A DNA stretch of 39,474 nucleotides from a virus, in the IMG/VR virus record IMGVR_UViG_3300033153_006183, positions 1-39,474 of that record; one strand, given 5' to 3'. Below are positions 1 through 39,474 of this stretch, one piece after another. Positions within the stretch are counted from its first letter, which is position 1, and every line of letters starts with the position of its first letter. Below the pieces are notes generated by a model. That model worked only from the letters and a program-made list of their open reading frames with translations. It had not been told where the DNA came from and did not search any database. Made by a program: the position numbers and the translations under genes.

Positions 1-119
1 CAGTATAAGAATAAACTTTCCTACGCGATACTCAACGGAAGTAAACCTAGTCTTTTTAGGCTGGGCAATTCTTTACAAGCCAAACACTTAATCTAACAAA
101 AGTAAATAAAGGACAAAGT
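1..119. other. Non-coding segment, leader of first plus-strand gene
   Basis: No credible gene is seen here. The stretch holds a short possible hairpin (CCTA..TAGG, about 46-60) and ends in one copy of a 37-bp direct repeat (77-113), which carries the AAAGGA ribosome-binding site for the gene starting at 120. If the map is circular it is the 3' part of the untranslated segment that begins at 39064, giving roughly 530 bases without a gene. Confidence 0.5.
77..113 (+). repeat. 37-bp direct repeat, copy 1
   Basis: Exact match to 38298-38334, beginning AAGCCAAACAC and ending AATAAAGGA. This copy lies just ahead of the ATG at 120 and supplies its ribosome-binding site. The reading frame that encodes the end of a 29-residue ORF in the other copy is here open for only a few codons after a stop at 57-59, so copy 1 looks like a leftover of that ORF fused to a new gene start. 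Confidence 0.9.
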
Positions 120-263
120 ATGAGTGAAAGTTTAAAAAAGCTACAGGAAATAAATCGACAACCAGACAGCACAAAAGTACAAAAAGAAAGACAGATACAG
201 ATACAGCGAGATATTACCGATAGTGAAATACATTTAGAAGCATTACTAGAGATGAAGTCATGA
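120..263 (+). CDS. Small hypothetical protein, 47 aa
   Basis: I do not recognise this protein. It is charged and probably fully helical, rich in Gln, Lys and Glu (residues 20-30 run KVQKERQIQIQ), with no Cys and no membrane segment. The start at 120 follows AAAGGA with about 6 bases of spacing, within the 37-bp repeat. Its stop overlaps the next start as ATGA at 260-263, so translation is probably coupled to the two downstream genes. It opens the plus-strand cluster after the structured non-coding region. The tight overlap is the main support, as composition alone would not be convincing. Confidence 0.6.
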   Translation: MSESLKKLQEINRQPDSTKVQKERQIQIQRDITDSEIHLEALLEMKS

Positions 264-433
264 ACGTCCCCAAAGAAATCAAACTAACCTCAATGATCTA
301 CCCACAAAGAAAAAAGATGAGCAGCAAAGACTGCCTCCTGAAGCACTTGCGAGATAAAGAGTTTCAAGCACGGATAAAGTCGAGAGCTGGAAGAAAAAAG
401 GTTTTAATAGTGAAAGCAAAGGATGTGGGATGA
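260..433 (+). CDS. Small basic hypothetical protein, 57 aa
   Basis: No family is recognised. The product is strongly basic, with many Lys and Arg over its whole length and one Cys (CLLKHL near residue 25), which would suit nucleic-acid binding; that is inference only. The start overlaps the preceding stop and its own stop overlaps the methyltransferase start (ATGA at 430-433). The chain 120-263, 260-433, 430-1269 therefore looks like one coupled translation unit. It is short, so confidence rests on the two four-base overlaps. Confidence 0.6.
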   Translation: MNVPKEIKLTSMIYPQRKKMSSKDCLLKHLRDKEFQARIKSRAGRKKVLIVKAKDVG

Positions 434-1269
434 AAAAAGAATTAATCAATAAAATACACCATATTGATTGTTTAGAATTGATGCGTAAATTGCCCGATAA
501 CTGTATAGATATGATGATTACTTCTCCTCCTTATGCAGACAGAAGAAAAAGCACGTATGGTGGAATTTCGCAGGATAAATATAATATGTGGTTTATAGAA
601 ATTGCTAAAGAAGTAAAAAGGATATTGAAGCCGAAAGGATCATTTTTCCTTAACATTAAGGCACATGCAGAAAATGGGGAAAGAACATTATATGTGATGG
701 AGTTGGTTATTTTATTAAAAAAAGAAGTTGGTTTTAATTTTATAGATGAATTATGTTGGGTAAAAAATGGTTTCCCAGGTGACTTAAGAGGAAGATTCAA
801 AAATGCATATGAACCAATATACCACTTTTCAAAATCTCGCGCAAGTGAAATAATATTTATCCCGAACAGCTGCTCCACCCCTATGAAAGTTGCGTCTTTA
901 AAAAGAGCAAAGAGGAAACATTGTGTATCCACAAAAAATGGCAGTGGGATGGGTGGAGCAGCTGCAAGCAGCACAATGAAAAAGATAAAAAATGCGAGAC
1001 CATCAAACGTAATACAAATAAATAATATATTAAACCAATATAGTGATAATGTTTGGCATCCTGCCGTTTATCCTGTGCGGTTGGTTGATTTTTTTATAAG
1101 AAGTTTTACACACAAGGGTGATATAGTGATGGATCCATTTATGGGAAGTGGGACAACCGCTGTTTCTGCAAAAAAACTTCAAAGAAACTTTATAGGAAGT
1201 GAATTAAAAAAAGATTATATTGACTTATCAAATAAACGTTTAGAAAATACACAAGGGGAATTATTCTAA
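430..1269 (+). CDS. DNA methyltransferase, beta-class
   Basis: This is probably a SAM-dependent DNA amino-methyltransferase (N4-cytosine or N6-adenine) that modifies phage DNA, most likely against host restriction. The catalytic motif TSPPY lies at residues 31-35 and the SAM-binding motif DPFMGSGTT at about 235-243. This order (catalytic before SAM site) is that of the beta class. At 279 residues it has the usual size of a stand-alone enzyme and no restriction partner is adjacent. Between the motifs is a Ser/Gly/Lys-rich stretch (residues 160-185) that may be part of the target-recognition region. It ends like the second methyltransferase (NKRLE..QG.LF). The stop shares a base with the next start (TAATG at 1267-1271). 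Target specificity cannot be read from sequence. Confidence 0.9.
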   Translation: MKKELINKIHHIDCLELMRKLPDNCIDMMITSPPYADRRKSTYGGISQDKYNMWFIEIAKEVKRILKPKGSFFLNIKAHAENGERTLYVMELVILLKKEVGFNFIDELCWVKNGFPGDLRGRFKNAYEPIYHFSKSRASEIIFIPNSCSTPMKVASLKRAKRKHCVSTKNGSGMGGAAASSTMKKIKNARPSNVIQINNILNQYSDNVWHPAVYPVRLVDFFIRSFTHKGDIVMDPFMGSGTTAVSAKKLQRNFIGSELKKDYIDLSNKRLENTQGELF

Positions 1270-1724
1270 TGAAAGACCTACCACAATGGCTAAACAAAGA
1301 AGCCTGGGCTGAATGGGTACAATTTCGCAAAGAGATAAGAAAGAAACTTGTACAGACAACTATAAGCAGACAGCTTAAATTCCTAGAAAAGCATAAAGAT
1401 ACTCATGTGGAAATATTAGAGCAGTCTATCCAAAACGGGTGGACGGGGCTGTTTGAGACTAAAAACAAAAGTGTGAATGATGGTGATGTGAAGTTTGAAA
1501 GCTTTATGGACATGAAAGAGCATTTGTCCGCAAACTTTGAAGCGTATAAACTTATTGACATTGAATTTGAAGCTCAAGTATGGAGAGTCGGACGAACAGG
1601 AATAGCGTACTCAAAAGCTAATATCGATGATATGCCATACGATCAAAGAAAACGGTTTTGGATATATATGATAAATAATAGAAAGTTATTAGAAACAGCG
1701 ATGAAAAGGATAAATCATGAGTAA
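1269..1724 (+). CDS. Phage replication-like protein (replisome-organiser C-terminal type)
   Basis: Residues 8-65 carry the pattern WLNKEAWAEWVQFRKEI ... TTISRQLKFLEKH ... EQSIQNGWTGLF. It resembles the conserved tail of phage replication initiators and helicase-loader-interacting proteins (W..W..yR.ei, then QSI.NGW.GLF). The remaining 85 residues have no recognised motif. At 151 residues it lacks the N-terminal winged-helix DNA-binding domain normally found in such initiators, so it may be a stripped-down form or may use only the partner-binding module. It is translationally coupled to the methyltransferase and overlaps the next gene by 8 bases. It is the only replication-like protein in the window apart from SSB. 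Confidence 0.55.
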   Translation: MKDLPQWLNKEAWAEWVQFRKEIRKKLVQTTISRQLKFLEKHKDTHVEILEQSIQNGWTGLFETKNKSVNDGDVKFESFMDMKEHLSANFEAYKLIDIEFEAQVWRVGRTGIAYSKANIDDMPYDQRKRFWIYMINNRKLLETAMKRINHE

Positions 1725-1929
1725 AATTAAAAACCTTATAGGGTATTGCAGAAATAGAGGGTATCAAATACACATAAGATACCCAGACGGATACACACAA
1801 ATCGGGGTACTGGATACTGAAGATAACGAGAGATTAATATATAGTACACGAAAACACATAAGACAAAAAGATGCAGCACTCGAAGCACTTAGATATTTTA
1901 ATGAAGCCAAAAAACGCTACAAAATTTGA
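1717..1929 (+). CDS. Hypothetical protein, 70 aa
   Basis: Not recognised. It is a small basic protein rich in Tyr and Arg (IGYCRNRGYQIHIRYPDGY at the N-terminus) with a helical C-terminal half. The ATG at 1717 is preceded by AAAGGA at 7 bases, which supports this start. It overlaps the end of the replication-like gene by 8 bases. No membrane segment and only one Cys. Confidence 0.65.
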   Translation: MSKIKNLIGYCRNRGYQIHIRYPDGYTQIGVLDTEDNERLIYSTRKHIRQKDAALEALRYFNEAKKRYKI

Positions 1930-1955
1930 TATGAGGAAAAGTAAAGGATAACAAG

Positions 1956-2354
1956 ATGAACAAAACAGGAGAAATTAAAATGAAAGAGTATTACGGACAA
2001 ATAGACCAAGAGAGACTAGATAATGACCCCGGAGATGTAGTGATAGCACTAATGGAGGATGAGGATTATTCAGATTTTCCAATAAAAGTATATACATACA
2101 ATCCACGAGAAGTTGCCAAAGATGCTGAAACTTTTTCTAGGGATATACTTGAAAATATACTTGAAAGACTAGATGAGGAATATGGAGATCCAGACGGTGA
2201 CTATACAGAACCTACGGACAGTATGAAAAAAGCGTCACTAGAATTAGCAAAAGTCATATTTAAGGACTATCAATCTTTTATGTGTGAAGAAACAGGTGAA
2301 GTTATAGAGTTTTCAAAAGAAGCAGCTGAAAAAATAGCGGGGATAACACCATGA
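1956..2354 (+). CDS. Acidic hypothetical protein, 132 aa
   Basis: No function recognised. The protein is very acidic (runs such as ALMEDEDYSDF near residue 30 and EEYGDPDGDYTEP near residue 80) and appears alpha-helical, with no membrane segment. Two starts are possible: 1956, with AAAGGA 8 bases upstream, and an in-frame ATG at 1980, with AGGAG 8 bases upstream. I list the longer form. The stop overlaps the next small ORF as ATGA. Strong acidity could mean DNA mimicry or a binding partner for a basic protein, but nothing shows this directly. Confidence 0.65.
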   Translation: MNKTGEIKMKEYYGQIDQERLDNDPGDVVIALMEDEDYSDFPIKVYTYNPREVAKDAETFSRDILENILERLDEEYGDPDGDYTEPTDSMKKASLELAKVIFKDYQSFMCEETGEVIEFSKEAAEKIAGITP

Positions 2355-2464
2355 CAAAACAAAACAATAGAACAACCACATTAATCTCCAAAAAAGTGCT
2401 TGGTACGGCTAAGAGTATAGAGTTGTACGAACTTTGGCTGAGGTTGAGAGGGTTGATAAAATAG
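2351..2464 (+). CDS. Small ORF, 37 aa
   Basis: A 37-residue basic peptide starting at the ATGA overlap with the preceding stop. It contains a Thr-rich stretch followed by a Leu/Arg-rich possible helix (ELWLRLRGLIK). No family is recognised. The start-stop overlap, the usual junction style in this plus-strand cluster, is the only real support. Confidence 0.4.
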   Translation: MTKQNNRTTTLISKKVLGTAKSIELYELWLRLRGLIK

Positions 2465-2622
2465 GGCTATTTAAAGCCAAAACAAGTATAATATAACATG
2501 CAACAGTTGAAAAGCTGTTCAAAAAGAGCCTATCTTAAAGAGGGCTTGGCTGCTCACTCCTCCTCACGGACACGGGTTGAGTCCTCCTCTTTAAAATGGC
2601 AAAAGTTCGTGAGGAGCTACAA
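2465..2622 (+). promoter_or_regulatory. Structured 5' leader that can mask a ribosome-binding site
   Basis: This 158-base gap holds, in order: a TATAAT box at 2487-2492 with no good -35; a 7-bp hairpin with a GAAA tetraloop (2502-2519); TTAAAGAGG (2535-2543), complementary to CCTCTTTAA (2586-2594); and CTCCTCACGGAC (2560-2571). The last pairs over 12 bp, one of them G-U, with 2605-2616. That stretch contains the GAGGAG ribosome-binding site of the gene at 2623. The two long helices interlace, so they form a pseudoknot or are alternatives. This suggests translational control of the downstream gene. Pairing was worked out by hand. Confidence 0.55.
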
Positions 2623-3120
2623 ATGAACAAGAAACAAGAAATCCAAGACAAAATTACCGAAAACAAAGCTTGTAGAGAAAATTCCAAGCATGCTTTAAGT
2701 TTTTACAAAGAGAGGGTAGATTTTTATGACAAAGATTTAATTGAACTCGAAAAGCAATTAAAAGAGTGCGATGAGTTGAAGTTGGTTGACGGATGGACTA
2801 AAGAGTATAGTTACACACTAGAGCAAAGAACAAAAGATGGTAGATGCTATTCAACATTGGAACTATTAGAAATAGCCACAAAAAACACAACCACGCGTGA
2901 CAGACTTGAAGCGTATAGTAGGGTTATAGATGCTGATTGGAGAGAAAATTGGAACAGCGCCGTTAATCAAAGAAACTACTACATTAATTGTGACCAAGAA
3001 GATGGAGAGTTTATTGTGAAGTTTGATACGAGATTTAAACGATTAGGCACAACATATATGAGCAAAAAAGCCGCCATAAGAATCGTAGATGCGTTGAACA
3101 ACAACGAAATAGAACTTTAA
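2623..3120 (+). CDS. Hypothetical protein ahead of ssb, 165 aa
   Basis: No family recognised. The first 60 residues form a charged helix with coiled-coil character. The rest looks globular, with several aromatic residues (WRENWNSAVNQRNYY near residue 118). I place the start at 2623 because GAGGAG sits 6 bases upstream. An in-frame ATG at 2596 lies inside a predicted stem and has no ribosome-binding site. Ten bases separate its stop from ssb, whose own ribosome-binding site lies in that gap, so a role in DNA replication or repair is plausible. Its leader is unusually structured, implying translational regulation. Confidence 0.7.
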   Translation: MNKKQEIQDKITENKACRENSKHALSFYKERVDFYDKDLIELEKQLKECDELKLVDGWTKEYSYTLEQRTKDGRCYSTLELLEIATKNTTTRDRLEAYSRVIDADWRENWNSAVNQRNYYINCDQEDGEFIVKFDTRFKRLGTTYMSKKAAIRIVDALNNNEIEL

Positions 3121-3130
3121 AGGAGTTAAA

Positions 3131-3673
3131 ATGTACAATAAAATAATTTTAGCAGGAAACCTTACCAGAGATGTAGAGGTTAGATATACTCAAGGTGGGA
3201 GTGCTATAGGAAATACAGCAATCGCAACAACACGAAAGTTTAAATCTCAAACAGGGGAGCAGAAAGAAGAGGTTTTGTTTGTGGACTTAACATTTTTTGG
3301 AAGAACTGCTGAAATTGCTAATCAATATTTACGTAAGGGATCTAAAGTTCTAGTAGATGGACGTTTGAAGTTAGACCAATGGACTGCACAAGATGGACAA
3401 AAGCGAAGCAAGCACTCTGTTACGGTGGAAAACTTGCAAATGCTAGACAGTAAGCCACAAGACGGACAACAGGCACAAGCACCACAAACTCAAAATGCAC
3501 CTACCCACCAAGCCCCACCACAAGGGCAATACACACAACAGCCAGCACCGACAACTCAAAATCGAGAAAATGATTTAAGCCAACAAGCGCAAAACCAACA
3601 GGGCACGATCCCACAGATAGACATAGATACAGATGAAATTCCATTCATGCCTCTTAATTGGAGATTATCATGA
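3131..3673 (+). CDS. ssb: Single-stranded DNA-binding protein
   Basis: An SSB that coats single-stranded phage DNA during replication and recombination. Residues 1-105 form the OB fold and start in the typical way (MYNKIILAGNLTRDVEVRYT), with LFVDLTFFGRTAEIANQYLRKGS and VDGRLKLDQW as further signatures. Residues 110-155 form a Gln/Pro-rich disordered linker. The acidic partner-binding tip (DTDEIPF) is present but followed by eight extra residues (MPLNWRLS), whereas bacterial SSBs normally end at the Phe. Those extra codons hold the ribosome-binding site of the next gene. AAAGGAG precedes the start. Length (180) is normal for the family. Natural partners would be RecT and host replication proteins. 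Confidence 0.95.
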   Translation: MYNKIILAGNLTRDVEVRYTQGGSAIGNTAIATTRKFKSQTGEQKEEVLFVDLTFFGRTAEIANQYLRKGSKVLVDGRLKLDQWTAQDGQKRSKHSVTVENLQMLDSKPQDGQQAQAPQTQNAPTHQAPPQGQYTQQPAPTTQNRENDLSQQAQNQQGTIPQIDIDTDEIPFMPLNWRLS

Positions 3674-4095
3674 GAGAGATTAAATTTGCAGGATATGAAA
3701 ACGGGCACAGAGTATATGGAACAAACGGAGAGATAACAGACCCAACGGGGAAACAGTTTAGATATTCACTTAGCGCCTTTTTTGACCTTGTTAGCAAAGG
3801 ATTAATAATCAATGTTGTTGAGTTTACAGGACTCAAAGACAAAAACGATGTAGAGCTTTATGAAGAGGATACTATAAAGCTTCCATCGTATCCAAATAAA
3901 GGTTTTGATTTATATATCATAGAAAAATATGGTGGAGCTTTTCATATATCTGATTTTAAATCTATATTTGAAAAATACGAAGAATATGAGGGGGACTACT
4001 CTTATCACCACGGTGAACTTGTTGCAGACAATAGGTTTGAACTTGAAGTAGTCGGAAACATATATGAAAACCCCGAACTCTTGGAAACAACATGA
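3670..4095 (+). CDS. YopX-family protein
   Basis: This matches the YopX family of phage proteins of unknown function. The N-terminal REIKFAGY motif, the central QFTGLKDKN-like segment (here EFTGLKDKNDVELYEEDTIKL) and the C-terminal VGNIYENPELLE are diagnostic. It starts at the ATG at 3670, which overlaps the ssb stop and has GGAG 6 bases upstream. A TTG at 3658 is less likely. At 141 residues the length is typical. YopX genes usually lie in early replication or accessory clusters, as here. Confidence 0.85.
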   Translation: MREIKFAGYENGHRVYGTNGEITDPTGKQFRYSLSAFFDLVSKGLIINVVEFTGLKDKNDVELYEEDTIKLPSYPNKGFDLYIIEKYGGAFHISDFKSIFEKYEEYEGDYSYHHGELVADNRFELEVVGNIYENPELLETT

Positions 4096-4244
4096 GTACC
4101 CCCACAAATAAAGGAAATTTCGATGAGTGCAAAACCTGCCTTTACCACCACAAAGGACTAGGCAAATACCCTTGTGACCTCTCCCATAAAGCGATAAGAG
4201 AAGCTACCAAAGATGGAAAATGCACAAAAAAGGTTGAACGATGA
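4092..4244 (+). CDS. Small Cys-containing protein, 50 aa
   Basis: Not recognised by name. Four Cys residues are spaced as CKTC (13-16), C28 and C43, with His19, His20 and His32 nearby, so a small zinc-binding fold is plausible. It is basic overall. Both ends overlap neighbours (ATGA at 4092-4095 and 4241-4244), which argues for a real translated gene in the coupled chain. Confidence 0.6.
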   Translation: MSTPTNKGNFDECKTCLYHHKGLGKYPCDLSHKAIREATKDGKCTKKVER

Positions 4245-4639
4245 TCGGCAAAGACAAAAACATGAATATTCATCCGCTAAAGAACCCCGACTCAAAAGGT
4301 CACTATGGGAACATGATAGAGGATATGGAAAAAACATCAAGTGTTGCATCCATGATGGGCTTTGTAGAAAACAATATCGAGAAATACCGAAGAAGATTGG
4401 GTAAAAAGTCACACCTCAGCGGGGTTGTGAAAGATATACTCGACCTCCATTTTATAGATCATCCTGGAGAGTTTGAACAATTTAAAGAAATTCATCTTGA
4501 AGAAGTTAGGCAAAGTGATCTAAAAAAGATAGAAACATACAAGGCATATGGAGATGTGCTGAAAGATTTGCTCCATAAGGGATACAAGGGTATGACTGTA
4601 TCGTATGCTTTGGAGTCGGAGGGGATCGAGTATGAATAA
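4241..4639 (+). CDS. Hypothetical protein, 132 aa
   Basis: Function unknown. The protein appears mostly helical. The N-terminal 45 residues are Met-rich, followed by a basic patch (EKYRRRLGKKSH) and an acidic middle. The C-terminus (YKGMTVSYALESEGIEYE) has a weak helix-turn-helix look, not strong enough to call. It starts on the ATGA overlap with the preceding gene and its end overlaps the next methyltransferase by 8 bases. Confidence 0.65.
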   Translation: MIGKDKNMNIHPLKNPDSKGHYGNMIEDMEKTSSVASMMGFVENNIEKYRRRLGKKSHLSGVVKDILDLHFIDHPGEFEQFKEIHLEEVRQSDLKKIETYKAYGDVLKDLLHKGYKGMTVSYALESEGIEYE

Positions 4640-5300
4640 TCTTACAAGTGATTACATAGATAGCAAGATGAACACTATAATTCATGCAGATTGTCTTGAA
4701 GTTATGAAACAGACACCAGATGATTATTTTGATTTGGTTTTGACAGATCCGCCTTATGGGATTGATTTGGCTAATATGAATATGGGGATAGGCAATACAC
4801 CAAAAGCATCCAAGAAAGAAAATAGAAAATGGGAAAACAAAGATTGGGATAGTGATGTGCCAAGTGATGAAATATTTTCAGAAATATTTAGGGTAAGTAA
4901 AAATCAAATTATATGGGGCGGTAATTATTTTAATCTCCCTCCTCATAAGTTCTATATTTTATGGGATAAACAAATTCCAAACGGGTTAAGTTTCGCAGAC
5001 TGTGAAATGGCTTGGACCTCATACGATAAGGCACCTAGAATATTTAGGTATTCAGCGTATAGGGATAAGGCTGGAAAACTACACCCAACTCAAAAGCCAT
5101 TGATGTTGTTTGAGTACTGTATAGAAGAAGCACAAGCCAAAGGTGATGTGGTTAAAGTATTTGACCCGTTCATGGGTTCAGGCACCACAGCAATAGCTTG
5201 TAAGTCTTTAGGCTTAGATTGGTGCGGATGCGAACTAGAAGCTGATTATGTAGAGATAGCAAACAAAAGACTTGAAAAAGTGCAGGGTGCGTTATTCTAA
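4632..5300 (+). CDS. DNA methyltransferase, beta-class (second copy type)
   Basis: A second SAM-dependent DNA methyltransferase. The catalytic motif is DPPYG (residues 39-43) and the SAM motif DPFMGSGTT (about 178-186), again in beta-class order. DPPY favours N6-adenine but does not prove it. The start at 4632 has GGAGGGG about 7 bases upstream; a TTG at 4605 is less likely. The C-terminus (NKRLEKVQGALF) resembles that of the methyltransferase at 430-1269, but the middles differ, so target sites probably differ. Together they bracket the replication genes. A role in protection from restriction is likely. Confidence 0.9.
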   Translation: MNNLTSDYIDSKMNTIIHADCLEVMKQTPDDYFDLVLTDPPYGIDLANMNMGIGNTPKASKKENRKWENKDWDSDVPSDEIFSEIFRVSKNQIIWGGNYFNLPPHKFYILWDKQIPNGLSFADCEMAWTSYDKAPRIFRYSAYRDKAGKLHPTQKPLMLFEYCIEEAQAKGDVVKVFDPFMGSGTTAIACKSLGLDWCGCELEADYVEIANKRLEKVQGALF

Positions 5301-5315
5301 TGAAAGGGCTTGAAG

Positions 5316-5921
5316 ATGCTTAGTAAGCAAGATCAGCTCAAAAAGAAGCTAAAGATTGCAACACAGAAGCCAAAAAGGCTAAAGAAGTGCCACTACTGCA
5401 AAGAGCGCACGGTTCCCTATGGAGAGATGCGTACATTCTGCTTTAAGAATGAGTGCATACAGGCTCACAACAAAAAGACCAAAAGAATAACCAAGCATCA
5501 TGCCAAAAAGAAATTAAGAGATGATAACCGTACAACTCTTCTTCAAGACTGTCAAGTAATAGCAAATAGAATTGGAAAGATAAAGTGTTGGATCAAAGGT
5601 GAATACAAATGTGTTACTTGTGGCAGGATACCAAAAAAGACAGACGGGGGGCATTGTTTTTCTGTAGGTGATTATTCTGCGATCAGATTTTATATTCCGC
5701 AAATCAATCCACAGTGTGTAAATTGCAATAGATATAATAATGGACGTCCCAAAGAGTATGAAGTCTATCTAATAGGAAAGATAGGAGTGGATAAGGTAGA
5801 GTGGCTTAAGGGGCAAAAGAATGTCACTGCAGACCACTCTAAGGAATATCTGAGAAGATTTAAAGAAGTTATGGGGAAAAAACTCAAGAAAATGGAACTT
5901 AAATATGAACGAGTCGGATAA
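5316..5921 (+). CDS. ninG: NinG/Rap-like recombination endonuclease
   Basis: This matches the lambda NinG (Rap) family, nucleases of branched recombination intermediates. It has an N-terminal lysine-rich segment, then a zinc-finger-like motif (CHYC at 25-28, then C42 and C47). A second Cys cluster (CVTCGR) is followed by the HNH-like conserved core GHCFSVGDYSAIRFYIPQ and PQCVNCN, then a basic C-terminus. At 201 residues it is of normal length. I chose ATG 5316 over TTG 5310. It is the last large gene of the plus arm and would act with RecT and SSB in recombination. Confidence 0.9.
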   Translation: MLSKQDQLKKKLKIATQKPKRLKKCHYCKERTVPYGEMRTFCFKNECIQAHNKKTKRITKHHAKKKLRDDNRTTLLQDCQVIANRIGKIKCWIKGEYKCVTCGRIPKKTDGGHCFSVGDYSAIRFYIPQINPQCVNCNRYNNGRPKEYEVYLIGKIGVDKVEWLKGQKNVTADHSKEYLRRFKEVMGKKLKKMELKYERVG

Positions 5922-5997
5922 AAAGAAATTGAAATCGGCTGAGGATATCAATAAGAGGCATCGTAATGGGACTTTGTGGGTTAAGAAAAAGAAATAA
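5905..5997 (+). CDS. Possible small basic protein, 30 aa
   Basis: A 30-residue Lys/Arg-rich ORF that overlaps the 3' end of ninG in another frame and ends in a run of lysines. A GGA lies about 9 bases upstream of the ATG. No family recognised. It could be a small tail-end gene or chance; overlap is common in this cluster but composition gives little support. Confidence 0.3.
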   Translation: MNESDKKKLKSAEDINKRHRNGTLWVKKKK

Positions 5998-6010
5998 TAC
6001 TACAACTTTA

Positions 6011-6034
6011 TACAGGGCAAATCAATGCCCTGTA
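6011..6034. terminator. Hairpin between convergent arms
   Basis: A perfect 8-bp stem (TACAGGGC/GCCCTGTA) with an 8-base loop lies between the end of the plus arm and the stop of the minus-strand tailspike at 6038. Neither side has a strong T-run, so it is at best a weak bidirectional terminator, but position and GC-rich stem fit. Confidence 0.5.
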
Positions 6035-6037
6035 GTC

Positions 6038-8671
6038 TTACATCGCACTTATAATAAATGCAAGCAACTCTTCATATCTAATTCCGTATCTGTTTCCGTC
6101 TTTCCACTCATCGTAACAAAATAACGCGTAATCTTCCGGAACAAGCCCGTGAGACTTAAAGATATCTCGCACTGTTTGCGCCCCTACCCCTGTATGTATT
6201 CTTGCATTATTTCCTTTTTCTTCAACTGCACTGATAAATCTAAATGTTTTGATCGCCGCTTTTAAATCTGCGGCTACAGCTTTTTCTATATCAGTCAAAT
6301 CTGTTAATGCTGTTTTTTCTCTTTCATCGGAAGTCTGTATCGTTCCGTTTGTTGCATAGATATTATCCCATCTGAAAGAAGCACTACCAACATCGTAGCT
6401 ATCATCAACCCAAGGGGTTATTGTTCCGTCCGTTCCGATACGAAGCTTCGGAGTAGGGTAATCGCTTCCGTTGTCTGATGTTGCTATATAAGCATATGAA
6501 CTTCTATCAGAGTCTATCGCATCAACTTTGTATGATCCAAACTCTACTATTGGTTTTGCTTCCGTGTCTGATGTTAGCTGAGCGGTGAACTGGACACAAT
6601 TACCTTCTCCCTCGGCTAAATCTTGATTGCCCTCTACCCATCCATAAGCGATAAGTGGTCTAGGGTCTACTGCTACCCCTGCAAAGGCTCTCGCTCTCCA
6701 TTGAACAGCACGGCTAAAAGAACTCCCTGCTGTTAGGTCTGCTGTATTGTTTTTAATTAGTGGGCAATTCGTATCGATAGAATACACATCAAAAACATCA
6801 AACGTATTATCATCGTCAACATCTGACAAATAAACAACACTTGTAAAAGTACAATCTGCGGCTTTTACTTTCTGAATCACCACATTGTTTGTTGTGTCTG
6901 TCATTCTTATACCGTAGTCTCCAGTTACGTTCTTAAAGTCTATATTAGATACTGCAACATTTCTGGCACCGCTTGTTATTGCCACAAGTCCATAATCATA
7001 CGTTGATGAAGAATCCGTAATAACAATTCCATCAACTACTACGTTAGTGTACGATCTAATCCTTACTGCGAAAGACTCTTCCACATCTCTATTATCTGTA
7101 TCAATATTGTGGATAAATATGTTTTTTATAATAAGCCCGTAAGCTGTTGTTGAGTACCCGCCACTAGCTACACCGTAAAAGCTTGTATTATAGCAGTCAA
7201 TAGAATAGTTACAATACTCTATGTGCATATTTTGAACTACAATGTGTTTAGGGGCTGCTGCTATATCGTGTCCCTTAACCTGTACTCCGCAAACACCGCC
7301 ATATGCCCTAGAGTTTTCCAAAGTAACATATCTTGATCCGTCGTCAATTTCATAACAGTTACTATTAGCTGGAACGGCATCCCCTGATGGGTTCTCACTA
7401 ACACACCCTGTGATTAAAAGATAGTCTGACTGGTGGGTAGTGAAGTTATCATCACCGCCTCCACTTGCATAACAACTTTCAATATTTACATACTCACACC
7501 TGCCAGCAGTAACGTAAGTTTCTGGATCGCCTGTATCGTAAGCATCTGCTGTAATATCAAAACAATGTTTCATCGCGTCTATCGCGGTTACATCTCTTAT
7601 TAGAATATTGTCGGAGTCATTCACAACTACACATGATCCATCGATAGTATTTGGGAAAGACTGCGGGTTCGTTGTTCTGCTTCCATTACCATCTACTTTA
7701 ATGTTTCTAACAGTAGTGTATGAAGCGTCTTTAACCACAACCCCTGAACATTGAGCGTCTGCACTGTCTATAATCTTAATGATCGTGTTTTCATCGTCTC
7801 CGTAAAACTCTCTATTGCTTGCTAAGACAATAGCCGTGTTTACAAAATAAGTACCTTCTGGGAGATAAACCTTTTTAAAATCATCAACAATGTTTTGGAT
7901 TTTTAAAGCGGTTGAGGTGATATCTGTGCCAGAAACACCAAACCATCTAACATTTACTGCACCGCTATACTGTCTAACCCAACCATCAAACACCGTTCCG
8001 CTATCGTTTTCTCCTGATCTTGAAGCATCATAAACAAAGACACCCTCGCCACCATCACTGTCTGCCGTATATCCTAGAACTCTGACGGTTTCTACTGTTA
8101 CATCAAGTGTTAACAGGTCTGCCACTGTATCAACTGTATACACTATCCCACTTGCTAATCCTGCATTTGCAAAAATACTATACTCTACAACCACTTCATC
8201 TGTTGAGATAAGAGCCACCGTAAAAGTTAATACATCTTCAAGCAAAGAGTATTCATCACTATATAGAAGTAGTCCGTTTTTGTGTACCATGATCTCTGTT
8301 ACCGGCACATACGACAATGTGGCTGTTACCCCTGTGACTCCTGTTATCTCTTCTTTTTGATAGAGTAGTGTTGTTGGAGACAGACACCCATTTCCTGTTG
8401 CCGGGGTAAAGTTGTTTATAGTCCATACTGTTGTACCGTTTTTGTCTTTAAGGGTTATATCAAACTCTCCATCTGTAAGGAACACATCTGCTTTACCTGA
8501 CGCGCTCAATACAATAGGGTATGTATTTGCTGTTCCCATTCCTGCGTCTGTATACGTATTTACCGCTGCACCGCTGCAACTGTCTGTAACATATAGCATA
8601 CCATACGGAACCACTACCCCATCATTGCCTATTCCTTGGAATTTACCATCATTGAATATCGCTGCACTCAT
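6038..8671 (-). CDS. Tailspike with beta-helix and self-cleaving S74 chaperone
   Basis: Receptor-binding tailspike, probably trimeric and likely to degrade a surface polysaccharide. Residues 1-90 form a head-binding type N-terminus (SAAIFNDGKFQGIG, then SGKADVFLTDGEFDITLKD). Residues about 190-650 form a pectate-lyase-like right-handed beta-helix with many short Val/Ile/Asn repeats. The C-terminus from about 781 is a peptidase S74 intramolecular chaperone: SDEREK supplies Ser781 and Lys786, the expected catalytic pair for autocleavage just before Ser781. The start overlaps the previous stop (ATGA). It is the last late gene. The glycosidase residues and the host sugar cannot be read from sequence. 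Confidence 0.9.
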   Translation of the reverse strand: MSAAIFNDGKFQGIGNDGVVVPYGMLYVTDSCSGAAVNTYTDAGMGTANTYPIVLSASGKADVFLTDGEFDITLKDKNGTTVWTINNFTPATGNGCLSPTTLLYQKEEITGVTGVTATLSYVPVTEIMVHKNGLLLYSDEYSLLEDVLTFTVALISTDEVVVEYSIFANAGLASGIVYTVDTVADLLTLDVTVETVRVLGYTADSDGGEGVFVYDASRSGENDSGTVFDGWVRQYSGAVNVRWFGVSGTDITSTALKIQNIVDDFKKVYLPEGTYFVNTAIVLASNREFYGDDENTIIKIIDSADAQCSGVVVKDASYTTVRNIKVDGNGSRTTNPQSFPNTIDGSCVVVNDSDNILIRDVTAIDAMKHCFDITADAYDTGDPETYVTAGRCEYVNIESCYASGGGDDNFTTHQSDYLLITGCVSENPSGDAVPANSNCYEIDDGSRYVTLENSRAYGGVCGVQVKGHDIAAAPKHIVVQNMHIEYCNYSIDCYNTSFYGVASGGYSTTAYGLIIKNIFIHNIDTDNRDVEESFAVRIRSYTNVVVDGIVITDSSSTYDYGLVAITSGARNVAVSNIDFKNVTGDYGIRMTDTTNNVVIQKVKAADCTFTSVVYLSDVDDDNTFDVFDVYSIDTNCPLIKNNTADLTAGSSFSRAVQWRARAFAGVAVDPRPLIAYGWVEGNQDLAEGEGNCVQFTAQLTSDTEAKPIVEFGSYKVDAIDSDRSSYAYIATSDNGSDYPTPKLRIGTDGTITPWVDDSYDVGSASFRWDNIYATNGTIQTSDEREKTALTDLTDIEKAVAADLKAAIKTFRFISAVEEKGNNARIHTGVGAQTVRDIFKSHGLVPEDYALFCYDEWKDGNRYGIRYEELLAFIISAM

Positions 8672-11600
8672 TTTTTATCCTTTTGTTGTTTAAATATGTC
8701 TCTTCTGGCTTTGGTTATTGTACCTTTGCCATATTTATACTTCTTGTCTTTATAGAAAAAGTATAGCCTCTTTGCTAATTCTACCCTCTGTTCTTTTGTT
8801 AGCTCATCTTGAATATTCTTGTCTTTATAAAACTTTGCATTGAGTTGATTTTTCCCCATGCTTCTTTTTAATTCAAGATAATATTTCTCGTCAATGGCTT
8901 TGTTAGATTTTGCCTTATCTAAATAAAAGTCAAACTCTTTTCTGTCTCTATCACTAATGATATTTTTCCCTGACCTGTCAAGAATATCTCTGGCTTTGTA
9001 TAGTGCTGCCCTTTCCCCAACTTTACCCTTCACTCTTCGTTTAAATGGCTTTTTGTTTGCGTCTACCTCTTCGCCCTCTATCATCTGAAAGGTTGAGGCT
9101 GCTGTATTTGATACAAGCTTCCCAAATCCTCCTAATACAAATTCTCCAATATGTTCTATGGTTTCTGGGGATATACTTATTGTGCCCTCTGTTTTTGCTG
9201 TTCCTCCCGTCAATTCATTTAGTTTCTCTGCCCCCTTTTTAATATAGGGGTTGACTGATCTAAGGCTCTTGTGGGAGTCTGGCACATCGTCTGCACCGTA
9301 TGCTTTTGCGTCTGGTCTTATTTCTCCCCCAAAAAAGTTCTGATTAGTTACTAGTTCATAGGGAAGTTTTCCTAGTGTAGGGGTCACTGTATGAAAAGGG
9401 TCGCTTCCTACCCCGATAGGAGAAAAAGCATCTATGGCAGCACTTAACGTCCTTGTGACTATATTGTGAGGCATATCACCTGTAATGGCTTCGCCTGCAA
9501 CATCTCCTAATGTTTTAAGCATGTTGTACCCATAAGGAAGAGGAAGCTTATAGTACTCTCCGCTTCCATCATCTTTCATAACTACATAGTTTGTATCTTT
9601 GATGTATTGAGGTATCATTTTATAATTCTCCTCATCAACGCTTGTATTATACAAGTGAAGCCCAAGTCCCGTACCTGCTAAAGCCACCGCTCCTGCTTGT
9701 GCTTTCCTGCTTGTAGAGAGGGCTTCTGCCATTCTCTTGGTTCCTTGAATAGATGCGTTTGCAAACATATAAGCCGTATTAAGTACTGTTCCAAGCTCTC
9801 CTTTTCTGTTGAAGTTTACTGTTAAGTTCTTAGCAATACTTGCCGCTTTTTTATTAGTAAGCCCTGCTTCTTTTGCTTGCTTGTAAACAACTAGTCGCAC
9901 ACCATTCTCGACGGCATTGTTGGTTTTATCTACAAAGTCCAGAAAATTATCAAACTGTTTTCTAATTGGTTGTTTGCCTTCAAGTTTGTCAATGTCTCTA
10001 AATAAGGTTTTAGATAAATCGCCTATATCAGTACTGTCAACCCATCCAGTTTTCCCGCCCTCGCTTGCAAACTCTTCGTATAGTTTTCCCCATTCTCCCT
10101 TGCCTGTGTGTATCCCCTTGATGGATGGCATAACATCTGCTACCATCTTCGCCCTGTTTGGTCTAGCTTCTTTTGGTATATTCATCAAGGCTGTCTGAAT
10201 ATCCCGTGTGAAGTTTGAAAAGATAAACTCTGGGTTGTATGATGTGCTCATCCCTGCTAAGAACCTAACTGCTTTATGTGCGTATTGGAGACCATTTTTT
10301 AACTCTTGCGGTGTTAAGTTCTTCATGGCACTTGCTAAAGCCTCATCATGGATAGTGATCTCTTTAATCTTCCCGTCCACCTTAACGTGCATAACGTTGT
10401 CTTTGAGCTTGTATGACGGATCCATCTGTACTATATTTCCGTTCTTATCATATCGTGGATTGTATTTTAGGCTCTGGACTTCATACAGTTGAGCATCAGG
10501 GAACTCCTCAGTGAAGTTTAAGAACGCTTTCCCCACTCTATTTTTTTCAGAACGTACCAGTTCCTCCTGGTATTTAATGATCGAGTGCATTGTTGGGCTT
10601 TCTACTGCCCTATGGCTTCCTTTCGCTCTCTTGAACTCTTTGCCTTTTATGTCATAGCCTTTACCCGTACTTGGCACAACACTTCCGAATTGATCGCTCA
10701 TGTCTCGCATAAGAGGTACGTAGTGCTCATATTGTCCTGCAATAAGATCAACTGTCTCTTTAGTTTCTAAGCCCTCTGCCATTACAAGCTTAAGCCTACT
10801 CTTATTCATAATCTCTACATATTTTGCCAACTCTTCCATTTCTGGTGTGTCTAGCTTCTCAAGTATTTTTTTGGCTTCTTGGTCGCTCATTCCTGAACCG
10901 TTCTCTATGCCGTTGAGTTCAAGCATTTTTTTGTTTCTCTCTGGTGCGTGTTTAGCCCAAAGATAACTATCAAGATCATCCAAAGAGTGCTTTGAGTTGC
11001 TTATCTTCTTAGTAAAAGGCTCAAGGACAGTCTTTTTAAATTTATTCATCCTAGCCTCTGCTCTACCATGATACAGCTCTTCTGCCAAATATGGGTTCAT
11101 AGAGTCATCAATAGTTTTACTGTCGGCTTTAACTTCAACCAACTGTGCTACTCGGTTAAATTTGTCTTGTATTTTTCGTTGTACTTTTTGCAGTTTTGTT
11201 TCGTTTGGAAGTTGTCCTTTTGGAACATCTGGGACAGTTCCTACATTTTTATATAGTTTTCCTGCTCCAAATCCAACTGCTGAACCTGCCAAGGCTCCGA
11301 TTAATGCTTTCTTCGGGTTAAAGGTTATTCTGCCTTCTTCGTCTGTTTCGGTTCCTCCGACTACTCCGCCCACCACGCCGCCACTTACTGTAGGATTTGC
11401 ATATAGGGTTTGCCCCTCGGTAGAGATTTTCTCTTTCATTTTAGGCGTGACTTCAAAGCTCCAAACCTCTTGACCGTTTTCAAGCTTTTTAACTTCTACT
11501 TTTGAGCCATACTTTTTAATGTATTTGTTCGTCCACTTCGGAAGCATTGAGTCATAAAAGGTTTTCATGCCTTCGCCGCCGACCTCTAGATCAACACCTT

Positions 11601-14397
11601 TAAATTCTTTCCATAAATCTTCTGATTGAGATACTGTAGAGCCACCAATATTTATTTCTCTGCCTTCTCCCTTGATGATTTTTTGTGCCATTTCTTTACC
11701 AACATTGTCTTCAAGCTGTGCATCTGTGAGCTTCTCACCTAACATTTGTCCTCTGCCCCCAACTTGTGCAGAGACCTTGTGTGTTCCGTCTGTGTTTTTC
11801 TGTACCATAAGGCTGTCTATCTGTTTACTAAGTGAATACCTATCCGCCTGCTCTTTCCCTGCTACCCATGCAACACGGTCATAGTCTTTTTCTACAGCTT
11901 CAGCTATGATATCCTTCATTGCTTTTTCGTGCCATGTTTTAGAGTATGGGGCTTGTGGGACTTTTGAGGTTTTTTGATGTGGGAAAAAGTCTGCATCTGC
12001 TGTTGCATCAAGCTTTTTCTGTTCTACTATAGACTCAGCATTTACATACCCACTCTTCCGCCCCTCTTGATGCCAATCACTCTGTATCTCCTCCACAAGC
12101 AAAGTCTTTTTACCGCCTATTTTTGTGTCTTGTTTCCTTGTGTGGTAGAGTACGTTTGGTTCGTCCCAGTGGGCGGACTTATAGCCTTCTTCAACTCTGC
12201 TACCGTCTATCATTATTAACTCTTCACGATAGTTGTTTCCTATATTTTTAGTGGTGTAGTCTTGGAATTTGGTTTCATCTCCCCGAAATTCACTATCTTT
12301 TTTGAATGAATCCACTACATCATCTATCCACTTCCCATCTTTGACCGAATCTTTCCCAAACTCTTTTATCATCCCCTTTTTTACCCAATTCTCTTCTTCT
12401 ATAAGAAGAGCCCTTAAGTCTTTAATGTCTTCTATACCTTCATAAATATTCTCAATCTCTTCTACTTTTAATAGTCTATCCATTTCATATGGAGTGTCGG
12501 CAAACTGCTTTAAAGTCTTACCCCCCATCTTCGGCTGACTAATTGCATCAAGCAACTCTGACTTAGTAACTGTATCTTTACCCTCTAAAAACGCATCAAC
12601 ACCGCTCCACTTCATTTCATCTTTTTTGATGTCTTTAAGAAGCCCACGCACCATTTTAACAGGTGCTTTGTTTGGCATTTTCTGCTTGATTGTTTCTTCT
12701 AGTTGTGAGTAGAATGGTTTTGATTTCGGAGGAGTCCCACCTCCTGCGGCTTTCATAGCTGTTTCTTCTATGTCATCAAGTGTTTTCTTAATAAAAGTTT
12801 TCATCTGGTTGGAGGTGAGTGCTTTATGGGCTATCTTGGCTCCTGCTGCCCCCATAAGCCCTTTTGTTATGTTATATGTCCAATTACCTTGATCGTCTTG
12901 TTCAAAGCCGTATAGCGCGCCCACAGATTCAGGACTGGCAAATGGGATAACCTTGCTGGCTGTTGCCTCATCTAGCCCCTTTAATACTTTAATTTGTGTA
13001 GTGGTGTCCATATTCAAAAAGATCTCTTGCTTCTCTTTGTCTGTTTTGGTTGCTTGTATCGTGTTTATATTGTCTTTTGTGACTTGCTCTGCTTGTTCGT
13101 CTATCGCTTTGATTTCTGATTTGGGTGCACCTTTATATTTTTGTTCTTCGGTTGGCAGGACTTTCTTTTTTTGTTGTATCTGCATACGCTTTGCGATTTC
13201 GGCCTCATCTCCTGCAAACTCTTTTTCAAGTTGCTCTTTTTTTGTGGCTACTCTTTGTTTGGCTGCCTCACTCTTTTTGTTTACTTGTGGAATAACTTCC
13301 TCAACCGCTTCTGTTTTTTGTGATATTGGTAACTTGTCACCTTCTGCCTTTTTTGATAGTTCTGCTTTTATTCTTTCTTTCATTTCTAAATTGTCTGCCG
13401 ATGAAAAGTTGTGCTTGTCAAGATGTACTTCTATTTCATTATCAAGTTTAACTTCGGGGTCTAGCATATCATCAAGAGCCTTCATAAAATCATTGTCTTT
13501 GAATGCTCCCTCTTGTCCTGCTTCATCAATGATTTTAGCTTTTGATTTCTCTGCTATCTCTTGAAATTTGGCGGCTTCTTTTGGCTCTAGAACATCTGCG
13601 TTTTTACCGAATAACTGATTAGATGCTTTGTTAATTTCACCTTTAGTAATATTGGTTTTGGCTAACATCCTGACTATTCCGAAGGTCACACCATTGACCA
13701 CCGTATCTATTGCAACATCTCTGGCAATATTCTCTAATGCTTCATCGCTTCTAGCATGTTCTAAAAATGATAGGGTTGCCTGTATTCCCGAATCCGTGAC
13801 AAGGGCTGAGGTAAGATTTTTTATCATACCTGCGCCAATACCGCCTGTGACATAAGGAGTAATTCTCCCTGCCATATAAGAAAGATCGCTCTCTGTTATG
13901 TCAGTTATTTTTGTTTTGCCTGTTGGGGTTAACCCGCTATCTTCAAACCCTATCTGTTGGTGGTCAGAGTATTCAAGTTGTTGTTCCCCCGTTGGGAGTT
14001 CTTCTTCTGCTTGCTGTAGATAACCTCTTTGCTCTCCTATGTCTCTCCATTTCTTATTGCCAGTAAGTGTATAAAGCACATCATCTGCAAAGCTTGTTAA
14101 TCCCTCTAAATAAGAGTTTCTATCTTTCAACTCTTCTTTGGTCGGCTTAACCTCTTTGTCGTAGAATTCTTTAAGTGAAGATTGTCTTTCTTGGTCATTC
14201 ATTTTATTAAACGACTCTTCCCCCACCTCGTCCTTGTATTTTGATAGAGCCTTTGTCATTCTTGTAGGAAGAGAGGTGTCCATCGAGTCTAGGAACTCTG
14301 TGTCAATATCACCCTCATCATACTCTACTTTTTGTCCTGCTGCTGATTCACCAAAGTATTTTAAATCTAAATCGCCTTCGTCATACTCAACTTCCAT
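8668..14397 (-). CDS. Giant polyvalent ejection-type protein, 1909 aa
   Basis: In the gp16 position of P22, this is probably a virion protein injected with the DNA. It belongs to the large polyvalent proteins of phages. Residues about 700-1010 contain the conserved segment with GNNYREELIM, HWDEPNVLYHTR and EEIQSDWHQEGRKSGY (near 764-780). A helical region near 1090-1270 includes HAPERN and NGSGMSDQEA. About 1380-1560 is an LPD38-like region (NPEFIFSNFTRDIQTALMN). Gly/Ala/Val-rich hydrophobic stretches near 1030-1060 and 1540 could insert in membranes. The first 35 residues repeat VEYDEGD twice. No transglycosylase or protease was confidently seen. It overlaps the tailspike start by 4 bases. 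Confidence 0.8.
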   Translation of the reverse strand: MEVEYDEGDLDLKYFGESAAGQKVEYDEGDIDTEFLDSMDTSLPTRMTKALSKYKDEVGEESFNKMNDQERQSSLKEFYDKEVKPTKEELKDRNSYLEGLTSFADDVLYTLTGNKKWRDIGEQRGYLQQAEEELPTGEQQLEYSDHQQIGFEDSGLTPTGKTKITDITESDLSYMAGRITPYVTGGIGAGMIKNLTSALVTDSGIQATLSFLEHARSDEALENIARDVAIDTVVNGVTFGIVRMLAKTNITKGEINKASNQLFGKNADVLEPKEAAKFQEIAEKSKAKIIDEAGQEGAFKDNDFMKALDDMLDPEVKLDNEIEVHLDKHNFSSADNLEMKERIKAELSKKAEGDKLPISQKTEAVEEVIPQVNKKSEAAKQRVATKKEQLEKEFAGDEAEIAKRMQIQQKKKVLPTEEQKYKGAPKSEIKAIDEQAEQVTKDNINTIQATKTDKEKQEIFLNMDTTTQIKVLKGLDEATASKVIPFASPESVGALYGFEQDDQGNWTYNITKGLMGAAGAKIAHKALTSNQMKTFIKKTLDDIEETAMKAAGGGTPPKSKPFYSQLEETIKQKMPNKAPVKMVRGLLKDIKKDEMKWSGVDAFLEGKDTVTKSELLDAISQPKMGGKTLKQFADTPYEMDRLLKVEEIENIYEGIEDIKDLRALLIEEENWVKKGMIKEFGKDSVKDGKWIDDVVDSFKKDSEFRGDETKFQDYTTKNIGNNYREELIMIDGSRVEEGYKSAHWDEPNVLYHTRKQDTKIGGKKTLLVEEIQSDWHQEGRKSGYVNAESIVEQKKLDATADADFFPHQKTSKVPQAPYSKTWHEKAMKDIIAEAVEKDYDRVAWVAGKEQADRYSLSKQIDSLMVQKNTDGTHKVSAQVGGRGQMLGEKLTDAQLEDNVGKEMAQKIIKGEGREINIGGSTVSQSEDLWKEFKGVDLEVGGEGMKTFYDSMLPKWTNKYIKKYGSKVEVKKLENGQEVWSFEVTPKMKEKISTEGQTLYANPTVSGGVVGGVVGGTETDEEGRITFNPKKALIGALAGSAVGFGAGKLYKNVGTVPDVPKGQLPNETKLQKVQRKIQDKFNRVAQLVEVKADSKTIDDSMNPYLAEELYHGRAEARMNKFKKTVLEPFTKKISNSKHSLDDLDSYLWAKHAPERNKKMLELNGIENGSGMSDQEAKKILEKLDTPEMEELAKYVEIMNKSRLKLVMAEGLETKETVDLIAGQYEHYVPLMRDMSDQFGSVVPSTGKGYDIKGKEFKRAKGSHRAVESPTMHSIIKYQEELVRSEKNRVGKAFLNFTEEFPDAQLYEVQSLKYNPRYDKNGNIVQMDPSYKLKDNVMHVKVDGKIKEITIHDEALASAMKNLTPQELKNGLQYAHKAVRFLAGMSTSYNPEFIFSNFTRDIQTALMNIPKEARPNRAKMVADVMPSIKGIHTGKGEWGKLYEEFASEGGKTGWVDSTDIGDLSKTLFRDIDKLEGKQPIRKQFDNFLDFVDKTNNAVENGVRLVVYKQAKEAGLTNKKAASIAKNLTVNFNRKGELGTVLNTAYMFANASIQGTKRMAEALSTSRKAQAGAVALAGTGLGLHLYNTSVDEENYKMIPQYIKDTNYVVMKDDGSGEYYKLPLPYGYNMLKTLGDVAGEAITGDMPHNIVTRTLSAAIDAFSPIGVGSDPFHTVTPTLGKLPYELVTNQNFFGGEIRPDAKAYGADDVPDSHKSLRSVNPYIKKGAEKLNELTGGTAKTEGTISISPETIEHIGEFVLGGFGKLVSNTAASTFQMIEGEEVDANKKPFKRRVKGKVGERAALYKARDILDRSGKNIISDRDRKEFDFYLDKAKSNKAIDEKYYLELKRSMGKNQLNAKFYKDKNIQDELTKEQRVELAKRLYFFYKDKKYKYGKGTITKARRDIFKQQKDKK

Positions 14398-14407
14398 TTA
14401 AAATCCT

Positions 14408-15514
14408 TTACTTAGTGTAAGTTATCCATTTTTGACCATCAAAGATTTGTTTTCCATCCCTGCTTTTTTGACCTCTTTTGATTGTGTTTGTTTTTTTGCT
14501 TATTCTTTTTGCTTCTCTAAGTATTTTAGTGGCACTCCATGCGGGATGCTTATCTACTATATCGCCGACACGATCTATGACTTTTTTATTTTCTTTACTA
14601 ATTATTCCATGTTCGTCTTTTAGCATTTCTTTCGCATGCTTGATAGCTGCTCTCTCATTCCCTTTTAGTTGGCTAAAGGTGGGTGTTGTGGTTGATTTGG
14701 GTCTAGGGTTTTCTAAAATCTGCTGTTTGTTTTCTAGTGAGGTTAAATACTCTGTTGCCCTCTTGGTGTTGAAAGTGCCATCTTCATTTAGCAGTGTGAC
14801 AGGATATCTTTCCAACTGAGCATTTATCTCGTCTGCTGTCTCTGGAGAGGTTTTCCCTACTTCTACAGAGTTTTGTCTCATCTGTTCACGCTTGCCCTGA
14901 AATGCTTTTTCTCCTGCCTTTGCATCTTTAACCCCTATTGATATTACCTCAAATACTTCTTTTTGCTCTAAATTGATCTTGTTTTTTGCAATTTTTATTT
15001 CATTGCTTGACATTTTAGCAGCGTTGTCTGATAGTATTTTAGAGTTCTTGATCCCCATAGCTTTATTCTCTTTTGCTTTTCCTATGTTCATCCCATCAAG
15101 AAGTTCTCTTCTGTATTGGGAGTTAAGCATTACCTGGTTTCTCTTCTCTTGCTTCTCATACTTCTCTTGCTGTCTTTTGTATCTACCTGCTGCCCGACCT
15201 GCTGCGGCTGATCTGTTGGCTCTTAATTGGTTATCACTTTTAATCTTAGTGATAGATTTGTATCTTCTCCCAGTGTTTCTTAAAGCATTTTTCTTTTCTG
15301 TTGCATCGATAACTCCATCTTCATTTTCATCTGTGGCTTGAACTACCTGCCTCGGGTCTGATTTTGACAGATAGTTTCCTTGTACTAAATCAGATTGTTC
15401 TGTTTCTGCAAGTTCATTTGATAGCTTCTCTTGTCTAAGTTTTGCTGACTTAAGCGTTGAAGCCGAACTTAGTATATTATCAAGGTTAATTCCGTATTGA
15501 TTTGCTACTGCCAT
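14408..15514 (-). CDS. Ejection-position protein with EF-hand-like loop, 368 aa
   Basis: By position (between gp7-like and the gp16-position protein) this corresponds to P22 gp20, a DNA-injection protein. The sequence is helical and strongly charged. Residues 62-73 (DENEDGVIDATE) form a perfect EF-hand calcium loop: Asp62, Asn64, Asp66, Gly67, Ile69, Asp70, Glu73. A basic, Arg/Ala-rich helix follows at 85-125 and may bind DNA. The C-terminus is also basic and ends HDGQKWITYTK-like. No membrane segment. A role in DNA ejection is inferred from synteny, not from sequence similarity. Confidence 0.65.
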   Translation of the reverse strand: MAVANQYGINLDNILSSASTLKSAKLRQEKLSNELAETEQSDLVQGNYLSKSDPRQVVQATDENEDGVIDATEKKNALRNTGRRYKSITKIKSDNQLRANRSAAAGRAAGRYKRQQEKYEKQEKRNQVMLNSQYRRELLDGMNIGKAKENKAMGIKNSKILSDNAAKMSSNEIKIAKNKINLEQKEVFEVISIGVKDAKAGEKAFQGKREQMRQNSVEVGKTSPETADEINAQLERYPVTLLNEDGTFNTKRATEYLTSLENKQQILENPRPKSTTTPTFSQLKGNERAAIKHAKEMLKDEHGIISKENKKVIDRVGDIVDKHPAWSATKILREAKRISKKTNTIKRGQKSRDGKQIFDGQKWITYTK

Positions 15515-15530
15515 TTTATTTCTCCATTGC

Positions 15531-16166
15531 TTAGGTTTTGGGTGTCGGCTTCATCATATCGTATAATAGATAGTTGCCGACTCCTGTATTCGCCGCTGTT
15601 GCCATGCCTGTATATGCACCTGCTTGTGCGTTCCCTGCATTTGTTAAAGCGTTCGTGCCTTGTGTTGCCATGCTTTGATTTGCATTACTTACCGCATTTG
15701 TAGCACTTTGCCCCACTTGTGCAAGTGATTGTTGCTTCCCAAGGTTTGTATCGTGTGTCATTTTTGCACGATTAAAAGCATTTACATACTCTTGGCTTGC
15801 CATGTCCTGCCCGTACTGTGTGACTGCCTTGTCTTGTGCACCGCTCAAAAGCCTACCTCTTGAAGCAGCACTTCTATCTAGGGCATTAACTCCCTCTGAT
15901 ACTCTGAACTCATACCCAGGGTCTTTAAACTGTTCAAAGATTTCTGCTGTAAACTGAAAGTCCGGCATAGCTTCTATTGCACCAAGTGCTTTTTCGCCTG
16001 CAAGTCTCCAAGGTTCTTGATCTTCTCTTGTTTGATCGTACATTTCTTTTTGTAGACCTAAGCTTGCTGTGCTTGCTTCTTCTTGTGCTCCTGCTGCCTG
16101 ACTTGCTCCAAATGCTCCAACAAGTGCGCTCCCACCTATTGCTAGTGTTACTGGATCCATTCCCAT
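15531..16166 (-). CDS. DNA transfer (ejection) protein, P22 gp7-like
   Basis: A virion protein that is probably ejected with DNA. It begins with a small hydrophobic Gly/Ala segment (PVTLAIGGSALVGAFGASQAAGA) and a helix. It then has the conserved segment FKDPGYEFRVSEGVNALDRSAASRG..LSGA..KAVTQYGQDMASQEYVNAFNRA, which is typical of P22 gp7-like proteins. The C-terminal 60 residues are Ala/Asn/Gln-rich repeats. Length (211) is close to P22 gp7. It lies directly before the other ejection-position genes, as in P22. Confidence 0.85.
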   Translation of the reverse strand: MGMDPVTLAIGGSALVGAFGASQAAGAQEEASTASLGLQKEMYDQTREDQEPWRLAGEKALGAIEAMPDFQFTAEIFEQFKDPGYEFRVSEGVNALDRSAASRGRLLSGAQDKAVTQYGQDMASQEYVNAFNRAKMTHDTNLGKQQSLAQVGQSATNAVSNANQSMATQGTNALTNAGNAQAGAYTGMATAANTGVGNYLLYDMMKPTPKT

Positions 16167-16486
16167 TATATGCCCTTTGTGTAGGTTTTATTATCCCTAT
16201 TATAACTAAAATTTCTCTTTTTGAGATACCGCTCTATGCTTTCAACTGTTGATGAGATTGCTACCTTATTGTTCGTTTCTATTAAAAAATTAATATCTCT
16301 TAATATCTCTTTGCAAAATCGCTTATCTTTTACAGATATGCTATTAATTATGCAAATATCTTTTAGCATATACCAACTTAGTAAAGTATCACCATTATAT
16401 ATTGTGTTGTTTCCAACTCCTAAAGAGTAAAGCCATCCATCTGGTATAGTTTCCCTAAAAAATGGCACTAACTCTTTCTTTGTCAT
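16166..16486 (-). CDS. Hypothetical protein in gp14 position, 106 aa
   Basis: Not firmly recognised. In P22 this slot holds gp14, a head assembly protein. The sequence has an N-terminal IPDGWLYSLGVGN and a C-terminal AISSTVESIERYLKKRNF, followed by a Tyr/Lys ending. The latter resembles the last helix and strand of GNAT acetyltransferases, but the acetyl-CoA loop is absent, so I do not assign that activity. It overlaps the collar-like gene by 4 bases and its stop shares a base with the gp7-like start. Confidence 0.6.
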   Translation of the reverse strand: MTKKELVPFFRETIPDGWLYSLGVGNNTIYNGDTLLSWYMLKDICIINSISVKDKRFCKEILRDINFLIETNNKVAISSTVESIERYLKKRNFSYNRDNKTYTKGI

Positions 16487-17055
16487 GACATTCTCATTAT
16501 GTACGCTAGTGTGTAGTAGGGTGGTCTGTTGTCTCCATCCCCACCCTCTTTACTTGTTGTTAGGTCTTTTTCATCTACTGTGATTGAGTGAGAGTGCGCT
16601 CCACCAGCGGGGACAAGATCGCTTATTGCTGTTCCTGAGCTTCTTGGTGTATATTCTTCACCGCTTCCAAATCTTGCCTTATCATCTAAGATAAGATCGT
16701 GTGTGTGCTCCCCATCTTCTGCACTGCTTGCTGTGTGGTCGTGTGTCGCATCATGAGAGTGTTCGGGCATTGTGGCTTCAAGTGTGCCGCCCTCTTCGCC
16801 TATATTGTCGTAACCTACTCCTAAAATAAACTTATCTACAAGATTCGGGGTATCATTTTCTCCATTACAAAGCTTCCACCCTCTTGGTAAACTCCCTTCT
16901 TCTCCACTATACATAATGATCCCACCTATAGGAACAGAACCATTTAATGTTTCATTTTGAGTGTTTAGTAAAAACCTAATAAACTCTTGGTTAGGGATTC
17001 CTTTATCATCTACGATCTTTGTGTTTACAGGAGGGGGGGATAACTTTCTTGACAT
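16483..17055 (-). CDS. Tail collar-domain protein
   Basis: Residues 40-85 (VPIGGIIMYSGEEGSLPRGWKLCNGENDTPNLVDKFILG) match the phage tail-collar fold seen at the tips of fibres. The C-terminal half is rich in HxH pairs (HSHDATHDHTASS, HTHDL, HSHSIT), which in related fibres bind iron in a trimeric needle-like tip. It ends NRPPYYTLAYIMR, another family signature. It occupies the place of the P22 needle gp26, so it may plug the portal channel or act as a fibre. The start overlaps the gp10-like stop by one base. Confidence 0.8.
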   Translation of the reverse strand: MSRKLSPPPVNTKIVDDKGIPNQEFIRFLLNTQNETLNGSVPIGGIIMYSGEEGSLPRGWKLCNGENDTPNLVDKFILGVGYDNIGEEGGTLEATMPEHSHDATHDHTASSAEDGEHTHDLILDDKARFGSGEEYTPRSSGTAISDLVPAGGAHSHSITVDEKDLTTSKEGGDGDNRPPYYTLAYIMRMS

Positions 17056-18422
17056 TATCCTATTCTCCCCTCTAATCCTATTATTCTAATTGATATGGGG
17101 TCTGTTATAATAATTCGTATCATACAGTCTCTAAACATTCCAAGTCTCAACCATCTGACTCTTTTTAGCCTACGTCCTACCGCGCCTGTGCTTGAATAGT
17201 TATTATTTCCCCAGGTGATGCCCCCATCTTTGGAGGTCTGTAATATCACTTCTGCATTGACTTCTTGTGCTACTTCCATATCGAGTTGAAGCTCTGCAAG
17301 TTTAAACCTGTTTACTCCATCGTTGAAAGGCAAAGAGTCTATTTGTCTGCGTATTGCTGCACCGTCCTCTGTTAAGTGGTCCATACTTAGGCTATAGAAT
17401 TTATCTTCTGCATATCCCACTAAATTATTGCTGTTATGTCTGTTGATTGTGCCTGATATAAACCACCTGTTTGTATCGCAGCTTGTTCTTCTGTGCCATT
17501 GTTTAGTATCTTTATCAAACACTAAAGTATATGTATCGTCTATATGTAGAGCATAAAACCAATGCCCGTTATTATTGAAAGAAAAGGCTGTTAATTTTGT
17601 GTAGTCACAATCCTGTAGTAGTTTTTCAACCGATGGAGTGGAGACGATGGTAGGTTGATAGCCTACAGTCATATAGACTTTAAAATCGTTCCCTACGAAA
17701 AACAAACTTTCTCTGATTTTTGCAATGGTCTTATGATTTGTAAGTCCTATATCTGTAACGGCTCCATTAATTCTAGTAAATGGGTATAGAGGATCTCCAC
17801 TGTCATACCAAATTTCAGTGCTTCTTTCTCCAAATAGCCATAATTGCCGGTTACTTACTGCGATTGCCACTGTGTCATCTGGTGCCGACTCTGCTGTGGC
17901 CCAATCAAGAGGATTAAGTTCTGTACTATAAAGTTTTGATATAAAGAACTGCCCGGTGCCTGTTCGGTTAAAGATAAAGTACCCATCCATATATCCAACT
18001 GTATCAGACGGATACCAACCTTCTTCTACACTCATATCTTTTAACTCTTCTGTTCCTGGAGTGTATGCGTGTCCTTTCCCGCTACCCACTACCACTACAG
18101 ATATTCCATTGTCTGCAAAAGTCACATCACTAGTAAAGTTTACTTTCCCAAGTTCTGTGTATTCTTCTGTTTCATCATTAAACTTATAGAGTCTTTCAGT
18201 TGTTGCTATATATAAATCACCATTAAACTCATAAATACCAAGGATCTCGAACTCTACAGAACTTATGATTTCGGCTCCCTCGGTATTAACAAGTATGTGA
18301 TTAGACTTACTTCCTGCCTCTTCCATGTGAACATACATATTGACAAGTTCTGCACTATTATTTTTCCCTGAGTACCCTTTTGAGTACCCTATAGCGAATG
18401 GGATTTGTTTAAGATTATTCAT
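17055..18422 (-). CDS. P22 gp10-like packaged-DNA stabilisation protein
   Basis: Hexameric tail hub that closes the portal after packaging. The start (LKQIPFAIGYSKGYSGKNNSAELVNMYVHMEE) and the repeated beta-rich middle with WLFGERSTEIWYDSGD and FPFTRINGA-like text are typical of gp10. Length 455 is close to the 472 of P22. It is adjacent to the gp4-like gene with a one-base overlap, the same order as in P22. It would contact gp4, the tailspike and the needle-position protein. Confidence 0.92.
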   Translation of the reverse strand: MNNLKQIPFAIGYSKGYSGKNNSAELVNMYVHMEEAGSKSNHILVNTEGAEIISSVEFEILGIYEFNGDLYIATTERLYKFNDETEEYTELGKVNFTSDVTFADNGISVVVVGSGKGHAYTPGTEELKDMSVEEGWYPSDTVGYMDGYFIFNRTGTGQFFISKLYSTELNPLDWATAESAPDDTVAIAVSNRQLWLFGERSTEIWYDSGDPLYPFTRINGAVTDIGLTNHKTIAKIRESLFFVGNDFKVYMTVGYQPTIVSTPSVEKLLQDCDYTKLTAFSFNNNGHWFYALHIDDTYTLVFDKDTKQWHRRTSCDTNRWFISGTINRHNSNNLVGYAEDKFYSLSMDHLTEDGAAIRRQIDSLPFNDGVNRFKLAELQLDMEVAQEVNAEVILQTSKDGGITWGNNNYSSTGAVGRRLKRVRWLRLGMFRDCMIRIIITDPISIRIIGLEGRIG

Positions 18423-19165
18423 TAGCGTCTCGCTCTACTTGGAAGCCCTTTATCTATTCCTAGCGTTTGAGGTTGATAGTTCTTAGTCTTTACGTTGTCT
18501 TCTGCCTCTGTTGCTCTTGCTACGAGAGATTGAGAGGGTTCAATACTATATGAACTACAAAGCTCTATTGCTAGTCGTAGCATAAGCATCTTTTCAAAAC
18601 CAAAGTTCCAATTAACATCATCCGTAGGGAGAAAGTCATTTCCTGTTGAGTTTTTACCCGTATATGGAAGTTTAGCGATGATGTGGAATTCTAGATCATC
18701 TGTTGGTGTTGCATCGAAGTATATCTTTATATTGTTGTCGTCTGTCTGTTGGATATAGTGTCTTGACGGGGTTCCATCTGCTATCTTGTACCCTATATTA
18801 CTCCACTGGTTATGTGTCATAGGTTTTGAGTGATAATCTGCATCAGCCTGTCTCCAAAATAAACCCTCAATATCTACCGGGGATTCACTGTTGATCTCTT
18901 TACAGTGACCTATCGTTACTGTGTTGTTCCATTTTCTTGCAATAAGATCACTTGGGTCTGCTGTTTCACACTCATTATTCACTGTAGGCATTTGGTACAC
19001 TATATCTGCAAGATATGTAATAAGTAGATTTTGTGTGTTGTATGAGTCAACGATACGATTAAGCGTTCTGAGTCCGAACTCATGTTCTTTGGGTGCGGCT
19101 TCTTCTTCTGGGTTCTTTACTCCTATCTCTGTAAGCGCATCGTCTATAGTATTTGTGATTAACAT
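18422..19165 (-). CDS. P22 gp4-like head-completion (tail accessory) protein
   Basis: An adaptor that binds the portal ring. The N-terminus (DDALTEIGVKNPEEEAAPKEHEFGLRTLNRIVDSYNTQNL) is typical of gp4-like tail accessory factors. The protein is longer than P22 gp4 (247 against 166), with an added beta-rich part in the middle. In P22, gp4 also has a peptidoglycan-degrading activity; I cannot confirm that here. It follows the lipoprotein and precedes gp10. Confidence 0.88.
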   Translation of the reverse strand: MLITNTIDDALTEIGVKNPEEEAAPKEHEFGLRTLNRIVDSYNTQNLLITYLADIVYQMPTVNNECETADPSDLIARKWNNTVTIGHCKEINSESPVDIEGLFWRQADADYHSKPMTHNQWSNIGYKIADGTPSRHYIQQTDDNNIKIYFDATPTDDLEFHIIAKLPYTGKNSTGNDFLPTDDVNWNFGFEKMLMLRLAIELCSSYSIEPSQSLVARATEAEDNVKTKNYQPQTLGIDKGLPSRARR

Positions 19166-19179
19166 ATAACACTCCTTTT

Positions 19180-19476
19180 TTAATTTGTCACATTCACATC
19201 ATGCGAGTCTGTATTGTTTACATCAGTATTGGAATTATCGCTGTTATCAGTAGTTTCATCGCCGTTATGAGCTACACAACCTGTACTCTTATTGCAATCT
19301 ATGATGATAACCGTTCCGTCACCATAGTCGATGTAAGTTCCACCTGTTATGATAATAGCATCACCCCCTATACCGCCTTCGGGAACTATCTCTTCTCCCG
19401 CTTCATATATCTTAGTTGTCGACCCGCAACCACTCACTAACAGAGCAAATATCACCAAACCTATTATCTTTTTCAT
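19180..19476 (-). CDS. Phage-encoded lipoprotein, 98 aa
   Basis: A signal peptide with lipobox LVSG-Cys17 (after MKKIIGLVIFAL) shows an acylated, envelope-anchored lipoprotein. The middle is Gly/Ile-rich (GGIGGDAIIITGGTYIDYGDG), and the C-terminal third is made of Asp, Asn and Thr. It is not the Rz1, which lies upstream. Such stand-alone phage lipoproteins sometimes block receptors against superinfection; that is inference. The 51-base gap to the endolysin holds a perfect 14-bp palindrome at 19503-19516. Confidence 0.75.
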   Translation of the reverse strand: MKKIIGLVIFALLVSGCGSTTKIYEAGEEIVPEGGIGGDAIIITGGTYIDYGDGTVIIIDCNKSTGCVAHNGDETTDNSDNSNTDVNNTDSHDVNVTN

Positions 19477-19527
19477 TATAAATCCTTTAAAAATTCTGTG
19501 TAAGCTCTTATAAGAGCCTCTCTATGT

Positions 19528-19878
19528 TTACCATCTAGCCTTCTTACTTCTTATATCAATATGTGTGAAATAGGAGTATCTGCCAATTCCATACTGTCTC
19601 TGATATCTTTTTAACAAGTACTTTTGAACCTCATTCGGCGATACACCTGAAATTATGATATCTGCGGCAATGCCTTTTCTATGCTTACTTCTTTTTGCCC
19701 CACCTACGGCATTATTATGATGATCACATCTGTACCCACTCATGATAGTTACAGGTCTTCCGAAGTGTGACCTTGTTTCTTCTAACACCGATAGTAACTC
19801 TTGTGGAGGTGGGACTAATTCACACTTTCCGCAATGGCACTCAAATTCATAACTACTGAAATGTTCACTTAGTTTCAT
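19528..19878 (-). CDS. Endolysin, M15-family peptidase
   Basis: A zinc peptidase that cuts peptidoglycan cross-links for lysis. The sequence contains SGYRCDHHNNAVGG, SKHRKGIAADI (zinc His and Asp) and the final zinc ligand THIDIR, the complete M15A motif set. At 116 residues it is a minimal single-domain enzyme with no signal peptide, so it needs the holin for export. The first residues (KLSEHFSSYEFECHCGKC) are also typical of the family. It overlaps the Rz1-like gene by 4 bases. Confidence 0.92.
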   Translation of the reverse strand: MKLSEHFSSYEFECHCGKCELVPPPQELLSVLEETRSHFGRPVTIMSGYRCDHHNNAVGGAKRSKHRKGIAADIIISGVSPNEVQKYLLKRYQRQYGIGRYSYFTHIDIRSKKARW

Positions 19879-20153
19879 TCAAATTCCTTGTTCACTCTTT
19901 TATTGATAACAGCATAATTACTGCAGACTCTTCTAAGCTTCTTATTGTTAGAAACCAACTCTAATAAGTCTGTGTTTTCTATTATACTATTATATTCAGT
20001 ATGTTTGACTACTGCAAAGTTGTTAGATAATGGAGTCTTATAGGTAGGTAGCTTAGGATAATTCTGAATACACGGTACAGGGTTACAGTCAGGTATCTTC
20101 TGGCTACAACCATTAAGTAGATAAATTGTCAAGATTAATAATAACAGTTTCAT
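19875..20153 (-). CDS. Outer-membrane spanin (Rz1-like lipoprotein)
   Basis: Residues 1-16 form a signal peptide with lipobox LLNG-Cys16. A Pro-rich stretch follows (PVPCIQNYPKLPTYKTPL), typical of Rz1. At 92 residues it is larger than lambda Rz1 and carries an extra C-terminal basic helix. It overlaps the inner-membrane spanin gene by 41 bases in another frame, the usual overlap architecture. The pair would fuse inner and outer membranes in the last lysis step, supporting a Gram-negative host. Confidence 0.8.
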   Translation of the reverse strand: MKLLLLILTIYLLNGCSQKIPDCNPVPCIQNYPKLPTYKTPLSNNFAVVKHTEYNSIIENTDLLELVSNNKKLRRVCSNYAVINKRVNKEFE

Positions 20154-20373
20154 TAACTTCTCCTACACCTTCTATAAAGCCATCTAAGGCTTGTTTGGAT
20201 AGATTGGCTTCACATATATTGAGATGATCGCCAACAGTCTTTAAATTAGCCTTTAGGATTACTATTGTTCTTTGAGGTAGTAGAATATGCTTATCATATA
20301 AATGAGTACCCACATACCATGCCGATAAAAATATAGCAATAGTGATTCCTCCATATAGATAAACCCTAAACAT
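20113..20373 (-). CDS. Inner-membrane spanin (Rz-like)
   Basis: One N-terminal transmembrane segment (about residues 6-24, YGGITIAIFLSAWYVGTHLY) is followed by a periplasmic helical domain, the layout of an i-spanin. At 86 residues it is shorter than lambda Rz (153). Its 3' end contains the start of the Rz1-like gene. It sits immediately after the holin-like gene. Assignment rests on topology and overlap, as sequence similarity in spanins is low. Confidence 0.75.
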   Translation of the reverse strand: MFRVYLYGGITIAIFLSAWYVGTHLYDKHILLPQRTIVILKANLKTVGDHLNICEANLSKQALDGFIEGVGEVNETVIINLDNLST

Positions 20374-20567
20374 TACTTAGCAACCAAAGGTTTTGTAGTC
20401 AACACTCTAAGCCATGCAAACACAAGACTTAACCCCATTAAAATATATCCATAAGCGTCCTTAGATATCGACTCTTGAATCACTGGCATAGTTGTTATCG
20501 CTGTGCCAACCATAGCTGTAATACCTGCCGTCCACATTGTGCGAGACTTTAAACTTCCTTGTATCAT
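20373..20567 (-). CDS. Holin-like protein, 64 aa
   Basis: A small protein with two hydrophobic segments (about 12-28 and 40-56) separated by a short polar turn, and charged ends. This is the class II holin shape. It would make the membrane lesions that release the endolysin. It is flanked by the spanin pair and a membrane-anchored coiled-coil protein. Good AGGATAGGT ribosome-binding site. No sequence-level family is recognised with certainty. Confidence 0.65.
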   Translation of the reverse strand: MIQGSLKSRTMWTAGITAMVGTAITTMPVIQESISKDAYGYILMGLSLVFAWLRVLTTKPLVAK

Positions 20568-20945
20568 CTACCTATCCTTTCCATTCGTATGTCCAAAGAG
20601 TAAGAGGTGATTCTTACACTCTATGCTCGAAGCATTAAGCACAACACAATCATCTTCTAACTCTGCTATTCTATACTTGTGTGTTACAAGTGCTTCTGTA
20701 ATCCTAGAGAGGTTTTCTGCATGATACTTAGTATAGGCTTTAAGTGCATGGTTAGTCTCTTCTGCTGTCTTTGTAAGCTTAGTTAGTGCTTTGTTAAGAT
20801 GAGCTACTTCTGTTTTAAAGGTAGCTTCCAACTGAGGCACTTGTGAAGCTTTCTCACCAATCCAGTATACCATAGCTAAAAATATAGGTGCAAATATAAT
20901 AGTTATAATAGCACCTGCTCCAAAACTTCTAGTTGTATTGCTCAT
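20568..20945 (-). CDS. Membrane-anchored coiled-coil protein in lysis cassette, 125 aa
   Basis: One N-terminal transmembrane segment (about 9-29, GAGAIITIIFAPIFLAMVYWIG) is followed by a long Ala/Thr/Lys-rich coiled coil (30-100) and a Cys-containing C-terminus. AGGAGG sits 5 bases before the start. It could be an antiholin, a second spanin-like subunit or a pinholin partner; none can be shown. Its place between VanZ-like and holin genes supports a lysis or envelope role. Confidence 0.6.
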   Translation of the reverse strand: MSNTTRSFGAGAIITIIFAPIFLAMVYWIGEKASQVPQLEATFKTEVAHLNKALTKLTKTAEETNHALKAYTKYHAENLSRITEALVTHKYRIAELEDDCVVLNASSIECKNHLLLFGHTNGKDR

Positions 20946-20946
20946 T

Positions 20947-21282
20947 TCAACCTCCTAACGGAACATATAAAAGTATTCCACCCACAAAGAAGTAGTATAG
21001 AAGACCAAAGAATAATCCACCTAATAGATCAGCTAATACATCCCACTTGTCTAATATAGATTTACCTTTAAGTTGCCACCACATTTCCCAAATAATACCC
21101 AAGAAAGTTGAGAACATGGCAATATTTACTACACTTGTTCTAGGAAACCAACCTAAGAAGGGTTCCATTAAAGAGAGTAGCCCGAGTAATCCAAATCCTA
21201 TAAAGTGAAGTATTTTATCTCCATACTTTATAGATAGTATCGGACTAAAGAAGTCTGCTAAAAAATCATATATACTTATCAT
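20947..21282 (-). CDS. VanZ-like membrane protein, 111 aa
   Basis: Three or four transmembrane segments with the VanZ-family pattern GDKILHFIGFGLLGLLSL, a central IIWEMWW and a KWDVLADLLGG motif. VanZ-type proteins are small integral membrane proteins of unclear biochemistry. In a phage lysis cassette it may modulate holin action or protect the envelope. It overlaps the structural gene upstream by 4 bases. Confidence 0.65.
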   Translation of the reverse strand: MISIYDFLADFFSPILSIKYGDKILHFIGFGLLGLLSLMEPFLGWFPRTSVVNIAMFSTFLGIIWEMWWQLKGKSILDKWDVLADLLGGLFFGLLYYFFVGGILLYVPLGG

Positions 21283-21914
21283 GTTACAACCTTGTCATAT
21301 TCATCATCTGAACCTATCATGTCAAAAAGAAAGTGTCCGTCCATAAACGATACTCTAATATCTCCTGATACTGCGTCTGTTCTAGCAAATTTAATCTCTA
21401 TATTAGAGCTTATCATTACAGAACTTAAGTCAATTTCACACATAAGTATAATTTGATTAAGGCTTGTATGCCCATCAAAAGTAAATACATTATCAGTTAA
21501 CACACTGAATGTTTCTTCTGAACTCCAAGATGTAGTTTTCTCTTCGCCATTGCCTTGAATGCGATATTTCATACCAAACTGAATATCATCTGTAGCACTC
21601 ACCTGGTCAATATGAACGTGAAAGTGTGCTGAACTAGCCACGGCTACTGCATGTTTCTTTTGAACAATCATTGTGATACATTTATCATCATCATCCACAT
21701 CTCCACTAGGTGACATATCCACTCCACCTTCTGTAAAGTTTTGTGCTACTAAAGTATTATTAGATGTAAGATTAGCATTAGTAAGATCACCTGTATGGTC
21801 ATCCCATACTCGTGCATTACCTTCCATAATCATCACACCTCTGTCTGTGAACTTAGTTCTGTCTGAACCTGACCCAAAACCCACATCTCTTACATATTCA
21901 TTAATTCCGCCCAT
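21279..21914 (-). CDS. Probable virion structural protein, 211 aa
   Basis: No family is assigned. The sequence is beta-rich, has an Asp-rich segment (SGDVDDDDKC near residue 70) and an HFHVHID motif near residue 97. It lies between the LamG-type protein and the VanZ-like gene, with AAGGA 7 bases ahead of its ATG. Position and composition suggest a decoration or fibre component of the particle. Confidence 0.55.
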   Translation of the reverse strand: MGGINEYVRDVGFGSGSDRTKFTDRGVMIMEGNARVWDDHTGDLTNANLTSNNTLVAQNFTEGGVDMSPSGDVDDDDKCITMIVQKKHAVAVASSAHFHVHIDQVSATDDIQFGMKYRIQGNGEEKTTSWSSEETFSVLTDNVFTFDGHTSLNQIILMCEIDLSSVMISSNIEIKFARTDAVSGDIRVSFMDGHFLFDMIGSDDEYDKVVT

Positions 21915-21924
21915 TTCTTATCCT

Positions 21925-23532
21925 TTAGTCTTCATAGAGGTAAACTCCATTTTCATCGGTTAGGTAATCAGTACCACCTTCGGTTTCTGTTAATACATCT
22001 TCATTTCTTAGTAGCATGGCATTATGTTCCTCTAATACTTCACTTGCTGTCATGTATCGCGTGTATACTTTAAAGTCTGCCTTTTCTCTCTCGATTGTGT
22101 CGTGATCTCCGATACACGCCTCGTCGTCTAGTATCATATAGGTATCGGGGTCGGGTCTTGCTGGAGTTGCTTGAACTACAACATCTATATAATATTCCTC
22201 GTCACTTGTTTCATCATCCCAAGTATGACAACGTACAAACTTTATTCCTCCGATTAAGACTGGTTCAAATATAGTCATAGCAGGTAAGTTAGGCTTTAAC
22301 CCTGTTCTACCTTCTGCACCACTACTGTTTTTAAAGTCTATACTGTTGGGGTCTGTAAGTCCAGTAGGTCTACCTGTAGCATCTTGTGTGAGCAATAAGT
22401 TAGACATGCCATGGTCTGTATTTTTGAAGAATTCTCTACAGTTGTCTGTGTAGCCATCTATCATAATGATATCGCTTATACTCGCATTGTATATCTCTGA
22501 CACATCATTAGTAGTAAGTTCCCTATTATTATATACTCTCATTGTAGATAGCTGTCCCGCACTATAAAATCCGTTACCTGCTAATAAGTTTCCACCATAT
22601 TTAAACTCCCCTAATGCAAACGATATAGATGTACCTGTACCGCTAATATAGGTCATAACAACTTTAATATTATTATTAATATAAACATCAAAATCATCAA
22701 AGCCTCTATATATTATACTTATATTATTCTTTGCTGTGACATCAATCGCAGGCGAAGTATAATTTTTTCTATGCTCAGACCCTGTACCCTCTCCAGAACC
22801 TTGAAAAATTTCAAGTTTGTTATCTGTTGAGAAAGCAATAGAAAGACCATAATAATTTGTAGCTCCATTTGTATCAATCAAGTAACTGCGTGATGCTGGA
22901 TTTGAAGGATATCCTTTTGTCCAAAAAGATATAGAGGGGGAAATTGTAATCATTGAAGACACTAATCTTGCTTTACTTGTAGTACCATTAAAGATGGCAT
23001 AACCATCAGAGTGTACTATATCTGTTCCAGTAGCATCATAATTAGTAGTTAAATCTTTTGTATTCTCCGCTAAGGGATAAAAAGCAGTGTGTCCAGTAAC
23101 ATTACAAGGAATTGAAGTTATCACATCAATGAGTCCAAGATTATTCCCATAATCATTACAAGGATACCAATGTATCATATTAGCTTTACTAAAACTATAC
23201 GTTCCTATAGTCGTTTCTTCAAACCACATACGAGCTAAGTCTTCAGGATACTGAGTAAGTGAGTCTAAATCGTCTTGATCTGGTTCACTGTCCAATGATG
23301 CTGAATTAGAGAAGGAGGTTGTTTGTGTGTGGGTTGTGCCTGACGTGGCTACTTTGATGAATACTCTAGTGTTAGGATTATATTGAACTATAAAGCCACC
23401 TGCGGAGGAGCTTAACTCAACACTTTGCCCACTATCTCCATCTTCATTAAGAGCTACATGATTACCACCAAAACACTCTACATCAAACGAAGGACTAACG
23501 ATACCTTTATTTACTATTACTCTATTGTTCAT
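21925..23532 (-). CDS. LamG/concanavalin-like structural protein, 535 aa
   Basis: Residues about 180-350 resemble a LamG-like jelly roll. Signs are ISPSISFWTKGYP, then NNISIIYRGFDDFDVYINN, then LSTMRVYNNRELTTNDVSEIYN, which is the classic end of this fold. The N-terminal 90 residues look like a short beta domain (particle-binding?) and the C-terminal 100 are acidic. Such domains on phage particles bind carbohydrate. It lies downstream of the coat and small head genes, away from the tailspike, so it may be a capsid decoration that binds surfaces. Confidence 0.65.
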   Translation of the reverse strand: MNNRVIVNKGIVSPSFDVECFGGNHVALNEDGDSGQSVELSSSAGGFIVQYNPNTRVFIKVATSGTTHTQTTSFSNSASLDSEPDQDDLDSLTQYPEDLARMWFEETTIGTYSFSKANMIHWYPCNDYGNNLGLIDVITSIPCNVTGHTAFYPLAENTKDLTTNYDATGTDIVHSDGYAIFNGTTSKARLVSSMITISPSISFWTKGYPSNPASRSYLIDTNGATNYYGLSIAFSTDNKLEIFQGSGEGTGSEHRKNYTSPAIDVTAKNNISIIYRGFDDFDVYINNNIKVVMTYISGTGTSISFALGEFKYGGNLLAGNGFYSAGQLSTMRVYNNRELTTNDVSEIYNASISDIIMIDGYTDNCREFFKNTDHGMSNLLLTQDATGRPTGLTDPNSIDFKNSSGAEGRTGLKPNLPAMTIFEPVLIGGIKFVRCHTWDDETSDEEYYIDVVVQATPARPDPDTYMILDDEACIGDHDTIEREKADFKVYTRYMTASEVLEEHNAMLLRNEDVLTETEGGTDYLTDENGVYLYED

Positions 23533-23738
23533 TTAGGCTCCTTCACTTTCTTGGGCTTCTTGACCTTTTTATTTTTGTCACTGAATAAAGTCATTTTCTT
23601 AAGTACCTTATTGCGTTCCTTCTTAATTTTAGCATCGTTCCAAGAAGGGTGTTCAGCTCTTATCCCATCAGACACTTCTTGCATCAAGCCTGCGTTGCTT
23701 AAAGCAAATCCTAAAGCTATTAAGTTTTTACCTATCAT
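23529..23738 (-). CDS. Small basic head-region protein, 69 aa
   Basis: Function unknown. The N-terminus is hydrophobic (MIGKNLIALGFALSNAG) and the C-terminus is a Lys-rich repeat-like tail (KKVKKPKKVKEPK), possibly for nucleic-acid or capsid contacts. The start at 23738 is chosen because GGAGG lies 7 bases upstream and it forms an ATGA overlap with the previous stop. A longer form from 23771 would start without a ribosome-binding site. Confidence 0.6.
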   Translation of the reverse strand: MIGKNLIALGFALSNAGLMQEVSDGIRAEHPSWNDAKIKKERNKVLKKMTLFSDKNKKVKKPKKVKEPK

Positions 23739-24175
23739 GCTTGTACCTCCATAGTAGAGAAACCAAACCAAACCAAAACATCAGGTATGGCTATAGCCGA
23801 AAAACATACATTGTTGCCTACTTCTGTTTGTAATGCTGTAGCTAGTGAAAGATTAGTACCATCATAGTTCTCGTTAGTACTGTTCCAATTCAGCTGAAGG
23901 TTGTCACTACTGTATGCAAAAATAAGCTTTCTTACTGGTATAGTCTCTGCTTCATCTTGATACAGTTGTTCATCTCCTGCTACACCAAATCCCATAACAA
24001 ATGCACCCGTAGTTACATTAATAGTGAGAGGGTTAATTAAAGTACCGTCAGAGGTTGTATCTGGAAGGAGTGTACCATGTAGTGAGTCGCCTGTTTGCTC
24101 TAAGGGGGAGAAGCAGTTAGTGTCATTGTCCTCTGCTGTACCACCATGAAACCCAAAATTAAGCCCATATCGCAT
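23735..24175 (-). CDS. Hypothetical structural-region protein, 146 aa
   Basis: Not recognised. Beta-rich, acidic, with many Asn, Thr and Gly, like small phage decoration or fibre proteins. ATG 24175 is preferred over TTG 24181 because AAGGA lies 6 bases ahead of it. It overlaps the next gene by 4 bases and lies in the cluster of small genes after the coat protein. Confidence 0.6.
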   Translation of the reverse strand: MRYGLNFGFHGGTAEDNDTNCFSPLEQTGDSLHGTLLPDTTSDGTLINPLTINVTTGAFVMGFGVAGDEQLYQDEAETIPVRKLIFAYSSDNLQLNWNSTNENYDGTNLSLATALQTEVGNNVCFSAIAIPDVLVWFGFSTMEVQA

Positions 24176-24184
24176 AAACAATCC

Positions 24185-24421
24185 TTACATATTTGATAGG
24201 TGGAATTTACCTGAATCTACTTCAACGGTTTCCCATCGTCCACATAAATCATCGCCTGCTACCATTTCGAAAGTAGTAGTGTTCCCTGATTTCCAAGTCA
24301 CGATAATGTCACCATCTGTAACACAGTGAGCTACAATAGCTTCGTATGTTCCACTCTCTAGGTTGCAAAGCCCCTCTATTGCTTCAAAGCATTGTATTGT
24401 ATCGCCTGCGCCTGAATTCAT
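24185..24421 (-). CDS. Small beta-rich head-region protein, 78 aa
   Basis: No named family. The pattern DGDIIVTWKSGNTTTFEMVAGDDLCGRWETVEVDSGKF resembles small phage proteins with a two-sheet fold found near coat genes. Three of its four Cys lie in the N-terminal part (C11, C19, C33). The start overlaps the previous stop (24418-24421). Confidence 0.6.
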   Translation of the reverse strand: MNSGAGDTIQCFEAIEGLCNLESGTYEAIVAHCVTDGDIIVTWKSGNTTTFEMVAGDDLCGRWETVEVDSGKFHLSNM

Positions 24422-24639
24422 TCTGTGTCCTTTAGCTGTTTGATTAGTGTTTCTCTGTCCGCTCTGCCATATCCTAGGATCTTTTTATCTTTGGCTAAGG
24501 CTCGTAGCTTCGTTAGTGTTAAGTCTGCGTATTCGTCTTTGGCTTGTGGTCTTTTTGTCCAACCATCATCTAAGAATTTGTCGATTTCCTCATCATAGAA
24601 TATCCTTGCATCATCACCCTTATATAACCATCTTTTCAT
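24418..24639 (-). CDS. Small head-region protein with SAP/Rho-N-like end, 73 aa
   Basis: The C-terminal 35 residues (LTLTKLRALAKDKKILGYGRADRETLIKQL) have the helix-turn-helix pattern of SAP or Rho-N modules, which bind nucleic acid and are frequent in small head-region proteins of tailed phages. The N-terminus (MKRWLYKGDDARIFYDEEIDKFLDDGW) is typical of these proteins too. I start at ATG 24639 with AAGG 6 bases upstream; a GTG at 24684 would add 15 residues. Confidence 0.65.
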   Translation of the reverse strand: MKRWLYKGDDARIFYDEEIDKFLDDGWTKRPQAKDEYADLTLTKLRALAKDKKILGYGRADRETLIKQLKDTE

Positions 24640-24697
24640 ATTGACCTTTCTTAGTTGATAACTAAATAGTAGGGAGATTTTCACTCCCCACGATTAA

Positions 24698-25966
24698 CTA
24701 TCCTATCTTTTCAGTTAGGTTCCTAAAGATGAGTTCTGGACTCATCATCTTAACACCCCAAAGCGCATCAAGTCTCGTGACTTCTTGATGATTAGTGATA
24801 TCAAAGTCTTTCGTCAATGATAGACTAAGCCCTGTATCCGGGTCATGAATTCTTTTCGCTACCGATGCCGACTCAGGAAGATAAAGATCAACCATTGCAA
24901 GACCGATAGCATTTTGATGCCAGAAGAAGTTTTGTCTATATACTCCACTTGCATCACCATAAACCACGATTGCTGCCCCGTCTGCGATTGATGCAGATAC
25001 GTTTTGATAGGCTGCAAGACTTACAGAAGTACCCTCTGTGTCAGTTGTTGTAAGTGTACCATCGTTGATACTTGGTGAAATTGGAATAGTTGCCAATCCT
25101 GAACCATCAGAGTCTACGTCTGCTGTTACAACGAAGGTTTGAAGTCTTCCCGTACTCTCATAAGTAATAGGGTTGATTTCATATACGCCTGCAAAAGTGA
25201 TAGTGTCACCTTCTAATAGAAGCCCTGTGATACTGTTACTCCATCCGTCTGTCAAGATAGATGCACCTGTTTGGTCTGCGGCTGCTGAGAGAGGCGTTCC
25301 TGCGTGTGCTCCAACTGTGTGAGTTGGCACTAATTGAGATGAATATGTTTTAAATCCACTAAGATCGCCTTCATACCCTTTCTCGATAGCACCTTTTACA
25401 AGACCATCATTGTATACTCCCGAAATAGCACTTGCAACGTTAGCAGTATCGATCTCATTTAGCATTGCTTTACGTTTTCCATCATCAGGGATTGCTACGT
25501 TATTAACGTGAGCTTTACCGAACATGGCTACCGTATGAGAAAGTGCCGCACCTACTGTTCCAAAGTGGAAGTACGTTTCTGCTTCTGCAACGTCTAGTAC
25601 TGACTTATCAATTTGTGTAGCGATTTGCCCTACTGCCGGTTGAATGTATCTCTCGCTAAATGCTTGAATTGACAATGTTCTGTCTTGGAGTGTGAACTCC
25701 AGACCAATGTTTCTTTGTCTATTAATGACAAGTGTTACAGAAGTATCGACTAATGGTTTTACCCCTAGTGTTCTACCTTCCGTGGATTGTACTCTGAATG
25801 GTTTTTTAACAGAGATTTGATCCCCTACACCATTCACGATGCGTTTTTCTAAGTCACGATATACGTTTTTACACGCTACCAGGTTGTTTTTAAATTGGAA
25901 AAGTGCTTCATTTAGGATTAAATCATCCGTTAATAATACACCTTCTATACCTGTAGTTTGAGGCAT
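24698..25966 (-). CDS. Major coat protein, P22 gp5-like
   Basis: The HK97-fold shell protein. It follows the scaffold gene and has the size (422; P22 gp5 430) and typical start of gp5-like coats (LILNEALFQFKNNLVACKNVYRDLEKRI ... ISVKKPFRV). The segment IGLEFTLQDRTLSIQAFSERYIQPAVGQIA is characteristic, and a DGAAIVVYGDASG-containing insert falls in the late part. A good ribosome-binding site precedes it. Expected to be highly expressed. Confidence 0.9.
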   Translation of the reverse strand: MPQTTGIEGVLLTDDLILNEALFQFKNNLVACKNVYRDLEKRIVNGVGDQISVKKPFRVQSTEGRTLGVKPLVDTSVTLVINRQRNIGLEFTLQDRTLSIQAFSERYIQPAVGQIATQIDKSVLDVAEAETYFHFGTVGAALSHTVAMFGKAHVNNVAIPDDGKRKAMLNEIDTANVASAISGVYNDGLVKGAIEKGYEGDLSGFKTYSSQLVPTHTVGAHAGTPLSAAADQTGASILTDGWSNSITGLLLEGDTITFAGVYEINPITYESTGRLQTFVVTADVDSDGSGLATIPISPSINDGTLTTTDTEGTSVSLAAYQNVSASIADGAAIVVYGDASGVYRQNFFWHQNAIGLAMVDLYLPESASVAKRIHDPDTGLSLSLTKDFDITNHQEVTRLDALWGVKMMSPELIFRNLTEKIG

Positions 25967-25983
25967 TTTCTATCCTTTATATG

Positions 25984-26784
25984 TTACCATCCGCCATCAT
26001 TGGCGGTTTCTTCTATTCTCATTTTTGAGTAATCATCAAACGACCCTGCATCGCCTAAAGTTTTCTGACCAACTCCACCTGCTCCACCCGTAGGTACAAT
26101 AGGCTCTGTGGCATTTGTTGTTCTTTTTGTTGTCTCAATCGTAGGTTTTTTGCCTGTTTTCAACTTTTCACTAAGCTTTACAATCTCGATTACTTGTTTT
26201 GTAGGTGACAGGTTAGATATACGAATAGACTCTTTTACATCTTTTCCAAGTGAATACGCGACTTCACCGCTGTTGTCTATATCGTTCATCGCCAACACCA
26301 TATCACGGGTAATGGACGCTCCACCCTCATTAGGGGCTTTCTTAACTACTTCATCAAAATCTTGATATACATCTCTTGCATCGTCAAACTTTGTTTCGAT
26401 CTCGTCTAGCACCGTATTAAAATCATGGTCTATCGGAGTGACTGCTTCTTTGTTTTCATCAAAGGTTTTTGCATCTTCCTTGTATGTCTTCTCAGCTTCT
26501 TTAAAATCATCGTAGTCATCAAAATTATCTATGTCTGGGGCTTCCGGCTCTTGTGGTTGCAACCGTGCCTTTAGCTCCTCTACTTCTTTTGACAATTCTC
26601 GTTTGTCTGCTGATAATGACTCTATACGTTTTTGCGCTCTACCTTTTCTAGGCTGTTCTTTCGTTCCCTCTTCTTTGACTTCGGTCTTAACTTCTTCCTT
26701 TGGGGTTTCTGTTTTAACCTCTATCTCTGTCGTGGTCGGTGTGCCTGCTGTCTCTATCGTAAAGTTTGACTCTTTTGTTTCCAT
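25984..26784 (-). CDS. Scaffolding protein
   Basis: An assembly chaperone of the procapsid. It has a highly charged, disordered N-terminus (Thr/Glu/Lys repeats, 1-45), a helical middle (46-120), an acidic segment and a Gly-rich stretch near the C-terminus. Its place directly upstream of the coat gene is that of P22 gp8. At 266 residues it is near the 303 of P22. Sequence similarity among scaffolds is low, so the call relies on synteny and composition. A putative extended -10 promoter lies 54 bases upstream. Confidence 0.8.
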   Translation of the reverse strand: METKESNFTIETAGTPTTTEIEVKTETPKEEVKTEVKEEGTKEQPRKGRAQKRIESLSADKRELSKEVEELKARLQPQEPEAPDIDNFDDYDDFKEAEKTYKEDAKTFDENKEAVTPIDHDFNTVLDEIETKFDDARDVYQDFDEVVKKAPNEGGASITRDMVLAMNDIDNSGEVAYSLGKDVKESIRISNLSPTKQVIEIVKLSEKLKTGKKPTIETTKRTTNATEPIVPTGGAGGVGQKTLGDAGSFDDYSKMRIEETANDGGW

Positions 26785-26837
26785 TGGGTTACGCCCTTTT
26801 CATTTCGTGTATTTGCAAAAAGAATTTGCTTATCTGT

Positions 26838-26846
26838 ATTGTATCA
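26838..26846 (-). promoter_or_regulatory. Putative extended -10 promoter for scaffold and coat
   Basis: On the minus strand the box reads TGATACAAT, the same nonamer type found at the early divergent promoters. No convincing -35 is present. Transcription would start near 26831, about 47 bases before the scaffold ATG. It would let the head genes be expressed independently of terminase and portal, which lie beyond the plus-strand island. Confidence 0.5.
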
Positions 26847-26929
26847 TAAATCCGATTGATGAACTTAATCAGTTTTTTTTATTTCCTTTTTTGCTTAGGT
26901 TCTTGTATAATTAAAGAAAAGGATTTAAA

Positions 26930-27451
26930 GTGTTATGCAACAAAGCAAAACAATGCAATGTCTGCGATGGGTGGTTTAAAATGGAAAGAGGATGCACTCT
27001 CGAAAAGCGTTGTCCTTCATGTCGTGAACTCGGACTATCAAAAAGTATACGAACAAGAAAAGATGACTACCCCTGTATTTTTAGTGCTACACTACATAGC
27101 CTTGTTACACCTTCTAAATACTCATTAATTTTAACTTCTCCCCACAATGATGTGCTGAGAGAATATTTTATATTTGAGTATATACCACAACATTGTGACA
27201 ATGCTTCAAATATGGATGAAGAGTTTATGGAGACAATAGAAGAGGTGTTATCTCACCTTAATAAGAGAGAGAGGATGGTAATTAGTATGAGGTTCGGGCT
27301 TAATGAAGGAGAAGGAGACACTTTGGAATATATTGCTAGTGCTTTATCTATCACAAAAGAAAGAGTTAGGCAAATTGAGTCGAGCGGCATTAAGAAATTA
27401 AAGCACCCTAAGGTAAGCAGGCTTTTAAAACAATACATAGAAGGGAAATAA
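26930..27451 (+). CDS. Sigma-70 region-4-like zinc protein
   Basis: A transcription regulator candidate. Residues about 92-173 match region 4 of RpoD-type sigma factors: EEVLSHLNKRERMVISMRFGL, then TLEYIASALSITKERVRQIES, then IKKLKHP. It therefore has the helix-turn-helix that recognises -35 elements or contacts core polymerase. No region 2 is present, so it cannot melt a -10 alone. The N-terminus has a Cys pair set (C9, C12, C28, C31), a likely zinc ribbon. GTG start with AAAGGA 6 bases upstream; a weak TATAAT at 26906-26911 could drive it. It lies antisense to the surrounding late genes. Confidence 0.85.
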   Translation: MLCNKAKQCNVCDGWFKMERGCTLEKRCPSCRELGLSKSIRTRKDDYPCIFSATLHSLVTPSKYSLILTSPHNDVLREYFIFEYIPQHCDNASNMDEEFMETIEEVLSHLNKRERMVISMRFGLNEGEGDTLEYIASALSITKERVRQIESSGIKKLKHPKVSRLLKQYIEGK

Positions 27452-27870
27452 TGCAAAAATTAATCGCACTAATAAAACTACATTGTGAAGCAGGAACGAT
27501 TTTGGAGCATATGGATTTATTTGATGAGGCTGAATTCTTAATAGGGTTTGAAGAATATTCTAGGGAGTCCAGAGAAAGACTCCTTGTTGCTATGACTGAA
27601 ACAAAAGGTGATAGTTGCAATAATGTAACCAAAAGAATTAAACTGATACCTAGGGCTACACTTCCGTCCGATGAGGAATTAGAGAAAATTTGGGCTGAGG
27701 GCAAAGAGTACAAAACCATATTGCAGCTTGCTGATGCAATAATAAAAGACATTGACCTTATCCAAAAAAAGAGGGGACCGATTATCCTAATGGAAGAAGT
27801 TTGTATCTTTGGAAATGCCACATTGATTAAAAATATTATTCAAGATGGACTTATAGGTGATGAGAGCTAG
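27451..27870 (+). CDS. Partner of the sigma-like gene, 139 aa, unknown
   Basis: No family recognised. Mostly helical, with an acidic first half and a C-terminus containing PIILMEEVCIFGNATLIKN. Its start shares one base with the stop of the sigma-like gene (TAATG), so both are almost certainly co-translated. The 3' end overlaps the portal stop by 4 bases in convergent orientation with no terminator, so transcripts of the two strands would collide or form antisense pairs. Confidence 0.65.
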   Translation: MQKLIALIKLHCEAGTILEHMDLFDEAEFLIGFEEYSRESRERLLVAMTETKGDSCNNVTKRIKLIPRATLPSDEELEKIWAEGKEYKTILQLADAIIKDIDLIQKKRGPIILMEEVCIFGNATLIKNIIQDGLIGDES

Positions 27871-29927
27871 GCTTTCGCCCCTCTCATCTTCCCCACAACA
27901 TCCTTGACAACATCATCTTTCCTTTTGGCTTCATCATCATTCTTCTTGTTCACCATATCATCAACCTTAATACCCGCCTCTACCCTCTTAGTCTCTAGGT
28001 TGATATTCGCTACTTCTAGCTTAATGCCTTCTATCTCAATCTTTGCCTTATACTCCATATCTTTAAGCTGTAGTTGTAGTTCGCCCTCTTTGGCTTGTGC
28101 TTCGGCTTCTATCTGTTGCGGTGATGGTTGCTGAGGTGGTGCATCCTTCTGTATCTCTTCTTGGTCTTCTTTACTTAGTAGATTAAGCGGTAATCCTTTT
28201 TTCAATCTCTCTGCTATTGCATCAGAATTATTGAAGTCCATATTATCCGCTATGAGATCCCCCGCCACTTCTGCGACTTGTGGGATTGCTTGTGCAAAGT
28301 TTAGAATACTGTCTGCTGTTTCCATACGCTTAGTTGCGTAACTCGCTCCAGTGGTAATTACAACATCATATTTACCCATTGCTAAGTCATTGATAACTAC
28401 TTCTTCGCCTGACTCTTCATCCATGACAACTTTATTGATTTCCACAAAGTCACCGCTTCCGTCTGGAGATTTAATTCTTAGTATTCTTTCAGTATCGTAC
28501 GTTTTAGGGATTAGCTCTACACAAAGTATTCCTACTCTTCGCATGGCATTGGATAAGCTGTCTACAAAGTCGAATGTACCCGTATCTGCTTCACTTTGTC
28601 GTGCCATGATAGCGCGTCCACTTGTTTCGTTCCCTGCCTTACCTATTGAAGCATCATAAATACCTATCGTTGATTGTATAGATTGCTGCATATTTTGTGC
28701 CATATTTATTTCTGCAATAGGCATAAGTGGTGCTGCTTCTCTTTTTGGTGCTGCAAATCCTTTATTATATGGCAATACGCTGTAGTTTTTAGTGTTGGCT
28801 GTTTTCCAAATAGTTTCATACCCCTCAATCGCTCCTGCTTCTGCAATGTATGGAGCCTTGGGCGCTAAGGATATTCTTTCTGTCGCTGCACTCTGCCAAT
28901 AGTTCAGCATTACTTGTGGATCTTTCGCGTGTGTGATGGCTCCCTGATAGCTTCTTTTGCCGTTTACGATAACTTCTCTACCCAATACCGGAACGATAGG
29001 GATTGTGCTCGTTGGGAATTCTCTCTCTTTTTCAAGTATTGCATTGGCTGTTATCTTACACCAAATGACTTTATAAGTATTTACTTTTCTCTCTCTCGTA
29101 ATCGTTACGCCCATTTCTTCGAGTTCATCAATTACATCTTTCATATCATCTTTATAAACAGTTTCACCGCTACTTAATAGACAGAGAGTCCTCGTAACAG
29201 GTTCGCGTCTAAAGTATTCTGATACTGTGATCGTTCTATTGTCACCCCAAAATGCCCTATTCTCTGTGGTATCTAGGTTTCCGATTGCTTTCCCAGGGTA
29301 TCTTACTTTAAACTCACCATGGCTGATCTGTTCATGGATGAACCCATACCCTGCATCTGAGTAATCACTCTCTTTAGAATGAGGATCAATAAGTACAGAT
29401 AACCTGTCTCTGATAGCTTCTATTTTAATATCTTGCTCAAAGGAGTCATTCCTAGAGTAATCAGTAAGGACTCTTAACCATCCTACCCCTGACAGGCAAT
29501 GTCTAAATGCTGTTTTGTATTGTGCGGGTGCATTAGAGATGGATTGAATGTTTCTAATTACTCCCTCTAGGACACTTGAAAGGTTCTCATCATTCCCCCC
29601 TACTGTTTTAATAGTAGGCTCTTTTTGAGAGTTAGACTCTACAGGGGATATTTTAATCTCTTGGACCTGCTTCTTTTGTGCGCCTGCAATTCGTGAGATG
29701 TATTGTTGGAGTTGGTTTATCACTAAGGTTGGTCTACCCTCATCATCTCTCTCATTGAGAGTTTCTTGATCCCATTGGCTACCTGCGATAAAGTTCTCAT
29801 CATCTCTAGAGGTTGCAAAAGTTTCTCTCCATCCGAATTGTGCGACAGCTACTCTTTCCCGCGCTTCTCTTAGGATGTCTGCCTCTGTGTTGCCTTCTCT
29901 TGTCTGTATCGGTTTATTTGTTATCAT
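27867..29927 (-). CDS. Portal protein, P22 gp1-like
   Basis: The dodecameric ring through which DNA enters and leaves the head. The N-terminus (REARERVAVAQFGWRETFATSRDDENFIAGSQWD) and the following RPTLVINQLQQYISRIAGAQKK are typical of P22-type portals. Length 686 is close to the 725 of P22. The C-terminal 100 residues are a Gln/Glu/Lys-rich coiled coil, the barrel region of this family. It follows the large terminase after 9 bases. Confidence 0.93.
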   Translation of the reverse strand: MITNKPIQTREGNTEADILREARERVAVAQFGWRETFATSRDDENFIAGSQWDQETLNERDDEGRPTLVINQLQQYISRIAGAQKKQVQEIKISPVESNSQKEPTIKTVGGNDENLSSVLEGVIRNIQSISNAPAQYKTAFRHCLSGVGWLRVLTDYSRNDSFEQDIKIEAIRDRLSVLIDPHSKESDYSDAGYGFIHEQISHGEFKVRYPGKAIGNLDTTENRAFWGDNRTITVSEYFRREPVTRTLCLLSSGETVYKDDMKDVIDELEEMGVTITRERKVNTYKVIWCKITANAILEKEREFPTSTIPIVPVLGREVIVNGKRSYQGAITHAKDPQVMLNYWQSAATERISLAPKAPYIAEAGAIEGYETIWKTANTKNYSVLPYNKGFAAPKREAAPLMPIAEINMAQNMQQSIQSTIGIYDASIGKAGNETSGRAIMARQSEADTGTFDFVDSLSNAMRRVGILCVELIPKTYDTERILRIKSPDGSGDFVEINKVVMDEESGEEVVINDLAMGKYDVVITTGASYATKRMETADSILNFAQAIPQVAEVAGDLIADNMDFNNSDAIAERLKKGLPLNLLSKEDQEEIQKDAPPQQPSPQQIEAEAQAKEGELQLQLKDMEYKAKIEIEGIKLEVANINLETKRVEAGIKVDDMVNKKNDDEAKRKDDVVKDVVGKMRGAKA

Positions 29928-29936
29928 GTTGTCCCT

Positions 29937-31310
29937 TTATCTTTTTTGCCAACTACCTGTGCTTTGGTTGCTAAAATCTACTGTGTTGTGTTTTTTTATT
30001 GTACCATTTCCTAGCGATAGGTATCTGAAAGCATCTGCTGGATCACTCGCCCAATCATGTAAGGGAGTATTCTTATATCTGTTCATCTTCTCATCAAACT
30101 CTTTCTTGTATGACCTTAACGCTCTCATTCCATACTTCATTGATGAGCGAATACCCTCTATTCCTTCATAGTTTTCTTCCTCTTCCTCTACATCACTAAA
30201 GAAACAATGCCCTAAAAGTTCTCTTGTTTGTTCTATTCCGTCTTCAAGAGATACGTTAGGTATTAATTGGCAGTTCCAACCTAGCTTTTCAAACTTCTCA
30301 TATCTAGTCATAGCTGTATCTGAGGTCATGCTTCTTACTTGACTATCGTGTGGTAAGAATATTGTTTCTATATCAAGCTTGTTGTTTTGTTCAAACTTCT
30401 TAAGTGCATCTGAGTAAGGTTTAATAGGCAGGTTCCGACCAGAGAAGAACCCTATTATTCTTATTTCAAGCCCCATAGTCTGCCATACCCATATAGTCAT
30501 TTGATCTTTCATCCCCAAGTCAAAGGCTGCAAATGTTCTAAGCGCGGGTTCGATAGGTATACGTGTGACTCTTCCTGCCTGTTTAGCCCTTGTAAGTGCT
30601 GCCGCGTAATATTGTTCTTTGGTGTCTATATCTTCCCAAGAACCCTCATACCACTTCTTTCTTAGATCAAGAGGTAGGTTTTGAAGCCATTTAACATAAG
30701 TAGGATCTGCTAGTGCTAAGTGCTTATTGTCCTCAATCCTTGCCGGAATATAAATTTTTGTTACTCCATCCTCTTCAAATACTGTGTCATGTGGCTTTGA
30801 TTCTATTCCCCAATACTGCTTAACCCATTCATGCCCTGCTCCTCCGGGGTTAGTATTTGACATAAGTTGAGCTTTTATGCCAGGAATAGTTGATCTAAGG
30901 GATCCTAAAAGCTTTTCAAATAGTTCTCTAGTGGGAATATGTGTTATCTCTTCGATAAGCATCTTTTGATATTCATGCCCCTGGTATCGCGTGTAGCTGT
31001 CTTTGTCTGCTAAGTGACCTGTATAGACTATTGCACCGCTTGGAAACTTGAATACTGCAAGCTGTCCAGTCTTTCTGCCGCCGTAGTGCTTCCATACTTT
31101 GTTTGCTCTATCTGTGAAGTCTGTTAGGTCTGTAGCGTTCTTTCGTATTACAAGCCCTCTAAAGTCTGGGTTGTCTATGTCATAAAGGAACCAGTGGATA
31201 GCTGCATCAGTTTTTCCTCCGCCTCTTGACCCCCCGAAAAGGATATGATCTGCTTTTGTAGATAACGCTAAAGTCTGTCTTGGGGTGGGAGTCCAAACGA
31301 TATTTGTCAT
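29937..31310 (-). CDS. terL: Terminase large subunit
   Basis: The packaging motor with ATPase and nuclease. Walker A is GGSRGGGKT (residues 26-34); Walker B is MLIEEI near residue 115. A coupling Ser/Thr-Asn segment (SNTNPGG) lies near 155. The RNase H-like nuclease acidic residues are in AAFDLGMKDQ, FLPHDSQ and ASDPADAFRYL. Length 457 matches headful-type terminases of P22-like phages. It overlaps the small subunit by 4 bases. A headful mechanism fits the absence of visible terminal repeats. Confidence 0.95.
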   Translation of the reverse strand: MTNIVWTPTPRQTLALSTKADHILFGGSRGGGKTDAAIHWFLYDIDNPDFRGLVIRKNATDLTDFTDRANKVWKHYGGRKTGQLAVFKFPSGAIVYTGHLADKDSYTRYQGHEYQKMLIEEITHIPTRELFEKLLGSLRSTIPGIKAQLMSNTNPGGAGHEWVKQYWGIESKPHDTVFEEDGVTKIYIPARIEDNKHLALADPTYVKWLQNLPLDLRKKWYEGSWEDIDTKEQYYAAALTRAKQAGRVTRIPIEPALRTFAAFDLGMKDQMTIWVWQTMGLEIRIIGFFSGRNLPIKPYSDALKKFEQNNKLDIETIFLPHDSQVRSMTSDTAMTRYEKFEKLGWNCQLIPNVSLEDGIEQTRELLGHCFFSDVEEEEENYEGIEGIRSSMKYGMRALRSYKKEFDEKMNRYKNTPLHDWASDPADAFRYLSLGNGTIKKHNTVDFSNQSTGSWQKR

Positions 31311-31687
31311 TTTTTCTCTGGAAGATTTGTAGTGTAGTGGATTAAGCCGCCTATTTCTAGCTTGTTATCTTTTTCATAGTTTCCTGCCATTCTGTTAAGA
31401 ATATCTACCGCCTTTAGCCCTTCATTGTTTAAGTCGTCTTTTGCTTTATTACTGAGCATTTTCTGTATTTCTTTGAATGTTAAAATGCCTTCATCTTCTA
31501 TTTTTTCACGCAGTCGTTCTACCGTTACCCTTATGTTATCCCTTTTGAGTAAAACGGATGCTTTCACTTTAATTGTGTTGACTCCCATCTTCTCTGCCCT
31601 GTAAGCTTGCCTATATGCTTCACTTGCATTGCTTGTCTTAAGATACACATGACAGAATTTTTCTTGTTTTGGGGTTAATTTAATCAT
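31307..31687 (-). CDS. terS: Terminase small subunit
   Basis: A DNA-recognition subunit that selects the pac site. The N-terminal LTPKQEKFCHVYLKTSNASEAYRQAYRAE is the helix-turn-helix signature of the Terminase_2 family. It continues with NTIKVKASVLLKRDNIRVTVERLREK and then a helical oligomerisation segment. Length 126 is somewhat short but acceptable. The ATG at 31687 has no ribosome-binding site, while a TGATATAAT promoter box ends only 5 bases upstream, so a leaderless transcript is likely. Confidence 0.9.
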   Translation of the reverse strand: MIKLTPKQEKFCHVYLKTSNASEAYRQAYRAEKMGVNTIKVKASVLLKRDNIRVTVERLREKIEDEGILTFKEIQKMLSNKAKDDLNNEGLKAVDILNRMAGNYEKDNKLEIGGLIHYTTNLPEKK

Positions 31688-31692
31688 TTGGC

Positions 31693-31701
31693 ATTATATC
31701 A
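31693..31701 (-). promoter_or_regulatory. Putative promoter of terS, extended -10
   Basis: The minus strand reads TGATATAAT ending 5 bases before the terS ATG. TTGTAC with a 19-base spacer (31718-31723) could act as a poor -35. The expected start point falls at or next to the ATG, implying leaderless mRNA for the packaging operon. Confidence 0.55.
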
Positions 31702-31729
31702 TATTATTTAATCTATGGTACAATACCTC

Positions 31730-31779
31730 ACTAGCGGTTGATTTTCTTCTAAATCTCCTTGTAAAACCGCTAGTTTTTT
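31730..31779 (+). terminator. Intrinsic terminator directed along the plus strand
   Basis: A 10-bp perfect stem (ACTAGCGGTT/AACCGCTAGT at 31730-31739 and 31765-31774) is followed by TTTTTT. The T-run is on the plus-strand side although all neighbouring genes are on the minus strand. The stem also contains the stop codon of the 31770-31955 gene. It would stop antisense transcripts coming from the 26930 island. Confidence 0.6.
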
Positions 31780-31955
31780 CCTTTATGTTTTTTCCCACAC
31801 TCTAAACACCAATTCGTCCATCCCGCGTTAAATTGACTTGCTTGTATCTTATGCTCTCTGTCACAACCTGAACACAGTACCAAAAACACCCTCCTCTTTA
31901 CTTTGGATTTTGAGGTAGCGTAGTGCATCCCTAGGTCTTTGAGTTTAGTTAACAT
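31770..31955 (-). CDS. Small zinc-ribbon-like protein, 61 aa
   Basis: Basic protein with CSGC (28-31) and CLEC (50-53), a likely zinc ribbon of about 25 residues, and a His/Lys-rich end. No name is known. It overlaps the next gene upstream by 7 bases. Such small ribbons in early phage clusters usually bind nucleic acids or RNA polymerase, which is inference here. Confidence 0.65.
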   Translation of the reverse strand: MLTKLKDLGMHYATSKSKVKRRVFLVLCSGCDREHKIQASQFNAGWTNWCLECGKKHKGKN

Positions 31956-32290
31956 CTTTCAAACTTATTGCATCCAAAGTCTTTAGTTACTATTCTACCC
32001 TCGAATGAACCAACTTCTACACCACACCACAACCTATTGTCATTTACTAACCCACAGTGTTCACAATTTCCACATACACGACTCTCTAAATCATCAAGTG
32101 ATGATGAATCCTTTACTAATAATTCTTTAAGTTCTTTATAGAAGGCAGGGACATATTCATACTCGGCTAGCAACTCTTTGAATGTTCTGCAAGAGCCCCA
32201 CTCTCCGTCTATTTTTACTTCCACTTGCTCTACATACTCTAAGATTGCTTGGATTGTTTTATTGTCTACTTCTATTTTCTTTGTTTTCAT
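31949..32290 (-). CDS. Cys-rich C-terminal domain protein, 113 aa
   Basis: The last 45 residues (ESRVCGNCEHC ... WCGVEVG ... VTKDFGCNKFE) share the pattern ESR-C-NC, C..E or DV, VxKxFGCNxFE with the protein at 38776-39063. This indicates a shared small zinc-binding module. The N-terminal 65 residues are acidic and helical. Function unknown. It overlaps the zinc-ribbon gene downstream. Confidence 0.65.
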   Translation of the reverse strand: MKTKKIEVDNKTIQAILEYVEQVEVKIDGEWGSCRTFKELLAEYEYVPAFYKELKELLVKDSSSLDDLESRVCGNCEHCGLVNDNRLWCGVEVGSFEGRIVTKDFGCNKFERC

Positions 32291-32320
32291 GCGCCACTCC
32301 TTTGTGTGCTATTAATCTGT

Positions 32321-32911
32321 TCATACTTCTACCCTCTCAGACTCATACACAAACACATAAGAGTTATCTTCAATTTTGTAGCCGTCTTTTGCTGTGGAGT
32401 TCCAAAGGTTTATCCACCACTCATAAAACCCAAAATTTCCATTATAGTCGTCTGGACAACCCTCTTTAAATATATCGTGTGGTGTTATATCTTGTAGCCT
32501 CTCAACCCTAACATTAGTAACTTTCAGAAAGACATGAGCCAAATCTAATATAAAATCTTTTGTCACATGTGAGCCAATACTGAAAGCTTCCATCTCCAAA
32601 TCATTTAAATAGTCCGCCGTGTCCTCGTTAATAACGTAGAGAATATCGCCAACAAGATATTTAGAATTTTCTTTAATTGCGTCTTTTTTTGGCTGAGTGT
32701 ACTCAAGACCTTGAAAATTATTCTCTTCCGTAAAACTAAAAACATTTCCACCCATTAAAATAGTTTGAAGTTTGAAGTTTCGGTTATTTATTCCTTTTGT
32801 CATAGGAAAAACCTCTCTAAACTGCGTCTTTCGTTCATCCAAAATAGCTTTAACCATTTCGGTGTTAAACAGTATTGGTTTTGCATTTTTTAACAATTCT
32901 TCTCTATTCAT
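32321..32911 (-). CDS. ASCH-like phage protein, 196 aa
   Basis: The opening KPILFNTEMVKAILDERKTQFREV, the middle YLVGDILYVINED and the later FLKVTNVRVERLQDIT, then LWNSTAKDGYKIEDNSYVFVYESERV, match a phage family often labelled morphogenetic or ASCH-domain protein. ASCH folds bind RNA or modified nucleotides, so a role in RNA or DNA modification is possible; the exact function is unknown. Its start overlaps the 43-aa membrane peptide stop (ATGA). Confidence 0.75.
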   Translation of the reverse strand: MNREELLKNAKPILFNTEMVKAILDERKTQFREVFPMTKGINNRNFKLQTILMGGNVFSFTEENNFQGLEYTQPKKDAIKENSKYLVGDILYVINEDTADYLNDLEMEAFSIGSHVTKDFILDLAHVFLKVTNVRVERLQDITPHDIFKEGCPDDYNGNFGFYEWWINLWNSTAKDGYKIEDNSYVFVYESERVEV

Positions 32912-33039
32912 GCCCCACTCCTATACAATATCATCCCAGCTACAATACACCACCCAATCAATAGTGTGATAGTTATATCAAGCACTTTGTTTATCCTGTC
33001 TTGATTTTCTTCGATAAACTTATATATTTTTTCTTTCAT
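32908..33039 (-). CDS. Small membrane protein, 43 aa
   Basis: A 43-residue ORF with a charged N-terminal helix (KEKIYKFIEENQDRINKVLD) and one transmembrane segment (ITITLLIGWCIVAGMIL). AGGAG lies 7 bases before the ATG and its stop overlaps the next ATG, which together make a strong case. It may be a superinfection-exclusion or envelope-effector peptide, by analogy only. Confidence 0.7.
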   Translation of the reverse strand: MKEKIYKFIEENQDRINKVLDITITLLIGWCIVAGMILYRSGA

Positions 33040-33059
33040 CTTACTCTCCTTTGTTTGTT

Positions 33060-33701
33060 TTATATAAATTCTGTTGGTTTCAATCCAAGCTTCTTTCGTT
33101 GTCTGCTCCCTCTAGGCTGCAAAAACTCTGGACTAATGTTATAATCCGGCTCTTTCCTGACTGTCTCTTTTTTCTCCGCTATATATGCCTCCTCTGGAAC
33201 AGTATGTTTTTCTCTGTACACTTTTCTATTCTTTAAAACACTCGCTCTCTTCTTACACTCATCACTACAGTATCGTTTTGTGGGACAAGTCTCTATACTA
33301 AACTTCTTATCACACTCTTCTAATCTGCAGTCTCTCAATGGCTTAGCCTTCCTCTTCGCCTTCTTTTTGTCTCTTAGCTTCTTTGATTCGATCTGGTTGA
33401 ACTTATACGAACACTCAGTATCCTTACAAAATAGCTTTTGGATATTCAACTTCTTGTCTAATGGGCTTTTGCAATATTTACAATATCTTTGAGGAAGTTC
33501 TTGCTTCAACTTGTCATTAAGTGCTTTTCTGGCAGCATTCTGCTTGTCAAGATAGAACCTCCTGGAGCAGCCATCATTACAAAAAGTGCTTCTTGCGGCA
33601 GGTAAGGTAGCATTACATAGCTTGCAGGTTTTGACTATTCTGTTTTTTAGCCTAACTGCTTTGTTGTATGCGTTTTTGTCTGCTTTGTTCTTATATGGCA
33701 T
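33060..33701 (-). CDS. Basic protein with three FCS-like zinc-finger repeats, 213 aa
   Basis: Three similar Cys clusters are visible: CKLCNATLPAARSTFCNDGC (about 26-45), CKYCKSPLDK..FCKDTEC (about 74-97) and CRLEECDKKF..RYCSDEC (about 124-148). Each has the form C..C, then (F/Y)C...C, as in FCS/MYM-type fingers. Between and after them the chain is very Lys/Arg-rich, ending RGSRQRKKLGLKP. A DNA- or RNA-binding role is likely, specific function unknown. It lies in the early minus cluster between the recombination module and packaging genes. Confidence 0.7.
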   Translation of the reverse strand: MPYKNKADKNAYNKAVRLKNRIVKTCKLCNATLPAARSTFCNDGCSRRFYLDKQNAARKALNDKLKQELPQRYCKYCKSPLDKKLNIQKLFCKDTECSYKFNQIESKKLRDKKKAKRKAKPLRDCRLEECDKKFSIETCPTKRYCSDECKKRASVLKNRKVYREKHTVPEEAYIAEKKETVRKEPDYNISPEFLQPRGSRQRKKLGLKPTEFI

Positions 33702-33703
33702 GA

Positions 33704-34087
33704 CTAATCCTTTTCAATTCCCGCTTGTTCCAAAAGCCTGTCCCACTGTTCGCGGATAAAATCAAGCTCTATTCCATTTTCACCCATGATTTTTATCACC
33801 CACTCGATATGACGGCTCAACTCTTTTGATGTTACTTCTATAGTTGATGTTTTACTGTCTCCCATTATAGGATAATCTAAGTTCATAAGTTTAAATATCT
33901 CTTTTAAATCTTCTACATCGCGGTAATCTTCATATTTATAGAATGTTAATGCCCCGCCATGTGAAGTATCTTGCCATTCTCTAAACTGTATTTCGCGTAT
34001 TGGTCTTTTTAAGTCGTCTTTAGCGTTAAGCACTTGCGTGAGAACCACACCAAAATAAAATCTATTAAATTGACTACTGATTTTCAT
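33704..34087 (-). CDS. Hypothetical protein, 127 aa
   Basis: Not recognised. The first 60 residues are beta-like (FNRFYFGVVLTQVLN), the rest helical and acidic (IMGENGIELDFIREQWDRLLEQAG). GGAG stands 7 bases before the ATG, and it overlaps the MBL-fold gene by 4 bases, so it is part of the recombination operon. Confidence 0.65.
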   Translation of the reverse strand: MKISSQFNRFYFGVVLTQVLNAKDDLKRPIREIQFREWQDTSHGGALTFYKYEDYRDVEDLKEIFKLMNLDYPIMGDSKTSTIEVTSKELSRHIEWVIKIMGENGIELDFIREQWDRLLEQAGIEKD

Positions 34088-34749
34088 TTTCTTTCTCCTA
34101 ATAAAGCGAATACCTCTTTCCTGGTACTCTCGCCAATGTGGACAGGAATAAGTTTCCCTATTTTGTTCACTTCACAGAAATCAATACAATCAATGACATC
34201 TAAATGATTTTCTAAAGCCTTGCAAAGATGTGAAAACTCCCCTCTCTCTCTTTTCTCTTCAATAATCTTTAAAGCCGTTTCTTTATGATAGTTGCACTCT
34301 ATGGTTGCCGTGTCATAGTTTAACGCTGTAATGCCTTGCAGTGTGCTTGTATCTGTCATATGAAAGTGTTTATGCTGACCAAATACTAATCTATATCCAC
34401 AATTTTCTACATCATGATATGCCCCTACCCCAGCAAGTTTGAAAGTTCCAAAGTCGTAGAGCTTATTCATCTCTATCACTTCAAAGTTTTCAACTCTCAA
34501 GAGTCGCATAGGTTCACGCATCCACTCACCAAAGATAAACTTGATGTGTTTATGCCTTTCACAAATTCTTCTAATCATAGGCTTATGAAAGTGATCCCCG
34601 TGGATATGGGTTAAAAGAATGTGTGTGACTTTTTCAAAATCAATCTTATCTCGTATCTGTGTCATAGGAATCCCCATATCAACAATCACGCTATCATCAA
34701 ACAAAAAGCAATTACCACTACTCCCTGTTGCTATTATGTCAATCTTCAT
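34084..34749 (-). CDS. Metallo-beta-lactamase-fold hydrolase in recT operon
   Basis: A predicted metal-dependent hydrolase. Counting from the upstream TTG, residues 50-56 are THIHGDH (His51, His53, Asp55, His56; subtract 3 for the start used here). The other ligands appear in AYHDVEN, HMTDTST and PVHIGEST, so the dinuclear site looks complete. It starts SSGNCFLFDDSVIVDMG, like nuclease-type MBL proteins. ATG 34749 is preferred over TTG 34758. It overlaps recT and may take the place of the exonuclease that normally partners a RecT annealing protein. That role is inferred from location. Confidence 0.8.
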   Translation of the reverse strand: MKIDIIATGSSGNCFLFDDSVIVDMGIPMTQIRDKIDFEKVTHILLTHIHGDHFHKPMIRRICERHKHIKFIFGEWMREPMRLLRVENFEVIEMNKLYDFGTFKLAGVGAYHDVENCGYRLVFGQHKHFHMTDTSTLQGITALNYDTATIECNYHKETALKIIEEKRERGEFSHLCKALENHLDVIDCIDFCEVNKIGKLIPVHIGESTRKEVFALLGERK

Positions 34750-35536
34750 ACTTTCCAAGTCCTTTTGGAACTTCTGCTAATGGGTCGTGCTGCTCTACAA
34801 TTTCAGCCGTTGTTGTTTCCTCTTCATTATGATTGTATTGTGCATTATCTGCAAGTTCTAAGTCTTGCATGTTTGGAAACATGTAGGAGATGTGCTTAAT
34901 CACTCTTCTTAACGCTATCTTCTTCGCTCCCTCTGTTGCATAAGACTTATGGATTTGACCTATGCCTCCATTGTACCCACCAGCTCCCATTGCTTTTTGA
35001 TACTCATCTTGTGGGACAACTTCGACAACAGAAGAGATTATCTCGTGAGTCTTTGCACTAATAAGCTTATATTTAGCCCAAGGTGCAACAATATTACCTA
35101 CCATAGGGTTGGCAACAACAAGTGTCTCGTCACCGTTATCCGACTTTAAGATGTAACCTTTTTTAAAACCCTCTCTGATTACCCCAGCTTCTAAAATAAG
35201 GTCATATCCTGCTAGTCGTGCGTTCTGTACGGCTAGTCGTGCAAATGCTTTATAGTCTAAAGGCATTTGTACTTCACCTGCACGCACAAGTACATAAAAA
35301 TCTTTATTTAAAAATGACAATCCCCAATCTGAATATTTTTTCAGAGTTGTTTGTACTTTCTTTTTATTCGCATCAAAATGATTTAATATCTTTTGTGCAT
35401 TTTTTATCGAATTTTGGTTTGTGCCATTGAGTTGTATAGAGAAGTGTTCTCTCAGTTCTGCGATCATGGAAATTGCATCATTACCGTGTGTTGCTTCTAT
35501 TTCTGCTCTCTCTGTCAGTGTTACTTTATTATTCAT
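34739..35536 (-). CDS. recT: RecT-like single-strand annealing protein
   Basis: A recombinase that anneals complementary single strands. The core KKYSDWGLSFLNKDFYVLVRAG, the repeated ARLAVQNARLAGYDLILEAGVIREGF, then WAKYKLISAKTHEII and the basic ATEGAKKIALRRVIKHISYMFP are typical of the RecT family. Length 265 is near that of E. coli RecT (269). The C-terminus is acidic and disordered. It overlaps the DUF1351-like gene upstream and the MBL gene downstream, forming one module. SSB and NinG are encoded in the other arm. Confidence 0.92.
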   Translation of the reverse strand: MNNKVTLTERAEIEATHGNDAISMIAELREHFSIQLNGTNQNSIKNAQKILNHFDANKKKVQTTLKKYSDWGLSFLNKDFYVLVRAGEVQMPLDYKAFARLAVQNARLAGYDLILEAGVIREGFKKGYILKSDNGDETLVVANPMVGNIVAPWAKYKLISAKTHEIISSVVEVVPQDEYQKAMGAGGYNGGIGQIHKSYATEGAKKIALRRVIKHISYMFPNMQDLELADNAQYNHNEEETTTAEIVEQHDPLAEVPKGLGKYED

Positions 35537-36692
35537 AACTCATCCCTCTCTCTTTTAAAAATTTAACCAATGCTTTCATATCATCTACTGTACCGTGCAC
35601 TGTGAAAGTTTCTGATACTATCTCTTTGTCTTCTGTCTTTGATTTTGTATCAATGTCAATAATCATTAACTTAATTTTCTCTGCAACATCTTTGGCTAAA
35701 TTTTGAGTTTCTGCATACTTGATGGATTTAAACAATGCTCTAAGACGATCAAGTTGAGTATTTAACATTTTTTTATCATCACTGATTATAGACAACCCAT
35801 TCTCAATATTGTTTAACTCTGTGATGATCTCATCATCTGCATCATGCAACTCTTCAACTTTCGCTTCTGCTTGTTTCGCTGTTGCTTCTGCTTCAGCTTG
35901 TGCTTCTAGTGCCTTTAGCGTATTGATGTTACCTCTGGCTAACCCTATCTTGTTATCAAGGGTTCTTGTGCATTGCTCGATGATATTTGGGTAAAAGTCT
36001 GGTATTACTTCTTTCATTTTAGTAAGATTGATAATCACTGCGTCTAGCTCATTGATATTGTTGCTCGATACATTCAAGTTTTCGAGATACATTTCAAATT
36101 GTTTCTGCTCTGACGCTCTCAACTCTTCCAGCCTTTGTGCCTCACGAATAGGGGCAACGTGCTTTTCAAACTCTTTTTCAATTTTCTCCAAAGATGCTTT
36201 ACCTAAAACATTTTTATCATTTGGGAGCATCCCTTTGACTTCTCTTTGCTTAGACACGAAACTATCAAACACGGTCATGTCAGGAGTGATATTATTGCTC
36301 TCTTCCTGTAGCCTCTCAAACTCTAGTCTAATAGCTTCATCTGCTATCTCATAAGTAAACTCAAGCATTTCTTTTTTTCGCTCTATAAGCCTGTCTCTCT
36401 GCTCATCAATCTTGGATTCTCTACTCGTAAACTCTTTCACGATCCCAGTCAAAGGTGCGGTGAAAGATTTTCTAAAATCCGTGAACCCGTCATGAGTATC
36501 TTTTATCTCTTTGATTTTGCTTTCAACAACTTCAACGTCCAGGTCGTTCTTGATTGACTCATCCACATAGGCTGTAAGCTCTAATATGTAAGCGTCTACT
36601 GCCTCTGTGTTCGCGACTGGTATTTTGTCTTTAATTTCTATTAAGTCCACTTTTACTATCTCTGTGCTTAGTTGTACTAATTTATTTTTCAT
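35529..36692 (-). CDS. DUF1351-like coiled-coil protein
   Basis: A long helical protein (387 residues) with coiled coils through most of its length. The segment VESKIKEIKDTHDGFTDFRKSFTAPLTGIVKEF is close to what is seen in phage DUF1351 proteins, which lie upstream of recT genes. An Ala/Glu-rich stretch near 265-280 and a C-terminal VHGTVDDMKALVKFLKERGM also fit. It is likely to act with RecT and the MBL protein in recombination; its biochemistry is unknown. Confidence 0.75.
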   Translation of the reverse strand: MKNKLVQLSTEIVKVDLIEIKDKIPVANTEAVDAYILELTAYVDESIKNDLDVEVVESKIKEIKDTHDGFTDFRKSFTAPLTGIVKEFTSRESKIDEQRDRLIERKKEMLEFTYEIADEAIRLEFERLQEESNNITPDMTVFDSFVSKQREVKGMLPNDKNVLGKASLEKIEKEFEKHVAPIREAQRLEELRASEQKQFEMYLENLNVSSNNINELDAVIINLTKMKEVIPDFYPNIIEQCTRTLDNKIGLARGNINTLKALEAQAEAEATAKQAEAKVEELHDADDEIITELNNIENGLSIISDDKKMLNTQLDRLRALFKSIKYAETQNLAKDVAEKIKLMIIDIDTKSKTEDKEIVSETFTVHGTVDDMKALVKFLKERGMSYE

Positions 36693-36693
36693 T

Positions 36694-36921
36694 CTAATTC
36701 TCCATATATGTATTTATTTCTTTATTGTCCACGTTTAGACTCTGATCTGTTGATTTGCCTTGATAGTCTATAGGTTCAGCACCTATAACCTCTTTCATGC
36801 CTTCTACTGCTATGTTATAAGTATCTCGTTCTCCACATAGGTATCCCATCTCAAACGCTTTCTGTTTCTCTTGTGTTGTTAAGCCGAGGGCTAGGGCTTG
36901 ATCTTGTAATTTTTTGGTCAT
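36694..36921 (-). CDS. Hypothetical protein, 75 aa
   Basis: Unknown function. N-terminal helix with LGLTTQEKQKAFEMGYLCGE, acidic C-terminus. AAGGA lies 6 bases before the ATG. It is the second gene of the minus early cluster, one base from the DUF1351-like gene. Confidence 0.6.
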   Translation of the reverse strand: MTKKLQDQALALGLTTQEKQKAFEMGYLCGERDTYNIAVEGMKEVIGAEPIDYQGKSTDQSLNVDNKEINTYMEN

Positions 36922-36930
36922 TTTGTGTCC

Positions 36931-37092
36931 TTATCTATCAGAAGCTATCATTCTAGCTATCTTCTTTTTACTAAAAGCAAATCTCTCATCGGGGAAGTCT
37001 GTCATTAAAGTTTTAATGTTCTGATAGCCTGCAATCCGGATAACTCTCTTCTTTTTCATTCTACATAACTCAGCATATGAATATTCTCTCAT
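36931..37092 (-). CDS. First gene of the minus arm, basic 53-aa protein
   Basis: A short basic protein: YSYAELCRMKKKRVIRIAGY and a C-terminal FSKKKIARMIASDR. This could be a DNA-binding helix pair but no family is recognised. I place the start at ATG 37092, with AAGGA 7 bases upstream. A TTG at 37164 would run through the 22-bp inverted repeat and has no ribosome-binding site. It is the first gene after the structured RNA region, so it is an early regulator candidate. Confidence 0.55.
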   Translation of the reverse strand: MREYSYAELCRMKKKRVIRIAGYQNIKTLMTDFPDERFAFSKKKIARMIASDR

Positions 37093-37122
37093 ATCTATTT
37101 CCTTTTGTTTTTGTAGCGAATA

Positions 37123-37210
37123 AACGCTCTCATAGGGCATACAAGGTAGGGGGGGTCTAATCAATAAAGGAGGAGAATTAATTAGAATTTGTATGCCCTA
37201 TGAGAGCGTT
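37123..37210. repeat. Perfect 22-bp inverted repeat
   Basis: Arms 37123-37144 and 37189-37210 are perfectly complementary over 22 bp, around a 44-base purine-rich loop. It lies between the structured RNA region and the first minus-arm gene. As RNA it would be a very stable hairpin; as DNA it could bind a dimeric protein. No T-run follows on either strand, so it is not a normal terminator. Confidence 0.85.
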
Positions 37211-37217
37211 AAAGTTC

Positions 37218-37359
37218 TTTACGAGATGATTAATTAGGCACGATTTGTACTAATTGAGTTTCGGACTTTCAACTAAACTATATTTCCTCTATCAATCTTC
37301 TAAATACGGCTATCGCACAATGCCAAACATATTTAGTTATGCTTTAATCACCTCGTAAA
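37218..37359 (-). ncRNA. Structured RNA domain 1 (minus strand)
   Basis: A closing helix of 16 bp joins 37218-37233 and 37344-37359. The single mismatch is A-C on the plus strand but G-U on the minus strand. Inside are two hairpins: a CTAAATA/TATTTAG stem (minus-strand sense) and a 7-bp stem at 37251-37257/37269-37275, again with a G-U only on the minus strand. No credible gene overlaps. No named RNA family is recognised. Confidence 0.5.
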
Positions 37360-37373
37360 AAACTCATGTTGTA

Positions 37374-37523
37374 AGCTCTTATAGGTGGTGTAGTTATGCC
37401 CGAACAAGAATCATTTGCAACTAATTCAAGCTCACTTTTTTAATACTTCTTTTTGAGTATCTTAGGATAGTTACCAAAGGGCACATACCAACCTACATAA
37501 TTACTACTACACCTATAAAAGCT
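37374..37523 (-). ncRNA. Structured RNA domain 2 (minus strand)
   Basis: A 14-bp closing helix joins 37374-37387 and 37510-37523, with one C-A on the plus strand that becomes G-U on the minus strand. An internal 6-bp hairpin (37442-37447/37456-37461) also has a pair that is G-U only on the minus strand. The domain follows the same plan as domain 1. Confidence 0.5.
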
Positions 37524-37530
37524 CTTTGGG

Positions 37531-37624
37531 TGAAGTGGTCAAGTTATCAACTCTGGCGATTAACCCAGTCTCAGGAGGAATTGAACCTCTCAATGCCCTT
37601 GGTTTAGCATCGACAACCACTTCA
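37531..37624 (-). ncRNA. Structured RNA domain 3, tRNA-like parts
   Basis: A perfect 9-bp helix closes 94 bases (37531-37539/37616-37624). On the minus strand it contains GGTTCAATTCC, the typical T-arm consensus, and ATGCTAA, like a tRNA-Ser(GCT) anticodon loop. The acceptor that should follow the T-arm (TGAGACT) has no partner, so it is not a normal tRNA gene. The 12-base TAAAAAACTCAT (plus strand) flanks both this domain and domain 1. Confidence 0.45.
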
Positions 37625-37679
37625 TAAAAAACTCATTCTGATAAGTTAAATATCAAGAGTCAAACTTAACTCTAAAAGC

Positions 37680-37709
37680 ATTGTATCACAAAAAATAAAT
37701 GAATGTCAA
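37680..37709 (-). promoter_or_regulatory. Early minus-strand promoter
   Basis: On the minus strand: TTGACA (37704-37709), an 18-base spacer and TGA-TACAAT (-10 at 37680-37685), a near-consensus sigma-70 promoter with an extended -10. Start is expected near 37673, so the first product is the three-domain RNA, then the recombination genes. An operator-like repeat lies in the spacer. Confidence 0.8.
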
Positions 37710-37767
37710 GAGTTTTATGTAAATAAATGTAATCTTTTTACAATTCGTTGACAATATTACATTTATT
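37694..37767. promoter_or_regulatory. Operator-like repeats between divergent promoters
   Basis: Three copies of an AATAAATG(T/A)A motif: 37694-37706 (minus promoter spacer and -35 edge), 37722-37733 (between the promoters) and, inverted, 37756-37767 (plus promoter spacer). The last two form a 12-bp inverted repeat with a 22-base gap. The layout recalls the lambda right operator. The binding protein is not known; the HTH protein at 37806 is the nearest candidate. Confidence 0.6.
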
Positions 37768-37777
37768 GTGATATAAT
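37748..37777 (+). promoter_or_regulatory. Early plus-strand promoter
   Basis: TTGACA (37748-37753), an 18-base spacer and TGA-TATAAT (-10 at 37772-37777) form a consensus extended -10 promoter. Start is expected near 37784, about 22 bases before the GIY-YIG/HTH start. Its spacer is similar to that of the opposing promoter (both contain CATTTATT and end TGTGA), as if one arose by inverted duplication. Confidence 0.85.
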
Positions 37778-37805
37778 GTGTTTATCTTAAAATAAAGGAA
37801 AGAAA

Positions 37806-38249
37806 TTGAAAAAGTTTATTTACAAGCTTTATAATAGTAATAATGATTTGCTTTATGTTGGATGCACGTCCAATATCGAGGCAAGGATAAACCATCACAA
37901 AAGTAATCAAAAATGGGGTGAGGGGATAGCGGTGGTTAGATATAGAGAAACTATAGGCAATCCTATTATAGATGAAGCAGAAGTTATTAAGTCGTGCTAT
38001 CCTCTTTATAATATCCAACACAGCAATAGAGACACTTTAAATGAAGTTGATACTACACTTTTTATTGAGTGGAAAGCTAAAAAAGGTGTAACAGATACAG
38101 CGATAGCAAGACGATTTAAGATGCCAATTAGAACTTTGGCAAATTGGAAAAAAGAGAAGCCTAGTAATTGGAGACGTAAACTTTATATATTCATGAAAGA
38201 GAAGCTGGAGAGAGAAGATCATGAAGAGAAAAGAGAGGAGCATTTTTAA
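37806..38249 (+). CDS. GIY-YIG nuclease domain fused to helix-turn-helix, 147 aa
   Basis: Residues 1-72 form a compact GIY-YIG domain: FIYKLYN and LLYVGCT give Tyr6 and Tyr17, then Arg27, Glu59 and Asn69 (PLYNIQ), so the expected active-site set is complete. Residues about 85-135 (VTDTAIARRFKMPIRTLANWKKEK) look like a helix-turn-helix DNA-binding unit. TTG start with AAAGGA 6 bases upstream. It is the first gene of the plus arm, exactly where a cro-type regulator would sit. It may be a nuclease that also represses its own promoter, as known for the homing enzyme I-TevI, or an anti-host nuclease. Confidence 0.8.
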   Translation: MKKFIYKLYNSNNDLLYVGCTSNIEARINHHKSNQKWGEGIAVVRYRETIGNPIIDEAEVIKSCYPLYNIQHSNRDTLNEVDTTLFIEWKAKKGVTDTAIARRFKMPIRTLANWKKEKPSNWRRKLYIFMKEKLEREDHEEKREEHF

Positions 38250-38250
38250 G

Positions 38251-38340
38251 ATGAGCATCACAATCCAACCTAAAGAAACAATGATAACTGGATCAATAAG
38301 CCAAACACTTAATCTAACAAAAGTAAATAAAGGAAAATAG
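38251..38340 (+). CDS. Small ORF, 29 aa, carrying the 37-bp repeat
   Basis: A 29-residue ORF that begins one base after the preceding stop and ends directly ahead of the next ATG (38342). Its C-terminal half (SQTLNLTKVNKGK) is encoded by the 37-bp repeat, which also provides the ribosome-binding site for the next gene. No family recognised; it could simply be a leader peptide. Confidence 0.35.
   Translation: MSITIQPKETMITGSISQTLNLTKVNKGK
38298..38334 (+). repeat. 37-bp direct repeat, copy 2
   Basis: Exact match to 77-113. Here it encodes the end of a 29-residue ORF and the ribosome-binding site of the gene at 38342. On a circular map the two copies are about 1.25 kb apart in the same orientation, each directly before a gene start. 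Confidence 0.9.
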
Positions 38341-38341
38341 A

Positions 38342-38554
38342 ATGAAAATAGAAAACCAAAGAGTAAAAATCCCAACAAACTATCTCGACCCCGTAACATA
38401 CATACCGCCACACGTGCCAAATCGAAACGCAGGACATAGCGATTGTGAAAAAGGGGTGATAATAAGCCTCTACGGAGAAAATACGGTCAAGGTATTATTT
38501 TGCAAAAATAGAACAGTTCAAAGTGTAAATGCAGAAAATCTTGTATTTGGATAG
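38342..38554 (+). CDS. Hypothetical protein, 70 aa
   Basis: No family recognised. Beta-rich small protein; the C-terminal half (KGVIISLYGENTVKVLFCKNRTVQSVNAENLVFG) has the look of a small barrel or SH3-like fold of the kind found in phage early proteins. AAAGGA precedes the ATG as part of the 37-bp repeat. Confidence 0.6.
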   Translation: MKIENQRVKIPTNYLDPVTYIPPHVPNRNAGHSDCEKGVIISLYGENTVKVLFCKNRTVQSVNAENLVFG

Positions 38555-38563
38555 GGATAAAAA

Positions 38564-38779
38564 ATGAACAGAGAACAAGCACTCAAAAAAGCAAATGATT
38601 TCCCGGCATCAGAGGATTGCGGTGCTAGAGGGATATACTATGAAGATGTTGATGATTTAGTAAATGAGATTTTCGCTGATTTCAATATAAGAGTAGATAA
38701 ACTATTATCTGACATACAATACACACAAGATAAAGATTTGATAGTGTCAAAGATTAAAGCACTAAAGGACAACAAATGA
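38564..38779 (+). CDS. Hypothetical protein, 71 aa
   Basis: Unknown. Acidic helical protein (EDVDDLVNEIFADFNIRVDKLLSDI) starting with MNREQALKKAND. It overlaps the next gene by 4 bases (ATGA). The next gene starts with a similar MNRE.A, and the minus-strand ASCH-like protein also begins MNREELLKNA. Confidence 0.6.
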   Translation: MNREQALKKANDFPASEDCGARGIYYEDVDDLVNEIFADFNIRVDKLLSDIQYTQDKDLIVSKIKALKDNK

Positions 38780-39063
38780 ACAGAGAACACGCAAGAGCAG
38801 AAAAAAACAAACAACTAGATGCAGTTATTGAAAAATCAGGAAAATTAGCGGACTGGGCTATTGAGGCAGAACAAAAATGGGCATGGAATAGATATGCGGA
38901 TAAATTAGAAAAAATATTAGATGATTTTGAGTCAAGAACCTGTGAGAATTGCAAATACTTCGATAATGGCTTATGTGATGAGGTTACATATTCCGATCAC
39001 GGAACACCATTTCTCGTAGTTGATAAAAACTTTGGATGTAATTTGTTTGAACCTAAAGAATAA
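38776..39063 (+). CDS. Cys-rich C-terminal domain protein, 95 aa
   Basis: Residues 1-55 are a charged helix; residues 50-95 carry ESRTCENCKYFDNGLCDEV ... VVDKNFGCNLFE. The same Cys pattern ends the protein at 31949-32290 on the other strand. Four Cys would bind one zinc. It is the last gene before the non-coding segment and is followed by a terminator-like hairpin. Confidence 0.65.
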   Translation: MNREHARAEKNKQLDAVIEKSGKLADWAIEAEQKWAWNRYADKLEKILDDFESRTCENCKYFDNGLCDEVTYSDHGTPFLVVDKNFGCNLFEPKE

Positions 39064-39077
39064 ACCACTACAATTAC

Positions 39078-39119
39078 AAAGCCCCAATCTTTCGGGTGGT
39101 TTGGCTTTATGTTCTTTTT
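39078..39119 (+). terminator. Terminator-like hairpin after the regulator cluster
   Basis: AAAGCC (39078-39083) pairs with GGCTTT (39103-39108) with further partial pairing inside, followed by a T-rich stretch ending TTCTTTTT. Its right arm overlaps the -35 of the next promoter, so termination and re-initiation are packed together. Confidence 0.5.
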
Positions 39120-39129
39120 ATGGTATAAT
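39101..39129 (+). promoter_or_regulatory. Strong plus-strand promoter ahead of non-coding region
   Basis: TTGGCT (39101-39106), a 17-base spacer and TATAAT (39124-39129) with an upstream TGG extension. No gene start follows for over 450 bases, so its first product is a long leader or an independent RNA. Confidence 0.7.
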
Positions 39130-39135
39130 ATTGAA

Positions 39136-39474
39136 TAAGTATCTTTTAACCAGTATGCAAACTGTCACCAATTTTCGGATTGGTTAAAGGATATAACAGA
39201 AGATAGTTTGCATACTCTTCTTTTATTAACTATCCCCCTTTACACATATCATTGTTTGGTAACGAGAGTATGAGACTCCTTTAAATAATCTCAGAGTTTG
39301 GAGAGCGTCCAAACGGAAATCTAAACGTTAAGCAGAAAATAGAGTGTCATAGCACGCATTAAGCGTACCGATGCCCGGAGAACACAAGCAGTTAAGAGTT
39401 GACCTTAATGGTCGAGGTAGATACAAGGCTCCCATCTATCTAAGTTATTTCTCTTTTCTTATTTATAATAGCTA
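39136..39474 (+). ncRNA. Structured leader or small RNA
   Basis: No credible gene. Helices include a 15-bp stem 39152-39166/39202-39216 (one G-U on this strand) with a nested 6-bp hairpin 39167-39184. An alternative pairing TTTAACCA (39145-39152) with TGGTTAAA (39181-39188) competes with both. Later come GTTTGGA/TCCAAAC (7 bp), ACGC/GCGT and GACC/GGTC hairpins. It probably continues past the window end into 1-119. No known RNA family recognised by eye. Confidence 0.5.

Follow-up and report, generated by a model that had tools for sequence, protein, structure and literature searches.

Pseudoknots that close a Shine-Dalgarno (SD) sequence are already known. In the ColIb-P9/IncB repZ leader, the loop of a hairpin pairs near the SD hairpin, and the pseudoknot decides translation. 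This system requires a leader peptide and the antisense Inc RNA, neither of which is conserved or seen at the locus described here.

The leader pseudoknot of T4 gene 32 nucleates the binding of the phage single-stranded DNA-binding protein (SSB, gp32). It is about 28 nt long and lies at the 5' end, and the SD is left in a less structured, UUAAA-rich stretch (PMC535899). Our leader is similar in that it concerns phage replication genes, that a pseudoknot stands before an ssb-type gene, and that the structure persists although the sequences of different phages have diverged (PMC535899). However, here the SD is itself a strand of the pseudoknot, an extra helix (P0) crosses the fold, and a less structured start region rich in UUAAA or UAAA is absent, with only 6 nt between the SD helix and the AUG. 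Additionally, the first controlled gene is not ssb, which even lies upstream of the leader in two phages (L023 and L024). In preQ1 riboswitches, the SD is closed in a pseudoknot that forms around a ligand pocket; our leader shares with classes I-III a pair of interlaced helices, one of which includes the SD or anti-SD (PMC11625349). Unlike in preQ1 riboswitches, its helices are much longer (14-20 and 7-12 pairs), conserved pocket nucleotides are lacking, and the first genes are unrelated. The timP and tisB leaders also combine a 5' pseudoknot with a closed SD, but their pseudoknot is apart from the SD hairpin and activates translation (PMC11228461, PMC7708055). A toxin or antisense RNA was not recognised at our locus, and the single-stranded standby stretch upstream of the SD hairpin has no counterpart, as unpaired joins in our model are at most 12 nt. 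Thus, of the known systems compared (T4 gene 32, timP/tisB and preQ1), none fits on its defining features.

In this study, we analysed the leader of an ssb operon in the IMG/VR virus record IMGVR_UViG_3300033153_006183, whose whole stretch of 39,474 nt we call the window. We conclude that the leader is real, conserved and structured, that it is apparently undescribed, and that, judging from sequence comparisons, it likely functions in translational control. Rfam 15 gave no match at the gathering cut-off for the window or its eight relatives, and relaxed E-values near the window gave chance matches only. A literature search, with most subscription papers outside its coverage, found no such leader described for this phage group.

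Results

The leader precedes the first gene of the operon (2623-3120; 165 aa), whose start is supported by relatives. Both lie on the plus strand. An exact TATAAT -10 element at 2487-2492 places the predicted transcript start near 2499, so that the leader start of 2465 in the preliminary description is too early. The 5' hairpin (HP; AACAGUU-GAAA-AGCUGUU, 2502-2519), with seven pairs between 2502-2508 and 2513-2519, thus begins a few bases from the predicted 5' end. The GAAA-tetraloop hairpin that had been placed ahead of both helices is present, but the GAAA loop is not general among relatives, where the hairpin at this position differs in sequence.

Direct reading of the sequence confirmed both of the helices that had been described. 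In the first (H2), the anti-SD strand CTCCTCACGGAC (= CUCCUCACGGAC; 2560-2571) forms 12/12 pairs, including one G-U, with GTTCGTGAGGAG (= GUUCGUGAGGAG; 2605-2616). The latter holds the SD, GAGGAG, at 2611-2616, 6 nt upstream of the ATG at 2623. In the second (H1a), TTAAAGAGG (= UUAAAGAGG; 2535-2543) forms 9/9 pairs with CCTCTTTAA (= CCUCUUUAA; 2586-2594). The strands follow each other in the order 5'-H1-H2-H1-H2-3', and H1 and H2 are thus interlaced. We found two further parts. H1 extends past its nine pairs, as beyond a bulge in the 3' strand (CCU, 2583-2585) GCUUGGC (2544-2550) forms 7/7 pairs with GUUGAGU (2576-2582), which we call H1b. The additional helix P0 pairs GAGC (2526-2529) with GCUC (2552-2555) and frames the 5' strand of H1; in most relatives its strands read AAGAGY and RCUCU.

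The interlaced pair of the window scored 51, whereas 400 dinucleotide shuffles averaged 11.8, the best of them scoring 43.5 (p = 0.0025, which is the floor of the shuffle test and was unchanged when the SD end was held fixed). The ordinary nested fold of the window gave z = -2.55 and -2.79 against shuffles.

The same architecture was found in eight other phage contigs (L002, L003, L004, L007, L009, L013, L023 and L024), with largely different letters in the stems. Homology searches blind to structure had reached 24 loci by ssb and two contigs, L002 and L003, by the first gene; the eight relatives emerged when we scanned for interlaced helices with an SD at their end. Five of these (L002, L003, L004, L007 and L009) were reached by the structure-blind gene searches and are nearly unbiased tests because their leaders precede a first gene or ssb that was found by homology. 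The remaining three were picked by structure, and independent support there comes from P0, the bulge and the promoter. Each of the nine leaders reached p ≤ 0.005 against its own shuffles; in the combined value of 2.5e-14, the share of L013, L023 and L024 is inflated, since these were found by structure.

Descriptor scores of the true copies ranged from 39.5 to 60.5, and in a control of 566 kb of other viral DNA nothing exceeded 36.5 apart from the known copy in L003. A few other sites in ssb-bearing contigs scored 41-44, which we judged to be chance because they lie within coding sequence or are terminator-like, and a long inverted repeat without an SD in phage NrS-4 scored 54. Thus, a lone copy would be weak proof. 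Each contig has one copy; scans covering most of each contig gave no second. No convincing leader was found in the Nitratiruptor phages NrS-2 and NrS-4, in Campylobacterota plasmid stretches or in a Helicobacter prophage. A DNA similarity search of phage records returned no relatives for four leaders, and a peptide-pattern search of 84,980 bacterial genomes confirmed no relatives of the first gene. When the whole viral collection was scanned twice with DNA patterns from the leader only, five known true copies came back and no new ones; all five are near ssb, none without it. Sequence searches miss this leader because it has almost no sequence conservation.

The nine leaders share one anatomy. 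The 5' part consists of the 5' hairpin, AAGAGY (P0), the 5' strand of H1, RCUCU (P0), the 5' strand of H2 and a loop of 3-11 nt. The 3' part consists of H1b, the bulge, H1a, a join of 4-12 nt, H2 with the SD, and the AUG. The bulge measures 3 nt in seven leaders and 4 nt in L002 and is a single mismatch in L009; its sequence is unconserved. All 281 named pairs form between a leader's own strands, a figure that follows from how the pairs were chosen and for which swapped partners are the control: with a strand from another phage, pairing fell to 46-64%. By helix, own and swapped partners gave 93/93 versus 57% for H1a, 54/54 versus 46% for H1b, 43/43 versus 64% for P0 and 91/91 versus 64% for H2.

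Covariation in relatives, which the preliminary description had named as a check, was found. Comparison of the window with L004 shows one double compensatory change in P0 (C-G to U-A) and two more in H2 (U-A to C-G and C-G to U-A). Two further changes affect one strand only and leave the pair intact, and a single end pair is lost. At the fourth position of P0, four phages have C-G and another four U-A; P0 of L024 stops at three pairs, and the helix has just 3-4 pairs in the window, L013 and L024. As covariation is strong, the structure is directly testable.

In an alignment of the nine sequences that was not structure-aware, the GAG of P0 was the sole invariant triplet of the leader body. This suggests that the loops hold no conserved pocket. 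A metabolite had been listed among the possible ligands, and the layout does resemble preQ1 riboswitches, with an SD closed in a pseudoknot (PMC11625349). However, zero unpaired nucleotides are conserved across the nine leaders, loops and bulge vary between relatives, and among the unrelated first genes we recognised no metabolic one. Together with the lack of an Rfam match, this makes a metabolite riboswitch of the pseudoknot type very unlikely.

Promoter and 5' hairpin are identical in L002 (4800-4890) and L004 (3570-3640), but what follows them, leader body and first gene alike, differs markedly, and the leader body of L004 resembles that of the window. Read in this way, the leader module is a mosaic, and leader body and first gene seem to have been exchanged as modules by recombination.

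A -10 box matching at five or six of six positions was present in 8/9 leaders, at background frequencies per scanned window of 14-21% for 5/6 and 1-3% for 6/6. It ends 27-33 nt before P0 in 7/9 and 47 nt before it in L023; L013 has no convincing -10 box. The leader of L023 is longer than those of its relatives owing to several GCGATAT copies inserted between its -10 box and 5' hairpin (2249-2277).

As the structure starts at the predicted 5' end, the leader might only stabilise this end against a 5' exonuclease, with the pairing of the SD being secondary. We hold this to be highly improbable, because in each of the nine leaders H2 contains the SD and reaches to within 5-10 nt of the start codon, which is unneeded for protection. 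The pseudoknot could also be a translation enhancer that docks S1 or the 30S subunit and so lets ribosomes reach a closed SD. Pseudoknots close to the 5' end act in this way in the tisB (PMC7708055) and timP (PMC11228461) mRNAs, both of which have closed SDs. However, tisB requires a single-stranded standby stretch, whereas here structure extends from about the third nucleotide to the SD, and the SD is part of the pseudoknot itself. We regard an enhancer as quite unlikely.

In the window, a 41-codon open frame (2498-2624) extends across the entire leader, and its stop codon shares the letters ATGA with the start of the first gene. We discounted an upstream peptide in the window because the ATG of this frame coincides with the predicted 5' end or precedes it. 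A conserved upstream peptide was also rejected: L007, L009 and L013 have shorter frames, but those of L002 and L004 stop after four codons. An in-frame ATG without an SD at 2596, in the join between H1 and H2, makes a longer first-gene product possible, and AUGGCA is found at the equivalent place in L004 and L007.

The preliminary description spoke of alternative or pseudoknotted folding. The pseudoknot hiding the ribosome-binding site stands, but alternative folding is unneeded, since the helices can coexist in a coarse three-dimensional check. This check used rigid A-form helices and length-limited linkers, without energies or chain crossing. At this coarse level, H1 and H2 were feasible together in 9/9 leaders, and all four helices were feasible if H1 bends at the bulge. 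When H1 was kept straight, the strain on P0 was clear in L013 and L023, slight in L007 and L009, and marginal in L002 and L004. In this model, the bulge looks like a hinge. Steric mutual exclusion of P0, H1 and H2, which we had suspected because P0 frames the whole 5' strand of H1, was unsupported by the geometry.

Mutual exclusion is also the premise of a bistable switch, in which the long hairpin H1 (SD free, ON) would compete with P0 and H2 (SD closed, OFF) and kinetics or a factor would decide. Both helix sets are conserved, the 3' strand of H1 is transcribed ahead of the SD, and nested models favour the H1 fold over P0 and H2 by 3-9 kcal/mol in eight leaders (in L024 the order is reversed, by 2.4). 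However, the two helix sets share no nucleotides except one in L009, the coarse geometry permits both at once, and the conserved 3-nt bulge fits one compact fold better. We therefore think a bistable switch unlikely. An RNA thermometer was rejected because H2, at -11 to -20 kcal/mol, was judged too stable to melt in ordinary growth.

Searching for a trans-acting RNA, we found no exact match of at least 12 nt elsewhere in the contig stretches examined except one of 14 bases. This match (TCAAAAAGAGCCTA; 29615-29628, minus strand) to leader positions 2519-2532 lies in the portal gene of the window and is probably chance. The minus strand has one weak promoter-like site.

The first gene of the window has no Pfam or PHROG family, and the predicted model of its protein has a mean pLDDT of 57.5. 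The gene for SSB follows (3131-3673, plus strand; PF00436, E = 1e-32; phrog_44), with a YopX-like gene after it, and the record also holds P22-like portal and coat proteins. The SSB matches a Sulfurovum mangrovi protein at 65% and Nitratiruptor phages at 52%. As it is closest to Campylobacterota proteins, the host probably belongs to that phylum. Two genes for N6/N4-type DNA methyltransferases (430-1269 and 4605-5300) flank the ssb operon, and other methyltransferase-like genes lie ahead of the leader in some relatives.

The first genes behind the leaders comprise a family of unknown function (in five phages, directly first in four), a MUG113/T5orf172 gene, a 90-aa protein, a winged-helix-like protein, a 24-aa frame and a 42-aa stub. 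None is ssb. Because the first genes differ, their product cannot be the common regulator. In L024 (4576-4701; L046 from 6576 on), the frame behind the leader starts like a phage helicase and stops after 42 aa, and is followed in another frame by the end of a DNA methylase-like frame; this looks like an internal deletion.

The leader could also be an operator for the phage SSB, which would bind first to the pseudoknot, then to the start region, and so repress its own operon, as T4 gp32 does. An ssb gene lies within 1.7 kb of the leader in 9/9 phages, no protein family but SSB is shared by all nine contigs, and the five copies from the leader-only scans are all near ssb. However, ssb was mostly the bait with which the contigs were collected, and in L023 and L024 the leader stands after ssb, ahead of other genes. 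Additionally, the SD region of the T4 operator is unstructured (PMC535899), whereas here the SD is inside a helix, and AAGAGY/RCUCU is double-stranded, unlike an SSB-type site. An SSB operator, which would be a special case of the lid that we propose below, thus seems doubtful.

Discussion

We propose that this element exerts translational control in cis: a promoter-borne 5' leader of about 120 nt would place a double pseudoknot as a lid on the SD of the first gene. We give this reading a probability of about 0.65. It is consistent with the pairing of the SD in a conserved helix, H2, that covaries in all nine leaders. Against it speak an energy model limited to nested folds, in which part of the SD strand stays open (mean unpaired probability of 0.36-0.72), the lack of a convincing -10 box in L013 and the short P0 of the window, L013 and L024.

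According to our model, the leader is transcribed from its own promoter, and the RNA would fold from its first nucleotides into the 5' hairpin and a compact double pseudoknot of P0, H1a-bulge-H1b and H2. H1, P0 and H2 would coexist in this one fold. By closing the SD, H2 would make OFF the default state, in which the first gene is poorly translated. In this early operon, which usually bears ssb, the first gene would then depend on the opening of H2 for its translation, and some factor may open H2 or lock it further. As the opener, we consider a small molecule less likely than a protein or the ribosome itself.

A more specific possibility, which we offer tentatively and would not expect to hold in all its parts, is that these leaders form an undescribed class of phage RNA. 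Its long helices would be free of sequence constraint, and the SD of early phage operons would be opened or locked by a factor that reads the short crossing helix AAGAGY/RCUCU; the phage SSB, a ribosomal protein and an infection signal are candidates for this factor.

Among SD-closing pseudoknots, the one described here matches no Rfam family, and its fold is unusual in its two crossing relations and its conserved hinge-like bulge. Finding what opens H2 would show how this phage group times its early, ssb-bearing operons.

Follow-up and report, generated by a model that had tools for sequence, protein, structure and literature searches.

An antisense cassette with a conserved core gene, exchangeable cargo and an operator at fixed spacing to divergent promoters recurs among phage head and packaging genes

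The window analysed here is the whole 39,474-base IMG/VR virus record IMGVR_UViG_3300033153_006183. Within its head-gene block, two genes lie on the strand opposite to their neighbours: in a greedy ORF map of positions 6038 to 37164, orf1 and orf2 are the sole plus-strand ORFs kept, the rest being on the minus strand. The features of this island and its flanks are listed in window coordinates.

25984-26784, minus strand: scaffold gene, the divergent neighbour of the island (PHROG 8865, E=2e-32)
26838-26846, minus strand: extended -10 (TGATACAAT) of the scaffold/coat promoter, divergent from the island, read from the sequence
26855-26873: operator ATTGATGAACTTAATCAGT, an imperfect palindrome with two mismatches to ATTGATTAACTTAATCAAT
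26906-26911, plus strand: -10 hexamer TATAAT of the island promoter, exactly 32 bp past the operator
26930-27451, plus strand: orf1, 173 aa, GTG start with an AGGA ribosome site at 26920-26923; the exchangeable cargo in this copy
27245-27406, plus strand: sigma-70 region 4 domain within orf1 (residues 106-159, Pfam)
27451-27870, plus strand: orf2, 139 aa, its ATG sharing one base with the orf1 stop codon (TAATG); residues 1-28 are the island-family core
27859-27888: hairpin with an 8-bp stem, spanning the stops at which orf2 and portal converge, MFE -17.6, z=-2.9
27867-29927, minus strand: portal gene, the convergent neighbour of the island (PHROG 156, E=2e-140)

The ORF map and the two flanking PHROG families confirm an antisense two-gene unit between portal and scaffold, as the original prediction had it. 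The genes overlap by one base. The transcript had also been proposed to be antisense to the portal 3' end; the coding overlap is only 4 bp (27867-27870) and coincides with the hairpin, although an antisense RNA could still be made. The hairpin, which has no T run 3' of its stem on either strand, is a possible shared 3' end of orf2 and portal. Elsewhere in the window, two 40-base copies with 98% identity (77-116 and 38298-38337) lie one close to each end of the record, and two DNA methyltransferase genes (430-1269 and 4605-5300) both belong to PHROG 67. A 113-aa cysteine-containing protein is encoded at 31949-32290, with relatives in six of seven island phages and in none of three island-free phages.

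The orf1 protein consists of two parts, a four-cysteine N-terminal ribbon and an RpoD-type region 4. Residues 106-159 match Pfam Sigma70_r4 (E=1e-15), the best PHROG match is PHROG 351, RNA polymerase sigma factor (E=1.6e-17), and the 60 matches listed in the PDB comparison are sigma factors that align to the C-terminal part of orf1. Regions 1-3 are missing, and region 2 of sigma-70 is not found by Pfam, PHROG or PDB comparison. With region 4 alone, orf1 is not a sigma-70 factor, which would combine regions 2 and 4; this composition had been read correctly at the outset. The cysteines C9, C12, C28 and C31 form the predicted ribbon (CX2C-X15-CX2C), which would bind zinc. Region 4 shares 59-66% identity, after realignment of initial matches at 62-65%, with RpoD-like proteins in six of the seven genomes sampled from the phylum of L134, an Epsilonproteobacteria-labelled MAG; the seventh, L134's own MAG, gives no RpoD-like match to orf1. 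The VRQIESS-IKKLKHPK stretch of the phylum's RpoD is retained. Compared with host RpoD of Campylobacterota, orf1 keeps region 4 nearly intact but is without regions 1-3 and has 173 aa in all.

A full-length relative of 175 aa with the same two-part layout is encoded at L002 (35-36% identity over nearly the whole length, all four cysteines kept), so orf1 is not a chance ORF. The L002 gene has its neighbours on the same strand, and an island-type operator is not found there; orf1 can thus exist outside the cassette. L002 is the sole match to the N-terminal profile A3 across viral_contigs, and the 397 genomes of the phylum give only six weak matches to it (E 0.004-0.009), every one with stops. 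The structure model of orf1 is poor (pLDDT 45.8). Assignment to the MzaA defence family was rejected, the match covering only the sigma-like part. Close to host RpoD in its region 4, orf1 probably docks on RNA polymerase or on -35 DNA, altering transcription during infection; this apparently host-derived sigma-4 cargo would thus act on RNA polymerase. Two sigma-4-only genes occur in other settings: a 96-aa gene in another phage (L003, 7875-8165), on the strand opposite to terminase, and a 53-aa ORF in a genome of the phylum (L173), downstream of a gene with a GGGVGSGAT motif that we take to be tubulin-like. The L173 stretch (647-1644) is possibly a phage or plasmid remnant.

The orf2 protein had been described as an unknown 139-residue product. 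Below E=0.01 it matches nothing in Pfam or PHROG, yet it is not isolated: residues 1-28 are conserved across a family of islands, and the remainder is private (alignments A4, A5). The structure model is confident in the first 30 residues only, where it shows a helical hairpin (block means of pLDDT >90), and its fold search returns no BFVD match at E<=0.001 and no PDB match at E<=10. The shortest core proteins have about 35 residues. Among the 21 cores compared (19 distinct sequences), differences at codon positions 1, 2 and 3 number 1028, 533 and 1851; the excess at the third position indicates that the core is conserved as a protein. In 50,697 phage records, neither the core search nor the orf2 search gives a match. 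In the 397 genomes of the phylum, the core is convincing only in L134's genome, with two further weak matches.

In total, 22 islands carry this core: the window, 20 viral contigs found by the core profile, and the L134 MAG. The first orf2 scan yielded a single relative, L004. Here, too, a terminase and a portal gene are on the strand opposite to the core, and the DNA upstream of the core contains the perfect palindrome ATTGATTAACTTAATCAAT, followed by a -10 element. The third island, L096, was brought in by the palindrome DNA pattern alone; over viral_contigs this pattern hits at least 119 stretches and is too unspecific by itself, and L096 is the only new island among the fetched loci when these are searched with island proteins. 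The first core profiles gave eight loci, followed by the MAG contig and then the 20 viral contigs, which include the near-copy pairs L129/L130, L132/L133 and L166/L136. A combined promoter and operator pattern matches nine stretches across viral_contigs; all nine are islands and are also in the core-profile set, and the contigs of L136, L138 and L140 were first met in this way. What looked like a private antisense gene pair belongs to a module that is shared between phages and whose control elements are precisely arranged. The core profile together with an operator at fixed distance provides a search key for accessory genes in phages of a phylum for which few phages have been characterised.

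All 22 islands lie on the strand opposite to the adjoining identifiable head or packaging gene (ORF maps; one flank only is readable in L134, L136 and L166). They are located between packaging/portal and scaffold/coat genes, or adjoin terminase. Their flanks span at least six portal/coat families, as follows; 'P22-type' and 'T7-type' are labels of this analysis.

P22-type portal, PHROG 156: window, L129, L152
T7-type head-tail adaptor, PHROG 332: L132
Portal PHROG 21 with terminase PHROG 15: L004
Portal PHROG 1216 with terminase: L153
Portal PHROG 145: L165
Head-protease fusion, PHROG 4523: L134
Scaffolds near islands: PHROG 8865, 648 and 206

The portal-like protein of L159 and the scaffold-like protein of L132 match no PHROG family.

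Empty sites are present in related phages. A coat-protein scan of the T7-type group gives 79 loci, of which 71 were measured for the gap between scaffold and coat (eight with less than 700 bp before the coat gene were left out). Eight of these gaps contain a core island, always on the opposite strand; most others measure about 115-410 bp without a core island, and about 12 hold other inserts. No antisense gene is found between portal and scaffold in BA3, VvAW1 and DSL-LC05, or in the head block of Sulfurimonas phage SNW-1. The insert, present in some phages and missing at the same place in related ones, behaves as a moron.

The promoter predicted at 26838 exists, but a promoter of the same type precedes the coat gene in island-free relatives: many empty loci, too, have an extended -10 some 155-165 bp upstream of the coat gene. 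The -35 match of this promoter averages 3.5/6 in empty loci versus 2.4/6 in islands, a comparison of 7 island, 25 empty and 14 other loci hand-picked from the 79, for which p=0.006 is a guide only, the loci being related. On the simplest reading, the cassette was inserted immediately upstream of a coat promoter that was already there, and the place of the -35 box is now taken by the cassette's operator. That promoters here often lack a -35 box, a point of the original prediction, is unremarkable if the host belongs to Campylobacterota, since the available text of PMC3847290 describes the -35 box as usually missing from C. jejuni promoters.

Other inserts occupy the same gap. In L194, L196, L197 and L201 a different antisense insert encodes an ORF of 47-75 residues that appears ribbon-helix-helix-like by eye; a ribbon-helix-helix repressor was rejected, Pfam giving no support. 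Further unrelated antisense genes occur in L192, L195, L198, L203, L210, L239 and L245, so the scaffold-coat gap seems to be a general insertion hotspot. The L245 insert has a weak IS110-type transposase match.

Upstream of the islands, the operator family follows the consensus ATTGAT-N7-ATCAAT. The window holds one strong site only (26855-26873), centred at about -54 of the island promoter and about -33 of the scaffold promoter, both values calculated from the hexamers as predicted positions. On the island side, 19 of the 22 islands have exactly 32 bp between the operator arms and the -10 hexamer (16 chosen automatically and three, L140, L166 and L136, by reading). The L159 start was placed via its operator, and the spacing is independently seen in the hexamer control (L264). 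L129, L130 and L162 retain the core without an operator at this fixed place; core and operator are therefore not strictly tied. On the structural side, exactly 8 bp separate the end of the operator from the extended -10 that serves the adjacent structural gene in 11 of the 14 operator-bearing islands, window included. This distance is 13 bp in L152, and an extended -10 is not seen in L134 or L159. The 8-bp placement puts the operator where a -35 box would stand.

The geometry is specific to islands. Among 977 TATAAT hexamers of the window and loci L175-L270, arms matching at least 9/12 at the offset precede 12, of which 11 are islands; at 10/12 or better, all ten are island promoters, some islands being represented by two loci in this control. 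An operator with at most three mismatches occurs in 14 of 22 islands, against a mean of 0.02 in shuffled sequences. In the 397 genomes of the phylum, a site with at most one mismatch is present in only eight. Given this rarity in hosts, the operator is island-bound and has no host regulon, and a phage factor is its likelier partner. The proposed transcription switch thus stands in part: divergent promoters flank one operator at fixed spacing, but across the family such a switch is not attributable to the sigma-4 protein.

The stretch from the promoter to the core, termed cargo, differs between islands, and in L140 the core stands alone. Cargo is shared by otherwise unrelated phages, and some cargo proteins are shared between islands. 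L129 and L164 have 76% identity over 291 bp of island DNA, whereas those of their head proteins that were compared do not match at E 0.01; L166 and L131 have 90% identity over 197 bp. By their ORF maps, the other 21 islands lack the sigma-4 protein, and none of ten other cargo proteins matches Sigma70_r4 in Pfam. Since the window's island is the only one of 22 to encode it, orf1 is exchangeable cargo and not a common switch, and the sigma-4 protein cannot be the purpose of the island. In L096 and L128, short partial copies of the core start lie upstream of the core, which suggests a recombination seam for cargo exchange. At the convergent end, a junction hairpin with z<=-2 is found in 10 of 21 islands and is weak or absent in about half; a convincing T run is not seen.

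Seven island phages are near-complete (six records and the window). SSB and the core are the only proteins common to all seven, the core being scored by profile, with BLAST clustering joining five. No other shared regulator qualifies as a family-wide factor; the 113-aa cysteine-containing family reaches six of the seven. On this distribution, the core protein is the strongest candidate for the operator-binding factor. It would then be a small phage protein acting at a head-gene promoter and, to our knowledge, would rank among the smallest phage DNA-binding regulators.

The islands are best explained, with good though incomplete confidence, as antisense cassettes of the moron type that contain their own divergent switch. 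They occur in phages probably infecting Campylobacterota, and their core likely binds the operator. Three observations support the host assignment: the label of the MAG, the similarity between orf1 and the phylum's RpoD, and shared SSB genes. From its convergent end, the cassette comprises a hairpin (in about half of the copies), exchangeable cargo, the core gene and divergent promoters around the operator. The operator would be bound by a factor that the phage encodes, the core protein being the likeliest; this factor may act on the cassette promoter from a site centred at -54, and may also act on the head-gene promoter from a site centred at -33 that replaces the -35 box. Operator occupancy would couple the two promoters. 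We infer the binder, and likewise the direction of regulation and the action of orf1. A bolder version, which we regard as tentative, is that the cassette moves from phage to phage and captures the head promoter by placing its operator at the former -35, the tiny core autoregulating and gating scaffold/coat synthesis. If so, a selfish or regulatory module passes among unrelated phages and ties the recipient's capsid production to itself, with cargo such as the sigma-4 protein carried along.

A different role for the window's island, which we consider unlikely, makes orf1 the late-transcription switch, its region 4 replacing or displacing host sigma region 4 on the flap and steering polymerase to the head promoters. 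It would then work in the manner of T4 gp33 or of regulators of the ArpU/RinA type. The clear region 4 with its PHROG 351 match and the operator at the -35 place of the adjoining scaffold promoter fit this idea, and T4 gp33 is described in the available text of PMC2988020 as binding the tip of the flap, the attachment site of sigma domain 4. Against it, 21 islands with the same core do without a sigma-4 protein, ten cargo proteins lack Sigma70_r4, and related phages without the insert retain the coat promoter. In the window phage orf1 is a possible polymerase-steering switch, but it does not explain the family.

Similarly improbable is an ordinary moron insertion whose operator and spacing were merely inherited with the cassette and form no special circuit. 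The cassettes are clearly related to each other, and morons with varied genes are known in the P22-type late operon (PMC2629481, available text). Against this, spacer and cargo have lost most of their likeness beyond the operator and hexamer, yet the spacer keeps its 32 bp in 19 of 22 islands and the distance on the structural side its 8 bp in 11 of 14; this constancy points to selection on the geometry. An antisense RNA unit that tunes portal/coat expression, with proteins of little weight, would suit an island that always opposes the head genes and ends at a convergent stop, but is very unlikely, given a core conserved as protein with its third-position excess, some cargo proteins that islands have in common at the protein level, and junction hairpins that would curb read-through.

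The moron-type cassette with a divergent switch can be set against three described systems. The P2 Ogr and P4 delta activators, whose site lies near -55, resemble it in combining a zinc-type activator with a dyad site at late promoters. In the accessible part of PMC3931495, these zinc-binding activators have a CX2CX22CX4C motif and a late-promoter dyad TGT-N12-ACA. By contrast, orf1 has CX2C-X15-CX2C and falls outside that family, the dyad differs, and the other islands with this operator do not carry orf1. Coactivators of the gp33 type are defined by binding to the RNAP beta flap and by a sliding-clamp epitope at the C-terminus. In mode of action, orf1 would be closest to T4 gp33, a phage protein that corresponds to sigma domain 4 without domain 2 and, as the available text of PMC2988020 states, has no discernible sequence similarity to sigma proteins. 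Unlike gp33, orf1 has a region 4 that is 59-66% identical to that of RpoD-like proteins, and it adds a four-cysteine head.

An earlier description of the cassette was not found in the literature covered, PMC11290706 included in its accessible part, most subscription papers lying outside the search. By analogy, the nearest described system is the 'ant moron' or immunity I region of P22-type phages, where the available text of PMC2629481 reports variable, independently expressed genes in the virion-assembly operon, which have regulators of their own and affect the transcription that reaches the next virion gene. Neither orf1 nor orf2 matches an mnt, arc or ant family in Pfam or PHROG, which separates them from P22 immunity I. 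Compared with the P22 ant moron, the cassette is antisense throughout and sits between packaging/portal and scaffold/coat genes; it occurs with at least six portal/coat types and has one core, one operator and fixed spacing to two divergent promoters. In conclusion, the cassette occupies the same type of position in phages with unrelated capsids and offers a case of a small phage protein and an operator sited at a head-gene promoter.

Follow-up and report, generated by a model that had tools for sequence, protein, structure and literature searches.

A structured RNA leader predicted ahead of the leftward early operon of a virus genome

The segment from about position 37673 to 37093 on the minus strand of the virus genome IMGVR_UViG_3300033153_006183 very probably forms the structured 5′ leader, about 580 nt in length, of a leftward early operon, and its structure appears to be under selection. 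The record, analysed over its full 39,474 bases (hereafter the window), encodes a P22-type portal protein. Sequence analysis supports minus-strand structure under selection, the position of this structure ahead of the operon, the absence of a terminator and the retention of the same slot in four phages. From these features we infer transcription of the leader and each step of its function. Most likely it serves in the control of early mRNA synthesis and reading; tentatively, we propose that it might act in cis on both elongation and translation, in the style of the lambda N or rRNA leaders.

A preliminary description of this DNA had placed three closed folds on the minus strand, with a near-consensus promoter firing into them at about 37673. 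Both observations were borne out. The promoter, TTGACA-18-TACAAT at 37680–37709 (minus strand), agrees with the consensus at 11 of 12 positions and has a predicted start near 37673, and the closing helices are present at the coordinates described. Domain 1 (37213–37364, minus strand) is closed by pairing of 37213–37233 with 37344–37364, a helix of 21 bp including two G-U pairs and longer than the 9–16 bp first given for the closing helices. Domain 2 (37374–37523, minus strand) is closed over 24 nt by 37374–37397 and 37500–37523, with 20 Watson-Crick pairs (83%), one G-U pair and three mismatches. Domain 3 (37531–37624, minus strand) is closed by UGAAGUGGUU and GACCACUUCA, 9 bp plus two G-U pairs, and a homologous helix occurs in the related contig L005. 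The 5′ arm of domain 1 is an 86% copy of the arm of domain 3 over 22 nt. Two elements had been overlooked, a small promoter-proximal hairpin and a 22-bp hairpin that extends the structure past 37218. On the minus strand, ACCAAGGGCA in domain 3 (37594–37611) and UGCCCUUUGGU in domain 2 (37466–37483) are complementary save for one bulge, so that a contact between the two domains via AAGGGCA/UGCCCUU is possible from the sequence.

Folding against shuffled sequences gave z = −4.65 for the minus strand and −2.07 for the plus strand when the originally described span was taken alone. For the minus strand of 37090–37673 z reached −11.6, with no shuffle as good, and the lowest z of the genome (−6.87, among 524 scan windows covering both strands) fell at 37051–37330 on the minus strand. 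Low values were also found on the plus strand at 37501–37930; this stretch contains the inverted-repeat divergent promoters, which likely account for the signal at the level of DNA. The second of these promoters, a perfect TTGACA-18-TATAAT at 37748–37777 on the plus strand, reads to a GIY-YIG ORF at 37806–38249. One promoter is an inverted copy of the other, with 37-nt arms that are 76% complementary, as if the two shared one common operator sequence, TGTGATAYAATG.

Elsewhere in the window, 751–1030 gave the third lowest z of the scan (−5.67), and a perfect 14-bp inverted repeat (867–880/951–964) lies within a DNA methyltransferase ORF. At the other end of the record, a nested long inverted repeat with arms of 25 and 15 nt (39140–39216, plus strand) is followed by hairpin-rich, non-coding sequence (39220–39474) without an Rfam match. 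With z values of −3.3 for 39001–39280 and −1.6 for 39130–39474, this end may hold another structured RNA, on the plus strand. Gene order common to L005 runs on across the record ends, from 38582 to 339, an indication that the genome is circularly permuted or nearly complete.

The comparison with relatives comprises four phages, two of which come from one metagenome. The latter, the viral contigs L004 and L005, were found via the 53-aa protein encoded directly behind the leader. L038 shares proteins of 387 aa (33% identical) and 127 aa (40%) and also carries a RecT-family gene. Contigs L007–L010 were left out, as they have only a 70-aa ORF in common with the window. Relatives of this ORF (38342–38554, plus strand) occur on five viral contigs; in the protein comparison, four of these showed no further relationship.

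Upstream of the first gene, the sequences of L004 and L005 can be aligned just near the start codon, yet each contains a folded leader. The slot is structured in all three relatives (z = −5.65, −2.29 and −7.0, the last for L038) with almost unrelated sequences, and their leaders ranked 1 of 199, 3 of 197 and 1 of 74 (for L038 also 4 of 74) in scans of the leader strand. The number of domains varies, and a long terminal hairpin is present in all four phages. In L004, a hairpin AUCGGA...UCCGAU is followed by GUUCUUUGAG and directly by the terminal hairpin. The L005 leader starts with AUCGAAA...UUUCGAU and GUUCUUUGAG, continues with domains closed by UGAAGUGGUG/CACCACUUCA and then AAGUAGCAAA/UUUGCUACUU, and ends in its terminal hairpin. 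In L038, the operon promoter TTGACA-17-TATTAT precedes a hairpin and UUUCUUUAAC, after which come domains with long helices and a long terminal hairpin of 27 nt that is 85% complementary; for L004 and L005 only weak promoter matches or none were found in the leader direction. L038 also has strong hairpins between its early genes 1 and 2 (3092–3266), and one of these, ATCGAAGTGA..TCACTTCATTTCGAT, recalls the hairpin that opens the L005 leader. Broken helices without covariation in relatives had been named in the preliminary description as grounds for abandoning the RNA; applied to the few relatives that were found, this check did not refute the RNA.

The non-Watson-Crick pairs of the helices are polarized between the strands. 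Four such pairs (37226/37351, 37378/37519, 37253/37273 and 37442/37461) had been reported to read A-C on the plus strand and G-U on the minus strand, which holds for all four. Across the four leaders, helices were called with equal penalties for A-C and G-T mismatches, so that neither strand was favoured. Under the stricter length limit, the wobbles in the transcript sense then comprised 17 G-U and one A-C (p 1.4e-4), against a split of about 52 to 48 in shuffles. Looser limits gave 19 to 3 (p 8e-4) and 21 to 8 (p 0.02).

Compensatory changes were seen in a 10-bp helix common to three domains: domains 1 and 3 of the window and, in L005, the one next after the boxA-like site. All 30 cells of this comparison are canonical, and four of the ten pairs (1, 4, 8 and 10) changed on both sides (C-G/U-A, G-C/A-U, A-U/G-C and U-G/G-C). 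Random arms with an equal number of changes kept all ten pairs in 258 of 200,000 trials; the comparison is small and presumes the domains to be copies of one another, as their matching sequence, order and position support.

The terminal hairpin (37123–37210, minus strand) has a perfect 22-bp stem, 37123–37144/37189–37210, and its loop holds an inner hairpin and CUCCUCCUUU, a complement of the downstream Shine-Dalgarno sequence. The latter was read from the sequence as AAAGGA at 37100–37105 (minus strand; ACAAAGGAAAUAGAUAUG in L004 and L005) and starts 17 nt past the end of the folds. The complementary loop segment is UCCUUU in the window and UGACUCCUU in L038. These features could mean that the leader is mainly an element of translation or stability, its helices protecting the message or serving as RNase III substrates and its loop masking the Shine-Dalgarno sequence, with RNA polymerase unaffected. 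The occurrence of the terminal hairpin in all four phages fits this view, as does the loop being the best Shine-Dalgarno complement in three of them (the window, L004 and L038; another site is better in L005). RNase III cuts stems of 21–22 bp, the size found here. The pairing itself comprises only 6 bp in the window and L005, but 7 bp in L004 and 9 bp in L038, and the last two were found without guidance. It was reached by 86 of 100 shuffles for the window, 12 of 100 for L004 and 4 of 100 for L038, and is near notable in the last two only. Since a role in translation or stability would also leave the extra domains and the promoter-proximal hairpin unexplained, we regard it as a rather unlikely account of the whole leader, and favour one that would include elongation.

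The first gene of the operon (36931–37092, minus strand, ATG at 37092–37090) encodes a small, basic protein of 53 aa (pI 10.2) that is 74–75% identical in L004 and L005. It belongs to no Pfam or PHROG family, and with a pLDDT of 61.5 its structure model was too poor for a fold search. The rest of the operon (34084–36921, minus strand) comprises a 75-aa ORF, a 387-aa ORF, RecT and a metallo-beta-lactamase-fold protein. No terminator was found between the leader promoter and the ORF at 36931–37092, and we therefore interpret folds that run terminator-free straight into a conserved ORF as a 5′ leader and not as a stand-alone ncRNA. Searches of bacterial genomes with the first gene and the portal gave no match, and searches of named phages and plasmids found nothing homologous to either the leader or the operon.

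The "possible new phage ncRNA" of the preliminary description accordingly stands as a minus-strand structured RNA without an Rfam match, and falls as a separate RNA of the ROOL or GOLLD type. The covariance-model search proposed there was run over the whole window, where no hit to an Rfam family reached gathering score; at E up to 10, the ROOL and GOLLD models gave no match within 37000–37900. For the leaders of the window, L005 and L038, searches at E up to 10 returned nothing at gathering score; weak matches to miRNA families were far below the cut-offs and were rejected. ROOL and GOLLD were likewise rejected, their models being unmatched and a tRNA island absent, as were known riboswitches and other Rfam cis-regulatory families (no match above gathering score) and tmRNA, represented by an 11-base scrap with E 2.6 and 6.7 bits, where the cut-off is 47. 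The tRNA T-arm earlier seen in domain 3 is a simple GAGG-UUCAAUU-CCUC hairpin; ARAGORN found no tRNA there or anywhere in the window. A large stand-alone RNA acting in trans, with the downstream gene served by read-through, would agree with the size of about 550, the elaborate folds, the strong promoter, the lack of an Rfam match and the possible contact of domains 2 and 3. Against it stand the missing terminator, the conserved Shine-Dalgarno context of the first gene directly behind, the unmatched ROOL and GOLLD models and a number of domains that varies among relatives, unlike a shared trans-acting fold. We hold such an RNA to be distinctly unlikely and retain the cis-acting leader.

At its promoter-proximal end, the leader carries the hairpin UGAUA-UUUAACU-UAUCA (37639–37655, minus strand), read from the sequence and weak, with five A-U-rich pairs. 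It occupies the place of stronger hairpins in the relatives, AUCGRA...UYCGAU in L004 and L005 and GCAAAUGU...ACAUUUGC in L038. Next to it lies a boxA-like segment, GUUUUUUAUGA (37622–37632, minus strand), also given as GUUUUUUAUG, which matches 9 of 11 positions of the boxA consensus GYUCUUUAANA (PMC5725501) and is not significant alone. Its counterparts at the equivalent place are GUUCUUUGAG in L004 and L005 and UUUCUUUAAC in L038. The best boxA-like site lies at leader base 42, 55, 53 and 42 in the four phages, right 3′ of the first hairpin. It scores 9 of 11 in each leader, single matches that are not significant, against a consensus that is maybe not the host's own. In the window C4 is replaced by U, and 194 of 300 shuffles do as well. 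Searching with the DNA pattern of the hairpin-boxA element of L004 and L005 recovered it in these two contigs only; the remaining matches look like chance, in coding-type sequence of unrelated contigs.

The first hairpin with the U-rich stretch behind it has a terminator-like score in L004 and L038, which makes a transcription attenuator, a weak terminator switched by the later folds, a rival to be weighed. The hairpins of the window and L005 gave no terminator score, however, the stem in the window consists of just five A-U-rich pairs, and the U run stands apart from it; we therefore consider attenuation very unlikely. Finally, a DNA element such as a replication origin, packaging site or cruciform would suit a perfect, A+T-rich 22-bp inverted repeat between divergent promoters and early genes, but is hardly tenable given the 17 to 1 wobble polarity in favour of the transcript strand, the strand bias of the fold energy and the orientation of the promoter.

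For the cis-acting leader, the following course of events can be proposed. Transcription would begin near 37673 on the minus strand, and the nascent RNA would fold in order into the small hairpin, the U-rich boxA-like segment, three independent long-helix domains and the 22-bp hairpin. Promoter-proximal hairpin and boxA-like segment may alter RNA polymerase or bring in Nus factors, while the long helices would make the leader compact and supply RNase III sites. The terminal hairpin, whose loop is a complement of the Shine-Dalgarno sequence, would adjust how strongly the first gene is translated, and the message would continue without a terminator to the Shine-Dalgarno sequence of the small basic protein and on into the recombination genes. 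An excess of intrinsic terminators was not found in the early operons, which leaves a need for antitermination unsupported. The first protein of L038 is acidic and unrelated to the 53-aa protein, so that an N-like function would not hold for the first protein in general.

Among known systems, ROOL and GOLLD resemble the leader in being phage-encoded, large and elaborately folded, and are often found near tRNA islands (PMC12286853); the leader has neither a covariance-model match to them nor a tRNA island, and leads directly into an operon. The put RNA of HK022 is likewise a structured RNA at the start of an early operon. It measures about 70 nt and has two stem-loops (PMC9378689), as opposed to about 580 nt and at least five in the present leader, a size and number of domains that do not fit a put RNA. 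The put stem-loops bind RNA polymerase. Bacterial rRNA leaders, which form a leader-trailer helix, contain boxB, boxA and boxC in this order after the promoter, and boxC is overlapped by the RNase III site of a long helix (PMC10250234). They share with the present leader a hairpin, a boxA-like segment and a long helix right after a strong promoter; here, however, protein genes follow and the boxA match is not strict. One could go further and see a class of leaders that imitate the start of the rRNA transcript and capture the host machinery of rRNA antitermination and processing. The hairpin, the boxA-like site, the large domains and the last-loop CCUCCUUU, which is like the 3′ end of 16S rRNA, would then all belong to the mimicry, with helix domains freely gained and lost between phages. 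We think this very doubtful.

The nutL site of lambda is situated about 200 bp upstream of N with a highly structured stretch between, and Nus factors together with N repress N translation (PMC5725501); by the title of a work cited there, RNase III modulates this repression (PMC5725501). The window differs from the lambda pL/N leader in a degenerate boxA, in a hairpin that stands before the boxA-like site instead of after it, in a length two to three times greater and in the absence of any sequence relation, and no N homologue was found. One feature of a lambda-type nut site, a boxB hairpin just 3′ of boxA, was not found; all four phages have a small hairpin 5′ of the boxA-like segment instead. 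Both leaders nevertheless combine an early promoter, a promoter-proximal hairpin, a boxA-like segment and a long structured stretch, followed by a small basic first gene of a recombination operon.

To our knowledge, very few phages have a large structured early-operon leader that has been described in detail. Cis-acting leaders are already known from phage early operons; for the present one, no homology to any of the families searched was detected. Its structure has been kept, with almost complete turnover of sequence, a variable number of domains and no Rfam family. Such turnover is expected of an RNA that needs just helices at the right places, and a sequence search would miss an RNA of this sort. 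Should the leader alter RNA polymerase, RNA-directed antitermination would gain an example from outside the lambdoid phages.
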